DNA of 64,000 bases, from the NCBI GenBank assembly GCA_003024175.1, contig MDYQ01000089.1:32468-96467 (forward strand), written 5' to 3'. Shown in pieces: positions 1 through 64,000 of the stretch. The stretch is from Planoprotostelium fungivorum. Lineage: Eukaryota > Evosea > Variosea > Cavosteliida > Cavosteliaceae. Each line of letters begins with the position of its first letter. The first letter of the stretch is position 1. Made by a program: the position numbers and the translations under genes. The notes under the pieces are model-generated. The model did not search any database. It saw nothing but the letters and a program-made list of their open reading frames with translations, and was not told the origin of the DNA.

Positions 1-114
1 AAGTTGAGCAATACATGCGGAGGGCTATTCAGGCTGCTCAACCGTTTTACGTGGGAAATTGCGATAAATTCGTCGCATCATCAGATCACATCAAACACAA
101 CAACACGAAACATC

Positions 115-414
115 ATGGGGTGATCCTTTCTTCTGCTCTTTGGTCCGTCTAACCTTTTGTTTCAGTCTAACTGGTCTCATTTTAGACACAGTCGCCATTT
201 CCTCTGCCTTCGCTGGACTTCGCAGAGCCACAGGTTACAGGTGCGAAGGTCTGAGGCCTTATCATGCTCATCAGTTGGCAGCATCCAAGAGAAGATCGTT
301 CCAAAGATTAACAACGTCACCGCCAGAACTTCTCTGAACGCTTTCTTCAATGTGGGAGAGTTCATCGTGGACAAAGGAATCAAGGCCATCAACAGCACTA
401 GCAAGAAGCAATAG
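115..414 (+). CDS. DUF1748 small protein
   Basis: I read this as three exons: 115-119 (ATGGG), 166-240 and 282-414. Spliced in phase they encode about 70 residues starting MGLTGLILDTVA. The sequence has a short N-terminal hydrophobic segment with an Asp, then AGLRRATG, then a C-terminal FFNVGEFIVD stretch. This is the pattern of the DUF1748 family, small mitochondrial or membrane-associated proteins best known from fungi: a D...S..lAGirR.TG core and a vGE..D tail. Function of the family is not established. The 5-nt first coding exon is unusual but is the only solution that gives the family N-terminus; an unspliced reading would need a non-ATG start. Converges with the phosphodiesterase gene on the other strand. 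Confidence 0.6.
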
Positions 415-595
415 ATAATAAGTCATCTATTCTACAAAGTATGATGATCCTTCCTGATATGTGATTCGTCCTGGCATCTTCTTCCTTGATAATCTCGTTT
501 CGTTCTTCTCGTGTTCCTTACAGACCTCCCACTTCTTGTATCGAATTTTGCTCCATGCTGCAAACGTTTAATTTCAGATCTTACATCATCTCCAC

Positions 596-2999
596 TCACG
601 CGTTCTTCCAGTAGATCCTGTTTTGCTCGAGATTGACCATCAGCTTGCCGACCTCGGGTAAGAACGACGTCCAGACCTCAAAGATGGGTCCAACGATGAA
701 ATCGATGAATCCAATCTGGCACTTGGCCTCAGCAGGTTTGCCTCTGTCCATGAAGGCGGACACTGGTAGTCCTTGCTTCCGCTCCATGTCTCCCTTGATG
801 CATGTGAGTTCTCCTCCATCATGAAGCACTCACCTGCTTGTAGAACTCGCTCAGCACTCTGTGTGCCCATGTGTTGCACATAGCCTGTGGTCTCATCGGG
901 TTCGAAATATCAGCACACTTGATGGCGATCTGTAACAGCAGCAGCCTGTCCTTCCTGTCCTTTGGATCGAAACCTTGGCCGGCGATCTTAGATTTGAATC
1001 GTCCGAGCAGATCAAAGTGCTGGGCCATGTCCGTAGCCATGACCATCGTTACAATGGTTTCTCTGGCTTCCTTCCTTTGAGCCTCCGTCAGCCCAGAGAA
1101 GATGTTGTTGCTGTCTTCGTACAAAACTTTGAATGCAGAGGCCACGTGGAAACTCTCGAGTACAGAGCGGTCGTTATATCGCACTGCCAGCTCCGATTGG
1201 GTGTTGATCTGGTAGGCGTTGTTCAGACCCGGATGCATGTAATCGTGAACGATGGCTGCGATCACAGCGGAGAAGACATCGAGTTCGGTGATGTAAGCCG
1301 AGAGTCCACCCTTGACGATGAAGAAGTTGAGTGCGTGTAGAACGTCTGAGGCATGGATGGCGTTGTGGTAGGGGTTGGTGATATCGTAACCGTCCTCGAT
1401 GACGGTGAGGAAGTGTTTCAGCCTCGATTCGTTGATGTTGAACTTTCGGATGAAATCGTGACGATTGAAGAGAGCCAGACCGGTGGCAAAGAGAGGTCTT
1501 CCCTCCGTTAGATCCGTCATCTCGAATATGTTGAACTCCCAGTCTTCGATGCGCTGGAGACCGGCCTCTATGCGTTTCTCGGTTCTGTCGATCGTGAGTC
1601 AGGAACGAGTGAGAGCACTCACCCTTCGTCCACGAGTGGTAAGAAGCGTGCGATCTTGCCGGTTCGTTTCTCGAGCACGGCGAGCTTATTCTCCGTGTGT
1701 TTGTCTTCTTTACCGTCCTCGATGAGATTTTGAATGAAGGATGCTACCTCTCCGTCCACTGATTTCTCCTCGAAATTAAGCTCCGGGGCGTACAATTTGT
1801 TCGAAGACAGTGTCTTGATGACGAAGAACAGCTGCTCTCTCGTATCCTCGTCTGCTACCCTTCAGTACCAAGTTTAAACTTCGGTCATACCTGATTCGTT
1901 GGCCATATTGCGTAGTACACTGATGACCTTCTGAATGGGAGCATCCAGATCGATGTCGTCCTTCTCTTGCTTATATTTTGTGATCTCCTTCTTCAGCTCT
2001 TCTGTCTCTTGCTCCAGTGTTTGGATCTTGTGGCTGCGGTCCAGTAACGTGTTGGCGTACAACTTGACGAATTGTTCTAAAAATAGAAACCCGATACCCA
2101 GTATGGCCAGTGAGCAGACGAAGGTGAGTTCCTGCTGCCAGTTGATTGGAGGGTCCAGAATTCTTCCCAATTTGAAATCCAAGCCCGTGGCGTCTCTGTA
2201 CCAGACCATCATAACGCAGACAGCGGCCACGTAGATGAATAGGAAGGACAAGATGTAGATCATCAAGTGGATTTGCAGGGACATAAGACCTGATTGGAGG
2301 TAGATGATCATGACGTAGCTGAAGAATAGCACCGTGACGAGAATATCTGTCTGGGAGTGAAGGAAGACGTCAGTCATTCGATCTCAGATCAGATGAGGAT
2401 ACGAGCTTCTCTCGATAGAAAGACGAGAATTGCAAAGGGAATGAGAGTCGCGTAGAAAGGTAAGACGGCCTCCCAGACATCTCCTAAGAGAGAAGCCAGT
2501 CGGCATGCTTCTGTAATGACATAGAAGATCATGAAATCTGGTCCGGTCAGAGCTAGAGAAGACGGGAGACTCACAAGGTACGAATGTGATGAGACGAATG
2601 TTGGGTGCCCACTGTAAGAGCTCTGCAGATGCGATGATGAGGGTGAGAATACAATACATACCAGCGCTCTGCACGGGATTAGCTTCCTCCGACCGATGTC
2701 TGACATGGTGTGCATTAAAATATTTTGTCTGCTCTTACCTGAATTAAAACTGGTCCCTTCAAGGTTCCCGCCGATTGCATAGCATACAGAGAAGATGGTG
2801 CCGTGGTCGGTCGGCTGATCTCCATCACGCTTAATCTCCCACACATCACTCACCTCCCCGAACTCTTTGGTGTGAAATCATTCATGTTACTCGTGCGTGA
2901 GTTCAACCGTCTCATGGATCTCCTCTTCGGTAGCTTCAATTCGAGTGCTATCTCTCCCTTCGTCCCATCGTCTATCGTCTGGGGGTGATCGTCTCCCAT
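596..2999 (-). CDS. Membrane-anchored 3',5'-cyclic nucleotide phosphodiesterase (class I)
   Basis: Multi-exon gene. ATG at 2999 opens a basic cytosolic N-terminus (MGDDHPQT..., ending in a LKGPVLIQ exon). This is followed by about five to six hydrophobic segments encoded from roughly 2690 to 2050, then a heptad-like charged stretch (LEQETEELKKEITKYKQ) and the catalytic HD domain in 1520-596. Metal-binding signatures of class I PDEs are visible: NPYHNAIHASDVLHA and HDYMHPGLNN, then ADISNP. The last exon follows an intron near 790-830 and ends ILYWKNA-like, TGA at 596. Expected to hydrolyse cAMP or cGMP to the 5'-monophosphate at a membrane. One exon junction between about 2345 and 2430 needs an atypical donor (gtcttt) to keep frame, so the model is less certain there. 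Specificity for cAMP or cGMP cannot be read. Confidence 0.85.
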
Positions 3000-3314
3000 C
3001 TCTTCAGAAGATGAACTGTCCTCTGTGACGATAGACTATTTTCCTCCAAGTGGCCGAGCAGAGTTATTAATAGAGCGCGGAGAATATTACGGGTTCCGTT
3101 ATCAGTACTTTGGGTCCGCAGCTATAACGGCAACAATTCAATACGAGCCCAGCGTTTGACGTTCTTATTGTCAATTTAGATCGACACCGAAAACTATCCC
3201 CAACAGCGTCGCACGGTCGCATGAGCTACTCAACTTTAGACAATACCTCGTTAAAGAATCACTCGTCGGTGCGTCAGATGAAATGTACTGTCAAGACACT
3301 TTATCCTAGACCAA
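3000..3314. other. Intergenic stretch without recognised genes
   Basis: This gap lies upstream of the phosphodiesterase start (2999) and downstream of the CSN6 stop (3315); both genes read leftward. It should hold the PDE promoter and the CSN6 3' end. I see no RNA gene, repeat or credible ORF. Confidence 0.5.
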
Positions 3315-4535
3315 CTAATAGAGTGGGTTGCCCTTCCTCTTCTGCTTCTCATATACAACGTTGAACTTGTCTATCATCTCGTTCATGCCGTTCGTTCCCT
3401 TCGTGATGGAGGCCAGGTAAGTGATGAGGAGAGAATCGTTGAATTCCTACACTTCATTCAGCCTAAAGAACGAATCTTCTTAGACATTGCGATGATCACG
3501 TCACATCGATCGGTGACCATGATGATGATCCCATGATGGAGATCGTGACATGTCGTACGAAAGAGAGGAGTGTAGACTCACCACGATGAAATCGTTCTTC
3601 AGCTCGTCTGAATGAAGAGCGGGGAGTTGATTGCAGAGGCTGCCCAACTGCCTGAGAAGTCCAGGGTCGGCGGCAATCTTTCCACTCTTCACAGCTTCTA
3701 AGAAGCTCTTGAGAATGCGAAGTCGTGTTGCCAACATTCCGATCGAGTTGTGAATGCCGGTCAAGTGTGTGGAGACTGATGATGGGTGAGAAGAGGTTGC
3801 ATGAGAGTGGCGTCTCACTCTGAGAGGTGTTTGAATCGCCCGATGGAGTGATCCTGGCGATGTGATCGACGGAGATTCTCTCGGCCTCTCCGGATTCGAT
3901 CTGGTAAGGAACTTTGGAGAAGAACATGGTGGGTTGATCCGAGATGATTCGGATCTCTGACTCCATGATGGAGATGGGAATGTCTTTCGTCTCCGGCCTC
4001 GAGGCGGCGACTGTGTCTAAGAGGAGATAGAGAGGAGATTCGTTGATCTCGGAGAGCTGTGATGAGATTGATATCAAAGTGATGTGAACATTGTATAGAG
4101 ATCACCTGCTTCTGAGTGGTTAAATCGTCCTGAGTTACACCCGATCCAGTGGAATACCATCCCAGAAAATCGTATGTTGCAAAGACCTTCTTAACTGAAC
4201 GATCATAGTGTCAGTCACAAGCGTAGAACGGTGTTCTCTACAAATGGAGAAGACATCTCACATTGTTCGGATTTCATCATGAGGTATTCGAGGTCGATGT
4301 TGACGAGACTACCCTCCTCTTTGTATGCAAGTTCATACGAGTTGAATATTTCCACTGTACGTCCGTTTTGTATGCCTACGATAGCTCCCACAACTCTGGG
4401 GTTCTTGACGTTGTTCTGGACCTTGGCTCTCGTCCAATGATCTGAAATGTTAATGATGACCAGAGGGTGGAGCTTGATCTCCAATGTGGAGCTCTTCTCT
4501 ACGAGAATGTTGTTCTTTGTCTCTACGTCCATCAT
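3315..4535 (-). CDS. CSN6: COP9 signalosome subunit 6 (MPN domain)
   Basis: Four or more exons; the two adjacent ATGs at 4535/4532 give (M)MDVETKNN. The N-terminal MPN domain shows LHPLVIINISDHWTRAK and VVGAIVGIQNGRTVEIFNSYEL, as in CSN6. No JAMM metal-binding His residues are present, as expected for this non-catalytic MPN protein. The middle has ESPLYLLLDT, KDIPISIMESEIRI and GEAERISVDHIARI, closely matching CSN6 rather than eIF3f. The C-terminal helices end in NGMNEMIDKFNVVYEKQKRK, stop TAG at 3315. Role: structural subunit of the COP9 signalosome, which removes NEDD8 from cullin-RING ligases; partner of CSN5. Confidence 0.9.
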
Positions 4536-4642
4536 CGTCACGTCGAATGGCGAAAAAATGTGTGTTATTGAGAGAAATGGTGGTTTACAACGCTATCCTC
4601 CTCTTCTTTGAAAGAACGAACAGACACGCACGTATAGACAAG

Positions 4643-5462
4643 ATGCAAGGGCCGCAGGTAGTCAAGTTGGCCGATAACAACAGAGAAAGAGAGAAGTACG
4701 ATAACATCGCCGATCTCTATTCTATCATCAAAACGGTAGAGGCATTAGAGAAGGCATACGTGCGAGACGCAGTGTCATTCGAAGAGTGTGTTCTATAATA
4801 CGTCAACATCTGATGGTCGACAGTTACAAGAGACAATGCTCGCGACTCATCACACAGTTCAAGACGGCGCAGAACGTGACGAGGGAACATATCACAGACA
4901 TTTGGAAATTTGCCGCTGAATACAAAGTGAGTACGTCCACTTCTATAATCTGTAACATGTAAACCACAGATCGACAACTGTAAGGCTGGTCTTCACCGGT
5001 TGTTGGTGGAGCCAGTGATCGTAGCACCCACACAAGGCCCAGAGCCGCACATCATCGCGGAGATCGTCCAGTATTTCATCACGACGATGGATTCTCTCAA
5101 ATTGAACATGGTCGCCGTAGATCAGCTCCACCCCCTCTTAGACTCACTCTTCTCACACCTCTCTATGATATCAACTCTTCCACCTGATTGGGAGGGAAAA
5201 GTGAAACTCAAGCAGTGGTGAGATTCTTTAACGTTACCACCATTGTAGCCTAAGATGAGAGATGATGCATCGTCTCTAATGGAACGAACAGGATCATCCT
5301 GTTAAATCGAATGAAGGCAAGTGATGAACTGGACCAAGAACAAGCCAGACAACTACTCTTCGATCTCGAGAGTGCGTACAATGCGTGAGTCCACACGACG
5401 TCTGTCATTCGATCATCTCACCAGTACTTAGATTCCACAAGTCTTTATCCTTGAAAAAATAA
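4643..5462 (+). CDS. VPS28: ESCRT-I subunit VPS28
   Basis: ATG at 4643 (MQGPQVVKLADNN). The core VPS28 signature follows: REREKYDNIADLYSIIKTVE, ALEKAYVRDAVS, then the C-terminal four-helix domain with ITTMDSLKLNMVAVDQLHPL, LPPDWEGKVKLKQW and ASDELDQEQARQLLFDLESA. Introns interrupt at about 4786-4824, 4928-4971, 5219-5291 and 5385-5431; using the acceptor ttag at 5431 gives the natural ending SAYNAFHKSLSLKK. VPS28 binds TSG101/VPS23 and links ESCRT-I to ESCRT-II in sorting ubiquitinated cargo into multivesicular bodies. Length is about normal for the family. Diverges from the CSN6 gene, sharing a gap of only about 107 nt. Confidence 0.92.
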
Positions 5463-5538
5463 ACAAAGGGATTGTGATAGCAACAACATTTATTCTTCTG
5501 TCTTCTGTTTCTTTGTCTTGACTGCAAATCGCATTCAA

Positions 5539-5874
5539 TTAATGTTTGCGTGATACGATATCGATCTCACCCTCCTCTTCATCGTCCGATGAGCTGGAGT
5601 CACTATCGCTGCTACTGTCCTCCCCCTCTGAGTCTGATGAAGATTCTGCCTCTTCTTCCTCGTCGTCTGAACCCGCCCTTCCGGCTGCCTCTCTCGCCCT
5701 ACGAATGACCTCTTCGATCGGAAGGTCTGCCTCTGCCGCTAAAGTGTCCGTCTCATCTTTTCCAATCGGACCGAGATCGGCGGGATCGTCCTTCTCCTCG
5801 TCTGAGATGGAGTCTTCCTGATCTTCCTCTTCACTATCTACATATGATTCCTCTAAAATCTTCTCCTCAGACAT
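5539..5874 (-). CDS. Small highly acidic protein, function unknown
   Basis: Single ATG-initiated ORF of about 111 residues beginning MSEEKILEESYVDS and ending EGEIDIVSRKH. Two Glu/Asp/Ser-rich blocks flank a short less biased segment containing LPIEEVIRRAREAAGRA, which could form a helix. The Ser residues in acidic context (SDSEGED, SDSDSSSSDDEE) look like casein kinase 2 sites. I do not recognise a family; acidic histone-chaperone or chromatin-remodeller tails look similar but there is no diagnostic domain. Clean start context and placement tail-to-tail with VPS28 support a real gene. No intron is needed. Confidence 0.6.
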   Translation of the reverse strand: MSEEKILEESYVDSEEEDQEDSISDEEKDDPADLGPIGKDETDTLAAEADLPIEEVIRRAREAAGRAGSDDEEEEAESSSDSEGEDSSSDSDSSSSDDEEEGEIDIVSRKH

Positions 5875-6797
5875 GGTGCTGCCTCCTTTGTTGTTGATCG
5901 AGTTTTGATTTCCCGCCTTTTTATTCCGTTTGTGCCGGAAAATAACGGTCCCCCTTTCGCGAAGACGATCCGTCCTCCTTTCGGGCATTGAGGGCCTTCG
6001 TCTCTCCCCACCAGTTGTACCTGTCTTCACTCAGAGATGGTGACGATGGTGATGCTACGACAGACCTGACACGGTAGTATCGAGTGTGTATCATCGGACC
6101 ATTGTGTGAACCGACGGCAAGGTGGGAGAGGAGAGAGTCAAAGTTTGCGTCATGAGAGTCGCTCAGTTTCTGTATCCAGTGATTTCGCTGCAGCAGAGGG
6201 CACCTCCTCCGTCCCGCATTCATCAGCTCATCTCCTGGACATTATCCATCCAACGACCTGTCCAATCGACGTCTAAAGGAAATGGTCTCATCAGGTTTCC
6301 GCGTACCTCGAGATGATCTACAACGGGATCGTCGTGGCTTTAGTCATTCTCCTTGGTTACTTTCCGTCAGCAACCGGATATTCTGTGGCTATTGAAGAGA
6401 GATGTGAAGACGTATGATACTTTGGTAGAGTCCAAATATTGAGTCATGTCCTTCGAAGAGCACGTATGGTGGAAGGTTGCGTGACAGACACTACGTCCGA
6501 GCTGAGCTAGGTTAGAGCATCCTCTTCAGTGGTCTTTACAAGCAGGTTCATCTTCGGTGATGCGAAGGAGTGAGCTCAGCTTGGGTCGGCATGCTACTGA
6601 TGACCCGCGACTGTGATGACGCGAATCATATTTCCAATCAAATGTGACAATAGTGAGACCAACCGCGATTACCTCGTCTGATGGATCGTCTTCGTCTGAG
6701 CCTGGGTATGTTTGTCGGTGAATATCTCCGACCATTGTAAACCTGTGTTTTGAGGCGGGAAAAATGAAATTCAAAATATTCCAAAGATCAGCGCATC
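5875..6797. other. Intergenic region with one possible tiny gene
   Basis: About 0.9 kb between the acidic protein (leftward) and the haspin-like kinase (rightward), presumably containing both promoters. A leftward ORF at 5921-6223 and one at 6526-6774 show no recognisable domain. The only other suggestive element is the spliced mini-ORF at 6313-6505 described separately. Confidence 0.4.
6313..6505 (+). CDS. Possible very small secreted peptide
   Basis: ATG at 6313 opens a stretch with a signal-peptide or membrane-anchor profile (MIYNGIVVALVILLGYF, then SATGYS). A GT at 6412 and AG at 6487 would splice it to a second exon, ending in CEDTLRPS with TGA at 6505, about 38 residues. Without splicing it stops three codons after the donor. 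No homology recognised; this may be chance or the remnant of a longer secreted protein. Confidence 0.25.
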
Positions 6798-8351
6798 ATG
6801 CACAAGCGCACCTACGCTCTCTGTGGAGGTCTGGCATTCGTGGGGAATGCCAAGACCACACCTCGGATAGAGACATGTAAACGCATAGAGGGAGCACCCA
6901 TCGTCGAATCAGACGGTCGATTAATGCACCTGAAACCTCACATCCTAGACACTACGATAGAAAGCGAAGGCCCCATATCATTTTACGAGGAATCTTCTTT
7001 GGACATCGCATTGGATACATCTGTGGACGAATCAGAGGAAGAGATTTCACTGGACACTTCATTCACCGACACAACGTCCGCATTCGAGGATTCTTTTACT
7101 GAGGAGGAGATCAAGGACACACCCAATCGCTCCATCATCAAACCGAAACTATTTGTCGATGGAAAATCACCATTCAGAACACCCATTAGTCGACCGAAAG
7201 CGACACCTTCACCACTCAGTCGACTACTGTCACCATTTAAAGGATTGACACCCATCCGAAAGACCACAAAGAACATGCGAAGGACGTCCATCTCAGAATG
7301 GACGAAGACACCCTCTAAACTGGGAGTGAACGGACAAGATGCCATCTCGGGTGGAAGATACGTCCCCACCATCGACGTTGACATGAAGTCGGGTAAGCAT
7401 GGATCTGTCTTCTTCGTAGAGACACCCACAAATAAGAGTAAATACGCCGTCAAGATGCAAGAGGTGAGTTCATCTCGATGATGGACATCTCTGATTGTTC
7501 ACCCAGGTCGCGAAGCCAGGAAATCGTGACGAGAGGGCTTATCGTGAGCTATCTATCTTACAGGAACTCAGCACATTAGACTGCGATGGTTTTGTCGGCA
7601 TCAACGATTGGTGGAAGGTATGACATCATCGCAGCCATCTCCACACAACTCACCACCACAGATACGAGACGAGAAACCGGAGAAGAGGAGAGGGAAAGAG
7701 AACGGAGACCCTCAACAGATGTACATCGTCATGCAGAGGGGCGATGCATCATGGAGTGACCTGAAGAACACCTTCACGACCAACCAAATCAGAGATCTCC
7801 TCTTTCAACTCCTTTTCTCTCTCGATTTGGCTCAAGAAAAGTATAAATTCTCACACAATGATCTCCACGCGGGGAACATCCTCATTCGGGTGAGAGATCG
7901 AGATGTCGATCCGATCAACTGATGAAGGATACAACAGTCTACAGATCGAGTGCAAAAGTATAAGAAGGGGAAAGAAGAATGGAGGACGAATGGACCGACA
8001 GCCATCATCTGCGATTTCGGTCTGGGATATCTCGAGAGAAAGAAACAGACACCAGGGGGAGAGGTGAGACATCTCTCCCTCCACCATCTCCACTCCATCA
8101 GCGACATCATGCAGACTCATCTCCTATAGGTCACCGAGAGGATCGGACGCCCCCCCGCCCACATGCAAGGAGACGTTGACTCGCTGCGACACATCTTCTG
8201 CACCACCAAGCCCGTCGATGCGAAAGACCAGACTGCAGAGACGAAGAAACTGATCAAAAGCTTGAGAGAAAAGCTTGGTTCAGAGTTACCTCCACCACCG
8301 GGAGAGCTGCTGAAGCATCCCTACTTTGAACCTCTGAAGGTTAAGAAATGA
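6798..8351 (+). CDS. Haspin-like atypical protein kinase
   Basis: ATG at 6798; introns near 7464-7506, 7618-7661 and two more before the last exon. The N-terminal ~190 residues are acidic and Ser/Thr-Pro rich (FRTP, SPLSRLLSPF, EWTKTP), as in mitotic kinases. The kinase part has a glycine-loop-like SGKHGSVFF, the lysine in YAVKMQEV, then DCDGFVGINDWW, QQMYIVMQRGD, LLFSLDLAQEKYKFSHNDLH followed by AGNILI, and ICDFGLGYLERK. The layout resembles haspin (GFIGLN; FEHRDLHWGN). Haspin phosphorylates histone H3 Thr3 in mitosis. Differences: HND replaces HRD at the catalytic loop, and a DFG is kept where haspins usually have DYT. It could therefore be another divergent kinase of that superfamily. Confidence 0.6.
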
Positions 8352-8827
8352 ATCTGTGCTTGTTAATTTCTCCCTTCCCGTGACATCATGCCTATGTCCA
8401 GTCTGACTTGTATTTCCTCGACTGATATCATTCGATAGAGATTGTGTGTTATAAATACATCGACCGCTTCTGTGGCGAAGGACCAATTCCCTGCAATAAG
8501 CATCGATGTTGAAATTTCGATGTCGAGCGGTTGTCACTCTAGCAGAGAGACATCTATACCGCTCATCTATTGAGTACGTCTCATGATCCCACTCGACATC
8601 CTCTATAATCATCTCCTAGTTCATCAGCGAATTCGCAATAAAGAGGAAGCCGTCGACGTTGCAGCGCTCACGTGACCAATGGAAGGGCTGTTCCGAACAC
8701 CCACGCCAGCGAAAAGTCGCAGCAATTAAAGATTTCTCTTGCAATTTAGCTTCTCGCCAACAACACAAACACCGACTCCAAACGGTCATCGAGAGATAGT
8801 CTTTCGATAGAACATAGAGAACTCATC
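8352..8827. other. Intergenic stretch without recognised genes
   Basis: This gap lies between the kinase stop and the GRAM-protein start, both rightward. It should hold the promoter of the latter. I find no tRNA-like elements, repeats or supported ORFs. Confidence 0.45.
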
Positions 8828-11800
8828 ATGTCGAAAGAAGAAGGATGGGCGACCAAGATAGATCGGCTCGTCAATAATGTGAACGCTACGATAGAGAGGA
8901 AGACAGGTGGGTTTCATGGTTGTCTTCAGACGTTGAATAAGAGGTCGAATCTGAAGTATGCAATAGGGTACTCGGGTAGAGTAGGTGGCTCTCCGCCAGA
9001 GACGCACAGGTATATCTTATAACATAATCTGCATTTATTTGACCCAACAAATTATTTCAATCGACTGATTTGTAATCAGAATGATGGTCGATAAAAAGCT
9101 GAGCTCAAGCAACGTCATGGAGGATTTAACAGAAACATCCACACCCCTCCCCGTCCAACCATTGTCGATGTCTCAGGTAAATGAACCCTGTCATCCGCTG
9201 TCGCCAACACCTCTGTACAGATATACCCTTCTTCTGCGTCCTCTGTATCGCCCATCGACGTTCCACACTTATCCTCCGCCGAGACCCCAAAGAGCTCACC
9301 TTCATCCAATCACACATCTACATCGGCCACACCAACCAAAGCGAATACAGTAGACCCGGACAAAATCACCGACTTCAAATTACTTTTCAACCTCCCAGGC
9401 GAAAATCTCATCAGTGGTGAGTCATATCACCTTGTCATTTAGAAGAGAACGAGAGCTGATCTTTCGCAGATGTCATGTGCGCGCTGATGGAGAGAATATT
9501 ACTCCACGGTAGAATGTACATCTCCGAGAACTACGTCTGTTTCCACTCTTCCATCAGCTCCAAGTCGAACGTGAGTCACCGATCTACTTGTTGACGCTGA
9601 ATCCTCCCTAGAAGATCATTCCATTCGCAGACATCATCGACATGCAGAAGAAGTACACCGCCATCCTATTTCCCAACGGTATAGAAATCCGTACGGCAGA
9701 GAAAGCCTACAACTTTTCATCCTTCTTGACCCGAGACGAGACCTTCACCTTCCTCTACAACGCCTGGAAAAGTCATTGGAGGTAAGTCCGTCATCATCAT
9801 CATCCCACGGCTGAACTTGAAGCAGTAAAAATCCACAACTGAAGGCCAAATTCGAAGCCATGGAGAGAGAGAGAGAAATGGAAAAGTGTGAGGCCCTTCC
9901 CAACGGAACCGTGGAGCTGTCCGACCTCGATCACAGTCCTCAGGTGAGATATTCCGATTTTCCGTCCGACCAACTCTCGCAGGACCTGAACATGTCTACC
10001 GCGTCTCGCTCCGGTCACTTTGAAATGGAAGTGAAAGATGTGAGAACATTCGAACAAAAGTCATCGTCATTCACACTGATGGTAGAAGGACTATTCGAAC
10101 ACGACAGAGGAGATCGATTTAGAGGAAAAGAAGAGGAGGAGTGTCTCCGTCTCCACGGGTGCCGAATTATCCCGCAACGTGAGCTCGTGATCTCGTGGTC
10201 ATCGGCTGAATCGTCGTAGAACAAGGCTAAATCGGTCAAAATGAACCCCATCGTCAGCCCGAAATTAGCCAGACCCGTCACTCATCACGCCGGAGTCCCA
10301 GCACAGAAGCCCGCGACGACACAGCCCGACAGCGCACCCGTCGTGGAGAAGAAGGAAGCCCCCTTGAACGCCTCACAAGAGAAGATTCTCATGCCACCCG
10401 TCTCCTCCTGCACTCACAGCTTCCGCGGCGAGTTCACAGACGCCGAATTTTTTATCAAGACGAAGGTGAACGAACGTAAGACGCTCATATCTCACTGCCT
10501 CCACAGATCAACGTCCCCACCGTGGAGAAATTCTACAAGGCATTCGTATCTGGCGATTGGGTGCTCGAAGTGCAGCAGGCTCAAGGCCTCATCGGTGAGC
10601 TGACATGCGTCATCATCATCACCGACCGATGTCTAAGAGAACGTCCTCGCCCCTTGGACTCTCAACTCTGCCGGCTGCTGTCTCGAACGTGATCTCAACT
10701 TTGTCACTCCTCTCAACAACCGTATCGGCCCGAAATCAACGCGAGTGACTTCGAGCCACCGCTGCCACATGCGAGCGGCCAACGTCTTAGCTTGGGAGCA
10801 GCTCGTCGTCAGTCACGATGTCCCCTACGGTGACTCCTTTCACATCCGAACCCTCATCTTGGCCACCGGCACATCAGAGGGCGTCATCATCCAGATCGGT
10901 TCCATCTTAAAGTGGACAAAGTCCGTGTGGGGAATGAAAGGTGACAGAGACTTGTCCTCTATCGAAGCTGATGCCTCCAGGCATCATCGAAAAGTTTGCA
11001 CAAGAGAACAATCGAAACTTTGCCAACAAGATGGTCATGCTGATGGACCAGAAGATCAGCGCCGGGGGGGTGCCTCAGACGCCTCTCATCACAGAAGCTT
11101 CTTCTACTTCGACTGCGGTGCCCGCCGTCACTCGACCCAGAAACGGATCGAACGTGAGCGCACCCATGCCATTGTTGGCCAACATCGTGAGTGATGACGT
11201 CACGATTCGTAGTGATGACGTCATCAGCCGGCTTCTCCCAGGATCACCACGGTACAGGCCGTACCGCTGTCTCAAATGAATGCGACCGTGTCGCACGGTG
11301 GTGACACCTTCGTGGATCGAACCAGTCGGCTGCGTATATTGGGGGTGTGCTGCGTACTGTACGCACTCACCATCCTGCCCCTCTGGTCATCCTCTCGTTC
11401 TGCAGAACGAAGGGCTGCTGCCGCCGAAAAGTGAGGGTAATGGTTTCGCATTGGATTGAAACCTATCAGGGTGGCCGGGACAGTGGGGGACAAGTTGAAC
11501 TTGCTGGAAAACTTCCTGGCGTTAGACCCGGCGCGTGGAGAGGAGTTCAACGCGTTCAAGAGAGACCACAAGCTCAACCGACAAGTGGCGAGCCAGATCA
11601 AGACGTTGGAAGATGAGCTGCGTCAGATGACCGAGAGGGTGAGATGAGATGGTGTCGTCATCGGGCTGAGAATTGTAGTTGGGTCAGATGAGCGGTCATT
11701 ACGTGGCCGACACGTTGCATGAGGCGGCAGATGGAGGTTCCATCCTCTATAACGGAGACTGGCTCTTTTGGATCGTTGGTCTGGGTCTCTTATCCTTTGC

Positions 11801-11891
11801 CATCTTTTGTTTCGTGAAGAATAAGGACAGAGTCTCGGCTTACATCTCGGCGTCACCGGCACCGGCATCAGATCACATGAAGGCAGACTGA
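8828..11891 (+). CDS. GRAM-VASt domain membrane protein (Aster/LAM-type sterol transfer)
   Basis: ATG at 8828 (MSKEEGWATKIDRLVNN) with many short introns. A Ser/Pro/Thr-rich linker precedes a GRAM domain at about 9360-9785: KITDFKLLFNLPGENLI, GRMYISENYVCFHS, KIIPFADIIDMQK. A second domain at about 10380-10940 reads SFRGEFTDAEFFIKTKV ... VPTVEKFYKAFVSGDWVL ... ILKWTKSVWGMK, which fits the VASt/StART-like fold of Aster (GRAMD1), yeast LAM and plant VAD1 proteins. The C-terminus has a coiled coil (QIKTLEDELRQM) and one transmembrane helix (WLFWIVGLGLLSFAIFCFV), giving an ER tail anchor. Established role of the family: moving sterol from plasma membrane to ER at contact sites. The short exons between 8907 and 9080 are uncertain. 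The alternative is a later start at ATG 9081. Confidence 0.8.
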
Positions 11892-12817
11892 AGAACAGAA
11901 GAAATGTTTGAGATAAAGACAAGATGAGATGGCGTGCTTGCTTGTGTGTTGTCTGATGTCGTGCGGCCCAAGCGATGAATCACCTTTTTAAAAAAGTGTG
12001 TTAAGAAGACGAGTGGATCCATGTTGATTTTGCATTATAGTAGCGCGTGCTAAAGAAAGGTAAATATTCCGTGGGCTGCACAATAATCAGAGACGAAACA
12101 TCACATCACCGATCGAAGATGAATGGAACGACACAGCGAAGATTCCACGATCGAACCCAAAAACGTTTCAGCCGTTGGCTGCATAAAATTGGCCGGCTCT
12201 GCTCATGGTCGCCACAGTGATTGATTGCATTGCAAAGAGCAACTGAGATGATCTGATCTCATCTGCCATGAAGCTCGTGCGATGCACCAGGTCAAACGAC
12301 GAGAGTACGATATTCTGGAAAATGGTCTATTTCTCGTATTTGTGTTGTAAAAAGAGGTGCGCGCGCCAAAAAAAATTTCATTTTCAAAAAAAGTCCGAGC
12401 GCGGCAATACGCCACCCCAACCGCATGGTCTATCTTCTTTCCACCTCGAATCCTTTTAGATCAATGTATGATCAATATAGCATAAACATCAATCTATCTA
12501 TATCTTTCCACTTACGAGAATGCTCTTCCATTTTCCATCGACCTCTCCTCTTTAGACCCTCAACCACTTCCAATCGATGAGTAAGACCCTTTGAATCCTT
12601 CCTATCCTTTCCTCTCTTCGAATCAGATGCATTTATCAAATCGATTATCATAGTTACCATGTGGTCACGAAGACCTTCTGAACCCTCCCTACACTCTTTC
12701 TAACGCTAATGCAGGTTAATCCGGGCCGATTTCGAAGCGGAGGGCAATTGTTCGCCGCCCACAATTATTGTCGACGGTATTAACGGCTAGTCGACGCTGC
12801 GGGACACCCCAGGAAGC
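11892..12817. other. Non-coding stretch upstream of U2
   Basis: About 0.9 kb between the GRAM-protein stop and U2. Only short chance ORFs occur. The last ~100 nt before U2 presumably contain its promoter; a GC-rich stretch with the near-inverted pair gcaattgt / acaatta lies around 12751-12770, but I cannot name a proximal sequence element. Confidence 0.4.
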
Positions 12818-13085
12818 ATCTTCTCGGCTTTTTAAAGCTTAGATCAAGGTAGGCCCCTTTCTATTTCGATCATCATCATCATACATCATCACCCAAACTC
12901 GTCTAATATCGCCGCAGTGTAGTATCTGTTCTTATCAGTTTAGTCGACTGATAGCCCTGGGTACTCCAGGGCATCCGACTAAATTAATTTTTCTCTCGGG
13001 TGAGAGGATCAACACCGGAGCTTGCGAAGGTGCCTCTTACACGGATGAATTCAGCATTGCACTGAAGCTGACTTTCGTCCACCGT
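12818..13085 (+). ncRNA. U2: U2 spliceosomal snRNA, interrupted by an intron
   Basis: The 5' part reads ATCTTCTCGGC ... AGATCAAG (12818-12848). After a 69-nt insertion it continues TGTAGTATCTGTTCTTATCAG at 12918, which joined gives the universal U2 5' domain including the branch-point recognition sequence GTAGTA. Stem IIa (TCAGTTTAGTCGACTGA), stem IIb (CCCTGG GTACT CCAGGG), an Sm-like site (AATTTTTC at about 12987), stem III (CTCTCGGGTGAGAG), a CACC...GGTG stem around GGAGCTTG, and a stem IV with a CATTGCA loop closed by TTCAG/CTGAA follow in the right order. The CATTGCA loop resembles the U2B'' binding loop. The intact downstream structures argue for a functional gene. Role: base-pairs with the intron branch site in the pre-spliceosome. 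The 3' end is approximate. Confidence 0.9.
12849..12917 (+). other. mRNA-type intron inside the U2 snRNA gene
   Basis: This 69-nt insertion begins gtaggcc and ends gccgcag, with a branch-site-like tctaat about 13-16 nt before the acceptor. It is similar in size to protein-gene introns here. Removing it restores a gapless U2 5' domain, AGATCAAG|TGTAGTA. Confidence 0.85.
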
Positions 13086-14293
13086 TCAAATAATCAAAAG
13101 ATACAAAAATATAAGAAAATCGTCTGAAAACGATTCAGCGGCAGAAACAACGAGGAAAAACACTCGGAGTACGAGAAGTGAGTCTGATCGAGATGAAGTG
13201 ACCGACAACAGACCAAGGATCGATACGAAGACTGAGAGGTGAGTGATGATCGACATGGCATGACAAAGGAGCGTGCATCGTGTTAAAGACCGACGTGAAA
13301 ATCTTTGCATGAACGAGGATATGTGTCGTGGCCGGGAGGCAGCATGAGTGTAGCGATCACCGAATGCGATGATCGAAGCGATGGAATTGCACATCACGGC
13401 CTAGAGATAATAAAGGATTCCCTTTCCACCATTGTGCGATAAATCGTTATTCGATATTGAAGGATATTTGCTCAACTTTTGAGTCCAAGTCTGATGTGGT
13501 GCCATGCATTCGTGACATCCATCCAATACGATCGGTGAATGTAGTGTGCTCGATTCGTGTCCTCGTTCCATATGATGTTACACGTGATGATGACTCGATG
13601 AACTCCTTTGCCCTTCAGTAGATCAATGTTGGGTTCTACTTTCATCCACGAACGACACCACGATCTCCGTCATCACTGGTTGCATCTCATTGATCGTCCC
13701 TTAAACAGAGATACCGTAGGTCGAAGTTCAGCGACCAGAATCTGGCTTCATTGCAGACGATCGACATCATTGATGCACCTGCCATCACTGTTTCATTCGT
13801 CTTGTGGATACCAAAAAGCTACGATACGATGGCTTCCTGCGTGGTCGCCCACCGCGGTACTAGCATCGCCCATGTTTGCTTACCTTACGAGTTCGGAATG
13901 GGATCGTGGGTGTTCAAGCAGGTATGATCGTAACTGTTGAGTCTCTCAACATCGCTAACACATACGCAAAGCGGGTCAATCAGTTTCACAAACTGAAGTC
14001 TCCTGTGTAACGAATATTGAAGCACATATGAACGAATAGCGTGATCTATTCAATCTACTCAACGAAAGAGGAGGTCGTAACTGAAGACTCTCGACATCGT
14101 CAACGCGAAGTTGGTAAACAGTTGAGCAACAGTTGAGCATTTCAGTAGATGGCTTATGATTCGTAGTAGCGATGCAGACCGAACGAATAGCAAAGAGTTA
14201 AACTCGAGAGGATCACAAGGAAGTAACACAAGAAACAAAGACCTAAGATTAAGGTTGCATTTATCGCATCCATCACGATACTCGCGGTCGCAC
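13086..14293. other. Non-coding stretch between U2 and RPL3
   Basis: About 1.2 kb with no recognisable gene. A hydrophobic leftward ORF at 13086-13397 and a rightward one at 13608-13940 lack domains and a clear start context. The final ~360 nt, next to the RPL3 stop, contain a degenerate direct repeat of about 145 nt: GTAACTG...TCTC at ~13929 and ~14079, and gaacgaatagc at ~14031 and ~14174. Confidence 0.4.
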
Positions 14294-15630
14294 TTAAGCG
14301 TTGGTGGCGGGGGCTCCGGTAGCGGGGGCAGTCTTGGCACGGGGGCCAAAGTACTTCCTCTTCTCCAGGGTGGTCTGGAATCTTCCGTGTCCAAACTTGG
14401 AGGAGGTGTCGATGAACTTGAGGGACACCTGCTCGAGGGCAACACGGTTGGTCTGGGGGACGAGGGACTTACGGAGAGTGATGACTCTCTTTCTTGTTCC
14501 CATGACGGAACCCTTGACCATGACAAAGTCGTTGGTGACGTGTCCGTAGTGAGAGAATCCTCCCATGGGGGTGATGGTCTTTCTGGTCAGATCGTTGTCG
14601 GTGCTTCCGTTTCTCTTGTTGGCTCCGGATCCGATTCTGTAGACCTTCTTGTTCAGCTCGGTACGGTTGTGGAATCCACGCTGTCCGGCTCTGGGCACGG
14701 CCCAGGACACACGGGCGGGATGCCATGCTCCAATACAAGCGACCTTACGCAGACCCTTGTGGGTCTTTCTGGGCAGACGTCTGGTTCCCCAACGGGCGGT
14801 AACTCCCTCGAATCCGTGTCCCTTGGTGACACCGATGACGTCGATGTGCTCAGACTCCTGGAAGACGTCGGAGACCTTGACCTTCTTCTCAAAGAGGCTG
14901 CGAGCGTAGTCGACCTTGGCGGCGATGTCTCCTCCGTTGACCTGGATCTCGAGGACGTCGGCCTTCTTCTGGAATCCGACCTTTCTGGCCTGAGTGTGGG
15001 CAATGACTCTGACGACAGTGGCGAACTTCTTGATTCTGGCGATCTCCTTGTCGATGGATCCGGCCTTCTCGGCGACCTTCTTGGTGTACTTGGTGAAGGC
15101 CTTCTTCTTGGAGGCGTACCATCTCTTGTAGTACTTTCTGCGGTACTCGTCGGACAAAAAGTTGGCCCAGACGGTGGTGAGGGCACGGAGTCCTCTGGGG
15201 GTCTCGGTGTAACCGACAACTCCGATGACGACCATGGCGGGAGTCTCGAGGATGGTGACGGGCTCGACAACCTCCTTCTTGTGGAGCTTGGATCCGTTAC
15301 GATCGAGCTCACGGACAATGTGGGTCATACCGGCCTTGTAGCCGAGGAAGGCAGTAAGGTGGGGGGCCTTGGTCTGGTCATCCTTGGGGAAAGATCTGAT
15401 CTTTCCACGGAGTCTGCTGGCTCTCTTTCTGGGGGAGAATCCGAGGGAACCACGACGGGGAGCTGAAGAGAGGATCAGCCTTCTGCACGTTCGAGTCCAT
15501 CATTCACAATCATATCATCGATCTCGATGGATGGATGAAACCATCATCGAGGAACGATTATGAAGGGATCGTATCGTATAGACATGGATGCATCGTTCGG
15601 CAGCTCACCTCTGAATTTTCTGTGCGACAT
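14294..15630 (-). CDS. RPL3: 60S ribosomal protein L3 (uL3)
   Basis: Exon 1 encodes MSHRKFR (ATG at 15630). One intron of about 145 nt (acceptor near 15465) joins it to the rest: [99 protein letters not shown] and [10 protein letters not shown]. These are the universal uL3 signatures in order, over normal length. The tail is Ala/Pro-rich ([12 protein letters not shown]). Function: large-subunit protein near the peptidyl transferase centre. Strong codon bias here creates a long open frame on the opposite strand. Confidence 0.97.
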
Positions 15631-15840
15631 AGTGATGGACGACTGTGGATGGAGATGCAACACAATGCTTCGCGATCGTTCTTTCTTCCTATTCGAGATG
15701 TCATACCCCTTTGTCTCATCCAACTTTTTGGACTTCTACCCCACTTTCTCGGATTCCTATTTTCCGTTAAAACCTTCTACGAAAGGGAACGCGAAAAAGA
15801 ATGGAATGGTCACACAACACCGGGAACGCATCTTCTGAAG

Positions 15841-18430
15841 ATGGATCTCACATTGACTGTTGGTGTCATCGCCGCCTTCTTGGTGATATTCTTGTTTCGA
15901 TATCTATCGAACAGACAAGCGGCCCCCGCGCCCGTCCGCCAGCCTGCCGTGGTGAAAGAGTTTCACATCGAGGAGGTCACATTGGAAGAGCCCAAGAAGG
16001 ACGAATCGTGCGCTTGCAAGGAGGGTAACACAACCGACGAGAAGACGTCATGTTGCCGCTCGAATGATAATGATGATTGCAAGAAGGATCAGATCATGAA
16101 CGCCAGAGTATTATACGGCAGTCAAACGGGTACGGCGAAGGAATGGGCACATCATCTCGCCGCCAACCTGCGCTCGGAGGGCTACAAGGCAACGGTCTCT
16201 GATCTGGCCACGTTCGAACCCGATGAGCTCTCTCAGCTCTCCCTCGTATTCTTTGTCATCTCCACCTACACTGATGGAAAGGCCCCGGACACTTGCATCG
16301 GCTTCTATGAGTGGTTAGAGGACATGTCACACGACTTCAGAGTCCCCAAGGACTTCTATTCCAAGCTCAAGTACAGTATCTTTGGCATCGGTGATTCCAT
16401 CTATGGAGACAACTACTGCACCACCGCCAAGGAGATGGACAAGATGTTACAGAGGATGTCTGCACAGAGAGTTGCCCCCATTGGATTCGGAGACAGCGGC
16501 ACTTCTGTCGAAATCAAGGACGGATACAAGCCATGGTTCAAGGGAGTTTCGGCGGGCTTGAATGGCTCTCAGAAGCAAGACGTGAGAGATGATATGCATC
16601 TAATGAAAGATGACGTTCGGACAGAAGAAACAAACGAAGACAAAGCCGAAGAAGAAGGTCGAGCTTGGAAGAATCTCTGAAGAGCCAGACGAATTGTCCG
16701 ATGATGAAGAGGTGAGGCAGATCGAATGAACGACATCTCATTTCATCGACAGGTGAAGGAGAACATCACAGACGTGGAAGATATGGGAAAATTCGTCAAG
16801 CCTGTGCCTCAGAAGAAAAAGAAGGTCGAGATTCAAGAGGAAGAGGAAGAAGAGGACGAGGAAGAGGATGATGATGATGAAGAGCTAGAATTGGTGGAAG
16901 GACAAGCCCCCAAAGAGATGCTGACCGAGTCTCTGAGAAAGAGTCTGACGAAGCAGGGTTACAAACTTCTCGGCAGTCACTCTGGTGTGAAGATGTGTCG
17001 ATGGACTAAGGTGAGCTCCACTTTCATTTTTTTCCAAAGATTTATTTCATCTCTATCTGAAAAACATTTCCCGTCTACAAGAAAGGTTCTATCTCACGTT
17101 CAAGATTTATTTCATTTTATTCTGAAACGAAACTGAAAGAGATCAGGCCATGATGAGAGGAAGAGGAGGATGTTATAAGCACACCTTCTACGGTATCACT
17201 TCATCTCAGTGCATGGAGATGACACCCTCTCTCGCCTGTGCCAACAAGTGTGTCTTCTGCTGGAGACATCACAAGAATCCCGTGGGAAAAGAATGGCGTT
17301 GGGTGGTTGATGAACCCGATATGCTCGTCGATGCCGCTATGAAGAACCACTACGGTGAGACTTTCATCCCACTTGTCATCACATCATGATCATCATCATC
17401 ACGATCATCATCATCATCACGATCACAGCGATGATGATGGTTCACCGTGGAGATGCTAAGGAATCAATAGGAATGATCAAGCAATTCAGAGGTGTCCCCG
17501 GTGTAACGAAAGAGAGTTTCGAAGAGGCGTCTACCATCCGTCACTGTGCCCTGTCCTTGGTAGGAGAGCCCATCATCTATCCCTACATCAACCGTTTCGT
17601 TCAATTGCTCCACGAGAAGAACATCTCCTCCTTCATGGTCACCAACGCTCAATTCCCCGACAAGATCGTGAGTTTTCTCCGAATTTCCCCATTTCCACTC
17701 TTTTTCTCCCCATCTTCCGAGAATTTTCTCCTTTTCCTCGAACGTTCGACTCACTCTTCCAGGAAACTTTGGACCCCGTCACACAGCTCTACGTCAGCAT
17801 CGACGCCGGCACAAAGGAGAGTCTAAAGAAGGTGAACACTCCACCCTCACCCACCGCTGACGTCATCAGGTCGACCGCCCCATCTTCGGTGACTTCTGGG
17901 AGAGGTTCTTAGGCTCCATCGAAGCCTTGAAGAGGAAGGGACAGCGAACCGTCTTCCGTCTCACCCTCATCAACGGCTGGAACACCGAGGAGATTTCAAA
18001 CTACGCACAGCTCGTCGAATTGGGTGCCCCCACCCTCATCGAGATCAAGGGTGTCACCTACTGCGGCACGTCCAAGGCATCGACTCTGACCATGAAGAAC
18101 GTGCCCTACCACCAAGAGGTCCTCCACTTCTCTCAGGCACTGTGTGACTCGACTCCCTTCATGAAGGAGAACTATGAGATCGCCTGCGAGCACGAGCACT
18201 CGTGCTGCGTCCTCTTGGCCAACAAGAGGTTCAAAGTAGATGGAGTGTGGCACACGTGGATCGACTATCCAAAGTTTCACGAGCTGGCGGCTTCTGGAAA
18301 GGACTTCACCGCGGAGGACTACATGGCCCCCACGCCTTACTGGGCCGTCGTGGGCAGTGAAGAGAAGGGATTCGATCCAGAGCAGGTCAGACACAAGAGG
18401 ACCAAGCCTTATGCCGGGCAGGGCTGTTAA
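15841..18430 (+). CDS. TYW1: TYW1, tRNA 4-demethylwyosine synthase
   Basis: ATG at 15841 starts an N-terminal membrane anchor (LTVGVIAAFLVIFLF). A flavodoxin domain follows (VLYGSQTGTAKEWAHHLA, FVISTYTDGKAP, SIFGIGDSIYGDNYC), then a lysine/acidic linker with a long Glu/Asp run, and the radical-SAM domain with the CxxxCxxC cluster in CANKCVFCWRHH. Later motifs are HCALSLVGEPIIYPYINRF, VSIDAGTKESLKK, LIEIKGVTYCG and DYPKFHELA. At least five introns; the one near 17356-17450 is a run of CATCAT/ATGATG simple sequence. TYW1 condenses N1-methylguanine of tRNA-Phe with pyruvate to form the tricyclic wyosine core. The N-terminal anchor and flavodoxin-radical SAM fusion match the eukaryotic form. Confidence 0.95.
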
Positions 18431-18714
18431 TAGACTCCATCGGATCTACTGTGTCGTGTTCTCATACGTGGGATGATGGGTTTGTCATCATCGTCGTGGA
18501 GGCTTGTTCTATCCATCTCACTGACCAGTGGAATCATTCATTGTCGATTCGAAGAGAGTATTAGATGGTGGGTGACTCGAGAGATGGTCTCTTACAACAA
18601 TCCATGATCGATGTAGATCAGATGAGGACAATGATAAGGTATGGCCGACACTGACATCCATACGAAAGAAAAAAGAAGAAAGTAGAATGGGATTTATCGA
18701 TACAAAACGTTCGT

Positions 18715-20122
18715 TTAGCATCCGGCAACAGCGAAAGCGAGGAGAGCATTGCTGGATCCGTAATCGAACTGGAACTTTCCTCCTGCGGCCACCTTTCCGG
18801 TCAAGTTGATGATGACGGGGTTGTACAAGTATGTGTTCGTCTTGCTCTGGTAGCCCTTGGGTGTCAAACCGAGTTGAAAGATGAGGTTGTCCTTCTGTGC
18901 GGCGGGGAGCTCCAGAGAGAAGCTGGCGGCAGCCTTGGATCTGTTGGTGATGGTCACGGAGTAGACTGTAGTGGTGCCAGAGAAAGAGGGGTAAGAGGCA
19001 GTGAAGGTCTGAGTGATGATGAAGGGGCAGTTGAGCTCGGCATCAATGGCGGCGGCTCTGATCTTGGACTGGTTGAGGATGGTGTAGTCAAAGATGGAAC
19101 CACCCTGCTGCTTGGGGATACCAGCGGTAGAGAAGTTGGCCACGAAAGAGTAGCCTCCGAACTGCTGGCGAAGGTTGGAAGTTGCCAAGACTGCGATGGG
19201 GGGAGCGATGAGATCGGGTACGGCAGCGTCTCCGGTTCTCTTGTCTAAGATGGTGGAGTACTGGTACTGAGCGACGGCAGTGGAGACGTTAAGGTCTCTG
19301 GCGAGATCTTGGACGATGGCGGCCTGGTTGTCGGTGTTGGCGATGAAGTTGGCCGTGAGGACGTAGGCGGTCAGGAACTTGGTGTAGAGCTCAACCTTGA
19401 CGGGGTCGGCGAGGTTGGTGGTCTGGACGTTCACAGCAGAAGCACCGTAAGAGGCGATGTAATCGGACGAGCGGGCCAAGACCTTGATGTCGGGACGGTT
19501 GGCAAACTGGAGGTTGCCAGAGAAGGGATATGTCAACAGAGAGGCGTAGACGGTCTGACCAGACGAAGTCTTTCCGTTGAGGAGGGCGGCATATCTCAGG
19601 GGAGTGCTACCGACGGGAACGAAGGTGTAGTCCACGTTGAGGGTGAGACCGTTAGCCAGAAGGATGCTCTGGATGAGATAGGCGAAACCTTGATCCGGTG
19701 TTAGCCAATGGTACGAAAGATGAACAAAAGATCTCACCTGAGTTGACAGCGTCTACAATGAGTGATTTGCCTCTGAGATCGGCGAGGGAGTTGACTCCAT
19801 TGGCACCAGCGATGATGTAATCGGGTCCGAGATCGGTCATGGCCAGGGCGGTGACATTCTGTTGACGGTTGAAGACACGGTTGAGCGTGTTGTCGATGGC
19901 CCCCTGCAGGATGTCGATGGTTCCATTAGCAAGGTACTGGTAAGCAGCCAGGGAGTTGGGGACGTTGACGACGCACACTCCGTTGAGGCCAGCCGTGGCG
20001 AAGAAGTTCTCCTGCTTGGCGATGGACAGAGTTCCTACGGTGGAGAAGATGCCAACACGGACATCACAGGTCTGAGCGAGAGCGGCAGCGACGAAGAGGG
20101 AGAGTAGTACAAAGCGAGCCAT
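18715..20122 (-). CDS. Secreted NMT1/SsuA-like substrate-binding protein with CBM49-like tail
   Basis: ATG at 20122 opens a clear signal peptide (MARFVLLSLFVAAALAQ). The next ~300 residues look like a type-2 periplasmic-binding fold of the NMT1/THI5/SsuA family: RVGIFSTVGTLSIAKQENFF, NGTIDILQGAIDN, SLADLRGKSLIVD, LLANGLTLNVDYTFVPVG. One intron lies at about 19697-19738. The last ~100 residues (FIITQTFTASYPSF ... VYSVTITNRSKAAASFSLEL ... GKFQFDYG) resemble the CBM49-type beta-sandwich that binds cellulose in amoebozoan wall and spore proteins. Bacterial relatives deliver sulfonates, nitrate or pyrimidine precursors to ABC importers; no transporter is encoded nearby. The actual ligand is unknown. 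Heavy use in Ala/Thr-rich secreted form suggests an extracellular or wall protein. Confidence 0.7.
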
Positions 20123-20623
20123 GGTGTGGATAGCTGGCTGTGATGGTACAGGATTGGTACAAGAAGTGCGGCTTCTCTTGAAGAATGTTGGTAAGAATGA
20201 TGAGAGAGCAAGTGATTCTGCAGTTCCACGCTATTCGCTGTTCTCAACCCTCTCACGTACTTCTGAAGATTATCCGTTACGGATTCAAATATCGTCCTTT
20301 GCTGCGAGGGTAACGCCTGAGCCCCATGGTCGCATCCGAAAAGTACCTGTGATTATTGATTATTCCGCCCACGCATACGAACGTGACCATCGGATGTTTT
20401 CGATCGGAACATTAGGAGCCCATTAAAGAGGGTAGCATCGGGGCACCTTAGTCTTATCATAGAGAATTGTGTTCTTCTTTCACGAGATCAAGAGGCCGAC
20501 CCGCCCAGGTGCCAATGTTTGGGGCAGATGATCTGTCAGGTTGACGTTCTTGATTATTCTTTAGGAACTTCTCAAGTACAGGTTTTCCAACGTTCATAAT
20601 CTATTCGGTCATTCACGAAGACA
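20123..20623. promoter_or_regulatory. Divergent intergenic region (bidirectional promoter)
   Basis: About 500 nt between two genes transcribed away from each other, both encoding secreted or membrane proteins with signal peptides. No ORF or RNA is recognised. It must contain both start regions; I cannot name individual sites. Confidence 0.45.
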
Positions 20624-22115
20624 ATGAGGTACCAGCTGACCTCCCTCCTCCTCTTGGCGTTGGCTCTCGCCGCTCATGCGCAAAACGCCAGCAAACCTCT
20701 TCCCTCGTGTTTGAAATTGAAGACAGGCTGCAGTGGACTTGGAGTCTGCCAAGACAACGGAGCCTGCAGATGCTATCCGGGGTAATAGAATTACTCGTGT
20801 CTCTTCGAGCGACGTCATCTGAATTCTATCGCAGGTTTACCTTCCCTACCCTTAACATCAACGGCACCGCCACCCGCTCAAGGGTTTACTGTAACGGAAG
20901 TAGGTCAAACTCGTTCGAGAAGAGAGGTTGACGAGACAACAGCCGTTCTGGATGGAGGTTCCTACATGAGGCCACTGGTGGCGGTCCTTCGATCTGAGAT
21001 CAGCGTCTTGAATCTCATCTTGTTCGCTCTCATCACCTACCGGTTGATTCTGGACTTCAGGCTCTACGGAAGGAGAAGGCACATCATCACAAAGGTCTCT
21101 CTCGGTTTCATCGCCGTAGCTACTCTCTGTGAATCTCCACACGTATGTATTCTTTCTAAACGATTCAGTGTTGTTCATCAACAACGTATTGGATTACTGG
21201 GGGGTGTACGGTGTGATGCCTCCATTGGCATTCTTCACTTTCCACGCCATCATCGAGTGGCTTCTGGTTGGAGTGTTCTGTGCCATCGTATTGCACTGGG
21301 TCAACATATATAACTCAACCGTCAAGAGCATTAGGAGACAGGAGATGATCATGAAGATCAACTCCAACTACGCTCAGACGGTCTCTGTAGAAGACGTGGT
21401 CCAATCTGTGACCTTCCTGAAGATCTTCCGGCTTCCATACATTGCGATCACTGGAATCACTCTCTGCATCACCATCGCTCGAGTGAGTCATCACATCACC
21501 CTCCATCTATACGTCTTTCGTCTGACTTGCAATCACAGCTCTTCGCTATTCCTCTGGTGACAAGTGTAGAGGGCTACGGAGGATTCTATCGGTTCTTCAA
21601 TGCCTGGTTTCTCATCCTCTGGTTTTTATTCGGCGTAGCTTTCGCCATCTATGGATACAGACTCCAGCGCGTGATGCCGCCCGCATCATCACACAAGATC
21701 CAAAGGGTGAGGCTCTCTCCTCCTTCTCGAACTGACATCATCAGGTCACGGGTAAACTCTGTCTGATGGCACTCATCTGCACCATCAACGCGCTCTGCAT
21801 GATCCTCTTGGACAATTACACACCGGTCTTCCCCTCTCTCTCAGGGAATGTCGGTCTCATCACAAGAAATTACATCACATTCAACACGAGGACCTTAGTT
21901 GCCGCAGTCGTTTTAGGTGAGAATATCATCACATGAAGGACGATGAAGTCTCACATATGTTAGACATTCACATGCCATTCAGCAAGATGAGATACTGGCT
22001 GAACGGCAGCCTGTTCAGTTCACATACGACTGACGGATCGGGGGGAGGCACGGAGGTTGCACAGATAGAGATGACGGTAAACAACCCCAAACAAGGGGAG
22101 GAGGAAGCAGTTTGA
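20624..22115 (+). CDS. EGF-like, seven-transmembrane receptor-like protein
   Basis: ATG at 20624 with a signal peptide (YQLTSLLLLALALAAHAQ), then one EGF-like module (CLKLKTGCSGLGVC, CRCYPGF). After an exon junction that I could not fix uniquely near 20890-20930 there are about seven hydrophobic helices: ISVLNLILFALITYRLIL, VSLGFIAVATLC, LAFFTFHAIIEWLLVGVFCA, IAITGITLCITIA, FFNAWFLILWFLFGVAFAIY, LCLMALICTINALCMILL, and TRTLVAAVVL. The C-terminal tail is hydrophilic and may use either of two acceptors near 21970-21990; the longer tail stops at 22115. Topology resembles a GPCR with an extracellular EGF domain, but no class-specific GPCR motif is evident. Ligand unknown. Confidence 0.6.
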
Positions 22116-22152
22116 TTGAGAATAAAAGTACAGGCGAAGGTTGCGTCTTTTA

Positions 22153-22854
22153 TTACCACCATTCTGTTCCTCTGGGACCCTTGAATCCCTTCTGTCCTCC
22201 ATCGATCCAGCTGGTGATCCATCCTGATCGTGATGTTAACGACCACATCTCGATGATGGTGGTGATGATCATGCTCACCTCCGTAGAAATCGCTCTGCTG
22301 AGATGCAACCTTCTCTCCATCGACGTAACATGCTTCCATCTTTGATGGATAGAAGCAGACCTGATAGTACATCAGCTGCCTTCGGTGCCTCTTATCACTC
22401 ACCGCATCTTTGATGGCGGCGAAGCCTGGTGTGGGGTCTGAATAAAACCAAGCGGCATTCTTCGTCTCTTTGTCTCCCACTTTGACGTTGTAATATCCGG
22501 CCCTTCCCTTCCATTCACAGAAGGTGCTGGGACCTATTGACGTGAGCTTGTTGCTCAGGACTGAAGCTTACCAGATGAGAGTTGAAGGTATTCTCTGCGG
22601 ATGTCTTTGAGAGGGATGTAATAGGTGGGAGGGTGACTGGTCTCTAGAACGCGGTGGGCGTCATTGGAATCAGCTATGGTCTGACCGTTATATACCACTT
22701 TGACGCTGTTAACATCAGCTCGAGCTGACGAAGCTTCGACTCACTTGTGCTTCACGGGTAGACAGGCTGGTGGTCTAGACGAACATTAAGAGGATGTTTT
22801 GATTGGAACTCACCTGGGATAGTCCCAAACACTCTCTACAGGATGGTTAGACAT
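22153..22854 (-). CDS. DUF427 domain protein
   Basis: ATG at 22854 (MSNHPVESVWDYP). Spliced reading across about five short introns gives VKVVYNGQTIADSNDAHRVL, ETSHPPTYYIPLKDIRREYL, STFCEWKGRAGYYNVKVG, NAAWFYSDPTPGFAAIKDAV, CFYPSKMEACYVDGEKV, and a final FYGGWITSWIDGG...GTEWW. This matches the DUF427 family along its whole length (vfnG.vIAdt, hpPvyYiP, CewKG.A.Yw, DgE, GGWIT). The family is common in bacteria and fungi and has no settled biochemical role. Ends 38 nt from the stop of the convergent EGF-7TM gene. Confidence 0.88.
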
Positions 22855-23005
22855 CTTAGTTGCGAATTGTCGATTGTGTCGTTGTGTGTGAGTGGCTGTT
22901 GTTGTGATGCGTCGCAGCATGAATACGTATCACGTGGCGTCACGAATGCTCAAATATTTGGTCTGCACCAAAAACGTTCATTCAGACAACACAGGTTTAG
23001 ACTCA

Positions 23006-23284
23006 CTAGCATAATGAAGATGGAGGGACAGTATTGGTGGAGGTGTGATGATCGTCGTCCACAAACCTCAGGTTGATACACGCGTGGTGACAACACAGTT
23101 TTACAGCAGCTGAATGTTGAACTTGTTTGTGCACAGCCTCGGTGATATCTTCTACAATCGTCATTCGGTTCGGAGCAAAGGTGCGACCTGTGATCATCTT
23201 GTCGACGAGAGAGAAGTCTTTGAGATGGAACTCTACGACTTGTATGGAGGTACCATCCTCTGACACAGCATCGAATGTTGCCAT
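23006..23284 (-). CDS. Small hypothetical protein
   Basis: ATG at 23284 opens about 92 codons. The first ~60 residues have a protein-like composition (MATFDAVSEDGTSIQVVEFH, LVDKMITGRTFAPNRMTIVE), then Cys/His-rich residues up to a stop at 23006. The last part could be intronic because a GT occurs after CTGAG near 23070. It sits head-to-head with the ADCK1 kinase, leaving about 126 nt for a shared promoter. No family recognised. Confidence 0.3.
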   Translation of the reverse strand: MATFDAVSEDGTSIQVVEFHLKDFSLVDKMITGRTFAPNRMTIVEDITEAVHKQVQHSAAVKLCCHHACINLRFVDDDHHTSTNTVPPSSLC

Positions 23285-23410
23285 GGGCTGAACAACGTGA
23301 TCTGGGATCGCCCTCTGTTTGCCTGCTTTTGAAAATTCCTCCGATTTTCCATCTCCACACAATGCCGTCACGTGCCGACGGAAATAACAAAGGGTGTTCA
23401 TTGGAAGACG

Positions 23411-25688
23411 ATGTGGGCCAGGAGATTGAAAATCGCAGCAGGAGTAGGGGCTGTCGCTGGTATCGGTTATCAGGTGGACCAGACGTACAACGCTCAAGTA
23501 ATCAAGTGAGATCTTATCAAGTTACACGTCCACCGGTGACGAAAGATAAAGATGATGACAAGATAACAGACGCAATGTCAGAACTCTGTATAACGGCATT
23601 ATCATCGCAGCAGACTACAAGATCAACTTCAGGCCAGACAACGCAGACAGCATTGAAAATATCCACGAGAGAGTGGCACAAAGATTATACAACGTATGCA
23701 GAGAAAACGGGGGAATTTACATCAAAATGGGCCAGGCCATCGGTGATTCAATCGTTGTCCGGACAAGTCAAAGACTGACTTCTACGTAGCTTCTCAATCA
23801 GCCGTCCTGCCTGCACCTTACCAGAGATTATTCAGCAATTTGTTTGACTCTGCACCAGCAGTATCCTACGATGAAGTCGTCAAGGTTAGAATCATCATGT
23901 CCATCACGTGATGAATTCTGGCAGGTCATCGAACAAGACACAGGCAAGCACCCCGACGAGATCTTCATGGAGTTTTCGAAAGAACCGCTGGCCTCTGCCT
24001 CCATAGCCCAGGTGAGCCCATCCATCTTCACTATCCATATCACCATCTCATTCTCATCGTCAGGTGCATAAAGCGAGATTAAGAGACGGCACTCTCGTCG
24101 CTGTGAGTCCACACGATCCTCCCCTCGACTCATCTCCTTCAGGTCAAAGTACAGAAACCCGCCATCCAGAAACAGATGGAGTGGGATCTATTAGCCTACC
24201 GCGCTCTCGTTCTCACCTACGAGAACATCTTCGATCTCCCCCTCTACTGGACTTGTCAGCACGTCATCGATCACATCCGACAGGAGGTGTGTGTCCCCGT
24301 CGATCTCATCTCAACTCCGATCAGGTCGATTTTGTCAACGAGGCGAGCAACAGCAACCGAGCTTGGGAGTACATGAAGCGAGAGCCGCAATTGGGAGACG
24401 ATGTCTACTGCCCCATCGTCTACGATCGCTACACGACAAAGAGACTGATGGTCACCGAATGGATCGACGGGGTCAAATTGACGGACAGGAAGGGTTGGGA
24501 GAAGTGGAACTTTCAAGATCATCAAGTGATGAAGACCACCGTAGACATGTTTGCCAGTCAGATTTTCTCGAGTGGTTTCGTCCACGGTAGGTCTTACATC
24601 TCTTTCGTGTGATCGTGATCGTTGAGAAATGGATGGTGATGGGGAGATGATGAGATGGCTGATGAGATGGCTGATGAGATGGCTGATGAGATGGCTGATG
24701 AGAACAGCGGATCCACATCCGGGTAACGTGTTGGTCAGGCCGAATCCAAAGAACTTCAAGAGACATCAGATCGTGTTGTTGGATCATGGTCTGTACATGC
24801 AAGAGAGTGAAACGTGAGGTGATGGTGAGGGAACGTGACTGATGAATTCAGATTCAGGAAACAGTACTGTTCTCTGTGGAAGGCCATCTTACTGATGGAC
24901 TTTGATGCAGTGGGAGATATCTGCAGACAATGGGTGAGAGATGAATGGAGATGAGAGAGGTTGACATGAGACAGGGTATGGATGATCCAGAGATCATGGC
25001 CATGATCACACTGCAGAGACCTTACCAATTGAGGAGGAAACCGAATAAGGAGACGGTCAAGAAGGACGCGTACGCGACACAGTTGGACGTCAAAGAGAGA
25101 TTGAAGAAGATATTGTCCGATCAGGACAAGATACCCAGGGAACTCATCTTCCTGGGAAGAAACATGGAGCTGGTGCGCGGAAACAACAAGGTGATCGGTT
25201 GATAGAGGTGGAGGCTGATGAACGTAGATGATGGGAAGTCCCGTAAATCGAATCAACATCATGGCCAGATGGGCTGCCAGAGTGAGAACGAGAGGAAACG
25301 TCGAGATTAACGAGAGGACAGAATGCTGGTTTAGACTTGTCGAGCAGGAGTGCGCTGACTAACATTCTGAGATCTCAATGGGGATTTGCCAGATTCGAGG
25401 TGAGGTGATGATGGTAGGATGACTAATGGAGACAGTTCTCCATGTTTGTCATGAACTTGGGATTCACGGTACAAAAGTGGTCGGATAAGGTTTATCGTTA
25501 TTTCATGGGAGGCGAGGCACAAGGATTCGAAGACGTTTTAGAGACTCAGATGAGAGCGATGGTGAGGATTTGAATCCATGTTTGAAGACTCACCCACTTC
25601 GAGATGAAAGACCAGTTGGGAATCAACGTAAATAATGTCACTTTTGATGCATGAGGAGCTGATGGGAGATGTCATCGACGAACGATGA
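23411..25688 (+). CDS. ADCK1: ABC1/ADCK1-family atypical kinase (mitochondrial)
   Basis: ATG at 23411 gives MWARRLKIAAGVGAVAGIGY, a basic-hydrophobic N-terminus typical of mitochondrial targeting or anchoring. Diagnostic UbiB/ABC1 elements follow: ENGGIYIKMGQAI (KxGQ), ASASIAQVHKARL (Ala-rich loop), a VAVKVQKP lysine, EVDFVNEASNSNR (ExD), VTEWIDGVKL, FVHADPHPGNVLV (catalytic loop) and IVLLDHGLYM in the DFG position. About a dozen short introns, one carrying four copies of a 12-nt repeat (24651-24705). The last exon reads ELMGDVIDER, TGA at 25688. ADCK1/Mcp2-type proteins sit at the inner mitochondrial membrane and affect lipid or coenzyme Q homeostasis. Ends 33 nt from the convergent acyltransferase stop. 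Confidence 0.9.
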
Positions 25689-25721
25689 TGAGGAATAAAT
25701 CCGTCAAACTTGAAACAGAAT

Positions 25722-27991
25722 TTATTCATCTTTGACTTTCTTCGACACGGTATCGATGAGATGACCGATGAGAACGTGGTCCATCAGGATCAATCTGTGG
25801 TCCCTCCCAGGTATCTCTAAGATCTCGATCTCTGGGACATTCTCGTCTTTCTCATGCAATCCAATGAATCTGTATCACGTAAGCCTTGCGAACTGACAAC
25901 ATCTCATTCTCTCTTCACCTCTGAAAGAAATTGAGGGAAGAGTAAGGCACAGAGCCATCACCGCATCGATTGTACTGAAACTCTTGAAGGTGAGACAGAC
26001 CATCCGATGTAGGTTGATCATTGGGATGGGAAGAAGTCAACATCTCCGTGGTCACAGAATGGAAGGTGGGGCCATCATCGACTCTCCCTCTCACGGCATG
26101 CTTGGCTGTCGTCTTCATGTTCAGATCTTGCTCGGCTCTGGGTGAGTAGCAATATGTCCGTTGCCTCGTGTCTTTCGTCTCGTAGATGATGCCTCCCTTA
26201 CTTCGATATCCATTGCTGGATGCTAACATGTCCCCCTTCGTGTCTAAATACACCTACTCGTCTCAGAAAGCTACAAGAGAATGATATATCACCTTTCCTG
26301 AACTCCGATGTCTCAGATTGTAACTGATTTCGGTGTCCGTCCCCGTTCCTGAACAGTCTCAATGTCACACGGTGTACGTACAGTACTTACCGTAGATCAT
26401 GACGTGCTTGACGGGCGGTGGTCGCAAGTTCATGGGTAACTGATGATACTCCTTGTGACAACTCGTCAATATGGTCTCCCAATTCTGACCAGACAGAACC
26501 TGCCTCCTCAGTCTCTCCTCTCACTCACAACAATTCACCTCGATGGGTTCATCTTCAGTGATCTCCCCCTTCAGAGCACCCCAGAGAGGATCTTTCGTGT
26601 AATACTCTTCGTGATATCTCCACGTGTTCTGTGAGATAGGTCAGTGTGATCGATATGATGGATCTCACTTGAGCACCGGATAGTTCTAACACGGACTTTA
26701 GACTTCTCTTGTTGAAGGTGTGGCTGTCCCCATCTCTCACGTTGCAACTGTAACTACTCCCTGAAGGAAACAACATCGGTACACTACCTGATTTGAGTTT
26801 CAGTGATCGACAGTTTTTTTCCATGTGATGTTGATCAACGATGACACACCGAATGTTCTGCAGACATGTTTCATCTCATCGTATGAGAGGAAGAGCTCTA
26901 AACCATTACGAAAACCCGTGATGACCGAACGCAACAGTCTCGGAGCCCCCAAGATGGGCGCAGCTATGGCAACTAACGTCTCTACGTTCTTCTCGATCCA
27001 CATTGAATCTCTCTGGTGCTGCCACCACAGGAAATATTGAATCGTCTTGTACCCTGATCTCCTTCAACTCTTCATCTCCCCTCTCATCACCCACCCATGC
27101 TGTGTGCTACGATGACCACCCTCTTCTCGTTTGTCTTTCGCAGCAATTCGATCTTTTTGATTAATTCCGTAAAGTAACCATCTCGGCTCTCTAAGTGTTG
27201 TGGAGATAGTCGCCAGTCGTACTGTGACGATTCAACATCATCTCTCGATCGCATCATCAATCACTGGTGCAGCGACCATGTTGGTGTCGTTATATCCTAG
27301 ATCCTCCAGGTTGGAGATGACAGTACCGAAGACTGTGCTGTGGCTCTTGAAAGGTTTACTTCGACTCAAGTAGTCGATGGCGTCGATGCCTTCAGGTGCT
27401 CTCAATTTGATCCCTGTCCCAATTAGGTCAGAGCGAGATGGTTCCCTCCATCTCACCTGGTGGGTCGCTGTGTCCATCTTGTTGGAGTGCGATGTGCTTC
27501 ACCCATACAGCCTGAGTGATGTCAATTGATGGATCGTAATCGTTGCTGATTCACGTGTTGTTCATCTTGTGGATCATCTGAATTCTCTCGGTGTTTATCA
27601 CCTTTCTCCTCTTCATGGTTCTTGTGCAATTTGTCCAACAGAGTCGCTCGAACAGAGTGAGTCGTAGAGACAAACTGCGAAATCATCAGAGCCGTAAAGA
27701 TCGTTCACAGACTTGGTCCTTCAAGAGTTTCCTGCTCAGCTTTCCCACACTGATCCAAACTCTCTTGTTCTCCCATTTTGGGATGGTTGATTCGGTCGCT
27801 TTTAGCACTGACGATGCCAGTCCTGATGTAGGTATTAGGACTCACAAGGTTCTGATCGCGACTTCGTGCTACGCACCTGGAACGATGACCAAAGGAAAAT
27901 GAGGCCTGTGTCCCTGAGCGTATTTCTCTTTACCAATATTCTTCGACTCGTGATCTCCATCAGATTCCAATATGGTGGGTCCAAAGTCCAT
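25722..27991 (-). CDS. LCAT/PDAT-family acyltransferase
   Basis: ATG at 27991 (MDFGPTILESDGDHESKNIG). The LCAT family block HFPLVIVPG / LASSVLKA is joined across an intron using the acceptor catcag, then WENKRVWISVGKL. Further motifs: LRAPEGIDAIDYLSRSK, VISNLEDLGYNDTNM, a YDWRLSP block, the nucleophile Ser in VVIVAHSMGG, VAIAAPILGAPRLLRS, and GDGSVPYSSL with the acid residue, then a C-terminal DHVLIGHLIDT providing a candidate His. The enzyme likely transfers an acyl chain from phospholipid to sterol or diacylglycerol, or acts as a phospholipase of that family. No signal peptide is evident in this model, which favours a PDAT/PLA-like intracellular enzyme, but the topology is not certain. Around ten introns. 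Confidence 0.82.
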
Positions 27992-28133
27992 GATGATCTT
28001 CTGTGACGACAGGGAACCAGATTGTTTCGGCAATTGAGGGGAATCTCAAATTCAAAGATTGTACGAAACGGAATAAGAGTGAAAGCGGGAGAGGCAATTC
28101 ATTCTCAATGCAGCTCTTCCTAACAACAACATT

Positions 28134-31100
28134 CTATTCCGTATCTTCCTCGTAATCATCGTCCTCATCCTCCACAAAGAAGCTGGGCTCGAAGGTGCTC
28201 ATCTGCTTCACATCAGATCTCCATCGCTTTCATGTGGACCCACCATCGCTTGTTCTGCCGCCGAGATAGGATCATCCAATGAACTACTATCCTCCGGGAG
28301 GTCCTCCTCTCCTGCAATCGTGTCAACTGTTGAAATGTGTAAATAATGCGAGTCGATCGTGATGATCGAAGACCAACCCTCACCGAGAAGACTGAGCTCC
28401 TGTGGTTTCCACTGCAGGGAAGCTCTCGGCGACGTCGACGGCGACATACTACGATTCAAGAAGGAAGATCTTCTCGCTTGATTCGGCGGTGACACCGCAT
28501 CCCACACCGAGCTCCTAAAGACATCAGTCGCCATGCTGCCTCTCATCACTCACGCTCGTTGTCCCATGAAGGTCACCCTCGATTCCGCATCCCTCGGATT
28601 GCGACCGATCGCGGACGGTGAGCTGGGTGCCGATTGGGGCGATTGAGAGGCTGAAGAAGGATTGGAAGATTGGACGAGGGAGTTGATGTTGATTGGGGCC
28701 TGCGAACGTCTCGGATTCTCGCCGGGCTGTCCACTGTAGTCGACGGAGATCCTTCCCTTCAAGAGTCCAGAGGGTTTACCCTTGCTGTACAACTCCACCG
28801 TGAATTCGTTGCCTTCCGGTAGTGCGGCACCGGCCAAAGAGATGTACCCCTGACCTGATGGATGTCAGTCCATTCCCTCGAACGTGTCCTCTCACCCAAC
28901 TCATCGTCTCCGATTCGATTCTTGACTAAGACGAGGATGGAGTTGTTAAATAAGATGTCTGAGTTGTGGATGAACGGATAGAGCTGAGGGACTTGGGAGT
29001 CCTTCCACTGCGGGTGGGTGTTCTGTAGGGGTGAGGAGGTAGAGAGGGAGGGGGTTCACCTTCTGGATGACTTCGGTGGACTTTTGTCCCTCGCAGAAAT
29101 CGGAGACGAAGATGACGTAAGGTGAGACGGATGAATCTAATCCCAGGTTCTCTCCTTTCAGTTCTGTGATGACGATCTTACAATGTCCCACGGGTCTGTC
29201 AAAGATAAGAGATGTGAAGAGAGAAGAGATGAAGAGAGATGAAGAGAGGAGTATATGAGAGAAGAGAAGAGGAGGAGACACACTTTTCTACGATGGGTGA
29301 GATGAGATGGGTGGAGCTCTTGAGCATAGAGATGAGAGGGACGTTAGACTTTTTGGTCATGATGACAAAAGTGGCGAAGACGGCCGAGTGATCGGAGGTC
29401 ATGGGCTCGTTGGCACTATTGTAGGACGTCTGTGAGATGTAGTTCTCCGGTTGAGATCTCCACAGGATGCGATCACACCACGATGGAACTCTCTCTTTCT
29501 GTTCTCTTTGTCAGAGGAGTTGATGGATATAGTTCACCTCTGCACTGTACTCGCGTGATCCTCGGTTGAATCGATAGGTGGGTGGGAATCGTATGGCTGG
29601 ATCCATCAGATGAGGAGATGAGAAAGATACGAAGAGAAATAGAGAGGGGAAGGAGTAGGAAAGCATAGAAATGAAGGGGAGAATGAGATGAGTGGAGTAG
29701 AATGGGAGATAGAAGGATAAGGAGAGACTCACCACCCTCATTCCAACCAGCAAATGCGTTCCTCAATCTGCGTTGCTCTTGCAATTGATCCTTCTCCAGT
29801 AATTTACCAAATTGCTTCTGTTTGATCAACTCCAACACTTCGTTCCTGGGTAGATCCACTCTGATCCAAGTCAATCTACAACGCTGTAGATCACCACTCA
29901 CCGATAATTGAGATCACCCATCCAGAACACGTGAGAGAATTGGGACATGACATCGAAGGTCTTGCGTCCCAGTCTCAATTGTTTGATGATGTCTCTGAAA
30001 TCATCGTTACGATTCTGCCATTCATCCTGACGAGCACAGAGATGTGATCCAATGAAACACATCGACGTCTCGTTGAATTTGAAGGATATGGCCACCGCTC
30101 CCTTGTTACCGATCACACTACCTGTTCACGGTCATCCATTCGTTCGTCATCCATGAGACGATCGATTCATCGTGAAGAGTGAAGGACGAGATGTTGTACG
30201 CACCGATACCCGTGGCAACGTGAGACGATTCGATCTCTGTGACCTTGTAGTAGTGCTCTCTCCTGATGCAAACGATGATTCGGATGTAGAAGAGACTGAT
30301 GTAACACAGCTTCACGTATCCCTTCCCCAAGTGCGTCTGAATGTGATCGAACCAATCCTGTTCGATGTTCGTGTTTCCCGCCATTTTCGGAGGAGAATAA
30401 TTGCACTCCTGCGTGTTGATGATGTACAGATCATACTTGTTCTTTGGAATCCACGGCTCTAAATCGGTGGGTGGTGCCTCACCTGACGACATCAATCTCC
30501 CTGCGTTCCTCTCCCTCACCCATGTTCCACGTTCCACAGAAGATCTCGATCTCTTGTTGTGTCGCGATACTGTTCTTGTCGGCCTGATCGAATCAATCTC
30601 CATTCACATCGATACGTCCTCACCTTTGGATTGTATCGCAGCATGAAATTGATGTACTCGTAGAATCTCTCTCTCTGTGCCTGCTCTCTCGTCACATGTC
30701 TCTTCCATTCGAATGGAAATCACCTGACTGGAGAAGATGATGCAGTCTTTCGTTCTCTCGTTGGGAGTCAATTGCCAGAAGATGGCCACCTTCTTTGGAT
30801 CCGTCCACGATTTCGCAATCTGTCTCCGTCACTCGTGGACAGCAGAGATGGAATGTCACCTGAACGATCTGCTCTCCACCTCTCAGTGCTTTCTCCCCAC
30901 TGGACGATCGTATGGCAATCATGGATCTCTCTACGTTGACATCATACGTGATCTTCCTCCTCGCTCCCAGCACTTTTCTCGTGCCTTCCACCTCGAAGGT
31001 GGCCGTCCTGCCTGCGTAAGCTTCAGTATGTCTCCGCTTCGAGATGAAAAGTACGTACAGATCTCGGCGATGTAGCTGTCGCTGAGTGACATCGACTTCA

Positions 31101-32453
31101 TCTCTCCGGTAGATCCGGTTCGTTTGAGGAAATTCCCCGTAACGGCGAGACGATCGGCTGCGAAGGAGCGTCTGGCGAGGGCTCGATTGCTGGCCACGGT
31201 GTAGTTATCCACCGTCTTCGGTGTAGAATGCTGCCACATCGTCTTGTGTTGCGTCTTCGATTCTGCGTTGATCTGCAGCCGCGTGAGACGATGATGATGA
31301 TGATGATGGAGGTACCTCATCGATCCTCGTCTTGTAGACTCTGAGTAGGGGCAGTGCCTCTTCTGTGGTGAAAGTGGTGGTTCTGACGTAGGTGCCGTTG
31401 ATGCTCTCGAGCATGTCCTTCATCTTCAAGATGAGATTCCAAGTGCAGTGTTCGTTGACGCTGTGGAGGACGGAGACGGTGTGCTTGGCTGAATTACGAA
31501 ACGCAGTCTTGGCCACGTCGGATTCGGTCTCCAGCTGATGTCTTTGCATCAGACATCATGAGAATGAGTGGACGACATAGATGAGTCGTTCACCTCTTGC
31601 AGTTTCTCCAGTGATACTTTTCCACGCTCGTGTGATTTCTTGCGTAAGAAGGCTTGCTCGTAGTTGGTCTTGATCTGTCCTGGACGTCAGCGATCCGTGA
31701 TCGTGGAGTGATGACGGGTGTTCACCTTATCGTGTGAGAATACAGCCTGCTTCGCCTCTGCGATGGTATTCTCTCTCAGTTTTTTCAGTTCGTTTTGAAC
31801 CGAGATCATAGAACCCTCCTGGAAGTTCATCAGCTGCAAATTCTCGATGAGATTGTTCCTCACCACTTCATGTTGCAATTCGAGCATGGCGGCTAATAAT
31901 TGACTGATGGTTCTGAAACATTCACCTGTGGTCATAAGGATACAAAGATGGATCGAGTAAGAGAGAAAAAAAATCTGGATCGGATACAAAGTATGTCACA
32001 CTCACTTGCTTGTGCGTTTGTCTTCGAGATCTCCCCAATGTTAACTCCATATGTATCGAGACTCTTTGTCCATTCTTGAGCCGCTTCGATGTTCTCTTTT
32101 CGAAATATTAATTGACTAGCATATAGACCATTATGCCCTCACTTCCTGTCGTCCGAATGTACTTCGCCAATTTCTCATCTAATTCACCAATATAAAGTGC
32201 GTGTCGCTCTAGTCCTTGTTGTGCTGCTTCGACCTGCCTTCTGTCAGCATGTCTAAATCATCCCATTTTATGTTTCATCATAGGTAGGTGAACGATTCCA
32301 GTCACAACGACAACGGCTCACAATAAGTTGATTTGAATCCTCAAGAGTAGGAAGTGGCGATGCTTGATTAGTACCAGTCGCATTGCGGGCGTGACCAAGA
32401 GAGATCATCTTTTGAGCCACCGCAGAAGCGGCGGCCTCTATTCCCTTTTTCAT
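28134..32453 (-). CDS. BAR-PH-inositol polyphosphate 5-phosphatase-C2 protein
   Basis: ATG at 32453 (MKKGIEAAASAVAQKM). The N-terminal third is helical and BAR-like (GELDEKLAKYIRTTG, AAQEWTKSLDTYGVNIGE, MLELQHEVVRNNLIENLQLM, LINGTY-type segments to ~31205). A PH-like region follows (GNFLKRTGSTGEMKSMSLSD ... VEGTRKVLGARRKITYDV ... KVAIFWQLTPNERTKDC). The 5-phosphatase domain at about 30600-29280 has IFCGTWNMGE, IINTQECNYS, GNKGAVAISF, VFWMGDLNYR and RVPSWCDRILW, so both catalytic signatures are present. A C2 domain (GHCKIVITELKGENLG, GDDELGQGYISLAGA) and an acidic, Ser/Pro-rich tail end at 28134. Expected to remove the 5-phosphate from PI(4,5)P2 or PI(3,4,5)P3 on curved membranes. Confidence 0.85.
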
Positions 32454-33240
32454 CTGGCCAGCTCAAGTTTAGGAGGTGATGATCTCGGATCGGGATAGAA
32501 ACAAAATGGTTTTTGACACACAAAAGTCCTCTTCGTCTACAAGTTTCAGCGACCAAGGAACAAAAGAGACACAGGAGCAACAGAAGGCAAAGAAAGGACA
32601 GGAGGCAGCAGAAGAAGAGGAAGAAGAGGAAGAGGAAGAAGAGAGGAATGGGTCAAGCGAATGACGGGTTCGCAAGAGTCGTCGAAAAAGTTAACCTACT
32701 TGTCAATCACGCGAGGAACAGGCCATTCTTTCGTGGATTTTTCATACTCCACGCTTGTAAGGCACCATAAACCATCGGAGGTCACCAGGTGAAGAGGTTG
32801 GGTGATATGATATCATCAACCAGACACCGTAGTAACATACGTAAATGTGTGATATGTGTACGGATAGAGGATTTACTCTGGAGATCGCACGTGCTGTGTT
32901 ATCCATAGTCTGTTAGGTTAGCTAACTTTCGACGTCGGATCGATCTTTGCTGGCTCTGGCTCGTTGTATCTGGAAAGCAGTCAAATGATTTGGTTTTTCT
33001 GGTTGGTGTCCATGCATTTGGATCACTAATTTTTTTGTCGTGCATATTTCAGTAGTCGGGAGAGAAGTGATCCATTCTCAATGCACCATTTGGCTACCAA
33101 CCGGAAAAACCGAATCAAATACCAAAATATATTCCCAAAAAGTTTTTGATTTGGGGCTATTTTCAGAAATTGAGCACAGCACGCAACATGGTGAGACGAT
33201 AGCCTCGATTTCTCCCTGATCGATCCAGGAACGTGAATCT
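32454..33240. other. Divergent intergenic region with a foldback repeat
   Basis: About 790 nt between the 5-phosphatase gene (leftward) and IFT46 (rightward). A rightward ORF at 32476-32664 ends in a long Glu run and has no domain. The main structure is the inverted repeat at 32985-33117, listed separately. Promoters of both flanking genes must lie here. Confidence 0.45.
32985..33117. repeat. Foldback (MITE-like) inverted repeat
   Basis: The left arm 32985-33026 contains GATTTGGTTTTTCTGGTTGG and the right arm 33067-33117 is its imperfect reverse complement (CCAACCGGAAAAACCGAATC), with matching GGATCAC inner ends and about 40 nt between. A third related copy occurs at 49797-49838. This is the structure of a non-autonomous foldback element. 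Confidence 0.6.
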
Positions 33241-34547
33241 ATGGAGAGTTTGGGCTCTGCCGATGTGGATGGCTCCTATCGCGATGATCTGGAAGGTGAA
33301 TTTGGATCCTCATCTCCTACGCTCCAGCACAGAGTAAGTTTCATTCATTTCCACTTCGTATTCTCAAGGACACTGTAGGGTGGTCGTGTCACGAGTGGAC
33401 ACAGAAAGTTCGACGATATCAGCGACGGGGAATCGATGAGAGATTCACTCGACTCATCCTACGAGAGGAAAGGTGAGACGTCTATCCTCCGGTGGGGTCT
33501 GATGGTCGCATCGCAGTCGACTCTCCTCCAAAATCAGCCATCACCTCTGACCCTGAGGCAGAATACGACGATGAAGATGGAGACCTGGGTGGACTGGTGA
33601 ATATCGATCGGTAGAGATCTTCGCACTGAAAGAGTGATAAGGGAGAACGTTACGGAAAAGGAGCGAGAGATAGTTTTGGGGATGGAAGTGACGACGGCTC
33701 AGAAGATGACGACCCACACATGAGAGGGAACTCTGTCTCGAACCAAGACTACTCTCAGTTGGATGTCAGGTGAATCAGATTCTGTTGGATCTTTCTTACG
33801 AGGTGTCAGCGCTGAAGTAAAAGAACTTTTCGACTTCATCGATGCGTACAAAGCAACCGACACCGATCTGATGACTCAGCTGAAACCGTTTATTCCTGAA
33901 TATATCCCTTCTGTGGGTGACCCAGACGCATTTTTGAAGATCGCCAAGCCTGGTAGCACAACAGAAGACATGGGACTTGTTGTTCTGGACGAGCCAGGAC
34001 CTGATCAGTCCGATCCAGCTCGTGAGTGTGAAAGTTTCTTCCCCTCCTGAACTCGGCTCAGTCATCACCATCATATTGAGAAACCACTACCGACAACTCA
34101 ACACTACTCCATTACCAGTTGGAGGCATCGAGAATGCTGGTGAGGATGAGTCACGAGTAGCGCCGTGAGGCTGAACATACACAGAGAAGAATGTGAAGAA
34201 CATCGTCTCGTGGGTCTCCAAGATACAAGATTTACACCGAAGTAAACCACCTCCAAACATCTCTTACACCCGCGCGATGCCCGACATCGAGTCGCTGATG
34301 CAAGAGTGGCCACACGAGATGGAGAGAATATTGGAAACGGTGAGGGTGACGGTATTGAACATGACCTGATCATGATCAGATCAAACTCCCCTCTGCGAGC
34401 TTGGATGTGGACCTGAAGAATTTCATTCGAATCATCTGTGCCGTATTGGACATCCCCATCTATAATAACAACTTGGTGGAGCCTCTCCACGTCCTCTTTA
34501 CTCTTTATTCAGCCTTCAAAGAGAACCAGCATTTTGGCATGACATAA
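33241..34547 (+). CDS. IFT46: Intraflagellar transport protein 46
   Basis: ATG at 33241 (MESLGSADVDGSYRDD). The acidic, low-complexity N-terminus (about 150 residues over several exons) is followed by the conserved IFT46 core: VSAEVKELFDFIDAYKATD, LKPFIPEYIPSVGDPDAFL, GLVVLDEPGPDQSDPA, YTRAMPDIESLMQEWPHE, LDVDLKNFIRIICAVLDIPI, and FSAFKENQHF near the end. All blocks align with IFT46 of algae and animals. IFT46 is part of IFT-B and carries outer dynein arm cargo into cilia. Its presence means the organism very probably builds flagella in some life stage. Last codons ...GMT, TAA at 34547. Confidence 0.93.
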
Positions 34548-34782
34548 CAGCCTGAATAAAGAGTGTGTAAGTAGCTACCAATACGTTCTTGTCCACGTAC
34601 GGTTCGTCGCGAGAAAGGAAAACGTCGAAGAAGATGAGACCTCAGGGATAATTCTTTCTCCTCTTCCACCTGATTGTCAATCGCGAGAAGCTTCAGCTGG
34701 CCAGAGAATGTCATAGTTCCCCGGAAAATAAACGACAAAAAATCAGGCCGTTTGTCAAGCAGTGTCATTATTTCACAGCCAG

Positions 34783-36600
34783 ATGGGTTTCAGCAGGGTC
34801 ATCATCTTATGTTACCTCTTCAGCCTAGCTCTCGGTCAGGCGGGCATCGATCGACCTGGAGGAGATCTGGCTGGCATGCCAGTGATGGTCACATCCGCCG
34901 ACGCCTGCAGAGCTCTCTGTGAATCAAGAGCATCGTGTCATTCCTGGGTTTTCGACTCGTGCTTAGACTCCCATTATGCTGACAAGATTGAGAATGGCAC
35001 CGACCATCCTCAAAGTGGGCTCACCTCTACAGACAGCGACACTGACATACATCAGATGACTATCCGGGTTCCCCCTTCACATTGTCCCAAGGAGGCTCTA
35101 CGGATGAATGCCAAGCCAAATGCACTGCCTCACCCGGTTGCAACGGTTGGGTAGTCAATTCTTGCGGAAACGAATGTTGGCTGAAGAGTAGTTATCCGAC
35201 CAATTCCAATCCCAATAGCTGTCGACGATCATCTCCTAACTTAGGTGCATTCTATTCTACGTCTTCATCTCACAGCTCAACTTGAACAGGAAATCGCTGT
35301 TGGTTGAAATCATCGATCCCCAACACCATGAACAACAGATGCAGAACCAGCGGCGTTGTCAAGATCAACAATGCAACCTCGTTCAGAAATCCCATCACGT
35401 GAGCTAACCCACGATCCTTCTTCTGATCTGTTCAGGAATGCAAAGGTAGCCGATCCTTGGATGATCAAAGTGGGAGACTGGTACTACCTGACAGCCACCA
35501 CGGGTGACAAATCATCCACCCTCCACCCTCATCTGAAACAGGTGGCGATGTCACCATTTGGAGGAGCAGAGACCTCTACAACTTTCATGATGCCGAGAGC
35601 AAGCGCATCTGGTGGCCGACGGGGGACTACTCCAACTTGGGAGGAATATGGGCACCCGAAATCCATCAAGTCAACGGTTTATTCTATGCCTATTTCGCAG
35701 CCGAAACTGTGGCGGGAAAAAACGATCATCACATCTTCGTCTCTCAGTCAAGATCATCGGACCCCTTTGGTGATTGGGATTTCAAGGGAAAGTTGAACAC
35801 CCCAGGTGAGGTGGAGGGTGTCTGTCATCATCTCATCTCGTGCAGATGACAATTGGGCCATCGATGCAACTCTTCTGAATCGAAACGGACAGTGAGTCGA
35901 TGGATGAGGTGGTGACTGATGAGACGTGCAGATTGTACCTCATCTGGTCGGGCTGGGACAACTGGAACGCACCCAGAACGCAAAACTTATACATTGGTGA
36001 TAAACTTGCGCATCACATTGAATGACATGAGACAGCTCGCATGTCGAGTCCAACGAAGATGTCTGGTGACCGCCTGCTCCTTCACTCACCTCAATACGTG
36101 AGATCATCTCTTCCTGCGTGCGGTAGACATGTCATCTGATCATCTCCCGCAGGATTGGTCGAGAGACGGTGACTTTGGGATCATGGAGGGTCCAGAGATC
36201 CTCGTTCACAACGGAAGGACTTTTCTCGTGTTCTCTGCCTCTTCCAGTTGGACCGATCGCTACTGTCTCGGTTTCATGGGCATTGAGATCGATGCAGATC
36301 CCATGAATCACGATGCGTGGTGGCGACACGATCAGCCCATCATGAAGACGGGCAACGGAGGTGAGTTCCGCTCCACTGCGTCAACGACTGAAGAGGACAG
36401 TGTATGGTCCGGGACACTGTTCATTCACGGTGGATCGGAGGAACAATCCGTGGATCATCTATCATGCGGACGATGTATCGGGAGCTGGATGGGCAGGAAG
36501 GACGATCCGAGCAGAGCCCTTCGGTTGGAACCCAGATGGCTCATGTGCATTACCCACACCACCGAGAAACACCAACCAGGACGTACCACTTCCTGCGTAA
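34783..36600 (+). CDS. Secreted GH43-type glycoside hydrolase with PAN/apple domains
   Basis: ATG at 34783 starts a signal peptide (MGFSRVIILCYLFSLALGQ). Two Cys-rich PAN/apple-like modules come first: ADACRALCESRASCHSWVF and TDECQAKCTASPGCNGWVV ... ECWLKSS, with a third partial NRCWLKSS repeat. The catalytic part begins VADPWMIKVGDWYYLTAT, with the characteristic Asp of GH43, then GGIWAPEIHQVNGLFYAYF, WAIDATLLNRNGQLYLIWSGW, and MEGPEILVHNGRTFLVFSAS, carrying the Glu of that family (EGP). The end is YGPGHCSFTVDRRNNPWIIY. Expected activity: arabinan/arabinofuranoside or xyloside hydrolysis outside the cell, fitting a grazer on plant or fungal material. About ten introns. Confidence 0.85.
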
Positions 36601-36778
36601 TAGATGAAGATAGATCAATTCTAAAGAGCAGACCATTCATATCATTTTATTTGAGAGCACATGATGAGTCCTCAGATTCGGAAAACAAAAATAATAGCTA
36701 AAAATAGGTGCGAAATTAGTCGAGAATTTATTGTTGATGCCTCATTTTTGAAGAAGGAAGGCATCAAAGAAGACCACC

Positions 36779-38818
36779 ATGAATGTTGTATTCGATGAGA
36801 TGGGTCGCCCCTTTATCATCCTCAGGGAGCAAGCACAGAAGCAGAGGATCACAGGATTAGATGCCCTCAAGGTATGATTAATTCATATGATCGTAGTAAA
36901 TTTAGACTCTCAGCAACATATTATGGCTGCTACATCAGTTGCCAGCACCATGAAGACTTCTCTCGGTCCACGAGGTAATTTGATCCGCCATCATATCGAA
37001 TCACGATAATGAAACCGAATAGGAATGGACAAAATCATGGTTTCACCAGACGGAGAGATCACCATCACCAACGATGGAGCTACCATTCTCGAGCAGATGA
37101 ACGTAGAAAATCACATTGCCAAGTTGATGGTCGAGCTCTCAAAGTCCCAGGTGAGCGTCCTTTACAGGAGAGATTTTGGTAGAATATAACATTTTTTTCC
37201 AGGATAGTGAGATTGGAGATGGAACTACTGGTGTCGTTGTTATGGCCGGAGCTCTGCTCGAGAGGGCCGAGGCTCTGTTGGACAAGGGAATTCACCCTTG
37301 TGAGTTTACAATCGTGCATTATGCCCTTCCATACTGAGCGAAAACAGTGAAGATTTCGGCTGGATATGATGCCGCTTGTGAAATCGCCGTCAAGCACATG
37401 GCCACCATGGCCGAACCACTCGAATGGTCCACCACCAACATCGAGCCCCTCGTCAAATCAGCCATGACTTCTCTGGGTTCCAAGATGTGAGACTCTCTTC
37501 TCTCCCTCTTCATGACTGATCTCATGTAGTGTGAACCGCCACCTCAGACACATCGCCGAGATCTGCGTGAAGGCCGTTCTCGCTGTCGCCGATCTGGAGA
37601 GAAAGGACGTCAACCTGGATCTCATCAAGGTCGAAGGAAAAGTGGGAGCCAACATGGAAGAGACGCAGTTGGTGCAAGGTATCGTCTTAGACAAGGAGAT
37701 GTCCCACCCTCAGATGGACAAGGAAGTCAAGGACGCCAGGATATGCATCCTCACTGCACCCTTCGAGCCACCCAAGCCCAAGACAAAACACAGTGCCAAC
37801 ATCACCAGCGTAGAGAGCTACACGAAACTCCAAGAGATGGAGCAGAAGTACTTCATCGACATGGTCGAGCTGGTGAGTCACACGAGAGAGAAGTACCTGA
37901 CACCGTCTCAGGTGAAGAAGAGTGGAACCAACCTCGTTCTATGCCAGTGGGGTTTCGATGATGAGGCCAACCACCTCCTCTTACAGAACAAACTGCCCGC
38001 CGTCCGATGGGTCGGAGGTGTGGAGATGGAGCTCATCGCCATCGCCACTGGAGGCAGAATCATCCCCAGATTCAGCGAGATCACCCCCGACAAGCTTGGA
38101 AAGGCTGGAATCGTCAGAGAGATCAGCTTTGGAACGACCAAGGACCGCATGTTGGTCATCGAGGGCTGCGAGAACTCCAAGGCCGTCACCATCTTTGTCC
38201 GTGGTGGTAACAAGATCCTCATCGAAGAGGTGAGAGGGAGAGAGAGTGAGAGGGGCTGATGGAGAGCAGGCGAAGCGAAGTATACACGATGCCCTCTGCG
38301 TGACCCGCAACCTCATCCGAAACAGCAAGATCATCTATGGAGGAGGTAGTGTTGAGATCGCCACTTCCCTCGAGATCAACAGACAGGCTGACCTCATCTC
38401 TACCGTAGAGCAGTATGCTGTCAGAGTGAGTCTCTCTTCTCTCTGCTTTCCCTCCTTCTAGCAGTTTTCTCTTCTTCCTCTTCTCTCTTCTAACAGTGTT
38501 CAGGCTTTTGCTGATGCTCTGGATGCCATCCCCATTGCCCTGGCTGAGAACTCTGGACTGCCCCCCATCGAGTCACTGGCTGAAGTCAAGTCCAGACAAC
38601 TGAAGGAGAACAACCCCAGACTGGGTATCGACTGCAACCACCACGGCCAGAACGGTGAAATGAACGATGCAGAAAGGAGGAGACTGAAGACGACAGACAT
38701 GAAGGTACAGAACGTGTACGACTCTCTGGTGCACAAGCAACAACAGTTTCTGCTGGCAACCCAAGTGGTCAAGATGATTCTAAAGATCGACGATGTGATC
38801 TCCTCTGGAGAGTTCTAA
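36779..38818 (+). CDS. CCT5: T-complex protein 1 subunit epsilon (CCT5)
   Basis: ATG at 36779 ([18 protein letters not shown]). Group II chaperonin signatures are complete: [51 protein letters not shown], and later [28 protein letters not shown] and [15 protein letters not shown]. Epsilon identity rests on the N-terminus and on [22 protein letters not shown]5 is one of eight paralogues in the TRiC ring that folds actin and tubulin in the cytosol. Several short introns; the last, at about 38425-38503, is pyrimidine-rich. Length is normal. Confidence 0.96.
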
Positions 38819-38951
38819 TAGATCGAATCACCTTTGTCTCAACCTTCTCTCTCTCTTTTCTTCACCATCTGTGCACATGAAAGTCTGTAAAGTTGTCTTA
38901 TTCAATTACCACATTTAAATATTCTCTCCTACAGATACAACCTCTACATCT

Positions 38952-41900
38952 TTATTGATCGTGCGACATGCTCCTCACACTCCTCATAGTCCCCATCACA
39001 CTCGCTGGAGAGTAGAAGATCTCATCGTTCATCGATTGCAGATTCAATGCGTTCACTCTCGTGCTCAAAGGTCCACTCATCACCGAACAAGAATCGTCAA
39101 AGTCCGAGCGAGTCTGTCTCCCTCAGTCACAGTCTTATCTCCCTCTCACCTCTGAATCATCATCCACTTGAGTCCCTCTCACGCTGCTGTTGTTATCATC
39201 CATGTCATCTTGCGTGTTCCCGCTCGCCGAACGAATGATCATCTTGTCCTTCTGCTGTTGGATCTCCCGACTGAACCGATCCATCCTCTCGTCGATGGTC
39301 TCTTTCTTGTCCATGGGGCTGGTGGAACGCAGGGCATCGATGAGTGGGATCATACTGTCCGTGGACTCGAACATCTCCGTTCGACTCAGCGGAGCGGCTG
39401 CCACGGTGCTCTGTATTGCGCTGTTCTGTGATCCGCTGTGGTGCAAGCTGCGATCACCGAGGAGGGAGTTGTTGATGGACTCGGCATAGTTTCTCTGTCA
39501 AGTGTGAGGATGAAATGTGCACATAGATGAAAGTTTAGATAATGATATCCGTGGAATGAAGGAATGTACCAGAGTGCCGAATCGCTCTTTTGGGTAAGAC
39601 ATGGAGGGAAGACTGGCCAAGTATTCGGGCACTACCGCCAGTGGAACAGTTTGCTGCGGTGTCATGATCACATCATCCTCTTTTCTCATTCCTTTGAAGC
39701 TGAATCCCTGGACACATGTTAGACGTAGTGAAGAGTAAAATGTTACCTTTTTGATGACAGTATGGAGTGTGAGCATCATTTGAATGAGACCATGGCTGGG
39801 AGATCTCTCTAGATCAGCAGAAGGGTATTCAATGTGATTGATGATCTTATTTAACTGGCAGCGTTTAGAGAAGATAGAAAGATGAGAAGACAAGGAGACA
39901 TAAAGAAGAGAGAAGAGAGATATCCACCTTAAGGCCAGAACAGATGGTCTGCCATCCAGTGAGAGTGATTTGATTATTGTCACAATCCAAATAATTGAGG
40001 AAACAGTTGAATCGCAGACAATGGGATATCGCCTCCGCCCCAAAGTCTCCCAATTTGTTGTGAGTGATGCTATGATAGTTCAGACATCCATTACAGCTTA
40101 TAAAAGAAGCAAAAGATGAAGGATGAACACCTGAGGGAAGTGAGGGAGTGATTCGATGTTTCCAAGACACGTAAGACAGGGATGATGTTGTGCCTCATGT
40201 AACCACCGTTGAGAGATAGTGTTCTCAAGGAAGCCGTATTGCTGAGCATGACGCACAGAGAATTAGCGACGACTTCCGTGGGTGGCCTCTGAAAGACATT
40301 GTCCAGGTACAGACTGGTCACCCTTCCGTTCATCACGCTCGATATCAGACTCACAAACTGCTTCTCCCGAAAGTGGATCTGTGACAGATCTAACGACTGC
40401 ATCCGTCAGCCCTCCTCTACCCTCTCTTCTCACCGTGATGACCGATGCTTTGCTCAGAGTCATAGATAGATCGATGGCATCCACCGATTGATTTCCCGCC
40501 AAGAGAATCTCCAACGCATTCGTTCTCTTCGTTGAGGCATGGAGGATGTTGGCCACAGCCTGAGCTCCCACCCCTGAAGAGCTGATGTTCAACTTTTGCA
40601 GTGACGGCCCTCCCTCCACCAGAAATGTTAAGCTCGCCTCGGCCCCGGCATGGTCCATCCTATCTCTCGTCAACCACTCATTTACAGATGCGTCTGATTC
40701 TATCATGGGTTCTATCATACCTCGTACCGGAGAGGTCCAAGTCTCTGAGATTGGGGATGTAGCGGAATGCTTCCTTCCATTCGTTGGATAATCCCGTAGT
40801 GAATCCCGTATTTGATAGTGCTATCCTCTTCAAGCTATATCTCTCAGCTTATGTTGGAAGCAATGAATGGAAGTGATATGAAAGTGTGATGAGAGTGGAT
40901 GAGAATGAAATGAGGGGATGAGATACCTGGAGTGTTCGTTCATGAGTCCGATCCACCGCTCGAAATTAGATGAAGAGACCTCATCGAAACGATTATTTGA
41001 TAAGTCGATAGACTCCAGCGTGAGAGATAATCCCCAATTGTTCTCCATTCCCAACAGGAATTCAGAGATACCTTCTCATGTCAATCGTATAAATGAACGT
41101 CATAGTAGAATGAATGAGGCAATAAAGAATGAATGATGAGAACAGATGAGAATAGATGATACCTCTGGGAGTGAGACCCGTGTTGTTGACGTTGATGGAA
41201 CTCATTCCCTTTGTGAATTTAGACAAGGCAGAAGCCAGTTGTGCGATACCCCTGTCCCCTATCTTTGGATTCTGAGATAGATCGATGACGGAGAGACAGT
41301 GCGATCGATTGACTTCCAGTCCTGCACACAGACTGATGACAGATGAAGTGTCAGCATTGATGTTAGACAGGATGAGCTTGGTCAGACAACAATTCCAAGA
41401 GAGTGTGTCACCCAGCAACCCACAGATCTCTCGTCTCTGTTCGATTCAGACTCCATCACGGCCATTCGTGAAGTGTGAACTCACGGAACAGTCTCGTAAG
41501 ATGACCGATTTGAAGAAGTTATCGTGACGAAGTGCGTGCATGATGGGTGTGAAGTTGATCGACAGCTCTGAATCGGGATTGGCCCCGGGGCAATCGGTCA
41601 GGTCTAGATCGAATGTACTGGGTAGTGATACCTGTCACGATCAGTTGGGTCACCTCTGAATGTCTCACTAGATTCTCCAAGTAGTAACAGAAGAGAGTGG
41701 AGGGTGGTTGGATCTGAAGTGCATTGCACTGTGCCTTGTACGTGTCGATGAAGGCTTCGATGGGGGATAATACTTTGTACGGTGAAAGAGGCAACATCCT
41801 GACTCGATCACCTTCCATGATGTGAAGAGGAGCGACTCACATGTCGTCTGATAGACCCAATTTGAGATTTAGACTGTTGGGAAAGTTGTATGTGATCTCT

Positions 41901-42327
41901 CTCTGTGCCTCTCTCATTCGTTTCACAAATTCCTTCTTTCCGTCAGATGCTACGATCCATTCTACGTCGTTCTTCTCCTTTCTGTTGGTCGAACGAAAAC
42001 GGATCATCATCTGATCACGTGTGAGAGTCTTCTCTTAGTTCGTTCTCACTTGATCGTTGGGATGAATGGATATCTCGGATAGATCCAGCAGGTGACATTC
42101 GTGCAGCTGACTGGATCAGATGTGCACTGTACGGTGACTCTACCTTCTTCGGCAATCTTCCTCTCTTCGATGTGTCGAATACGGCCACACGATACCGGCT
42201 TAATGCGAGTACACAATCGATCATCTTCTTCTTGGACCTGACCTCCCATCATCGATCCATTCAACGTCTCGTCCTCACTTTTGGAATTGAGCAGAGGTCT
42301 TGTGTAAGATCCGATCCTCCCCGCCAT
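38952..42327 (-). CDS. CARMIL-like leucine-rich repeat actin regulator
   Basis: ATG at 42327 (MAGRIGSYTRPLL). An N-terminal PH-like region ends in the helix EFVKRMREAQREITYNFPNS. A long array of ribonuclease-inhibitor type LRRs follows from about 41450 to 39900: CLSVIDLSQNPKIGDRGIAQ, KGMSSINVNNTGLTPRG, ITHNKLGDFGAEAISHCLRF and NYLDCDNNQITLTGWQTICS. The phrase pattern (LaGNP..DRG..., T.LSPKG, D.NNIT..G) matches CARMIL/LRRC16. The C-terminus is Ser-rich with a helix MDRFSREIQQQKDKM and a last exon ending MSHDQ. CARMILs bind capping protein and myosin I at the leading edge. More than ten introns. The distinctive capping-protein interaction motif was not located. Confidence 0.72.
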
Positions 42328-42610
42328 TTTTCGAAAGCCAGATCTCGTTTAAGTATTCGTCTTCATTATAAAGCTCTACGGAAGGATCAGTTTCCACCTT
42401 CGCAGACTTCGCAGTCCAAGATGCCACACGCGAGAGAAGGCAAAAACTCACTCTCATCGATATATAACGAGGATGTCCTCTTTAACATGTCGAGATACGC
42501 CTACAGCCACAGTGGATGCGTTGGCTCTAGATGCCTGACTGTTTGCAGGTCATGCAATTTTGTGACAGATTACAACCCAGATTTATTCTTTTTGTCGTAA
42601 CGGCTTCCAA

Positions 42611-44516
42611 TCAGTGGTGCTTCTTTGCCTTCTGCACGTTGAGGAACCTTTTCATGTACTCGTACGTCGTCAGAGATATCGAATGGGCGGGAACCGATTT
42701 GATGAAGCTGACTCCCATTCCTCGGTAGAACGATTTCATTCCTAGCCTCTTTAGCATCCTCGTGGATTTCTTCGCTCACCTTCTTTGTGGTACAATTTGA
42801 TGAAACAATCTGCAGTTCCCTTGTAGAGGATGGGTCTTCCTGGTGTTCCTTGTGTCGCCAGTCTGGCCATGACCACATGGAGTGGATAGCATATCACCTA
42901 CCTCATTCACTCCCTTCCCTCTCACCCTCTCACCTGTCCAATCACCGAGGCCGATCCACTACAAGCGGCCAGTGTTCCTGCTCCCGGCTCGGGTCCAGAG
43001 ATCCCCCTCTTGACCACCTCTGTCCTCTGTCATTCTCTCTTCACTCTACTACACCTTCACCTTCTTTCAGTAGTTCGTAGAGGGTGAGATTAATTCCATT
43101 GTGTGGGACTGTATTCAAGAGACACGGTACGAGACCTCTGTAGAAGGGGCGGACCTTGCCTTCTGTGGCAGAGATCTTTGTCACGGCGTCCACGATTCCA
43201 TTGTACGTTCCTGTGGGTGTGACGGCTAACCTCAACTGCAAGGATGAGTCATGCTCTGTGGTAACCATCTCACCTTGATGACTTCTAATGGGAACACTAA
43301 AGTGTGACAGACAGCTCCCGCCGTACCTGCGATAGGATGAGAGGTGGTTCGACGATGGAACGGATGTCTGTGTCACCTCCAGCAACGAATCTCTGCCAAG
43401 GCTTCACGGCAGCATCGTCCTCTGAGAAGACAGCCTTCAATTTGTCGTAGACAGTCATCTTCAATGCCATCTCGGGGGCGATCTTCAAAACGGCCGCTCC
43501 GTTCCCCCTGAAGAAACCCTTCCATCCTGATTCCTACTCACATCAACCATCCACCGTCTACACCAGACTAGATCACCTGGTAGATACTCTTCAGATAGGC
43601 GATGGGTGGTGGTGGCTTCTTTCCATCTACACTGTGGTGCACCTGACATGGTTCACCTCTTCTCTCGTCTATCTCCTCTCACCTGGTACAACACTTTCAG
43701 ACGCTCCAGTGGAGCCGTCAAGGTCTTCGATACGGTTCCAGCAAGTCCACCAGCGAGCATGAGCTGGATGAGTTCAATGAGAGAAGAGGTTCAAAGATTA
43801 CAACGAGGAGAAATCTCACCTTTCCTGTATCAACCCAGGATTTGAATGGATCTTGTGGTACAATCATTTCATCTACAAATAAGAGGGAAGCGTTGGCCCA
43901 GTACCGAACGAGGGCTTGTTGATTGGCCTCAGGGATGAACATCAAGAATTCCTGTGAGATGAGTTTGATGTCTTTGTACAGCATGATTCACCCTCCATTC
44001 ATCGTAGTCGATATCAGAGGTGTGGTTCTTGTCCATTCGACGCATGAGACGGTTGACATCCTCGGGTGCTGCTGGAAGGCCAGCCTGCTATATTCAGTAT
44101 ACGAATCGAACCGTTCAGACAGACCTTTTGAAGAGATGTTTGAATCTCCGACCACTCGATGGTTCCATTGTGGTTGGTATCTGTGTTCCATTCAGTCAGA
44201 CACGAAACATGTTACTGTATGCATTACCGATCTCATCGAAAGCAGCCTTCAGTTCTGCTGACCTCTTCTCGCAGAAGCTCTCAAACTCGGGGAGGGTGAT
44301 TCCTTTCTTCTCATGGAGTCCTAACGATTGGAATAGGTTGGTCAGTGAGGATTCATCCACAGGTAAACCCAGTTTGTTGAGGCCGGTCTTCAATTCTTTT
44401 CTCGTCAGCAGACCATTGTGGTCCGAATCCAGGGATTTGTAAATCGACTCGATGGAACGAAAGGATGCTTCTGTCTTCTTCATGCTGTCCGTTGGGTGTC
44501 CGACGCAGGTGTGCAT
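42611..44516 (-). CDS. Calcium-dependent mitochondrial carrier (SCaMC/ATP-Mg-Pi type)
   Basis: ATG at 44516 (MHTCVGHPTDSMKK). The N-terminal half has EF-hands: SLDSDHNGLLTRKELKTGL (complete loop), GITLPEFESFCEKR, a DTNHNGTIEWSEIQ-type loop near 44180, and DKNHTSDIDYDEW near 44010. The C-terminal half is a mitochondrial carrier with three repeats: AGGLAGTVSKT-like at ~43745, VVRGNGAAVLKIAPEMALKM, and KTRLAVTPTGTYNGIVDAV ... VRPFYRGLVPCLLNTVPHNG, ending FIKSVPAHSISLTTYEYMKR. The family exchanges ATP-Mg for phosphate across the inner membrane and is activated by cytosolic Ca2+. Many short introns. Four EF-hands agree with SLC25A23/24/25. Confidence 0.88.
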
Positions 44517-44624
44517 ACCGCACACGAATGCGACACGTGTTGTAGACGGTAAGGGCTTTTAAATTTCAAATACCAACACGACAAAGGTAACATACGAGGC
44601 TATCTATTGAACATTATCTCAGGC

Positions 44625-47600
44625 TTAAGCGTCCTTGGACCACAGCTTCTTCGCATTGATCTGTCTGGTCTGTGAGATCACTTCAGAGGTGTGATCCGCG
44701 TTGACCCTGTTCTTCTTCCTCTCCTGCTTCGACATGGGTGCACTCTCAGACGTCTATCGAGGTGAGATGACATCCTTCTGCTGTGACTCACTCTCTCTGT
44801 CCTCAATACATCATCTAGTTGGTTGACGGCCTCACTCCATGCACTGATCTCCTTCATCTTCTTGCTGTCCGAGGCAAAGTTCCTGAGGAGCATCCTCTGT
44901 GCCACTCTCGTCTCCATCTGCGCCTGCTCGTAGGCTCCCGCCTTGGCCAGATCACCCGCTCTCTGCACGGCGTAATGTCCGATGACCTGATGATCGGCAC
45001 TCCTCTCTGCCGCATTCCTGTCGTTCGTCGCCTGAATCCTCTCGGAGACCACTCGGAGGACTTTCATTCCATTCAATTTGGTGTAGAGCAGTTGCACTGT
45101 CTCTTTCAGTCTCTTCTGACGTTCCTTCTCACCTTGGAAGGGGATCTCCTTCACACCGGAGAAGTCAAAGACGTCTTTCGGTCGGAAGCCATAGGAGAAG
45201 GTACACTCGGTGTCTTGTGTGATGTTTCCAATGTCTCTCACCAAGAAACTTCGATCGTCATCTTCCGTCATGGCCTTGAACGTGAGACCCTTTCAGAGTC
45301 AGAGGAGACAAGGGAGGAAGGATCACCTTGTGAAGAACGATGGAAGCCATTGCTCCTGTGGCCAAGATGGGATTCATCATGATGGAGCCAAAGTTCTTCG
45401 AGATGCGAAGGGGATCGACTCTCTCGAGTGAGCCACCGGTCTGCTCGCTGACGATGGAGAGAGTCTCCAGAGAGCACTCTGTTCCCAAGAGAGATACGAT
45501 GGACACCGTCACTCCCTTCAGCTTGGCTTGTTCGGCCAACTCAGTGTAGTACGGTGTGTACTCGGCCGACTTTCCTTCCAGACTTCCCAAACCTGATAGG
45601 ATCAGTTCATCGCACACGTTCACATGAGTTACCGTGATTGGCCAGTCCATCGGTACACATGATGACCTTGCTGGCAGGACGTGCTCCCGCGATGGCAATG
45701 GACAGAAGCATGGCTGGTCCCAACGCGGTCGGGCCTGCATTCCATCAATGAAATGTACGTAGCAATGGACTCACCCTTCTCTTCGAGAGACCACAGTCTG
45801 GACTTGAGGTCCTTCTCTGCTTGGGACACTGGTTTCTGCACGGCGAATTGTTCTCCGATCTGCTTCAACTCTTGAAAGTTTTCGAGTTTGTCTCCAGCCA
45901 CGACGACTGGATCCTGCCCTCCATCACCGTACAAAGTCACCTGTACAGGTCATGCATTGGAATGACTCTCTCTTTACCTCATCACTGAACGTGACCAGTC
46001 CAATTCGGCTGTTGGGTTTGTCTCTGACGGAGGCTTCGATGTGCTGCTCGATGGCAACCTGGAGACACTGCAATCTAGACACGTAATTGATCTCCCTCCT
46101 CTCGTTCGGGAGGTACTGCTGTCCCTCTCCCTCTAGTCCAGATGGTTTCGGTGGGGGCACTGATCTCATTCAGAGTGGCAGAGTGGTACAACTTACCCTT
46201 CATCTTGATGTTCTTGTCCACTTCCATGGTGACACACATGGATCCAGAGATGTCAATGCAGAAGATGACGTTCGATGTCTCCTCGGCTGAGCCATCTGCA
46301 GAGGCAGGAGCGGGCTCTACAATGTACTCCACCACGTTCGTGTGAGCTCTCTCCTCGGGGTCCATGTCCACACGAGTGTACACACTGCAGAACTCACAAG
46401 CCCTGTCATCTGCATTAGATATCCTACTTGTGGAACCATATGGATGATAGATATTGAATCAGGAAGAAGAGTCACCAGTAAGGAAGGGGCTCATCTCCAT
46501 CTTCAGGTAGATCGGGGACATCTCCCTTGATGAGATCCATCACGAGAGACGGTGCCTTTGTCGTACATCCCAGATCTGATTCTCCATTGAATGAATGTCT
46601 GAAGAGGATGCATCACCTTTGTTGATCTTCTTGGCCTTCTGTGGCTCTTCTGAAGTGATCTTGGACCGTGAGTTGAGTACGGCCGAGCATCCTCTGCAGT
46701 AGATGGGATCTCCGGTGGCAATCTCTCCCTCACAGGCCACAGAGGACATGTCCAGACGGAAGACATTCACATCTGCCTTCTGGTACACCTTCTTTCCCTT
46801 CCCTCCCTTCTCTTCCTCCACTCCCTTCTTCTTGTCTGTTCTCCTACTCAGTGGAGATAGTGTGATGCACGTACCCTTCTTGGATGATGGAGCGGATGGA
46901 ACGGGTGCATCGACGATGCATGTGTTGAGCTCTTCGTCATCAAAGACTTCGACCTCGTCGGCTCTGAGGGTGGGGGGTGGAAATGGATTCTTCTTCTTTC
47001 CTCCAAAGATGGAAGAGAAGAACCCGCTCGATCTCTCTTTTTCTTTCGCTGCGGCAGGTGCCATTAACACGGGCGGAGATTCTTCAGAGGGGACTCTCAT
47101 TCTGTCTCACGTCAATCTCTATCCATCTCATGTTCGTTGCAGACGGTGGATGCTGATGATGTGATTCGAGATCACCTCTCCATGATCCTGCGGCACAGAT
47201 CGAAGAAGGCCTCTTCTACATTGAGAGTGTCAGCGGCACTGACAGAGAAGTGGGAGACACCAAGGGACTCCGCCAGGTCCTTTGCTTCAGATTCATCGAC
47301 GACTCTGCGATTTACGAGGTCTGCTTTGTTTCCCAAGATCGATCGGGTTACATTCTCGCAGGCATATCTGTTCATCCATTACATCTTCTCCGTTCGAAAT
47401 ACGATGACCTGTCGATCTCGGACATCCACTGCTTGACGTTCTGGAAGCTGGATTGGTCTGTGACGTCGTAGACGCACATGATACCGTGTGCCCCTCTGTA
47501 GTAAGAGGAGGTGATCGTTCGGAATCGCTCTTGACCCGTCGTATCCCACACTTGGAGTTTCACCACCTAGAGAGGATCAGCCGTGCAATTGAGCTCCCTC

Positions 47601-47927
47601 GCACCTTTCCATCGATCTCCACCGTTCTGATTTTGAAGTCAACTCCGATCGTAGAGATGTAGCTCTCAGCGAAATATGTGTTATCCTGTAAAGATTACGA
47701 ATTTCATCGGATACAGTGTATTGTGGGGTTTCACTCACCACAAAGCGAAGTAACAGGCAAGACTTACCGACTCCCGAATCACCGATCACTAGGATCTTGA
47801 AGAGGTAGTCACTAAGCGTACGTTAGCTTGGAATGGATGGCAGATCTTACTAATCGCGGTTGATCTGAGAAGCCAAAGGAGGACCACCCTGGGTATTGTA
47901 TGAAAACTTGGAACCGAAGGAGAACAT
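44625..47927 (-). CDS. Rab GTPase fused to zinc-finger/vWFA protein
   Basis: ATG at 47927 ([15 protein letters not shown]). A complete Rab1/Rab8-like GTPase comes first: [74 protein letters not shown], ending DLCRRIMER. Unspliced it would stop there with no prenylation Cys. A 74-nt GT-AG intron (47102-47175) restores frame into an acidic linker, a CRGC ... WACEFC zinc finger, and a vWFA domain with the MIDAS sequence [12 protein letters not shown] helical C-terminus ends KLWSKDA. The second part resembles the vWFA portion of cpRAS proteins of Dictyostelium and relatives, where a circularly permuted Ras domain occupies the N-terminus. Two separate genes remain possible but only about 70 nt would separate them. 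Confidence 0.75.
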
Positions 47928-48213
47928 GAGTTGTTGTGTGGTTGATGTGCGAGGAAGTTTTGCTCGTTTTGGTGTGTGAGTCTCCGTTCGCCGAACCAAC
48001 TTTCAAGGTGGCAGAATCCAGGGAGACGAACACTTTCCTGAATCACTTCCCTTGTCTAAGGGACGAACTGGCGAAGCCACGTTGTGGATCTTCCTATGGC
48101 ACTGGATTCCGTTCTGACGACCTTGAGCGCTTGCGGCGTTGTATCCGTCTCGCGTAATTCCTGAATTATTACTAATAAAATACTTATTTTTCTTCAGATA
48201 GAGAAAGAAAGAG
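47928..48213. promoter_or_regulatory. Bidirectional promoter region between Rab-vWFA and P2X genes
   Basis: 286 nt between two divergent starts. An A/T-rich stretch (attactaataaaatacttatttttc) lies about 15-50 nt before the P2X ATG. No ORF or RNA recognised. Confidence 0.45.
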
Positions 48214-49747
48214 ATGGCTCGGGAGAGTGCTTTGACTCTGTTTTTTAAGCAGTTGATCTACTATCACACAGTTAAAGTCGTCCAGATCAAGAGCTATAAG
48301 CTTGGTCTGCTTTACTATGCCATTGTCGCAGCGATTCTTGTTTATGGTGATCGAACTACGATTATACCATCAATCTGATCTTCCTAGTGTCTGTCTATGC
48401 GATCTGGTTCTGTAAAGGATATCAATTACAAGATCAGCTGATCGGTCTCACCTCACTCAAGGTGATTCGTTTCATAAACGACCGTTGATAACAATATCAG
48501 GTGAAAGGAGTAGCATACAGATACGAAAATAATCAAGTCCAAGTCTGGGATGCTCAAGATGTTGGTTCGTCTTTCTTGATGATTCTCTCATTTACGTTGC
48601 ACAGTTTACCCGGCAAAAGAAGCAAATGCCCTCTTCGTGACGACGAATTATTTATCGACCCCAAACCAAGTGCGAAGCAGTAATTGCAGCACAGTGAGTG
48701 ATTGGTAGTGAAATCCATGACACCAGACAGGACATCAAATGCACCACCAATTCAGACTGCGAACAGATGAAATTGGTGAACGAATTAGGTGAGAGCATTG
48801 TTGAGAGAGGAATGTGAGAGTGAAAGGTCTGCTCAACGGAGTCTGTGGTAACGGAACATGCCAAATGTACGCGTGGTGTCCACCAGAGTCAGATGAAGAT
48901 CAGAACGTGGATAACCTCCTCTCTGGCATTCCTGACTTCACAGTCTTCGTTCACCAAACTGTCAAGTCTGTCAAGTACAATTTCAGCACGTGAGTCCACA
49001 GCGATTGTGAATGTGAAGGGTGATTCATCACGTAGATCAAACTTTGAGAGAGATACCGTCTTGGGTCAGAATCTGTTCAAGATCTCAGATATGATCAGCA
49101 AGTATGATCAGGTGAATGAAGGGATACCTCGTCGAATTCCATCTGAAGGTGCTCGTAGGTGGCCCACAATGGAAGTATTATCGCCGTATCCATTCATTGG
49201 GACTGTAATTTAGACAAACGAGGGGGTGAACAATGTCAGAGATCAGCCCCATCCTTCATTCCGTGAGTTGTACCTCGCATCCTAAACTGAATCACACAAG
49301 GATCAACGATGAGAACCAAGGTTACAACTTCCGATACGCAAACTACTTCTACAAAGACTCCAACACACGCTCCCGTGATCTCTACAAGGTGAGGAAGATG
49401 ATCTATATCTCTGATACAGGGAGGTGTGGGGCTTACGCTTCGTCTTCCTTCTCAGTGGAACTGCCGGCAAGTTCAACATCGTACCTCTCATCGTCAACTT
49501 GGGTTCTGGACTGGCCCTTGTCTCCATCGCCGCCGTGGTGTCCGATTTGATCGCTCTCTACCTACTTCCCGGTAAAAAGTTTTATAACCAAGTCAAGTAT
49601 GAGCTCATCCACGGGGCATCTCATCATGAGAAAGAAGCCAACGAGAGAACGAGGCTGGTGCCTCAATCGAGTCGACAAGCATCGATGGAAGATATGGCTC
49701 CTCAGGAACCGTACGTATCAGACTCTGTCTATTTTGAGGATAAATGA
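48214..49747 (+). CDS. P2X-type ATP-gated cation channel
   Basis: ATG at 48214 (MARESALTLFF). TM1 is LGLLYYAIVAAILVYV; the ectodomain has GLTSLKVKGVAYRYE with both lysines that bind ATP phosphates in animal P2X, VWDAQDVVYPAKEANALFV, CTTNSDCEQM, GLLNGVCGNGTCQMYAWCP, and GYNFRYANYFYKD with the NFR motif. TM2 is preceded by GTAGKFNIVPLIVNLGSGL and followed by SDLIALYLLPGKKFY. Cytosolic tail ends DSVYFEDK. Eight or so introns. Dictyostelium P2X channels act in the contractile vacuole; subcellular site here is not readable. Compared with Dictyostelium homologues the ATP-site residues look more like those of animals. Confidence 0.92.
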
Positions 49748-49796
49748 GTTATTTTGAACGCATGAAAATCTAACATCACATTGTGTTTGTACATCC

Positions 49797-49838
49797 GATT
49801 TGGTTTTTCTGGTTGGTAGTGAAATGGTACATTGAGAT
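49797..49838 (+). repeat. Dispersed copy of the foldback-element arm
   Basis: GATTTGGTTTTTCTGGTTGG followed by TAGTGAAATGGTACATTGAGA matches the reverse complement of the right arm of the inverted repeat at 33067-33117 with few differences. It lies in the 110-nt gap between the convergent P2X and F-box genes. Confidence 0.6.
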
Positions 49839-49857
49839 ATAAATCGTATACACAGGT

Positions 49858-51600
49858 TTATCTCCAAGACTCTTCTAGGACGTCTGTCAAGAGACCGAAA
49901 TCGTCTTCAGTGTCATTGTTTTTCACGTCACGGTGGACTGACTTCCATTTGGTGACAGCTTCATCCCATTCGTCGACAGTGATTTGTTGTACATACAGTA
50001 GATTGCTGTCATCACATTGCAAGTCGTTATTGTAAATCTCGTCCATTTCTAAACTGGGTCAAAACGATCGAATTGTGGTGTAGTCACCGAAGCGTGTTGG
50101 GGCAGGCCACCGCCGAAACGATTCACAGATCATCTCCTTCCCATCTGACTTGGTCATGATGAACCATTGTGCCTGAGAAGGTCAATCGTGCTGTCAACAT
50201 TCGTTACGAACCTCAGCTGGTATGGACACGACTACGAGAGAAGAGCCCGATTGTTCGCCGAGAGTGTGAACCATCTGCACCAGAGTGGGGTGGTCTCGTG
50301 GCATAGCGCACATCAGTTGTTGGTCCGTGCAGCCGGTCGTTCTTGCCAGATATTCTCTTCCCTTCTCCGTTATCCTCATTCCCTTCTCCGGTCCAACGTC
50401 AATGACGATCTGTGTGAATGTCAGTCTTCAATCTTGTGACGTGCATAGAATATCTCTACAAAATAAGGATGAAATTAGCGACCTCCTTCCGAGTGAGAGA
50501 ATACTCGGTATGCATCTTTTCACCCATTCTTTCCGTGGTGGAGGCTCTCCATACACGGTGAGACTCTTCAATCCATTCGAACTTGAGGCTGGAGTGCTTA
50601 CACAGGGTCCACTCCCTACAATTAGCTGGTAGTTCGATGATTTGAAAGTCTTTGTACTGGTCGAAATTCTCTTGGGCTATTTGTTGGTTCAGTCTGTATC
50701 TCACCCATCATCCTGCCTCACCGATTTTGATTGTGTTAACAACAAAGGACAGACTTCGACAGTTCTGTGGAAGGTCACACGAGTGTGGCCTGGGATCTAC
50801 GTGGATTAAACGAAACTGGATCATTGTTGGTATCACCTATCATTCCTGCCGAAACCAATTCGTTCATGACAGCTTTTCGATGCTCTGATAGAAGATAAAA
50901 TCCTGTGGGTCCTCTGCATATTACAACTTCCCTCATCCCACTACGTACAGACTCGATTTCTTGTACGTGCATCAAATCCACTATTGTTCGTGAGCATTTT
51001 CTTTCTGTCGTTCATTCACCTTGGTACAGTCTCTTCCAGCTGTCGTTCAATTTGCTTAATTTCTGATCTTCATCAGCAACAAGAAAGTGTTCTGACACAC
51101 TTTGAGAGTTCGGTAATCCACTTGGCGAATGGATGCTGCCCTGAATCGTGGTTCCCTGCATTCCATGAGAAGATCGACGGAGAGTGAGTGAGATCTCACC
51201 ATAAAATATTATCGTTGGATATGTGACGAAACCTCTTGGAGACCAGAGCAATACGAAGTAACGAATTAGTGTCCAGGAATCTACGACCCTTAGTGATGCA
51301 ACTATTGACAACACATTACCTGCATATATTTAAGACGATTTCATTTGGAATATTCCAAAACCAAGAATTGTCATCGATTGCATCCCCCTCTTGCTCAAGC
51401 ACCAGATGCTTACGTGGTTTCACTCCATGTGATATTCTCTTTCGTTTGTGGTCTTCCCACAATATTCGAGAGGCCCATTCAGTGTCTATGAGCTTCCCCC
51501 TCTTCATCTTCTCTGTGAGCTCCGACAGAATTTCGTGACGGGGGAAAATTTCAGGAGAATTCATGCGTATGTGATGATTTACACCCAATTTCGTAAGCAT
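49858..51600 (-). CDS. F-box protein
   Basis: ATG at 51600 (MLTKLGVNHHI); a second ATG at 51564 is also possible. After a basic, charged region (MKRGKLIDTEWASRILWEDH) an F-box appears: WNIPNEIVLNI joined over a short intron to YLDTNSLLRIALVSKRFRHI and SNDNILW. The C-terminal ~300 residues over several exons (MREVVICRGPTGFYLLSEHR, DFQIIELPANCREWTLCKHS, MRITEKGREYLARTTGCTDQ, WDEAVTKWKSVHRD) match no domain I know. F-box proteins recruit substrates to SCF ubiquitin ligases through Skp1. The substrate is unknown. Ends in LTDVLEESWR with stop at 49858. Confidence 0.6.
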
Positions 51601-51743
51601 CCTATGGGTCTCTTCTCAAGTGTATCCTATCTCTCCTATGTCAGTCATCGAAGGATGATTGCATGGCCACAAACGAATGCGATAAGACTAGCTGTATTCA
51701 CACCCAGATCTGCAGAACAATATGTTTAGAGGTGTCAAGTTGT

Positions 51744-53459
51744 TTATGGATGAACAGAGTCCACTTGAGCGGCATTCTTGCAACACCAGTCCTCCATACA
51801 GTCCTCCACACAATTTTGGACGCAAAATTCGCTGAACTTCTGTTGTGTGTGTGAATCAAGATGAAAGCTGCGACAGTGACTCACTCCGTTCTGGTCTCTT
51901 TGGATGAACTCTGGCTGGATGGCTGACGAGTGGATACCGTATCTGCTCTCGTTAATCTCGATCAACACATCATTCTCACTTGTGGAAGATCTTCTTCACT
52001 TCATCCACCACTTCAATAAAGCTTGCATCTTGCTCCACTGAAACGTGAACAGAGCAGATGACAAGCCCATCAACTAGTTGCCAAACGTGGAAATCATGTA
52101 GTCCTATGATACCCGGCACCCTCAAGACAGATGTACGAACCTATCCTCTTAGACCTTCAAGCTCAGTTTGCTTACCTCATTTGGATCCACGTGAGTTGGT
52201 GTCGATTGTAATAGAATGAGAGAGCAGCCCTTCACTGTGAGGTGTCATAGAGAGCTGAAGGAAGAAAGAGGAGAGAAAAGATAGAAGAGAGGGAGGAGAG
52301 AGATGAAATAGAGCAAAGAAGATGTAGAGAGTGAAGTACCCAGTGGAATGGTAGTGTAGAGGATGAGGGCGACGACAAGCAGAGAGGTGATTGGATCGAT
52401 GTACTTGACCCAGCTCTGATTGTTGTAGAAGTGCATGAGGAGACCAGCGATCAAGACCATCAACGAAGAGATGGCATCACCCAGGTAATGGAGGAACACG
52501 GCGTAGGTGTTTGCATCCATCTGTACATCATCAATCCTACTTCTTTCTTCCTTCTCACCTTGTTGCTCTTCTTCTCTTTCTTCTCGTGGCTGTGGGAGTG
52601 CCCCTTCTCCTCGTGGGAGTGACCGTGACCATGTCCGTGCTTCTTCTCATCGCTGTGGCTGTGTCCATCCTTCTTCTTCTTCTCGTCACTGTGACTGTGT
52701 CCGTCCTTCTTCTTCTTCTCGTCACTGTGACCATGTCCGTGGCTGTTTCCTTTCAACGATGTACACGATGGAGAAGATCGAGGAAGGTGAGAACAGAAAA
52801 TGAATCAAACCTGTGACCATGATCATGTCCACCTCCACCGTGGGAATGAGAGTGACCCTGACCCGTTACTAAAAGGATAAATACAAGTATAGCTCCTGCG
52901 TCTTCTCACGTGCAAATATAGCGGTACCAAAAGTATTGATCAATAGTCCGGCAGCGGCCACGATGATGAACATGAGAGAATCGGTGACGGCTGTTGAAGA
53001 TGAATGAAAGGATAGAGGTCTGGTGAGTGCTCACGCTCAGGGGATATGAATCGTGGAATAGTCTGAAGTATGACGTAAAGGCAGAGGGATAGGAGGAACA
53101 TTCCATTCGTTAGAGCTCCAAGTGTTTCTGATCTTGCCCAACCGTAAGACATGCTGTGGCTCATGTTCCATTTGGATGCCTAGGTATCTCAGCTGAAGCT
53201 GACCCATAAGACGTACCTTTCTTGCCCAATATGCGATGTACAAGGAGAATACATCGGAGAGATTGTGAAAACCGTCTGACAATAGAACAAGTGAGTCCTG
53301 AGTGATGGCCACGCCAAGTTCTCCGATCACATACAAAAGTGTGATCACACCAACAAAGATAAAGGCGACAATTTTGATATCCCATCTGCACCATTCAGTT
53401 TTGTTGGGTCAGAATACCTACTTATCGGGAGGATTGGACTCTAATCTTGAAGATGTCAT
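51744..53459 (-). CDS. CDF/SLC30 zinc transporter
   Basis: ATG at 53459 ([18 protein letters not shown]). TM1 [21 protein letters not shown]2 with the metal site [18 protein letters not shown] (HxxxD); TM3 [21 protein letters not shown]4 [19 protein letters not shown]; a long His-rich loop; TM5 with [18 protein letters not shown] (HxxxD); TM6 [16 protein letters not shown]. The cytosolic domain ends with [19 protein letters not shown] and [12 protein letters not shown], then a Cys-rich tail [15 protein letters not shown]. The family exports Zn2+ from cytosol into vesicles or vacuoles in exchange for H+. The His loop has tandem [12 protein letters not shown] units. The Cys-rich C-terminus could also bind metal. 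Confidence 0.92.
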
Positions 53460-53681
53460 GGAGGAGTTGTCGCTGAACATGAGAGGTGCATGCGCGTCTC
53501 TGTTTAACTGGATGTTGTTATCAAATAGGTCAGCAAATAGAAACACACCAGAGCGGAAGTCTCTTCATTCACAGAGAATCTATTCGAATTCATCTCTGTG
53601 GGGTTGATTCTGAGAAGGAGGAGAATGAAATGGAAAGTGGACAAGAAAAAGCGAAACGTCGGGAATTCACATCAGATCACC

Positions 53682-54406
53682 ATGCTCACATCAGCGAGTC
53701 AGGGAGGCGACGACCTGTATCTACCTCCTGTTAAACCGCAACGCAAGCAAACAGCGTGGAAGAATCTTTTGTCAGAACATGGGATGTATGATGTCTGGGA
53801 GAGTCTAACAGAGAAGGAGGTCCCTTCTACTTTCTTAAGTTACATACAAGATCTCCCAGGGAATCTGCAGGATATCATCAATCACGCACAGCAACCTCCA
53901 AAGTGAGCCTTTTAAATGAGTCAACCACATCTGATCAGATAGATACACGGGGTTTGAGGGTGATGATGAAGAGACTCGCCAGTTTATGAATGTCTCTTTG
54001 AAGCAATTGATCGATCAGCCCCTTCCAGAGGTGAATTAAAGTTTCCTTTGTGTATCAATACACAGTAATCGACAGCGAATATGGTGTATTCACACAGTGA
54101 CTCTTGAGAATACGATATTCACACCACGTAGAGCGTGTTGATACAAAAGATATCGGAGGACGTGTTGAGCGATGTATTTGCACTCCAGGCTGGAGCTATG
54201 CCAAAGGCCAGGAAGGAAAAGAAGCACAGGAAGAGACACAGAGACTCGAACGACCCCAACAAAAAGACGAAGAAACACGTGATTGTGATTCCTTATCGTC
54301 TCCGCTGACTCTGGATTAGAAGAAAGAAAAGAAAGACAAGAAATCGAAGAAGGAGAAGAAGCACCGAAGTAGCTCTGGTCCACAAGCGGCAACGCCTATG
54401 CAATAG
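53682..54406 (+). CDS. MED19: Mediator subunit 19-like protein
   Basis: ATG at 53682 (MLTSASQGGDDLYLPPVK); an in-frame ATG at 53625 would add about 19 residues. The central part is helical: MYDVWESLTEKEVPSTFLSY, IQDLPGNLQDIIN, QFMNVSLKQLIDQPLPE, then SEDVLSDVFALQAGAMPKAR. The tail is a long Lys/Arg stretch (KEKKHRKRHRDS, KKEKKDKKSKKEKKH). The order (FLPDLPG-like motif, SLRxLIxxPP-like motif, RLxAGxxP, basic Lys tail) is that of MED19 in animals and plants. MED19 links the Mediator head/middle to activators and RNA polymerase II. Exon junction at about 54031-54143 chosen because only this acceptor keeps frame. Confidence 0.55.
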
Positions 54407-54748
54407 AAGCGCGATCATGTCAGTAGGTTGTACAACGGGTTGGTCTCACCAGATCTATCTCGATATCCGTAGATAAATTGAGAGAACCGTGGATGGTTCG
54501 TCGAGTTTCATATATCTGTATATCGAACGTGAATGAATTGGATCTTTTGGCGGTTAGGATGAGATGTACGAGTGAAAGGGGCACTAGTTCCAGTGAATAC
54601 GGTGCATCTGATATCCAAACCCATCTCTCTCTTTGTCTGGGTTGGAGTGGGACAGATCTGTGAGTGCGGAACTTCCGCAGAAGACAGGTCAAAGAAGAAA
54701 CGGAGTCCCCGAGTTTTCGGTCAACCGCTTAGACAGACATCTTCATCA

Positions 54749-56147
54749 ATGGCAGACGAATATCGGCTGGCGTGTGTTGCATGCAGAACATCTCACCTCG
54801 CTTGTGATAGTAAGTCCCTGATGTTATTTCGTCGCTTATCGACTGCAGATACGAGACCCTGTACAAGATGTAAGGCGAAAGGAATCAATTGCCAACCAAC
54901 AGAGAGGAGGAAAAGACAGTCAAAGAAAGCGCGAAAAGATGACCCATCGTCAGTATTACCGGCCGTATCGACACCAGAAGGTGAGGAATCTTCCTCTCAT
55001 CTTCAAATCGTTGAGGAACAATAGCAAATATAAACACCACACACCTTCTTTGGCAACCTCCTCAACGCCCGAACGAGAGCTCTATACAATCACTCAATCC
55101 ATTCAATCTTCCAGGATTACAGGATCTTGTGATACCACAGACCACAGAATTTTCTATCCCTTCTTATTCTGGATCCCATCAGGCCTCTGCTGTGCAAGCA
55201 CTGGCCATGCTGACCAATAATGGGGTCTCCTTCTCTTCCCCTCCGGCCACTTCCCCAGGGTTCACTCCTCAGGAGAGCCCCCTACAACGTCAAGATGCAC
55301 AGACACCTTCTCCGGGGAGTCCGAACACGAATCACAGCGCCAAGATCAGCCATTTGATCCACGAGTCTGAGAGGAGGGAGCCCATGGGAAGCTCAGAACA
55401 ATGGAAGCAACGCGTGATGGTCACACTGAAAGAGCTGTGAGTCTCCGTGCATGCTGCTGTCTCATCCTGGACAGGGGCTTTGATACAGCCAGGGCAAATG
55501 CAGTGAACACTTACCAAAAGAGAATTACGGAGCTGGAACAGTTTGTCACACCTGAACAGCGAGAACAGATGAACGCAGATTTCAACATTGCATTGAAGGT
55601 GGAATGATCAGGAGAATCAAACTGATCCATTCAGGCATTTGAGGGGGGTGCAGAATTGAATCTGTTTCCAGTCCTTGTCACAGGACGGTACGGAGTCATC
55701 TACTATGCAAATCCAGCCTTCAGAAAGTTGACGGGGTGGGAGGGAGAGGTCACTGCCTCCTCTACATTTTATCCACCAAAAGTGAGATCATTCTCTTATA
55801 TCCATTCTGAACTCTACAGACGTCCACTCCAGTGGAATACAATGGCTATCTCAAACTGTTTGCCGAAGAGGAGCAAGCAGAGAGATGGAAGACGGTCACA
55901 GATCTGTTCAAGGGACCTCACACGGCCATCACAGAGAAGACTATCTTGAAGAACTTCCGTTCAGATGGTGACTGTCCACTCGAAATGATCACTCAATGTG
56001 ACTTCAGGGAAACAGCTGGATGTTTTGTTACAGACGACCATATGGAGGAATGTATTTGGACTGCCGGTGATACTGAATACACAAGCCATACCCATCGATA
56101 TCGTAGAGCAAGTCTTATCTGGAAAGCAGCTGAAAGAAACACTCTAA
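54749..56147 (+). CDS. Zn2Cys6 transcription factor with PAS domain (ERT1/AcuK type)
   Basis: ATG at 54749 (MADEYRLACVACRTSH). The binuclear zinc cluster CVACRTSHLACD...RPCTRCKAKGINC is split by an intron at about 54812-54849 and followed by a basic helix (RRKRQSKKARKD). A Ser/Pro-rich middle and a helix AVNTYQKRITELEQFVTP precede a PAS domain (LFPVLVTGRYGVIYYANPAF, RKLTGW, then VEYNGYLKLFAEEEQAERWK). The combination is that of fungal ERT1/RDS2/AcuK regulators of gluconeogenesis. The final exon is uncertain: one acceptor gives a short end with TAA at 56147; another frame runs to 56224. Zn2Cys6 factors are mostly fungal but occur in Amoebozoa. Confidence 0.75.
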
Positions 56148-56279
56148 AATGTGGATCTAAGAGATCTCTGTATCATTGTCTTTCATCTATGCTGTCGAGA
56201 GTGAGGTTTGTTCCTGCTTGGTAAACTGTGTGTAGACAGCAGTCAGCCTTTATTTTTCAAAACATAACGGGTGTGATCG

Positions 56280-56918
56280 ATGTCGGATAGAAGAGAAGAA
56301 GATCGATACAGAGACAGAAGTCGAAATGATAGATACGATAGAAGAGAAGAGAAAGCATATCGACAACGGAGTCGGAGCCCAAGCCCTCATCGAAGTCCTA
56401 AACGCAGCCCACCCCGCCAGCAATATGTACCACCTGTACCTGTGAAGAAGGCACCATTGAATACGACAGAGAAGAGGAAATTACTGTGGGGAAGTAAGAG
56501 TAAAGATCTGCAAGAGATCAACAAAGACCAAAAGAGTGAATGGATGTCGGCAGAGTTCCAGGATAACGGTAGAAAGAGCAAGTTCCTCAAGTTGATGGGG
56601 ATGAAGAAACGGGCAGCAGAATATGATCCAGAAAACCCATCGGTGATGCTTTGATCACATCATCGATGCAGTCCCTTCTTCAACTACAATCTCACCTAGA
56701 TTGCATTCTGATGATCTGAACAGTCAGACGATGAAGAGACTGCAAAGAAGGTAACTCCCGAAGCTCACAAGAATTCTTCGGCTGCGGTAGATGAAGAAGA
56801 GACAAAGAGCGAGAAGAACAGCCTCTCCCTCGATGGACAAAGTCGGCTGTACAATGATCTGGAGAAGCAATACGTAGACTCAATCGGTCGAAATAGATCT
56901 CGTACAGGTCTCGGTTGA
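56280..56918 (+). CDS. SMAP-domain small acidic/RS-like protein
   Basis: ATG at 56280 (MSDRREEDRYRDRSRNDRYD). The N-terminus is Arg/Asp/Ser rich (RQRSRSPSPHRSPKRSPP), like RS splicing proteins. The C-terminal half carries the SMAP signature: KRKLLWGSKSK, EWMSAEFQDNGRKSKFLKLM, GMKK. One intron (56650-56733) joins SDDEETAKK and a tail QSRLYNDLEKQYVDSIGR. Related human proteins include C11orf58/SMAP and RS-domain nuclear proteins; a splicing-related nuclear role is inferred from composition only. Ends 19 nt before the convergent cyclophilin stop. Confidence 0.7.
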
Positions 56919-56937
56919 GATAGCAATGCATAGTCAT

Positions 56938-57667
56938 TTATTGTGCATTGGTCAACTCTCCAGAGTCAGCAATGGTGACGATGACAGAGGGCTTTCCGCT
57001 TCCAGAGCCCTTGGACTCAATCTTCTGCACAATATCGTAACCCTCAAGAACCTCTCCGAATACGACGTGCTTTCCATCGAGCCAAGCAGTCTTCACTGTG
57101 GTAATGAAGAATTGAGAGCCGTTTGCTGTCGAATATCAGAACATTCTCTCGTGTTTCTATCTCACTGTTCTTTCCGGCGTTAGCCATGGACAACAAACCG
57201 GTCTTGGTGTGCTTCAATTTGAAGTTCTCGTCCTCGAACTTGTTGCCATAGATAGACTCGCCACCCGTACCATCGCCGTTGGTGAAATCTCCTCCCTGAA
57301 TCATAAACTGGGGGATGATTCTGTGGAAACTAGAGCCCTTGAAATGTAGAGGCTTTCCAGACTTGCCAACTCCCTTCTCACCTGCAAGAGATGAGAAAAG
57401 ATTTAGGTTTCACAGAGAAGTACCAGTGCAGAGGGCTCTGAAGTTCTCAGCAGTCTTGGGCACTGTAGCTCCATATAAGCCAAAGACGATACGTCCAGAA
57501 GGTGTTCCGTCGATCTCAATGTCAAAGTATACCTTGTGTGTTACCTTGGGGCCCTTCTGAGGCGCATTAACTTATATGTCAAGACGGTGCTTCACCTTGG
57601 TCTCTGCAGAGACGAGAGACAATAAGACGGTGAGAGTGAGCAATAAAATGATAGATGACCTCTTCAT
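56938..57667 (-). CDS. Secretory-pathway cyclophilin (peptidyl-prolyl isomerase, PPIB type)
   Basis: ATG at 57667 opens a signal peptide ([20 protein letters not shown]). After a short intron come [59 protein letters not shown] (catalytic Arg in FHRIIP), [49 protein letters not shown] and a C-terminal [17 protein letters not shown]. This matches ER cyclophilin B with all active-site residues, including the Trp of the cyclosporin site. There is no KDEL-like retention signal. Function: prolyl isomerisation of secretory proteins. Confidence 0.95.
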
Positions 57668-57728
57668 GTTGTGTGTTGTTAATATGTGCGTCACTGGACA
57701 CGTTTCTCTATCTACACCGACAGAATTT

Positions 57729-60700
57729 TTATCCCAAAAGAATCTTTCCGTGCATAAAGGGTTCACCAAAGAAGCCAGACTGCCTTCCCGATTCAACTAA
57801 ATCTTCCAAGGTGGGGTGAATCTGTCCGTAGTTGGCCAGTCGATATCCCTCTGGTGTTCTTCCAATGCTGACCCTCTCTAGTCGGTTCTCTCTGCCCACA
57901 AACACAGCTCTTAAAGTGAAGGGTGTCCCTTGTCCGCATTCTGGGTCATATACAATCATAAACGTCCCCCTCGGTGAACTTCGCAGCTTCTCTTCTGTCT
58001 CTGCATCGGGGTTTTCGGTCCAGAACCATTGGCTGCGGGGCGTCAGTGCCATCATCGAACGGTCTCCTCACCTGTTGGTAAATCGAGGCAGATAGGGCTG
58101 TTTCAATGTTCCGTTAGCGATGTACATATCGATCATCAGCTCCAGAGTGTCGAACACGGGAGGATCGGCTGAAGCCAGTAAAGGTGTGAAGCCACCTGAA
58201 GAGTTGAGTGATGTTGCATTGATGCAAGTGTCACCCTTTGATCTTCCTCCGATGAGAACGGAGGAGATGGGCTTTCTCTCATCGTAAGTGACGTAATCCA
58301 ATGCAAAGACTCCGGGGCGAGAGGCGGAGAAGCGGAAGAGGAAAGTTCCTGGAGGCTCGTGCACCAGCAGCTTCCTGGAATCACTGGCTGATATGTACCC
58401 GTGGAACCATTGAGCGGACACTGTACGCGCTACATTGGCTAAGATCTGCGACCTGGGACCGAAGCACTTCATCAACTCGATGAATTTGACCCGTGTGACG
58501 GTGTTGGTACATGTGTTGTCTGTCTCACATCAGCCAGATGACTTTGCTTCTCCATTCACCGAGAATGATTCTGAGTTGGTCCGCTTGCTTCGGCTTGATC
58601 TGGATGCCCAAATTGTGTAAGAAGTACTCCCATCCGATCATATCCGTCTGTCACGTCAGATGCTGAAGTCTATCAACGATCTCACATCACCGTACAGATT
58701 GGTCCACAGCTTGTTGATCTTCTCGTCGTCTAGTTCTTCGTACTGCTCGCTCCTCCTCTGCTCTCTTCTGTTGTGCAGTGGTTTCTTGTTCTTGCCCGCC
58801 TGTCCCCTCTCAATGCCATGTCAACTGAAGGACTCACCTGGTGCCCTCTCAGCCCCACTTTGATCGTGATGCACGTCGTGTGATCGGGTTTCCCCGGATA
58901 TCTGTCTCATGTCATCATTGAGACTGAGGGGCTCTCACTCTTTGACGTCATATTTGCCTGGGTTGTCCACTCGTGTGTACAGATCACGCAGGGGTTGTGT
59001 CAGGTTGAAGCAATAGTCCAGTATCTTCTGATTTGCCTCCTCTGGGTCCGTCGAGCCAGCTGTAGTATCGTCAACCACCACATCGATGATATCTCTGAGG
59101 ACACGAGTGATATGGAGGGATGTGAATACACACCCGTGAGCTGGGTGATCTTCTGCTCCATCCTCTTGGACATGTACAGATCGAGATCGGGCATGTTCTC
59201 CCATTGATTCTCTGGGACTTGGAGGCCTTCCTCCGAGGGTGAGAGACCCAGGGACTTTGGTGTGATGTTGTCGTGGACTCCATCTGACATGAGAAGGACC
59301 ATGTCCCCTTCGTCACAGAACACGGCGTGAATTCCAACGTTACGCAGATCGGGTCGATCTCCTTCATCCCAGGGTCCGATTCGTCCTGCTGTTGTGAGTG
59401 GTCATCCTCTTCTCTTCTCACCTCCAGGGTCTTTTACGTCGGATGAACCTCGATTTCCCTTTGTCACCTGTCTCCTTCAGTACTACACGAAGTTGGTTCA
59501 TCCACCTCTGTACATTCCCCTGTCTTGCTCGAAATTCTGAATGCTTTGCAATCACCTATCGTACCGCACACAAAGATGAAGGGTGATGTTCCTCGATCTG
59601 AAAGTGGTGAGTGATGGGACAGGGAGGGCAGTCACCGTCTTCGTTGGAGGTCTGGTCTACTTGTAGTAAGACACCACCCAGGATAGTTGTTGTGCCTGCC
59701 GTTCCCATCTCGGGTGTTATTCCGTGTAGGATGGCTCTGTGGCACACCTTGAAAGCCTGCAGTATGAATTCGGCTGCATGAGATCAACGATGATCCTGGA
59801 CATTGAGTGGTACCTGCGTCTCCCACCGTCTCGATCTGATCCTGATGTCTGGATATGAATTCACAAAACATCCTCGAAGCCCTCTTGGCTGCTCTGGCTG
59901 GGCCATTGCCCCATCCGCAACCATCAGCCACCACAGGAATGATTCGGTTCTTCGAGTAACACACACAGTACTTATCTGCTATTGGGTGCCCCAGATTCGT
60001 CACGATCTCCTGCAATGTATTCAGAGGGAAATTGCACAAAATAGAGATAAGGGATGAGAAAAGAGGAGAAGGGAAAGAAGAGAAATGCACCTGGTTCGAG
60101 GCAGGATCGATACGAGAAATAGTGGCATAAGTAGAGATGGTCCTTCCACTGAGCAGTCCCTCCACTGAGTGAATCTCTTCGTCGTTTCCTCCGTTGGAGT
60201 TCATCCATTGCTCTGTCATCCATCACTCACCTCCCCTTTTCTCATCTCACCTGATCCTGTGCTGGGTACAGCTACAAGGTCTTTGCACTTGAGAGCCGAT
60301 ATCAACTTGAATCTCTCCTCTCTCTCGAGGATACTGCTCTCATCACACATGGTCTGCATGATCTCCTGTGGTTCATCAGATCGGATGATGCATTCCTCAG
60401 TGGATAATGAGATGTCCTCAGTGGATAATGAGATGATGGATGTGCTCACCTTGCTCTTGGTGACACTGTGCCAATCGGGGTTCACTCGATCGGGGGGTGT
60501 CCATCGTTCGTCCTCGTCGATCCCATTCATCACATCCATGTACAACCTCTCCTCACTCTCTCTCAACCGACTCAATGCCTTATTTCGCACTTCTCCATTC
60601 AATTCCTATCAGTCTATCAGGCACTCGAACCCCTCCATCAGTAGGATCTCCATTCATAGGACCTCAATGACTGGAATCTCTCATCCACCTCGATGCGGCA

Positions 60701-61868
60701 TAAGATGATCTCGATGGATAACTCCAGCTTCTTCTTCCTTCGGACAGTCTGCCCTGATTGGGTCTTCTGAATTGCTTTGACCATGCTGTCTCTGTACATA
60801 CTGATCTCATTGTACAAAGAGGATGCCGTGGATAACTGCGTTCTTCAGTCATTGCATCAAGGAGATGTTACCTCTGCCAATTCATCTAGACGGTCGTGTT
60901 CACCCAATAATCTCTTCAACACTCTCACAGCCCTCTCCATATCCTGCTGAATCTATTCTCATCAGCCATGTCCATCATCCGTGAATACTAGGAAGATGAC
61001 TGCCAAGATGCATGGTGTGGTGGATATGTAGTACAGTAGATGAATGATATTGGTAAATGGATAGTACAGTAGATGAATAGTGTAGAGAGTTGAAGATATA
61101 TAGACATGATACACACAGTGGGTGCTTCGTCTCCCCAGTCGATCTGATTCTCAGGGGCAGTGAAGGTGAGGAGAGAGTCGAGACACTTGAGAAGGATGAG
61201 CTGAGGGCTGTTGGAGGACATGGTAGGTGTGGGTGCTGGTCGGGTACCTTCAGGGGGTGTACCTTCGATGGTTCCATGCCTCCACCGACCACCTGCCTCC
61301 GTCAAATCTTACCTCTCCTTCCGCTCACCTGATATCTGCGGTGATTCACTCAGGCGCAGATTAGTGGAGGACCACAGAGTGGGGCTGCCTGACTCTGTGG
61401 GAGTGTCCTCTTTACGTTCATTCAACAGGTCCACGATTCTCTCGAGGGTGTAACCTATCGTTGGAGGCTCTCCATCGTCACTTCGGATGACGGGATCGAA
61501 GTCGATCAGAAGTTTTCTCAATCTGAGGCGAGTGACCCGATTATCAGCAGAAATGAGATGAGGTTTCAACTTCTCCACATCGTTATGTGTTGCGTTGGTA
61601 CAACTGACTGAATTAGGGCTTCATCAGACATTCGAGTGTCGGATGGATTAAGAGCTGGAATGGACTTCCAGTATGGAGCGGATACGAGTAAAAGAAGAAC
61701 TTGTGCTCACCTGTGTAGAATGAAGGCGATCTCGTCCCATTCTAGAGAGGGACGATCGCCGAAAGATTCTATAATAGAAGAAGCACACTGTGACGTGTGA
61801 GCGCCCTCTCCTGAGTCTAGAGAGGAGGGTCGACTGAGGTGCCGATGTATTGTCTCTTCGTCGCTCAT
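57729..61868 (-). CDS. PP2C phosphatase fused to Cbl-like EF/SH2 and a second SH2
   Basis: ATG at 61868 (MSDEETIHRHLSRPSS). The N-terminal ~450 residues are helical with no named domain. The PP2C domain (about 60200-58900) has VVADGCGWGNGPARAAKRAS, MGTAGTTTILGGVLLQ, VRIGDCKAF, MVLLMSDGVHDNI and PDHTTCITIKV, so the metal-binding Asp residues are kept. The reading continues in frame through EYPGK...LWTNLYGD to an EF-hand-like stretch (WEYFLHNLGIQIKPKQADQL, VKFIELMKCFGPRSQILANV) and an SH2 domain with FLFRFSASRPGVFALDYV. The order resembles the Cbl tyrosine-kinase-binding module. A second SH2-like domain (GTFMIVYDPEC, FTLRAVFVGRE, YGQIHPTLEDLVES) ends at 57729. Predicted: a Ser/Thr phosphatase guided by phosphotyrosine. 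Confidence 0.8.
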
Positions 61869-62155
61869 AGGGTAGACGGAGGACTAGATAGATTTTCTTC
61901 TACAATGGATGGTGAATCGATTGCTACGACCGTGAAGTGTAGCTGAAGAAGTGAGACTCGGATCAGATGATGGTTTGTTGTTTTCCCAGAACTTGGGTCA
62001 TAGAAAAAGGATATTATCCGGTGCATTTATCTACAACTCAGCTCACTATTCGCTTACCTCCTGCAGTGTCTTCAACAAAGAAGAGTGAAACAGACTGCTT
62101 GAACAGAAACTCTTTCTATTCAATTCACTTCAAATCACTATAGAACATATCCAAG
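61869..62155. other. Intergenic stretch upstream of the PP2C-SH2 gene
   Basis: 287 nt between the phosphatase start and the stop of the next leftward gene (kinase). No ORF or RNA recognised; presumably promoter plus kinase 3' end. Confidence 0.4.
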
Positions 62156-63182
62156 TCACAGGGTGAGGCGCAGCCTCCACCTCTTCTTTGACTTGACAAA
62201 GGCATGACGTTTCACTTCTCCCAAGGTCAATCTCTTACGTGGATCGCTCTCCAGCATCCCCCGCAATAGATTCACGCACGATTCCATCTGGTCATGTATC
62301 TCAGTGGGAGGCCATCCAATGGTCTCACCTGGCTGTGCTCTGGAGGAAAGTCTGGGGGTGGGTACTTCCTTGCCTCAGTGACCCACTGTCTCATATCTGC
62401 ATCGTACGAGAAGGGAAACATTCGAAAACCTATGTATCCGTCATTCAAGGACAATTCAATGCATAGAAGATATGTATGAGAGCATAAATAGATGAGAGGC
62501 TCACAGAGAGTAAATACTGTGACTCCGAGTGACCACACATCAGCAGCCTTACTGCTGTAACCTTCTGAGCACAAGATGAGTTCTGGTGCCGAGTATTCTC
62601 TTGTTCCAACAAAGTCGTTACAAGTATCATCACGCCGACCAACGTCAAAGAGGTGTGACAAGCCAAAGTCGATGACTGATACAGCGCCAGAGGTAGGATT
62701 GTACATAATCTGTGTCACTGCTTAGTAAGCGATGCAACCCGAACCTCACATTTTCTAGTTTGATGTCCTTGTGTGCAACACCTTTGTTGTGTATTTGCTC
62801 GATGATGGCAATAAGCTGCTTCAGAATCTTTCTCACTTCTCTCTGTGTCATCTCTTCACACGTTTGGAGATAAGAGTACAGGTCCATTCCTTCTACCATG
62901 TCGAATACGAGCCACACAAAGTCTGCCTCTTCGATGGCGTGATAGAAGCGCGGGACTCCGCGGACATCTCGAAGACGAACACCAGCTTCCATCTCGAAGC
63001 GAACACGGTCAGGATTCTCTGTCCTAGGTATTCTCTTCAACACGACCTGTAAACATGAGATGGAGATTTATACCACTTATAATTACCTTCTTTCTTCCAG
63101 GATACTGTCTGGCTGAGAATATATCGCCGTGACCTCCTGAGCCCATGGATTTAATCTCTTCATAGCGGTACCCGCTCGACAT
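62156..63182 (-). CDS. Ser/Thr protein kinase
   Basis: ATG at 63182 (MSSGYRYEEIKSMGSGGHGD). Glycine loop MGSGGHGDIFSA; lysine in KKVVLKRIPR; glutamate in RFEMEAGVRL; hinge VWLVFDMVEGMDLYSY; catalytic loop GVAHKDIKLEN (HKD in place of HRD); DFG in VIDFGLSHLF; activation segment CNDFVGTREYSAPELI; DVWSLGVTVF; PRKRLTLGEVKRHAFV. These cover all subdomains in a compact protein of normal catalytic-domain length, with a basic tail ending RLRLTL. It falls near the CAMK/NIM1/SNF1-like group by loop sequence, but I cannot assign a subfamily. About four introns. Confidence 0.88.
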
Positions 63183-63865
63183 GGAGGAGGCTCTCTCTTT
63201 CAACCGGTTTTGTAGAGAAATATTTCATAGGACCCGAATCGGAGCCGGAACTTTTAATCTCGACCCAGGGGCGAGAAGCACGAGAAATTTGGAGACGCTC
63301 AATCCCTCTTTACTGGGACGTTCTTCCAACAAGCACAAAACGCAGCCCCAACCCTTTTAATCGCAGGTCATCACGGTAAAAGGGGGTATTATAGTCCATT
63401 TCTCTACAACTCGTTTGGAGATCCTCTGCAAAACATTTGTAAGCGTTCGTGCGCTCTGTACTCGCTTTGTGCAGTCTGGGTGGAAATATCCGCACACAAA
63501 TCATTCGAAAGACACATAAGCTGCATATAAATTATTATTATTTAAACAGGCTAAGCTGAAACGGAATCAATTTATTTGAGGCTCACTAGGCCGTCATCAT
63601 AGTTGAACGGCCATCGTAGTAAAAGGAATACTATAGCGGATTTCTCTACAACTCACCTCGCACTGAATGCTCTCCTCCTGTGTTCTTTTTGGTAATCCTC
63701 TGCAAAACATTTGTAAGCGTTCGCGGGCTCTGTACTCGTTTTATGCAGTCTGGGTGGAAATGTATACACTCAAATCATACAAAAGACACAAGGAGGCGAA
63801 AGGCAGCTACATATAAATAGGCAGAGTTGAAACGGAATCAATTTATTTGTCCCTCACAAGGCTGT
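63183..63865. other. Intergenic region at right edge, mostly a tandem duplication
   Basis: About 680 nt upstream of the kinase start. Two related ~250-270 nt units fill most of it and are listed separately. It must also contain the kinase promoter; a short C-rich and T-rich stretch lies at 63200-63360. No supported protein gene. Confidence 0.45.
63372..63860. repeat. Tandem direct duplication of ~270 nt, possible ncRNA or regulatory unit
   Basis: Copy 1 covers about 63372-63590 and copy 2 about 63612-63860. The core atcctctgcaaaacatttgt / aagcgttcg / gctctgtactcg / gcagtctgggtggaaat occurs at 63421-63488 and again at 63695-63762 with few changes. Each copy also has tttctctacaactc on its left, a catataaat TATA-like motif, and aaacggaatcaatttatttg on its right. 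The units lack a shared long open frame, so coding is unlikely. Confidence 0.6.
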
Positions 63866-63917
63866 TCAATTCTTCTTGAGGATGTCCTTTGCTGCGTCAA
63901 GAAAGGCTAAATAGTTT
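63866..63917 (-). CDS. Possible last exon of a gene entering from the right edge
   Basis: On the leftward strand a short open stretch after an acceptor (tggcag) would encode NYLAFLDAAKDILKKN followed by TGA at 63866. The composition is protein-like and helical. The upstream part to the window edge holds no clear exon, so this is weak. Confidence 0.25.
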
Positions 63918-64000
63918 CTGCCAGGGCGTCAGACGTCTGGCTGGGCTGTTTCTCGAAAATTTTTGTTTTCAGAATTCGCATCTGCGAACCGCACTTTGCG

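Follow-up and report, generated by a model that had tools for sequence, protein, structure and literature searches.

The U2 snRNA gene that spans 12818 to ~13083 on the + strand of the window (by which we mean the whole stretch of 64,000 nucleotides that was analysed) is interrupted by a 69-nt insert with the features of a spliceosomal intron, and it is one of nine U2 loci in the same genome that carry an insert at the identical point. Our preferred explanation, to which we assign a probability of about 0.9, is that the nine inserts are mRNA-type introns that would be removed by the major spliceosome to give ordinary U2, with six intronless loci supplying U2 without splicing. From the sequence, we infer that the insert-bearing genes are transcribed, that their transcripts are spliced and that the product is used in the spliceosome.

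In the window copy (L022) the insert separates AGATCAAG from TGTAGTATCTG and occupies 12849..12917 (+ strand, GTAGGC...CAG), which confirms the claim of an earlier note on this DNA that 69 nt split U2 just before GTAGTA. Exon 1 comprises 31 nt at 12818..12848 (+); its 5' end is inferred, and it is identical in all nine insert-bearing copies. Exon 2 follows at 12918..13083 (+), as indicated by the Rfam U2 match, the fold and the pair counts, with an approximate 3' end. Within it lie the branch-recognition GTAGTA (12919-12924, +), an Sm-like AATTTTT found by eye (12986-12992, +) and the 3' stem-loops (+). The predicted branch site of the intron, CTAAT at 12903..12907 (+) with the branch A at 12906, follows the CTRAY pattern of all nine inserts. 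The Rfam match to this copy covers 12908-13087 and reaches 77.4 bits, where the gathering score is 46; because the insert interrupts the 5' domain, the match begins within the insert and the 5' domain is misplaced. The ends of the insert are ambiguous over three registers, since AG closes both exon 1 and the insert, and one register gives GT..AG. A DUSE-like snRNA promoter box, CCCACAAT, is found upstream at 12758..12765 (+), with its CCAYAAT match at 12759-12765, 59 nt before the RNA start, and a possible 3' box, CAAAAGA, lies at 13095..13101 (+). Counted by eye, CAAAAGA follows 13 of the 15 U2 copies in the genome, the exceptions being L020, which has GAAAGA, and the first L019 copy, which is cut by N.

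Searching the whole genome (36.9 Mb, 471 contigs) returned 15 U2 matches, 14 of them above the Rfam cut-off of 46 bits and one partial, at the locus cut by N; as scoring covered 46 of 645 first-look candidates, more divergent U2 copies may have been missed. Six loci are free of an insert (class A: L009-L013 and L020), and nine carry an insert of 65-69 nt, in every case one nucleotide before the branch-recognition GTAGTA (class B: L014-L018, two in L019, L021 and the window copy, L022). Eight of the nine class B copies are complete, and the first L019 copy meets N in exon 2. The idea that a single U2 gene is affected must therefore be given up in favour of nine loci. The genome-wide check for a second, intronless U2 found six loci of this kind, intact ones among them, which is half of what the earlier note had said would refute its reading. 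GTAGTATCTG is kept in all 15 loci. In a pattern search of the genome, TAGATCAAG was found within 30 bases of TGTAGTAT in five places, all class A; L020 has a variant first word and so was not expected in this count. L020 is also the most divergent class A copy, with the lowest within-class identity of 79% in exon 2.

The inserts fall into three types, the first comprising those of L014 and L016-L019, the second that of L015 and the third those of L021 and the window copy. They have diverged widely, with identities as low as 38% in a multiple alignment of all nine, and sequence conservation among class B copies ends at the predicted splice points. Despite this drift the splice marks are retained. 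Eight of nine inserts begin with GT and one with GC (L021), the donors being GTAGGC, GTGGGC, GTACGG, GTAGGG and GCACGC; a G at +5, a terminal AG, and a CTRAY motif, either CTGAC or CTAAT, whose A lies 12 bases from the insert end occur in all nine. Among 524,850 random intervals of insert lengths, GT, +5 G, CTRAY (its A placed 9-25 bases before the end) and AG coincide at a frequency of 5.1e-5, which rises to 1.5e-4 when three registers are allowed. In five of five pairs tested, the inserts align better than every one of 1000 shuffles, so that all class B inserts likely share a single origin, with the caveat that shared CATC repeats add to the alignment scores. The L021 insert belongs with that of the window copy (94% identity) and the upstream flank of this locus resembles, by eye, that of L018, a mosaic such as might arise after recombination or gene conversion.

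For comparison with protein-gene introns of the same genome, we used ten introns from exon gaps of myosin-head genes, resolved by hand from reading frame and GT-AG and hence GT-AG by choice; they represent 10 of 11 gaps (L065 was left out) in four genes, one of which contributes seven. These introns are 40-124 nt long, two of them 71 nt, a range within which the U2 inserts fall with their 65-69 nt. Seven of ten start with GTG, nine end with CAG and eight have YTNA with the A 10-13 bases from the end; a strict CTRAY at a fitting distance is present in 1/10, as against 9/9 of the U2 inserts. TCATC occurs 44 times per kb in the U2 inserts, 17 times in the myosin introns (where nine of the ten occurrences sit in one intron) and 4.3 times per strand in a sample of 264 kb. 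An ab initio search for introns in 264 kb proved noisy and was not used as proof; its first pass gave 74 candidates with a median length of 107.5 nt and a weak donor consensus. An A at +4 is present in 51% of this first set and in 75% of a second set, a circular figure given that a donor matrix was used for selection, and by eye in none of the nine U2 inserts, two of which have G at +3. Judged by sequence, the donors of the U2 inserts do not look as strong as the GTGAG-like donors usual in these noisy sets. These apparently weak donors, the GC start of L021 and the rarity of strict CTRAY in the myosin set count against the intron reading.

The existence of intact intronless loci raises the question of whether the nine class B loci are disabled copies and the other six alone work. 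The GC donor of L021 and the class B copy that meets N could be read in this way, yet dead copies would be expected to drift in their exons as well as in their inserts, and here the exons are almost unchanged. Pairwise comparison of the eight complete class B copies gives at most three differences in 197 exon positions, only four positions vary overall, and the window copy and L014 have 0/197 exon differences with inserts that are ~42% identical. Gene conversion could account for part of this exon likeness. In 15/15 U2 loci, including all nine of class B, a CCAYAAT box has its first base 57-59 nt ahead of the RNA start, and the retention of splice marks within drifting inserts likewise argues against decay. 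Class B RNA differs from class A RNA in the stem-II and stem-III regions, and in our predicted fold the two classes are set apart by compensated changes. Of the 47 predicted pairs, nine differ between the class A copy L009 and the class B copy L014, four on both sides and five on one side, with none broken; the consensus fold came from 11 distinct joined RNAs and was predicted on the same alignment that was used for these counts. L020 breaks or loses some predicted pairs. Taken together, we regard loss of function across class B as improbable, and the earlier description, of an intron of spliceosomal type in a U2 gene that is otherwise intact and not an evident pseudogene, agrees with the intron marks of the nine inserts, the frozen exons and the promoter box.

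Two further readings accept the class B genes but give the insert another nature or another fate, and both appear less plausible still. Signals of the U12 type consist of the donor RTATCCTT and the branch TCCTTAAC. The genome does contain one U12 gene, and removal of a real intron by the minor (U12) spliceosome would avoid any self-dependence; none of the nine inserts, inspected by eye, has this donor and branch, and we give this route very little weight. The least credible of the alternatives, to which we attach next to no probability, is that a U2-targeting retrotransposon such as Utopia or Keno left the insert behind as a remnant. Elements of this kind are described in U2 genes, including those of Acanthamoeba (PMC4640811). 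However, the U2 sequence downstream of Utopia is there said to begin at nucleotide 39 (PMC4640811), whereas here U2 resumes at nucleotide 32 from the inferred start. The inserts are moreover all 65-69 nt long and there is no target duplication beyond AG at the insertion point. Used as queries against the genome, the window insert gave two matches and the L018 insert six, all at U2 loci and none elsewhere, in a search that took these two types (and not that of L015) as queries and skipped simple repeats and very common words. Reverse splicing, which the earlier note suggested as the origin of the intron, is thus a conjecture for which the two queried insert types show no source copy outside U2. 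The insert-bearing U2 pattern had no match in bacterial, archaeal or viral contig sets, a result that is uninformative on related amoebae.

If the inserts are mRNA-type introns, as we favour, pre-U2 would be transcribed from the class B gene's own snRNA promoter, U1 would bind the donor after AAG, and an already mature U2 snRNP would bind CTRAY. The major spliceosome would then excise the insert and join the 31-nt exon 1 to exon 2 to give ordinary U2, and intronless class A U2 would be made without a splicing step. The 5' region of U2 contains a U6-pairing part followed by the branch-recognition sequence; as the insert parts these two regions, RNA that retains it should not work. The earlier proposal that U2 maturation needs pre-existing U2 thus stands in part. 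Class B genes would indeed need splicing, but with class A able to supply U2 the circle in which U2 needs U2 is not strict, and the supply of U2 as a whole need not depend on it. Class B output would be expected to track splicing capacity. It is conceivable, although we think it rather unlikely, that the two classes form a self-regulating pair in which intronless U2 primes the system and class B amplifies or senses splicing capacity, perhaps with a role or life stage of its own given that its RNA differs in stems II and III.

Genes for spliceosomal RNAs seldom have introns, and the named cases in the sources cited here are fungal. The closest likeness is to Rhodotorula hasegawae, whose U2 snRNA gene is cited in PMC2586383 as carrying an mRNA-type intron (Takahashi et al. 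1993, Mol Cell Biol). Rhodotorula is a fungus; the present case comes from a probable amoeba, in which nine loci with diverged introns stand alongside six intronless U2 loci. The Rhodotorula intron reportedly also lies near the branch-recognition sequence. Introns in U6 snRNA are described from Schizosaccharomyces pombe and other fungi (PMC8917221, PMC5832005); these concern a different snRNA, a polymerase III product, and the full U6 gene here has no insert. Fungal U3 snoRNA genes provide a further parallel, with spliceosomal introns in a structured RNA and, according to PMC5832005, intronless and intron-bearing copies side by side in eight genomes. U3, however, lies outside the spliceosome, so no self-dependence arises there. 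Our literature search, with most subscription papers outside its scope, found no report of a U2 intron outside fungi, and provisionally this would be the first. A U2 intron one nucleotide from the branch-recognition sequence bears on how introns spread, for example by insertion into the RNAs of an active spliceosome, and the presence of both kinds of U2 in one genome makes the dependence of a spliceosome part on its own product testable.

Among the snRNAs searched (U1, U2, U4, U5, U6 and U12), inserts are confined to U2. The matches to U1 (6), U4 (3), U5 (6), U12 (1) and the full U6 gene spanned their models with no excess length, and thus no insert; two of the six U1 matches lie just below the Rfam cut-off. 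CCAYAAT is found 57-63 nt upstream of 6/6 U1, 6/6 U5, 2/3 U4 and 1/1 U12 matches and of the full U6 copy, the U6 count leaving aside a degenerate copy and a fragment. The box, at about -58, resembles the DUSE of dictyostelids, an element that PMC7919456 places ~60 nt ahead of many ncRNA genes, and this likeness makes the amoebozoan origin proposed in the earlier note plausible. The genome may be that of Protostelium aurantium, for which Planoprotostelium fungivorum is the name used in the deposit (PMC10639083). The U4 copy without the box (L034) may, on sequence, be a dead copy. The U6 site at G000:C74:56400-56602 (L029, L030) holds the full gene with the degenerate copy three bases on, and the U6 fragment is at C448.

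The U1 5' ends are of two kinds, ATACTTACCTG in two of six (L023, L027) and ATACTCACCTG in the other four (L024, L025, L026, L028). Pairing with GTG donors, which start seven of the ten myosin introns, would be better for the second kind, and co-adaptation of U1 5' ends and donor sites is possible. Finally, a 5S rRNA gene lies at 13816-13935 of the window, ~0.7 kb downstream of the U2 gene, and another is found downstream of the L007 U2 copy (L007 2329-2448); these represent two of the nine U2 loci analysed with at least 1.5 kb of flank.
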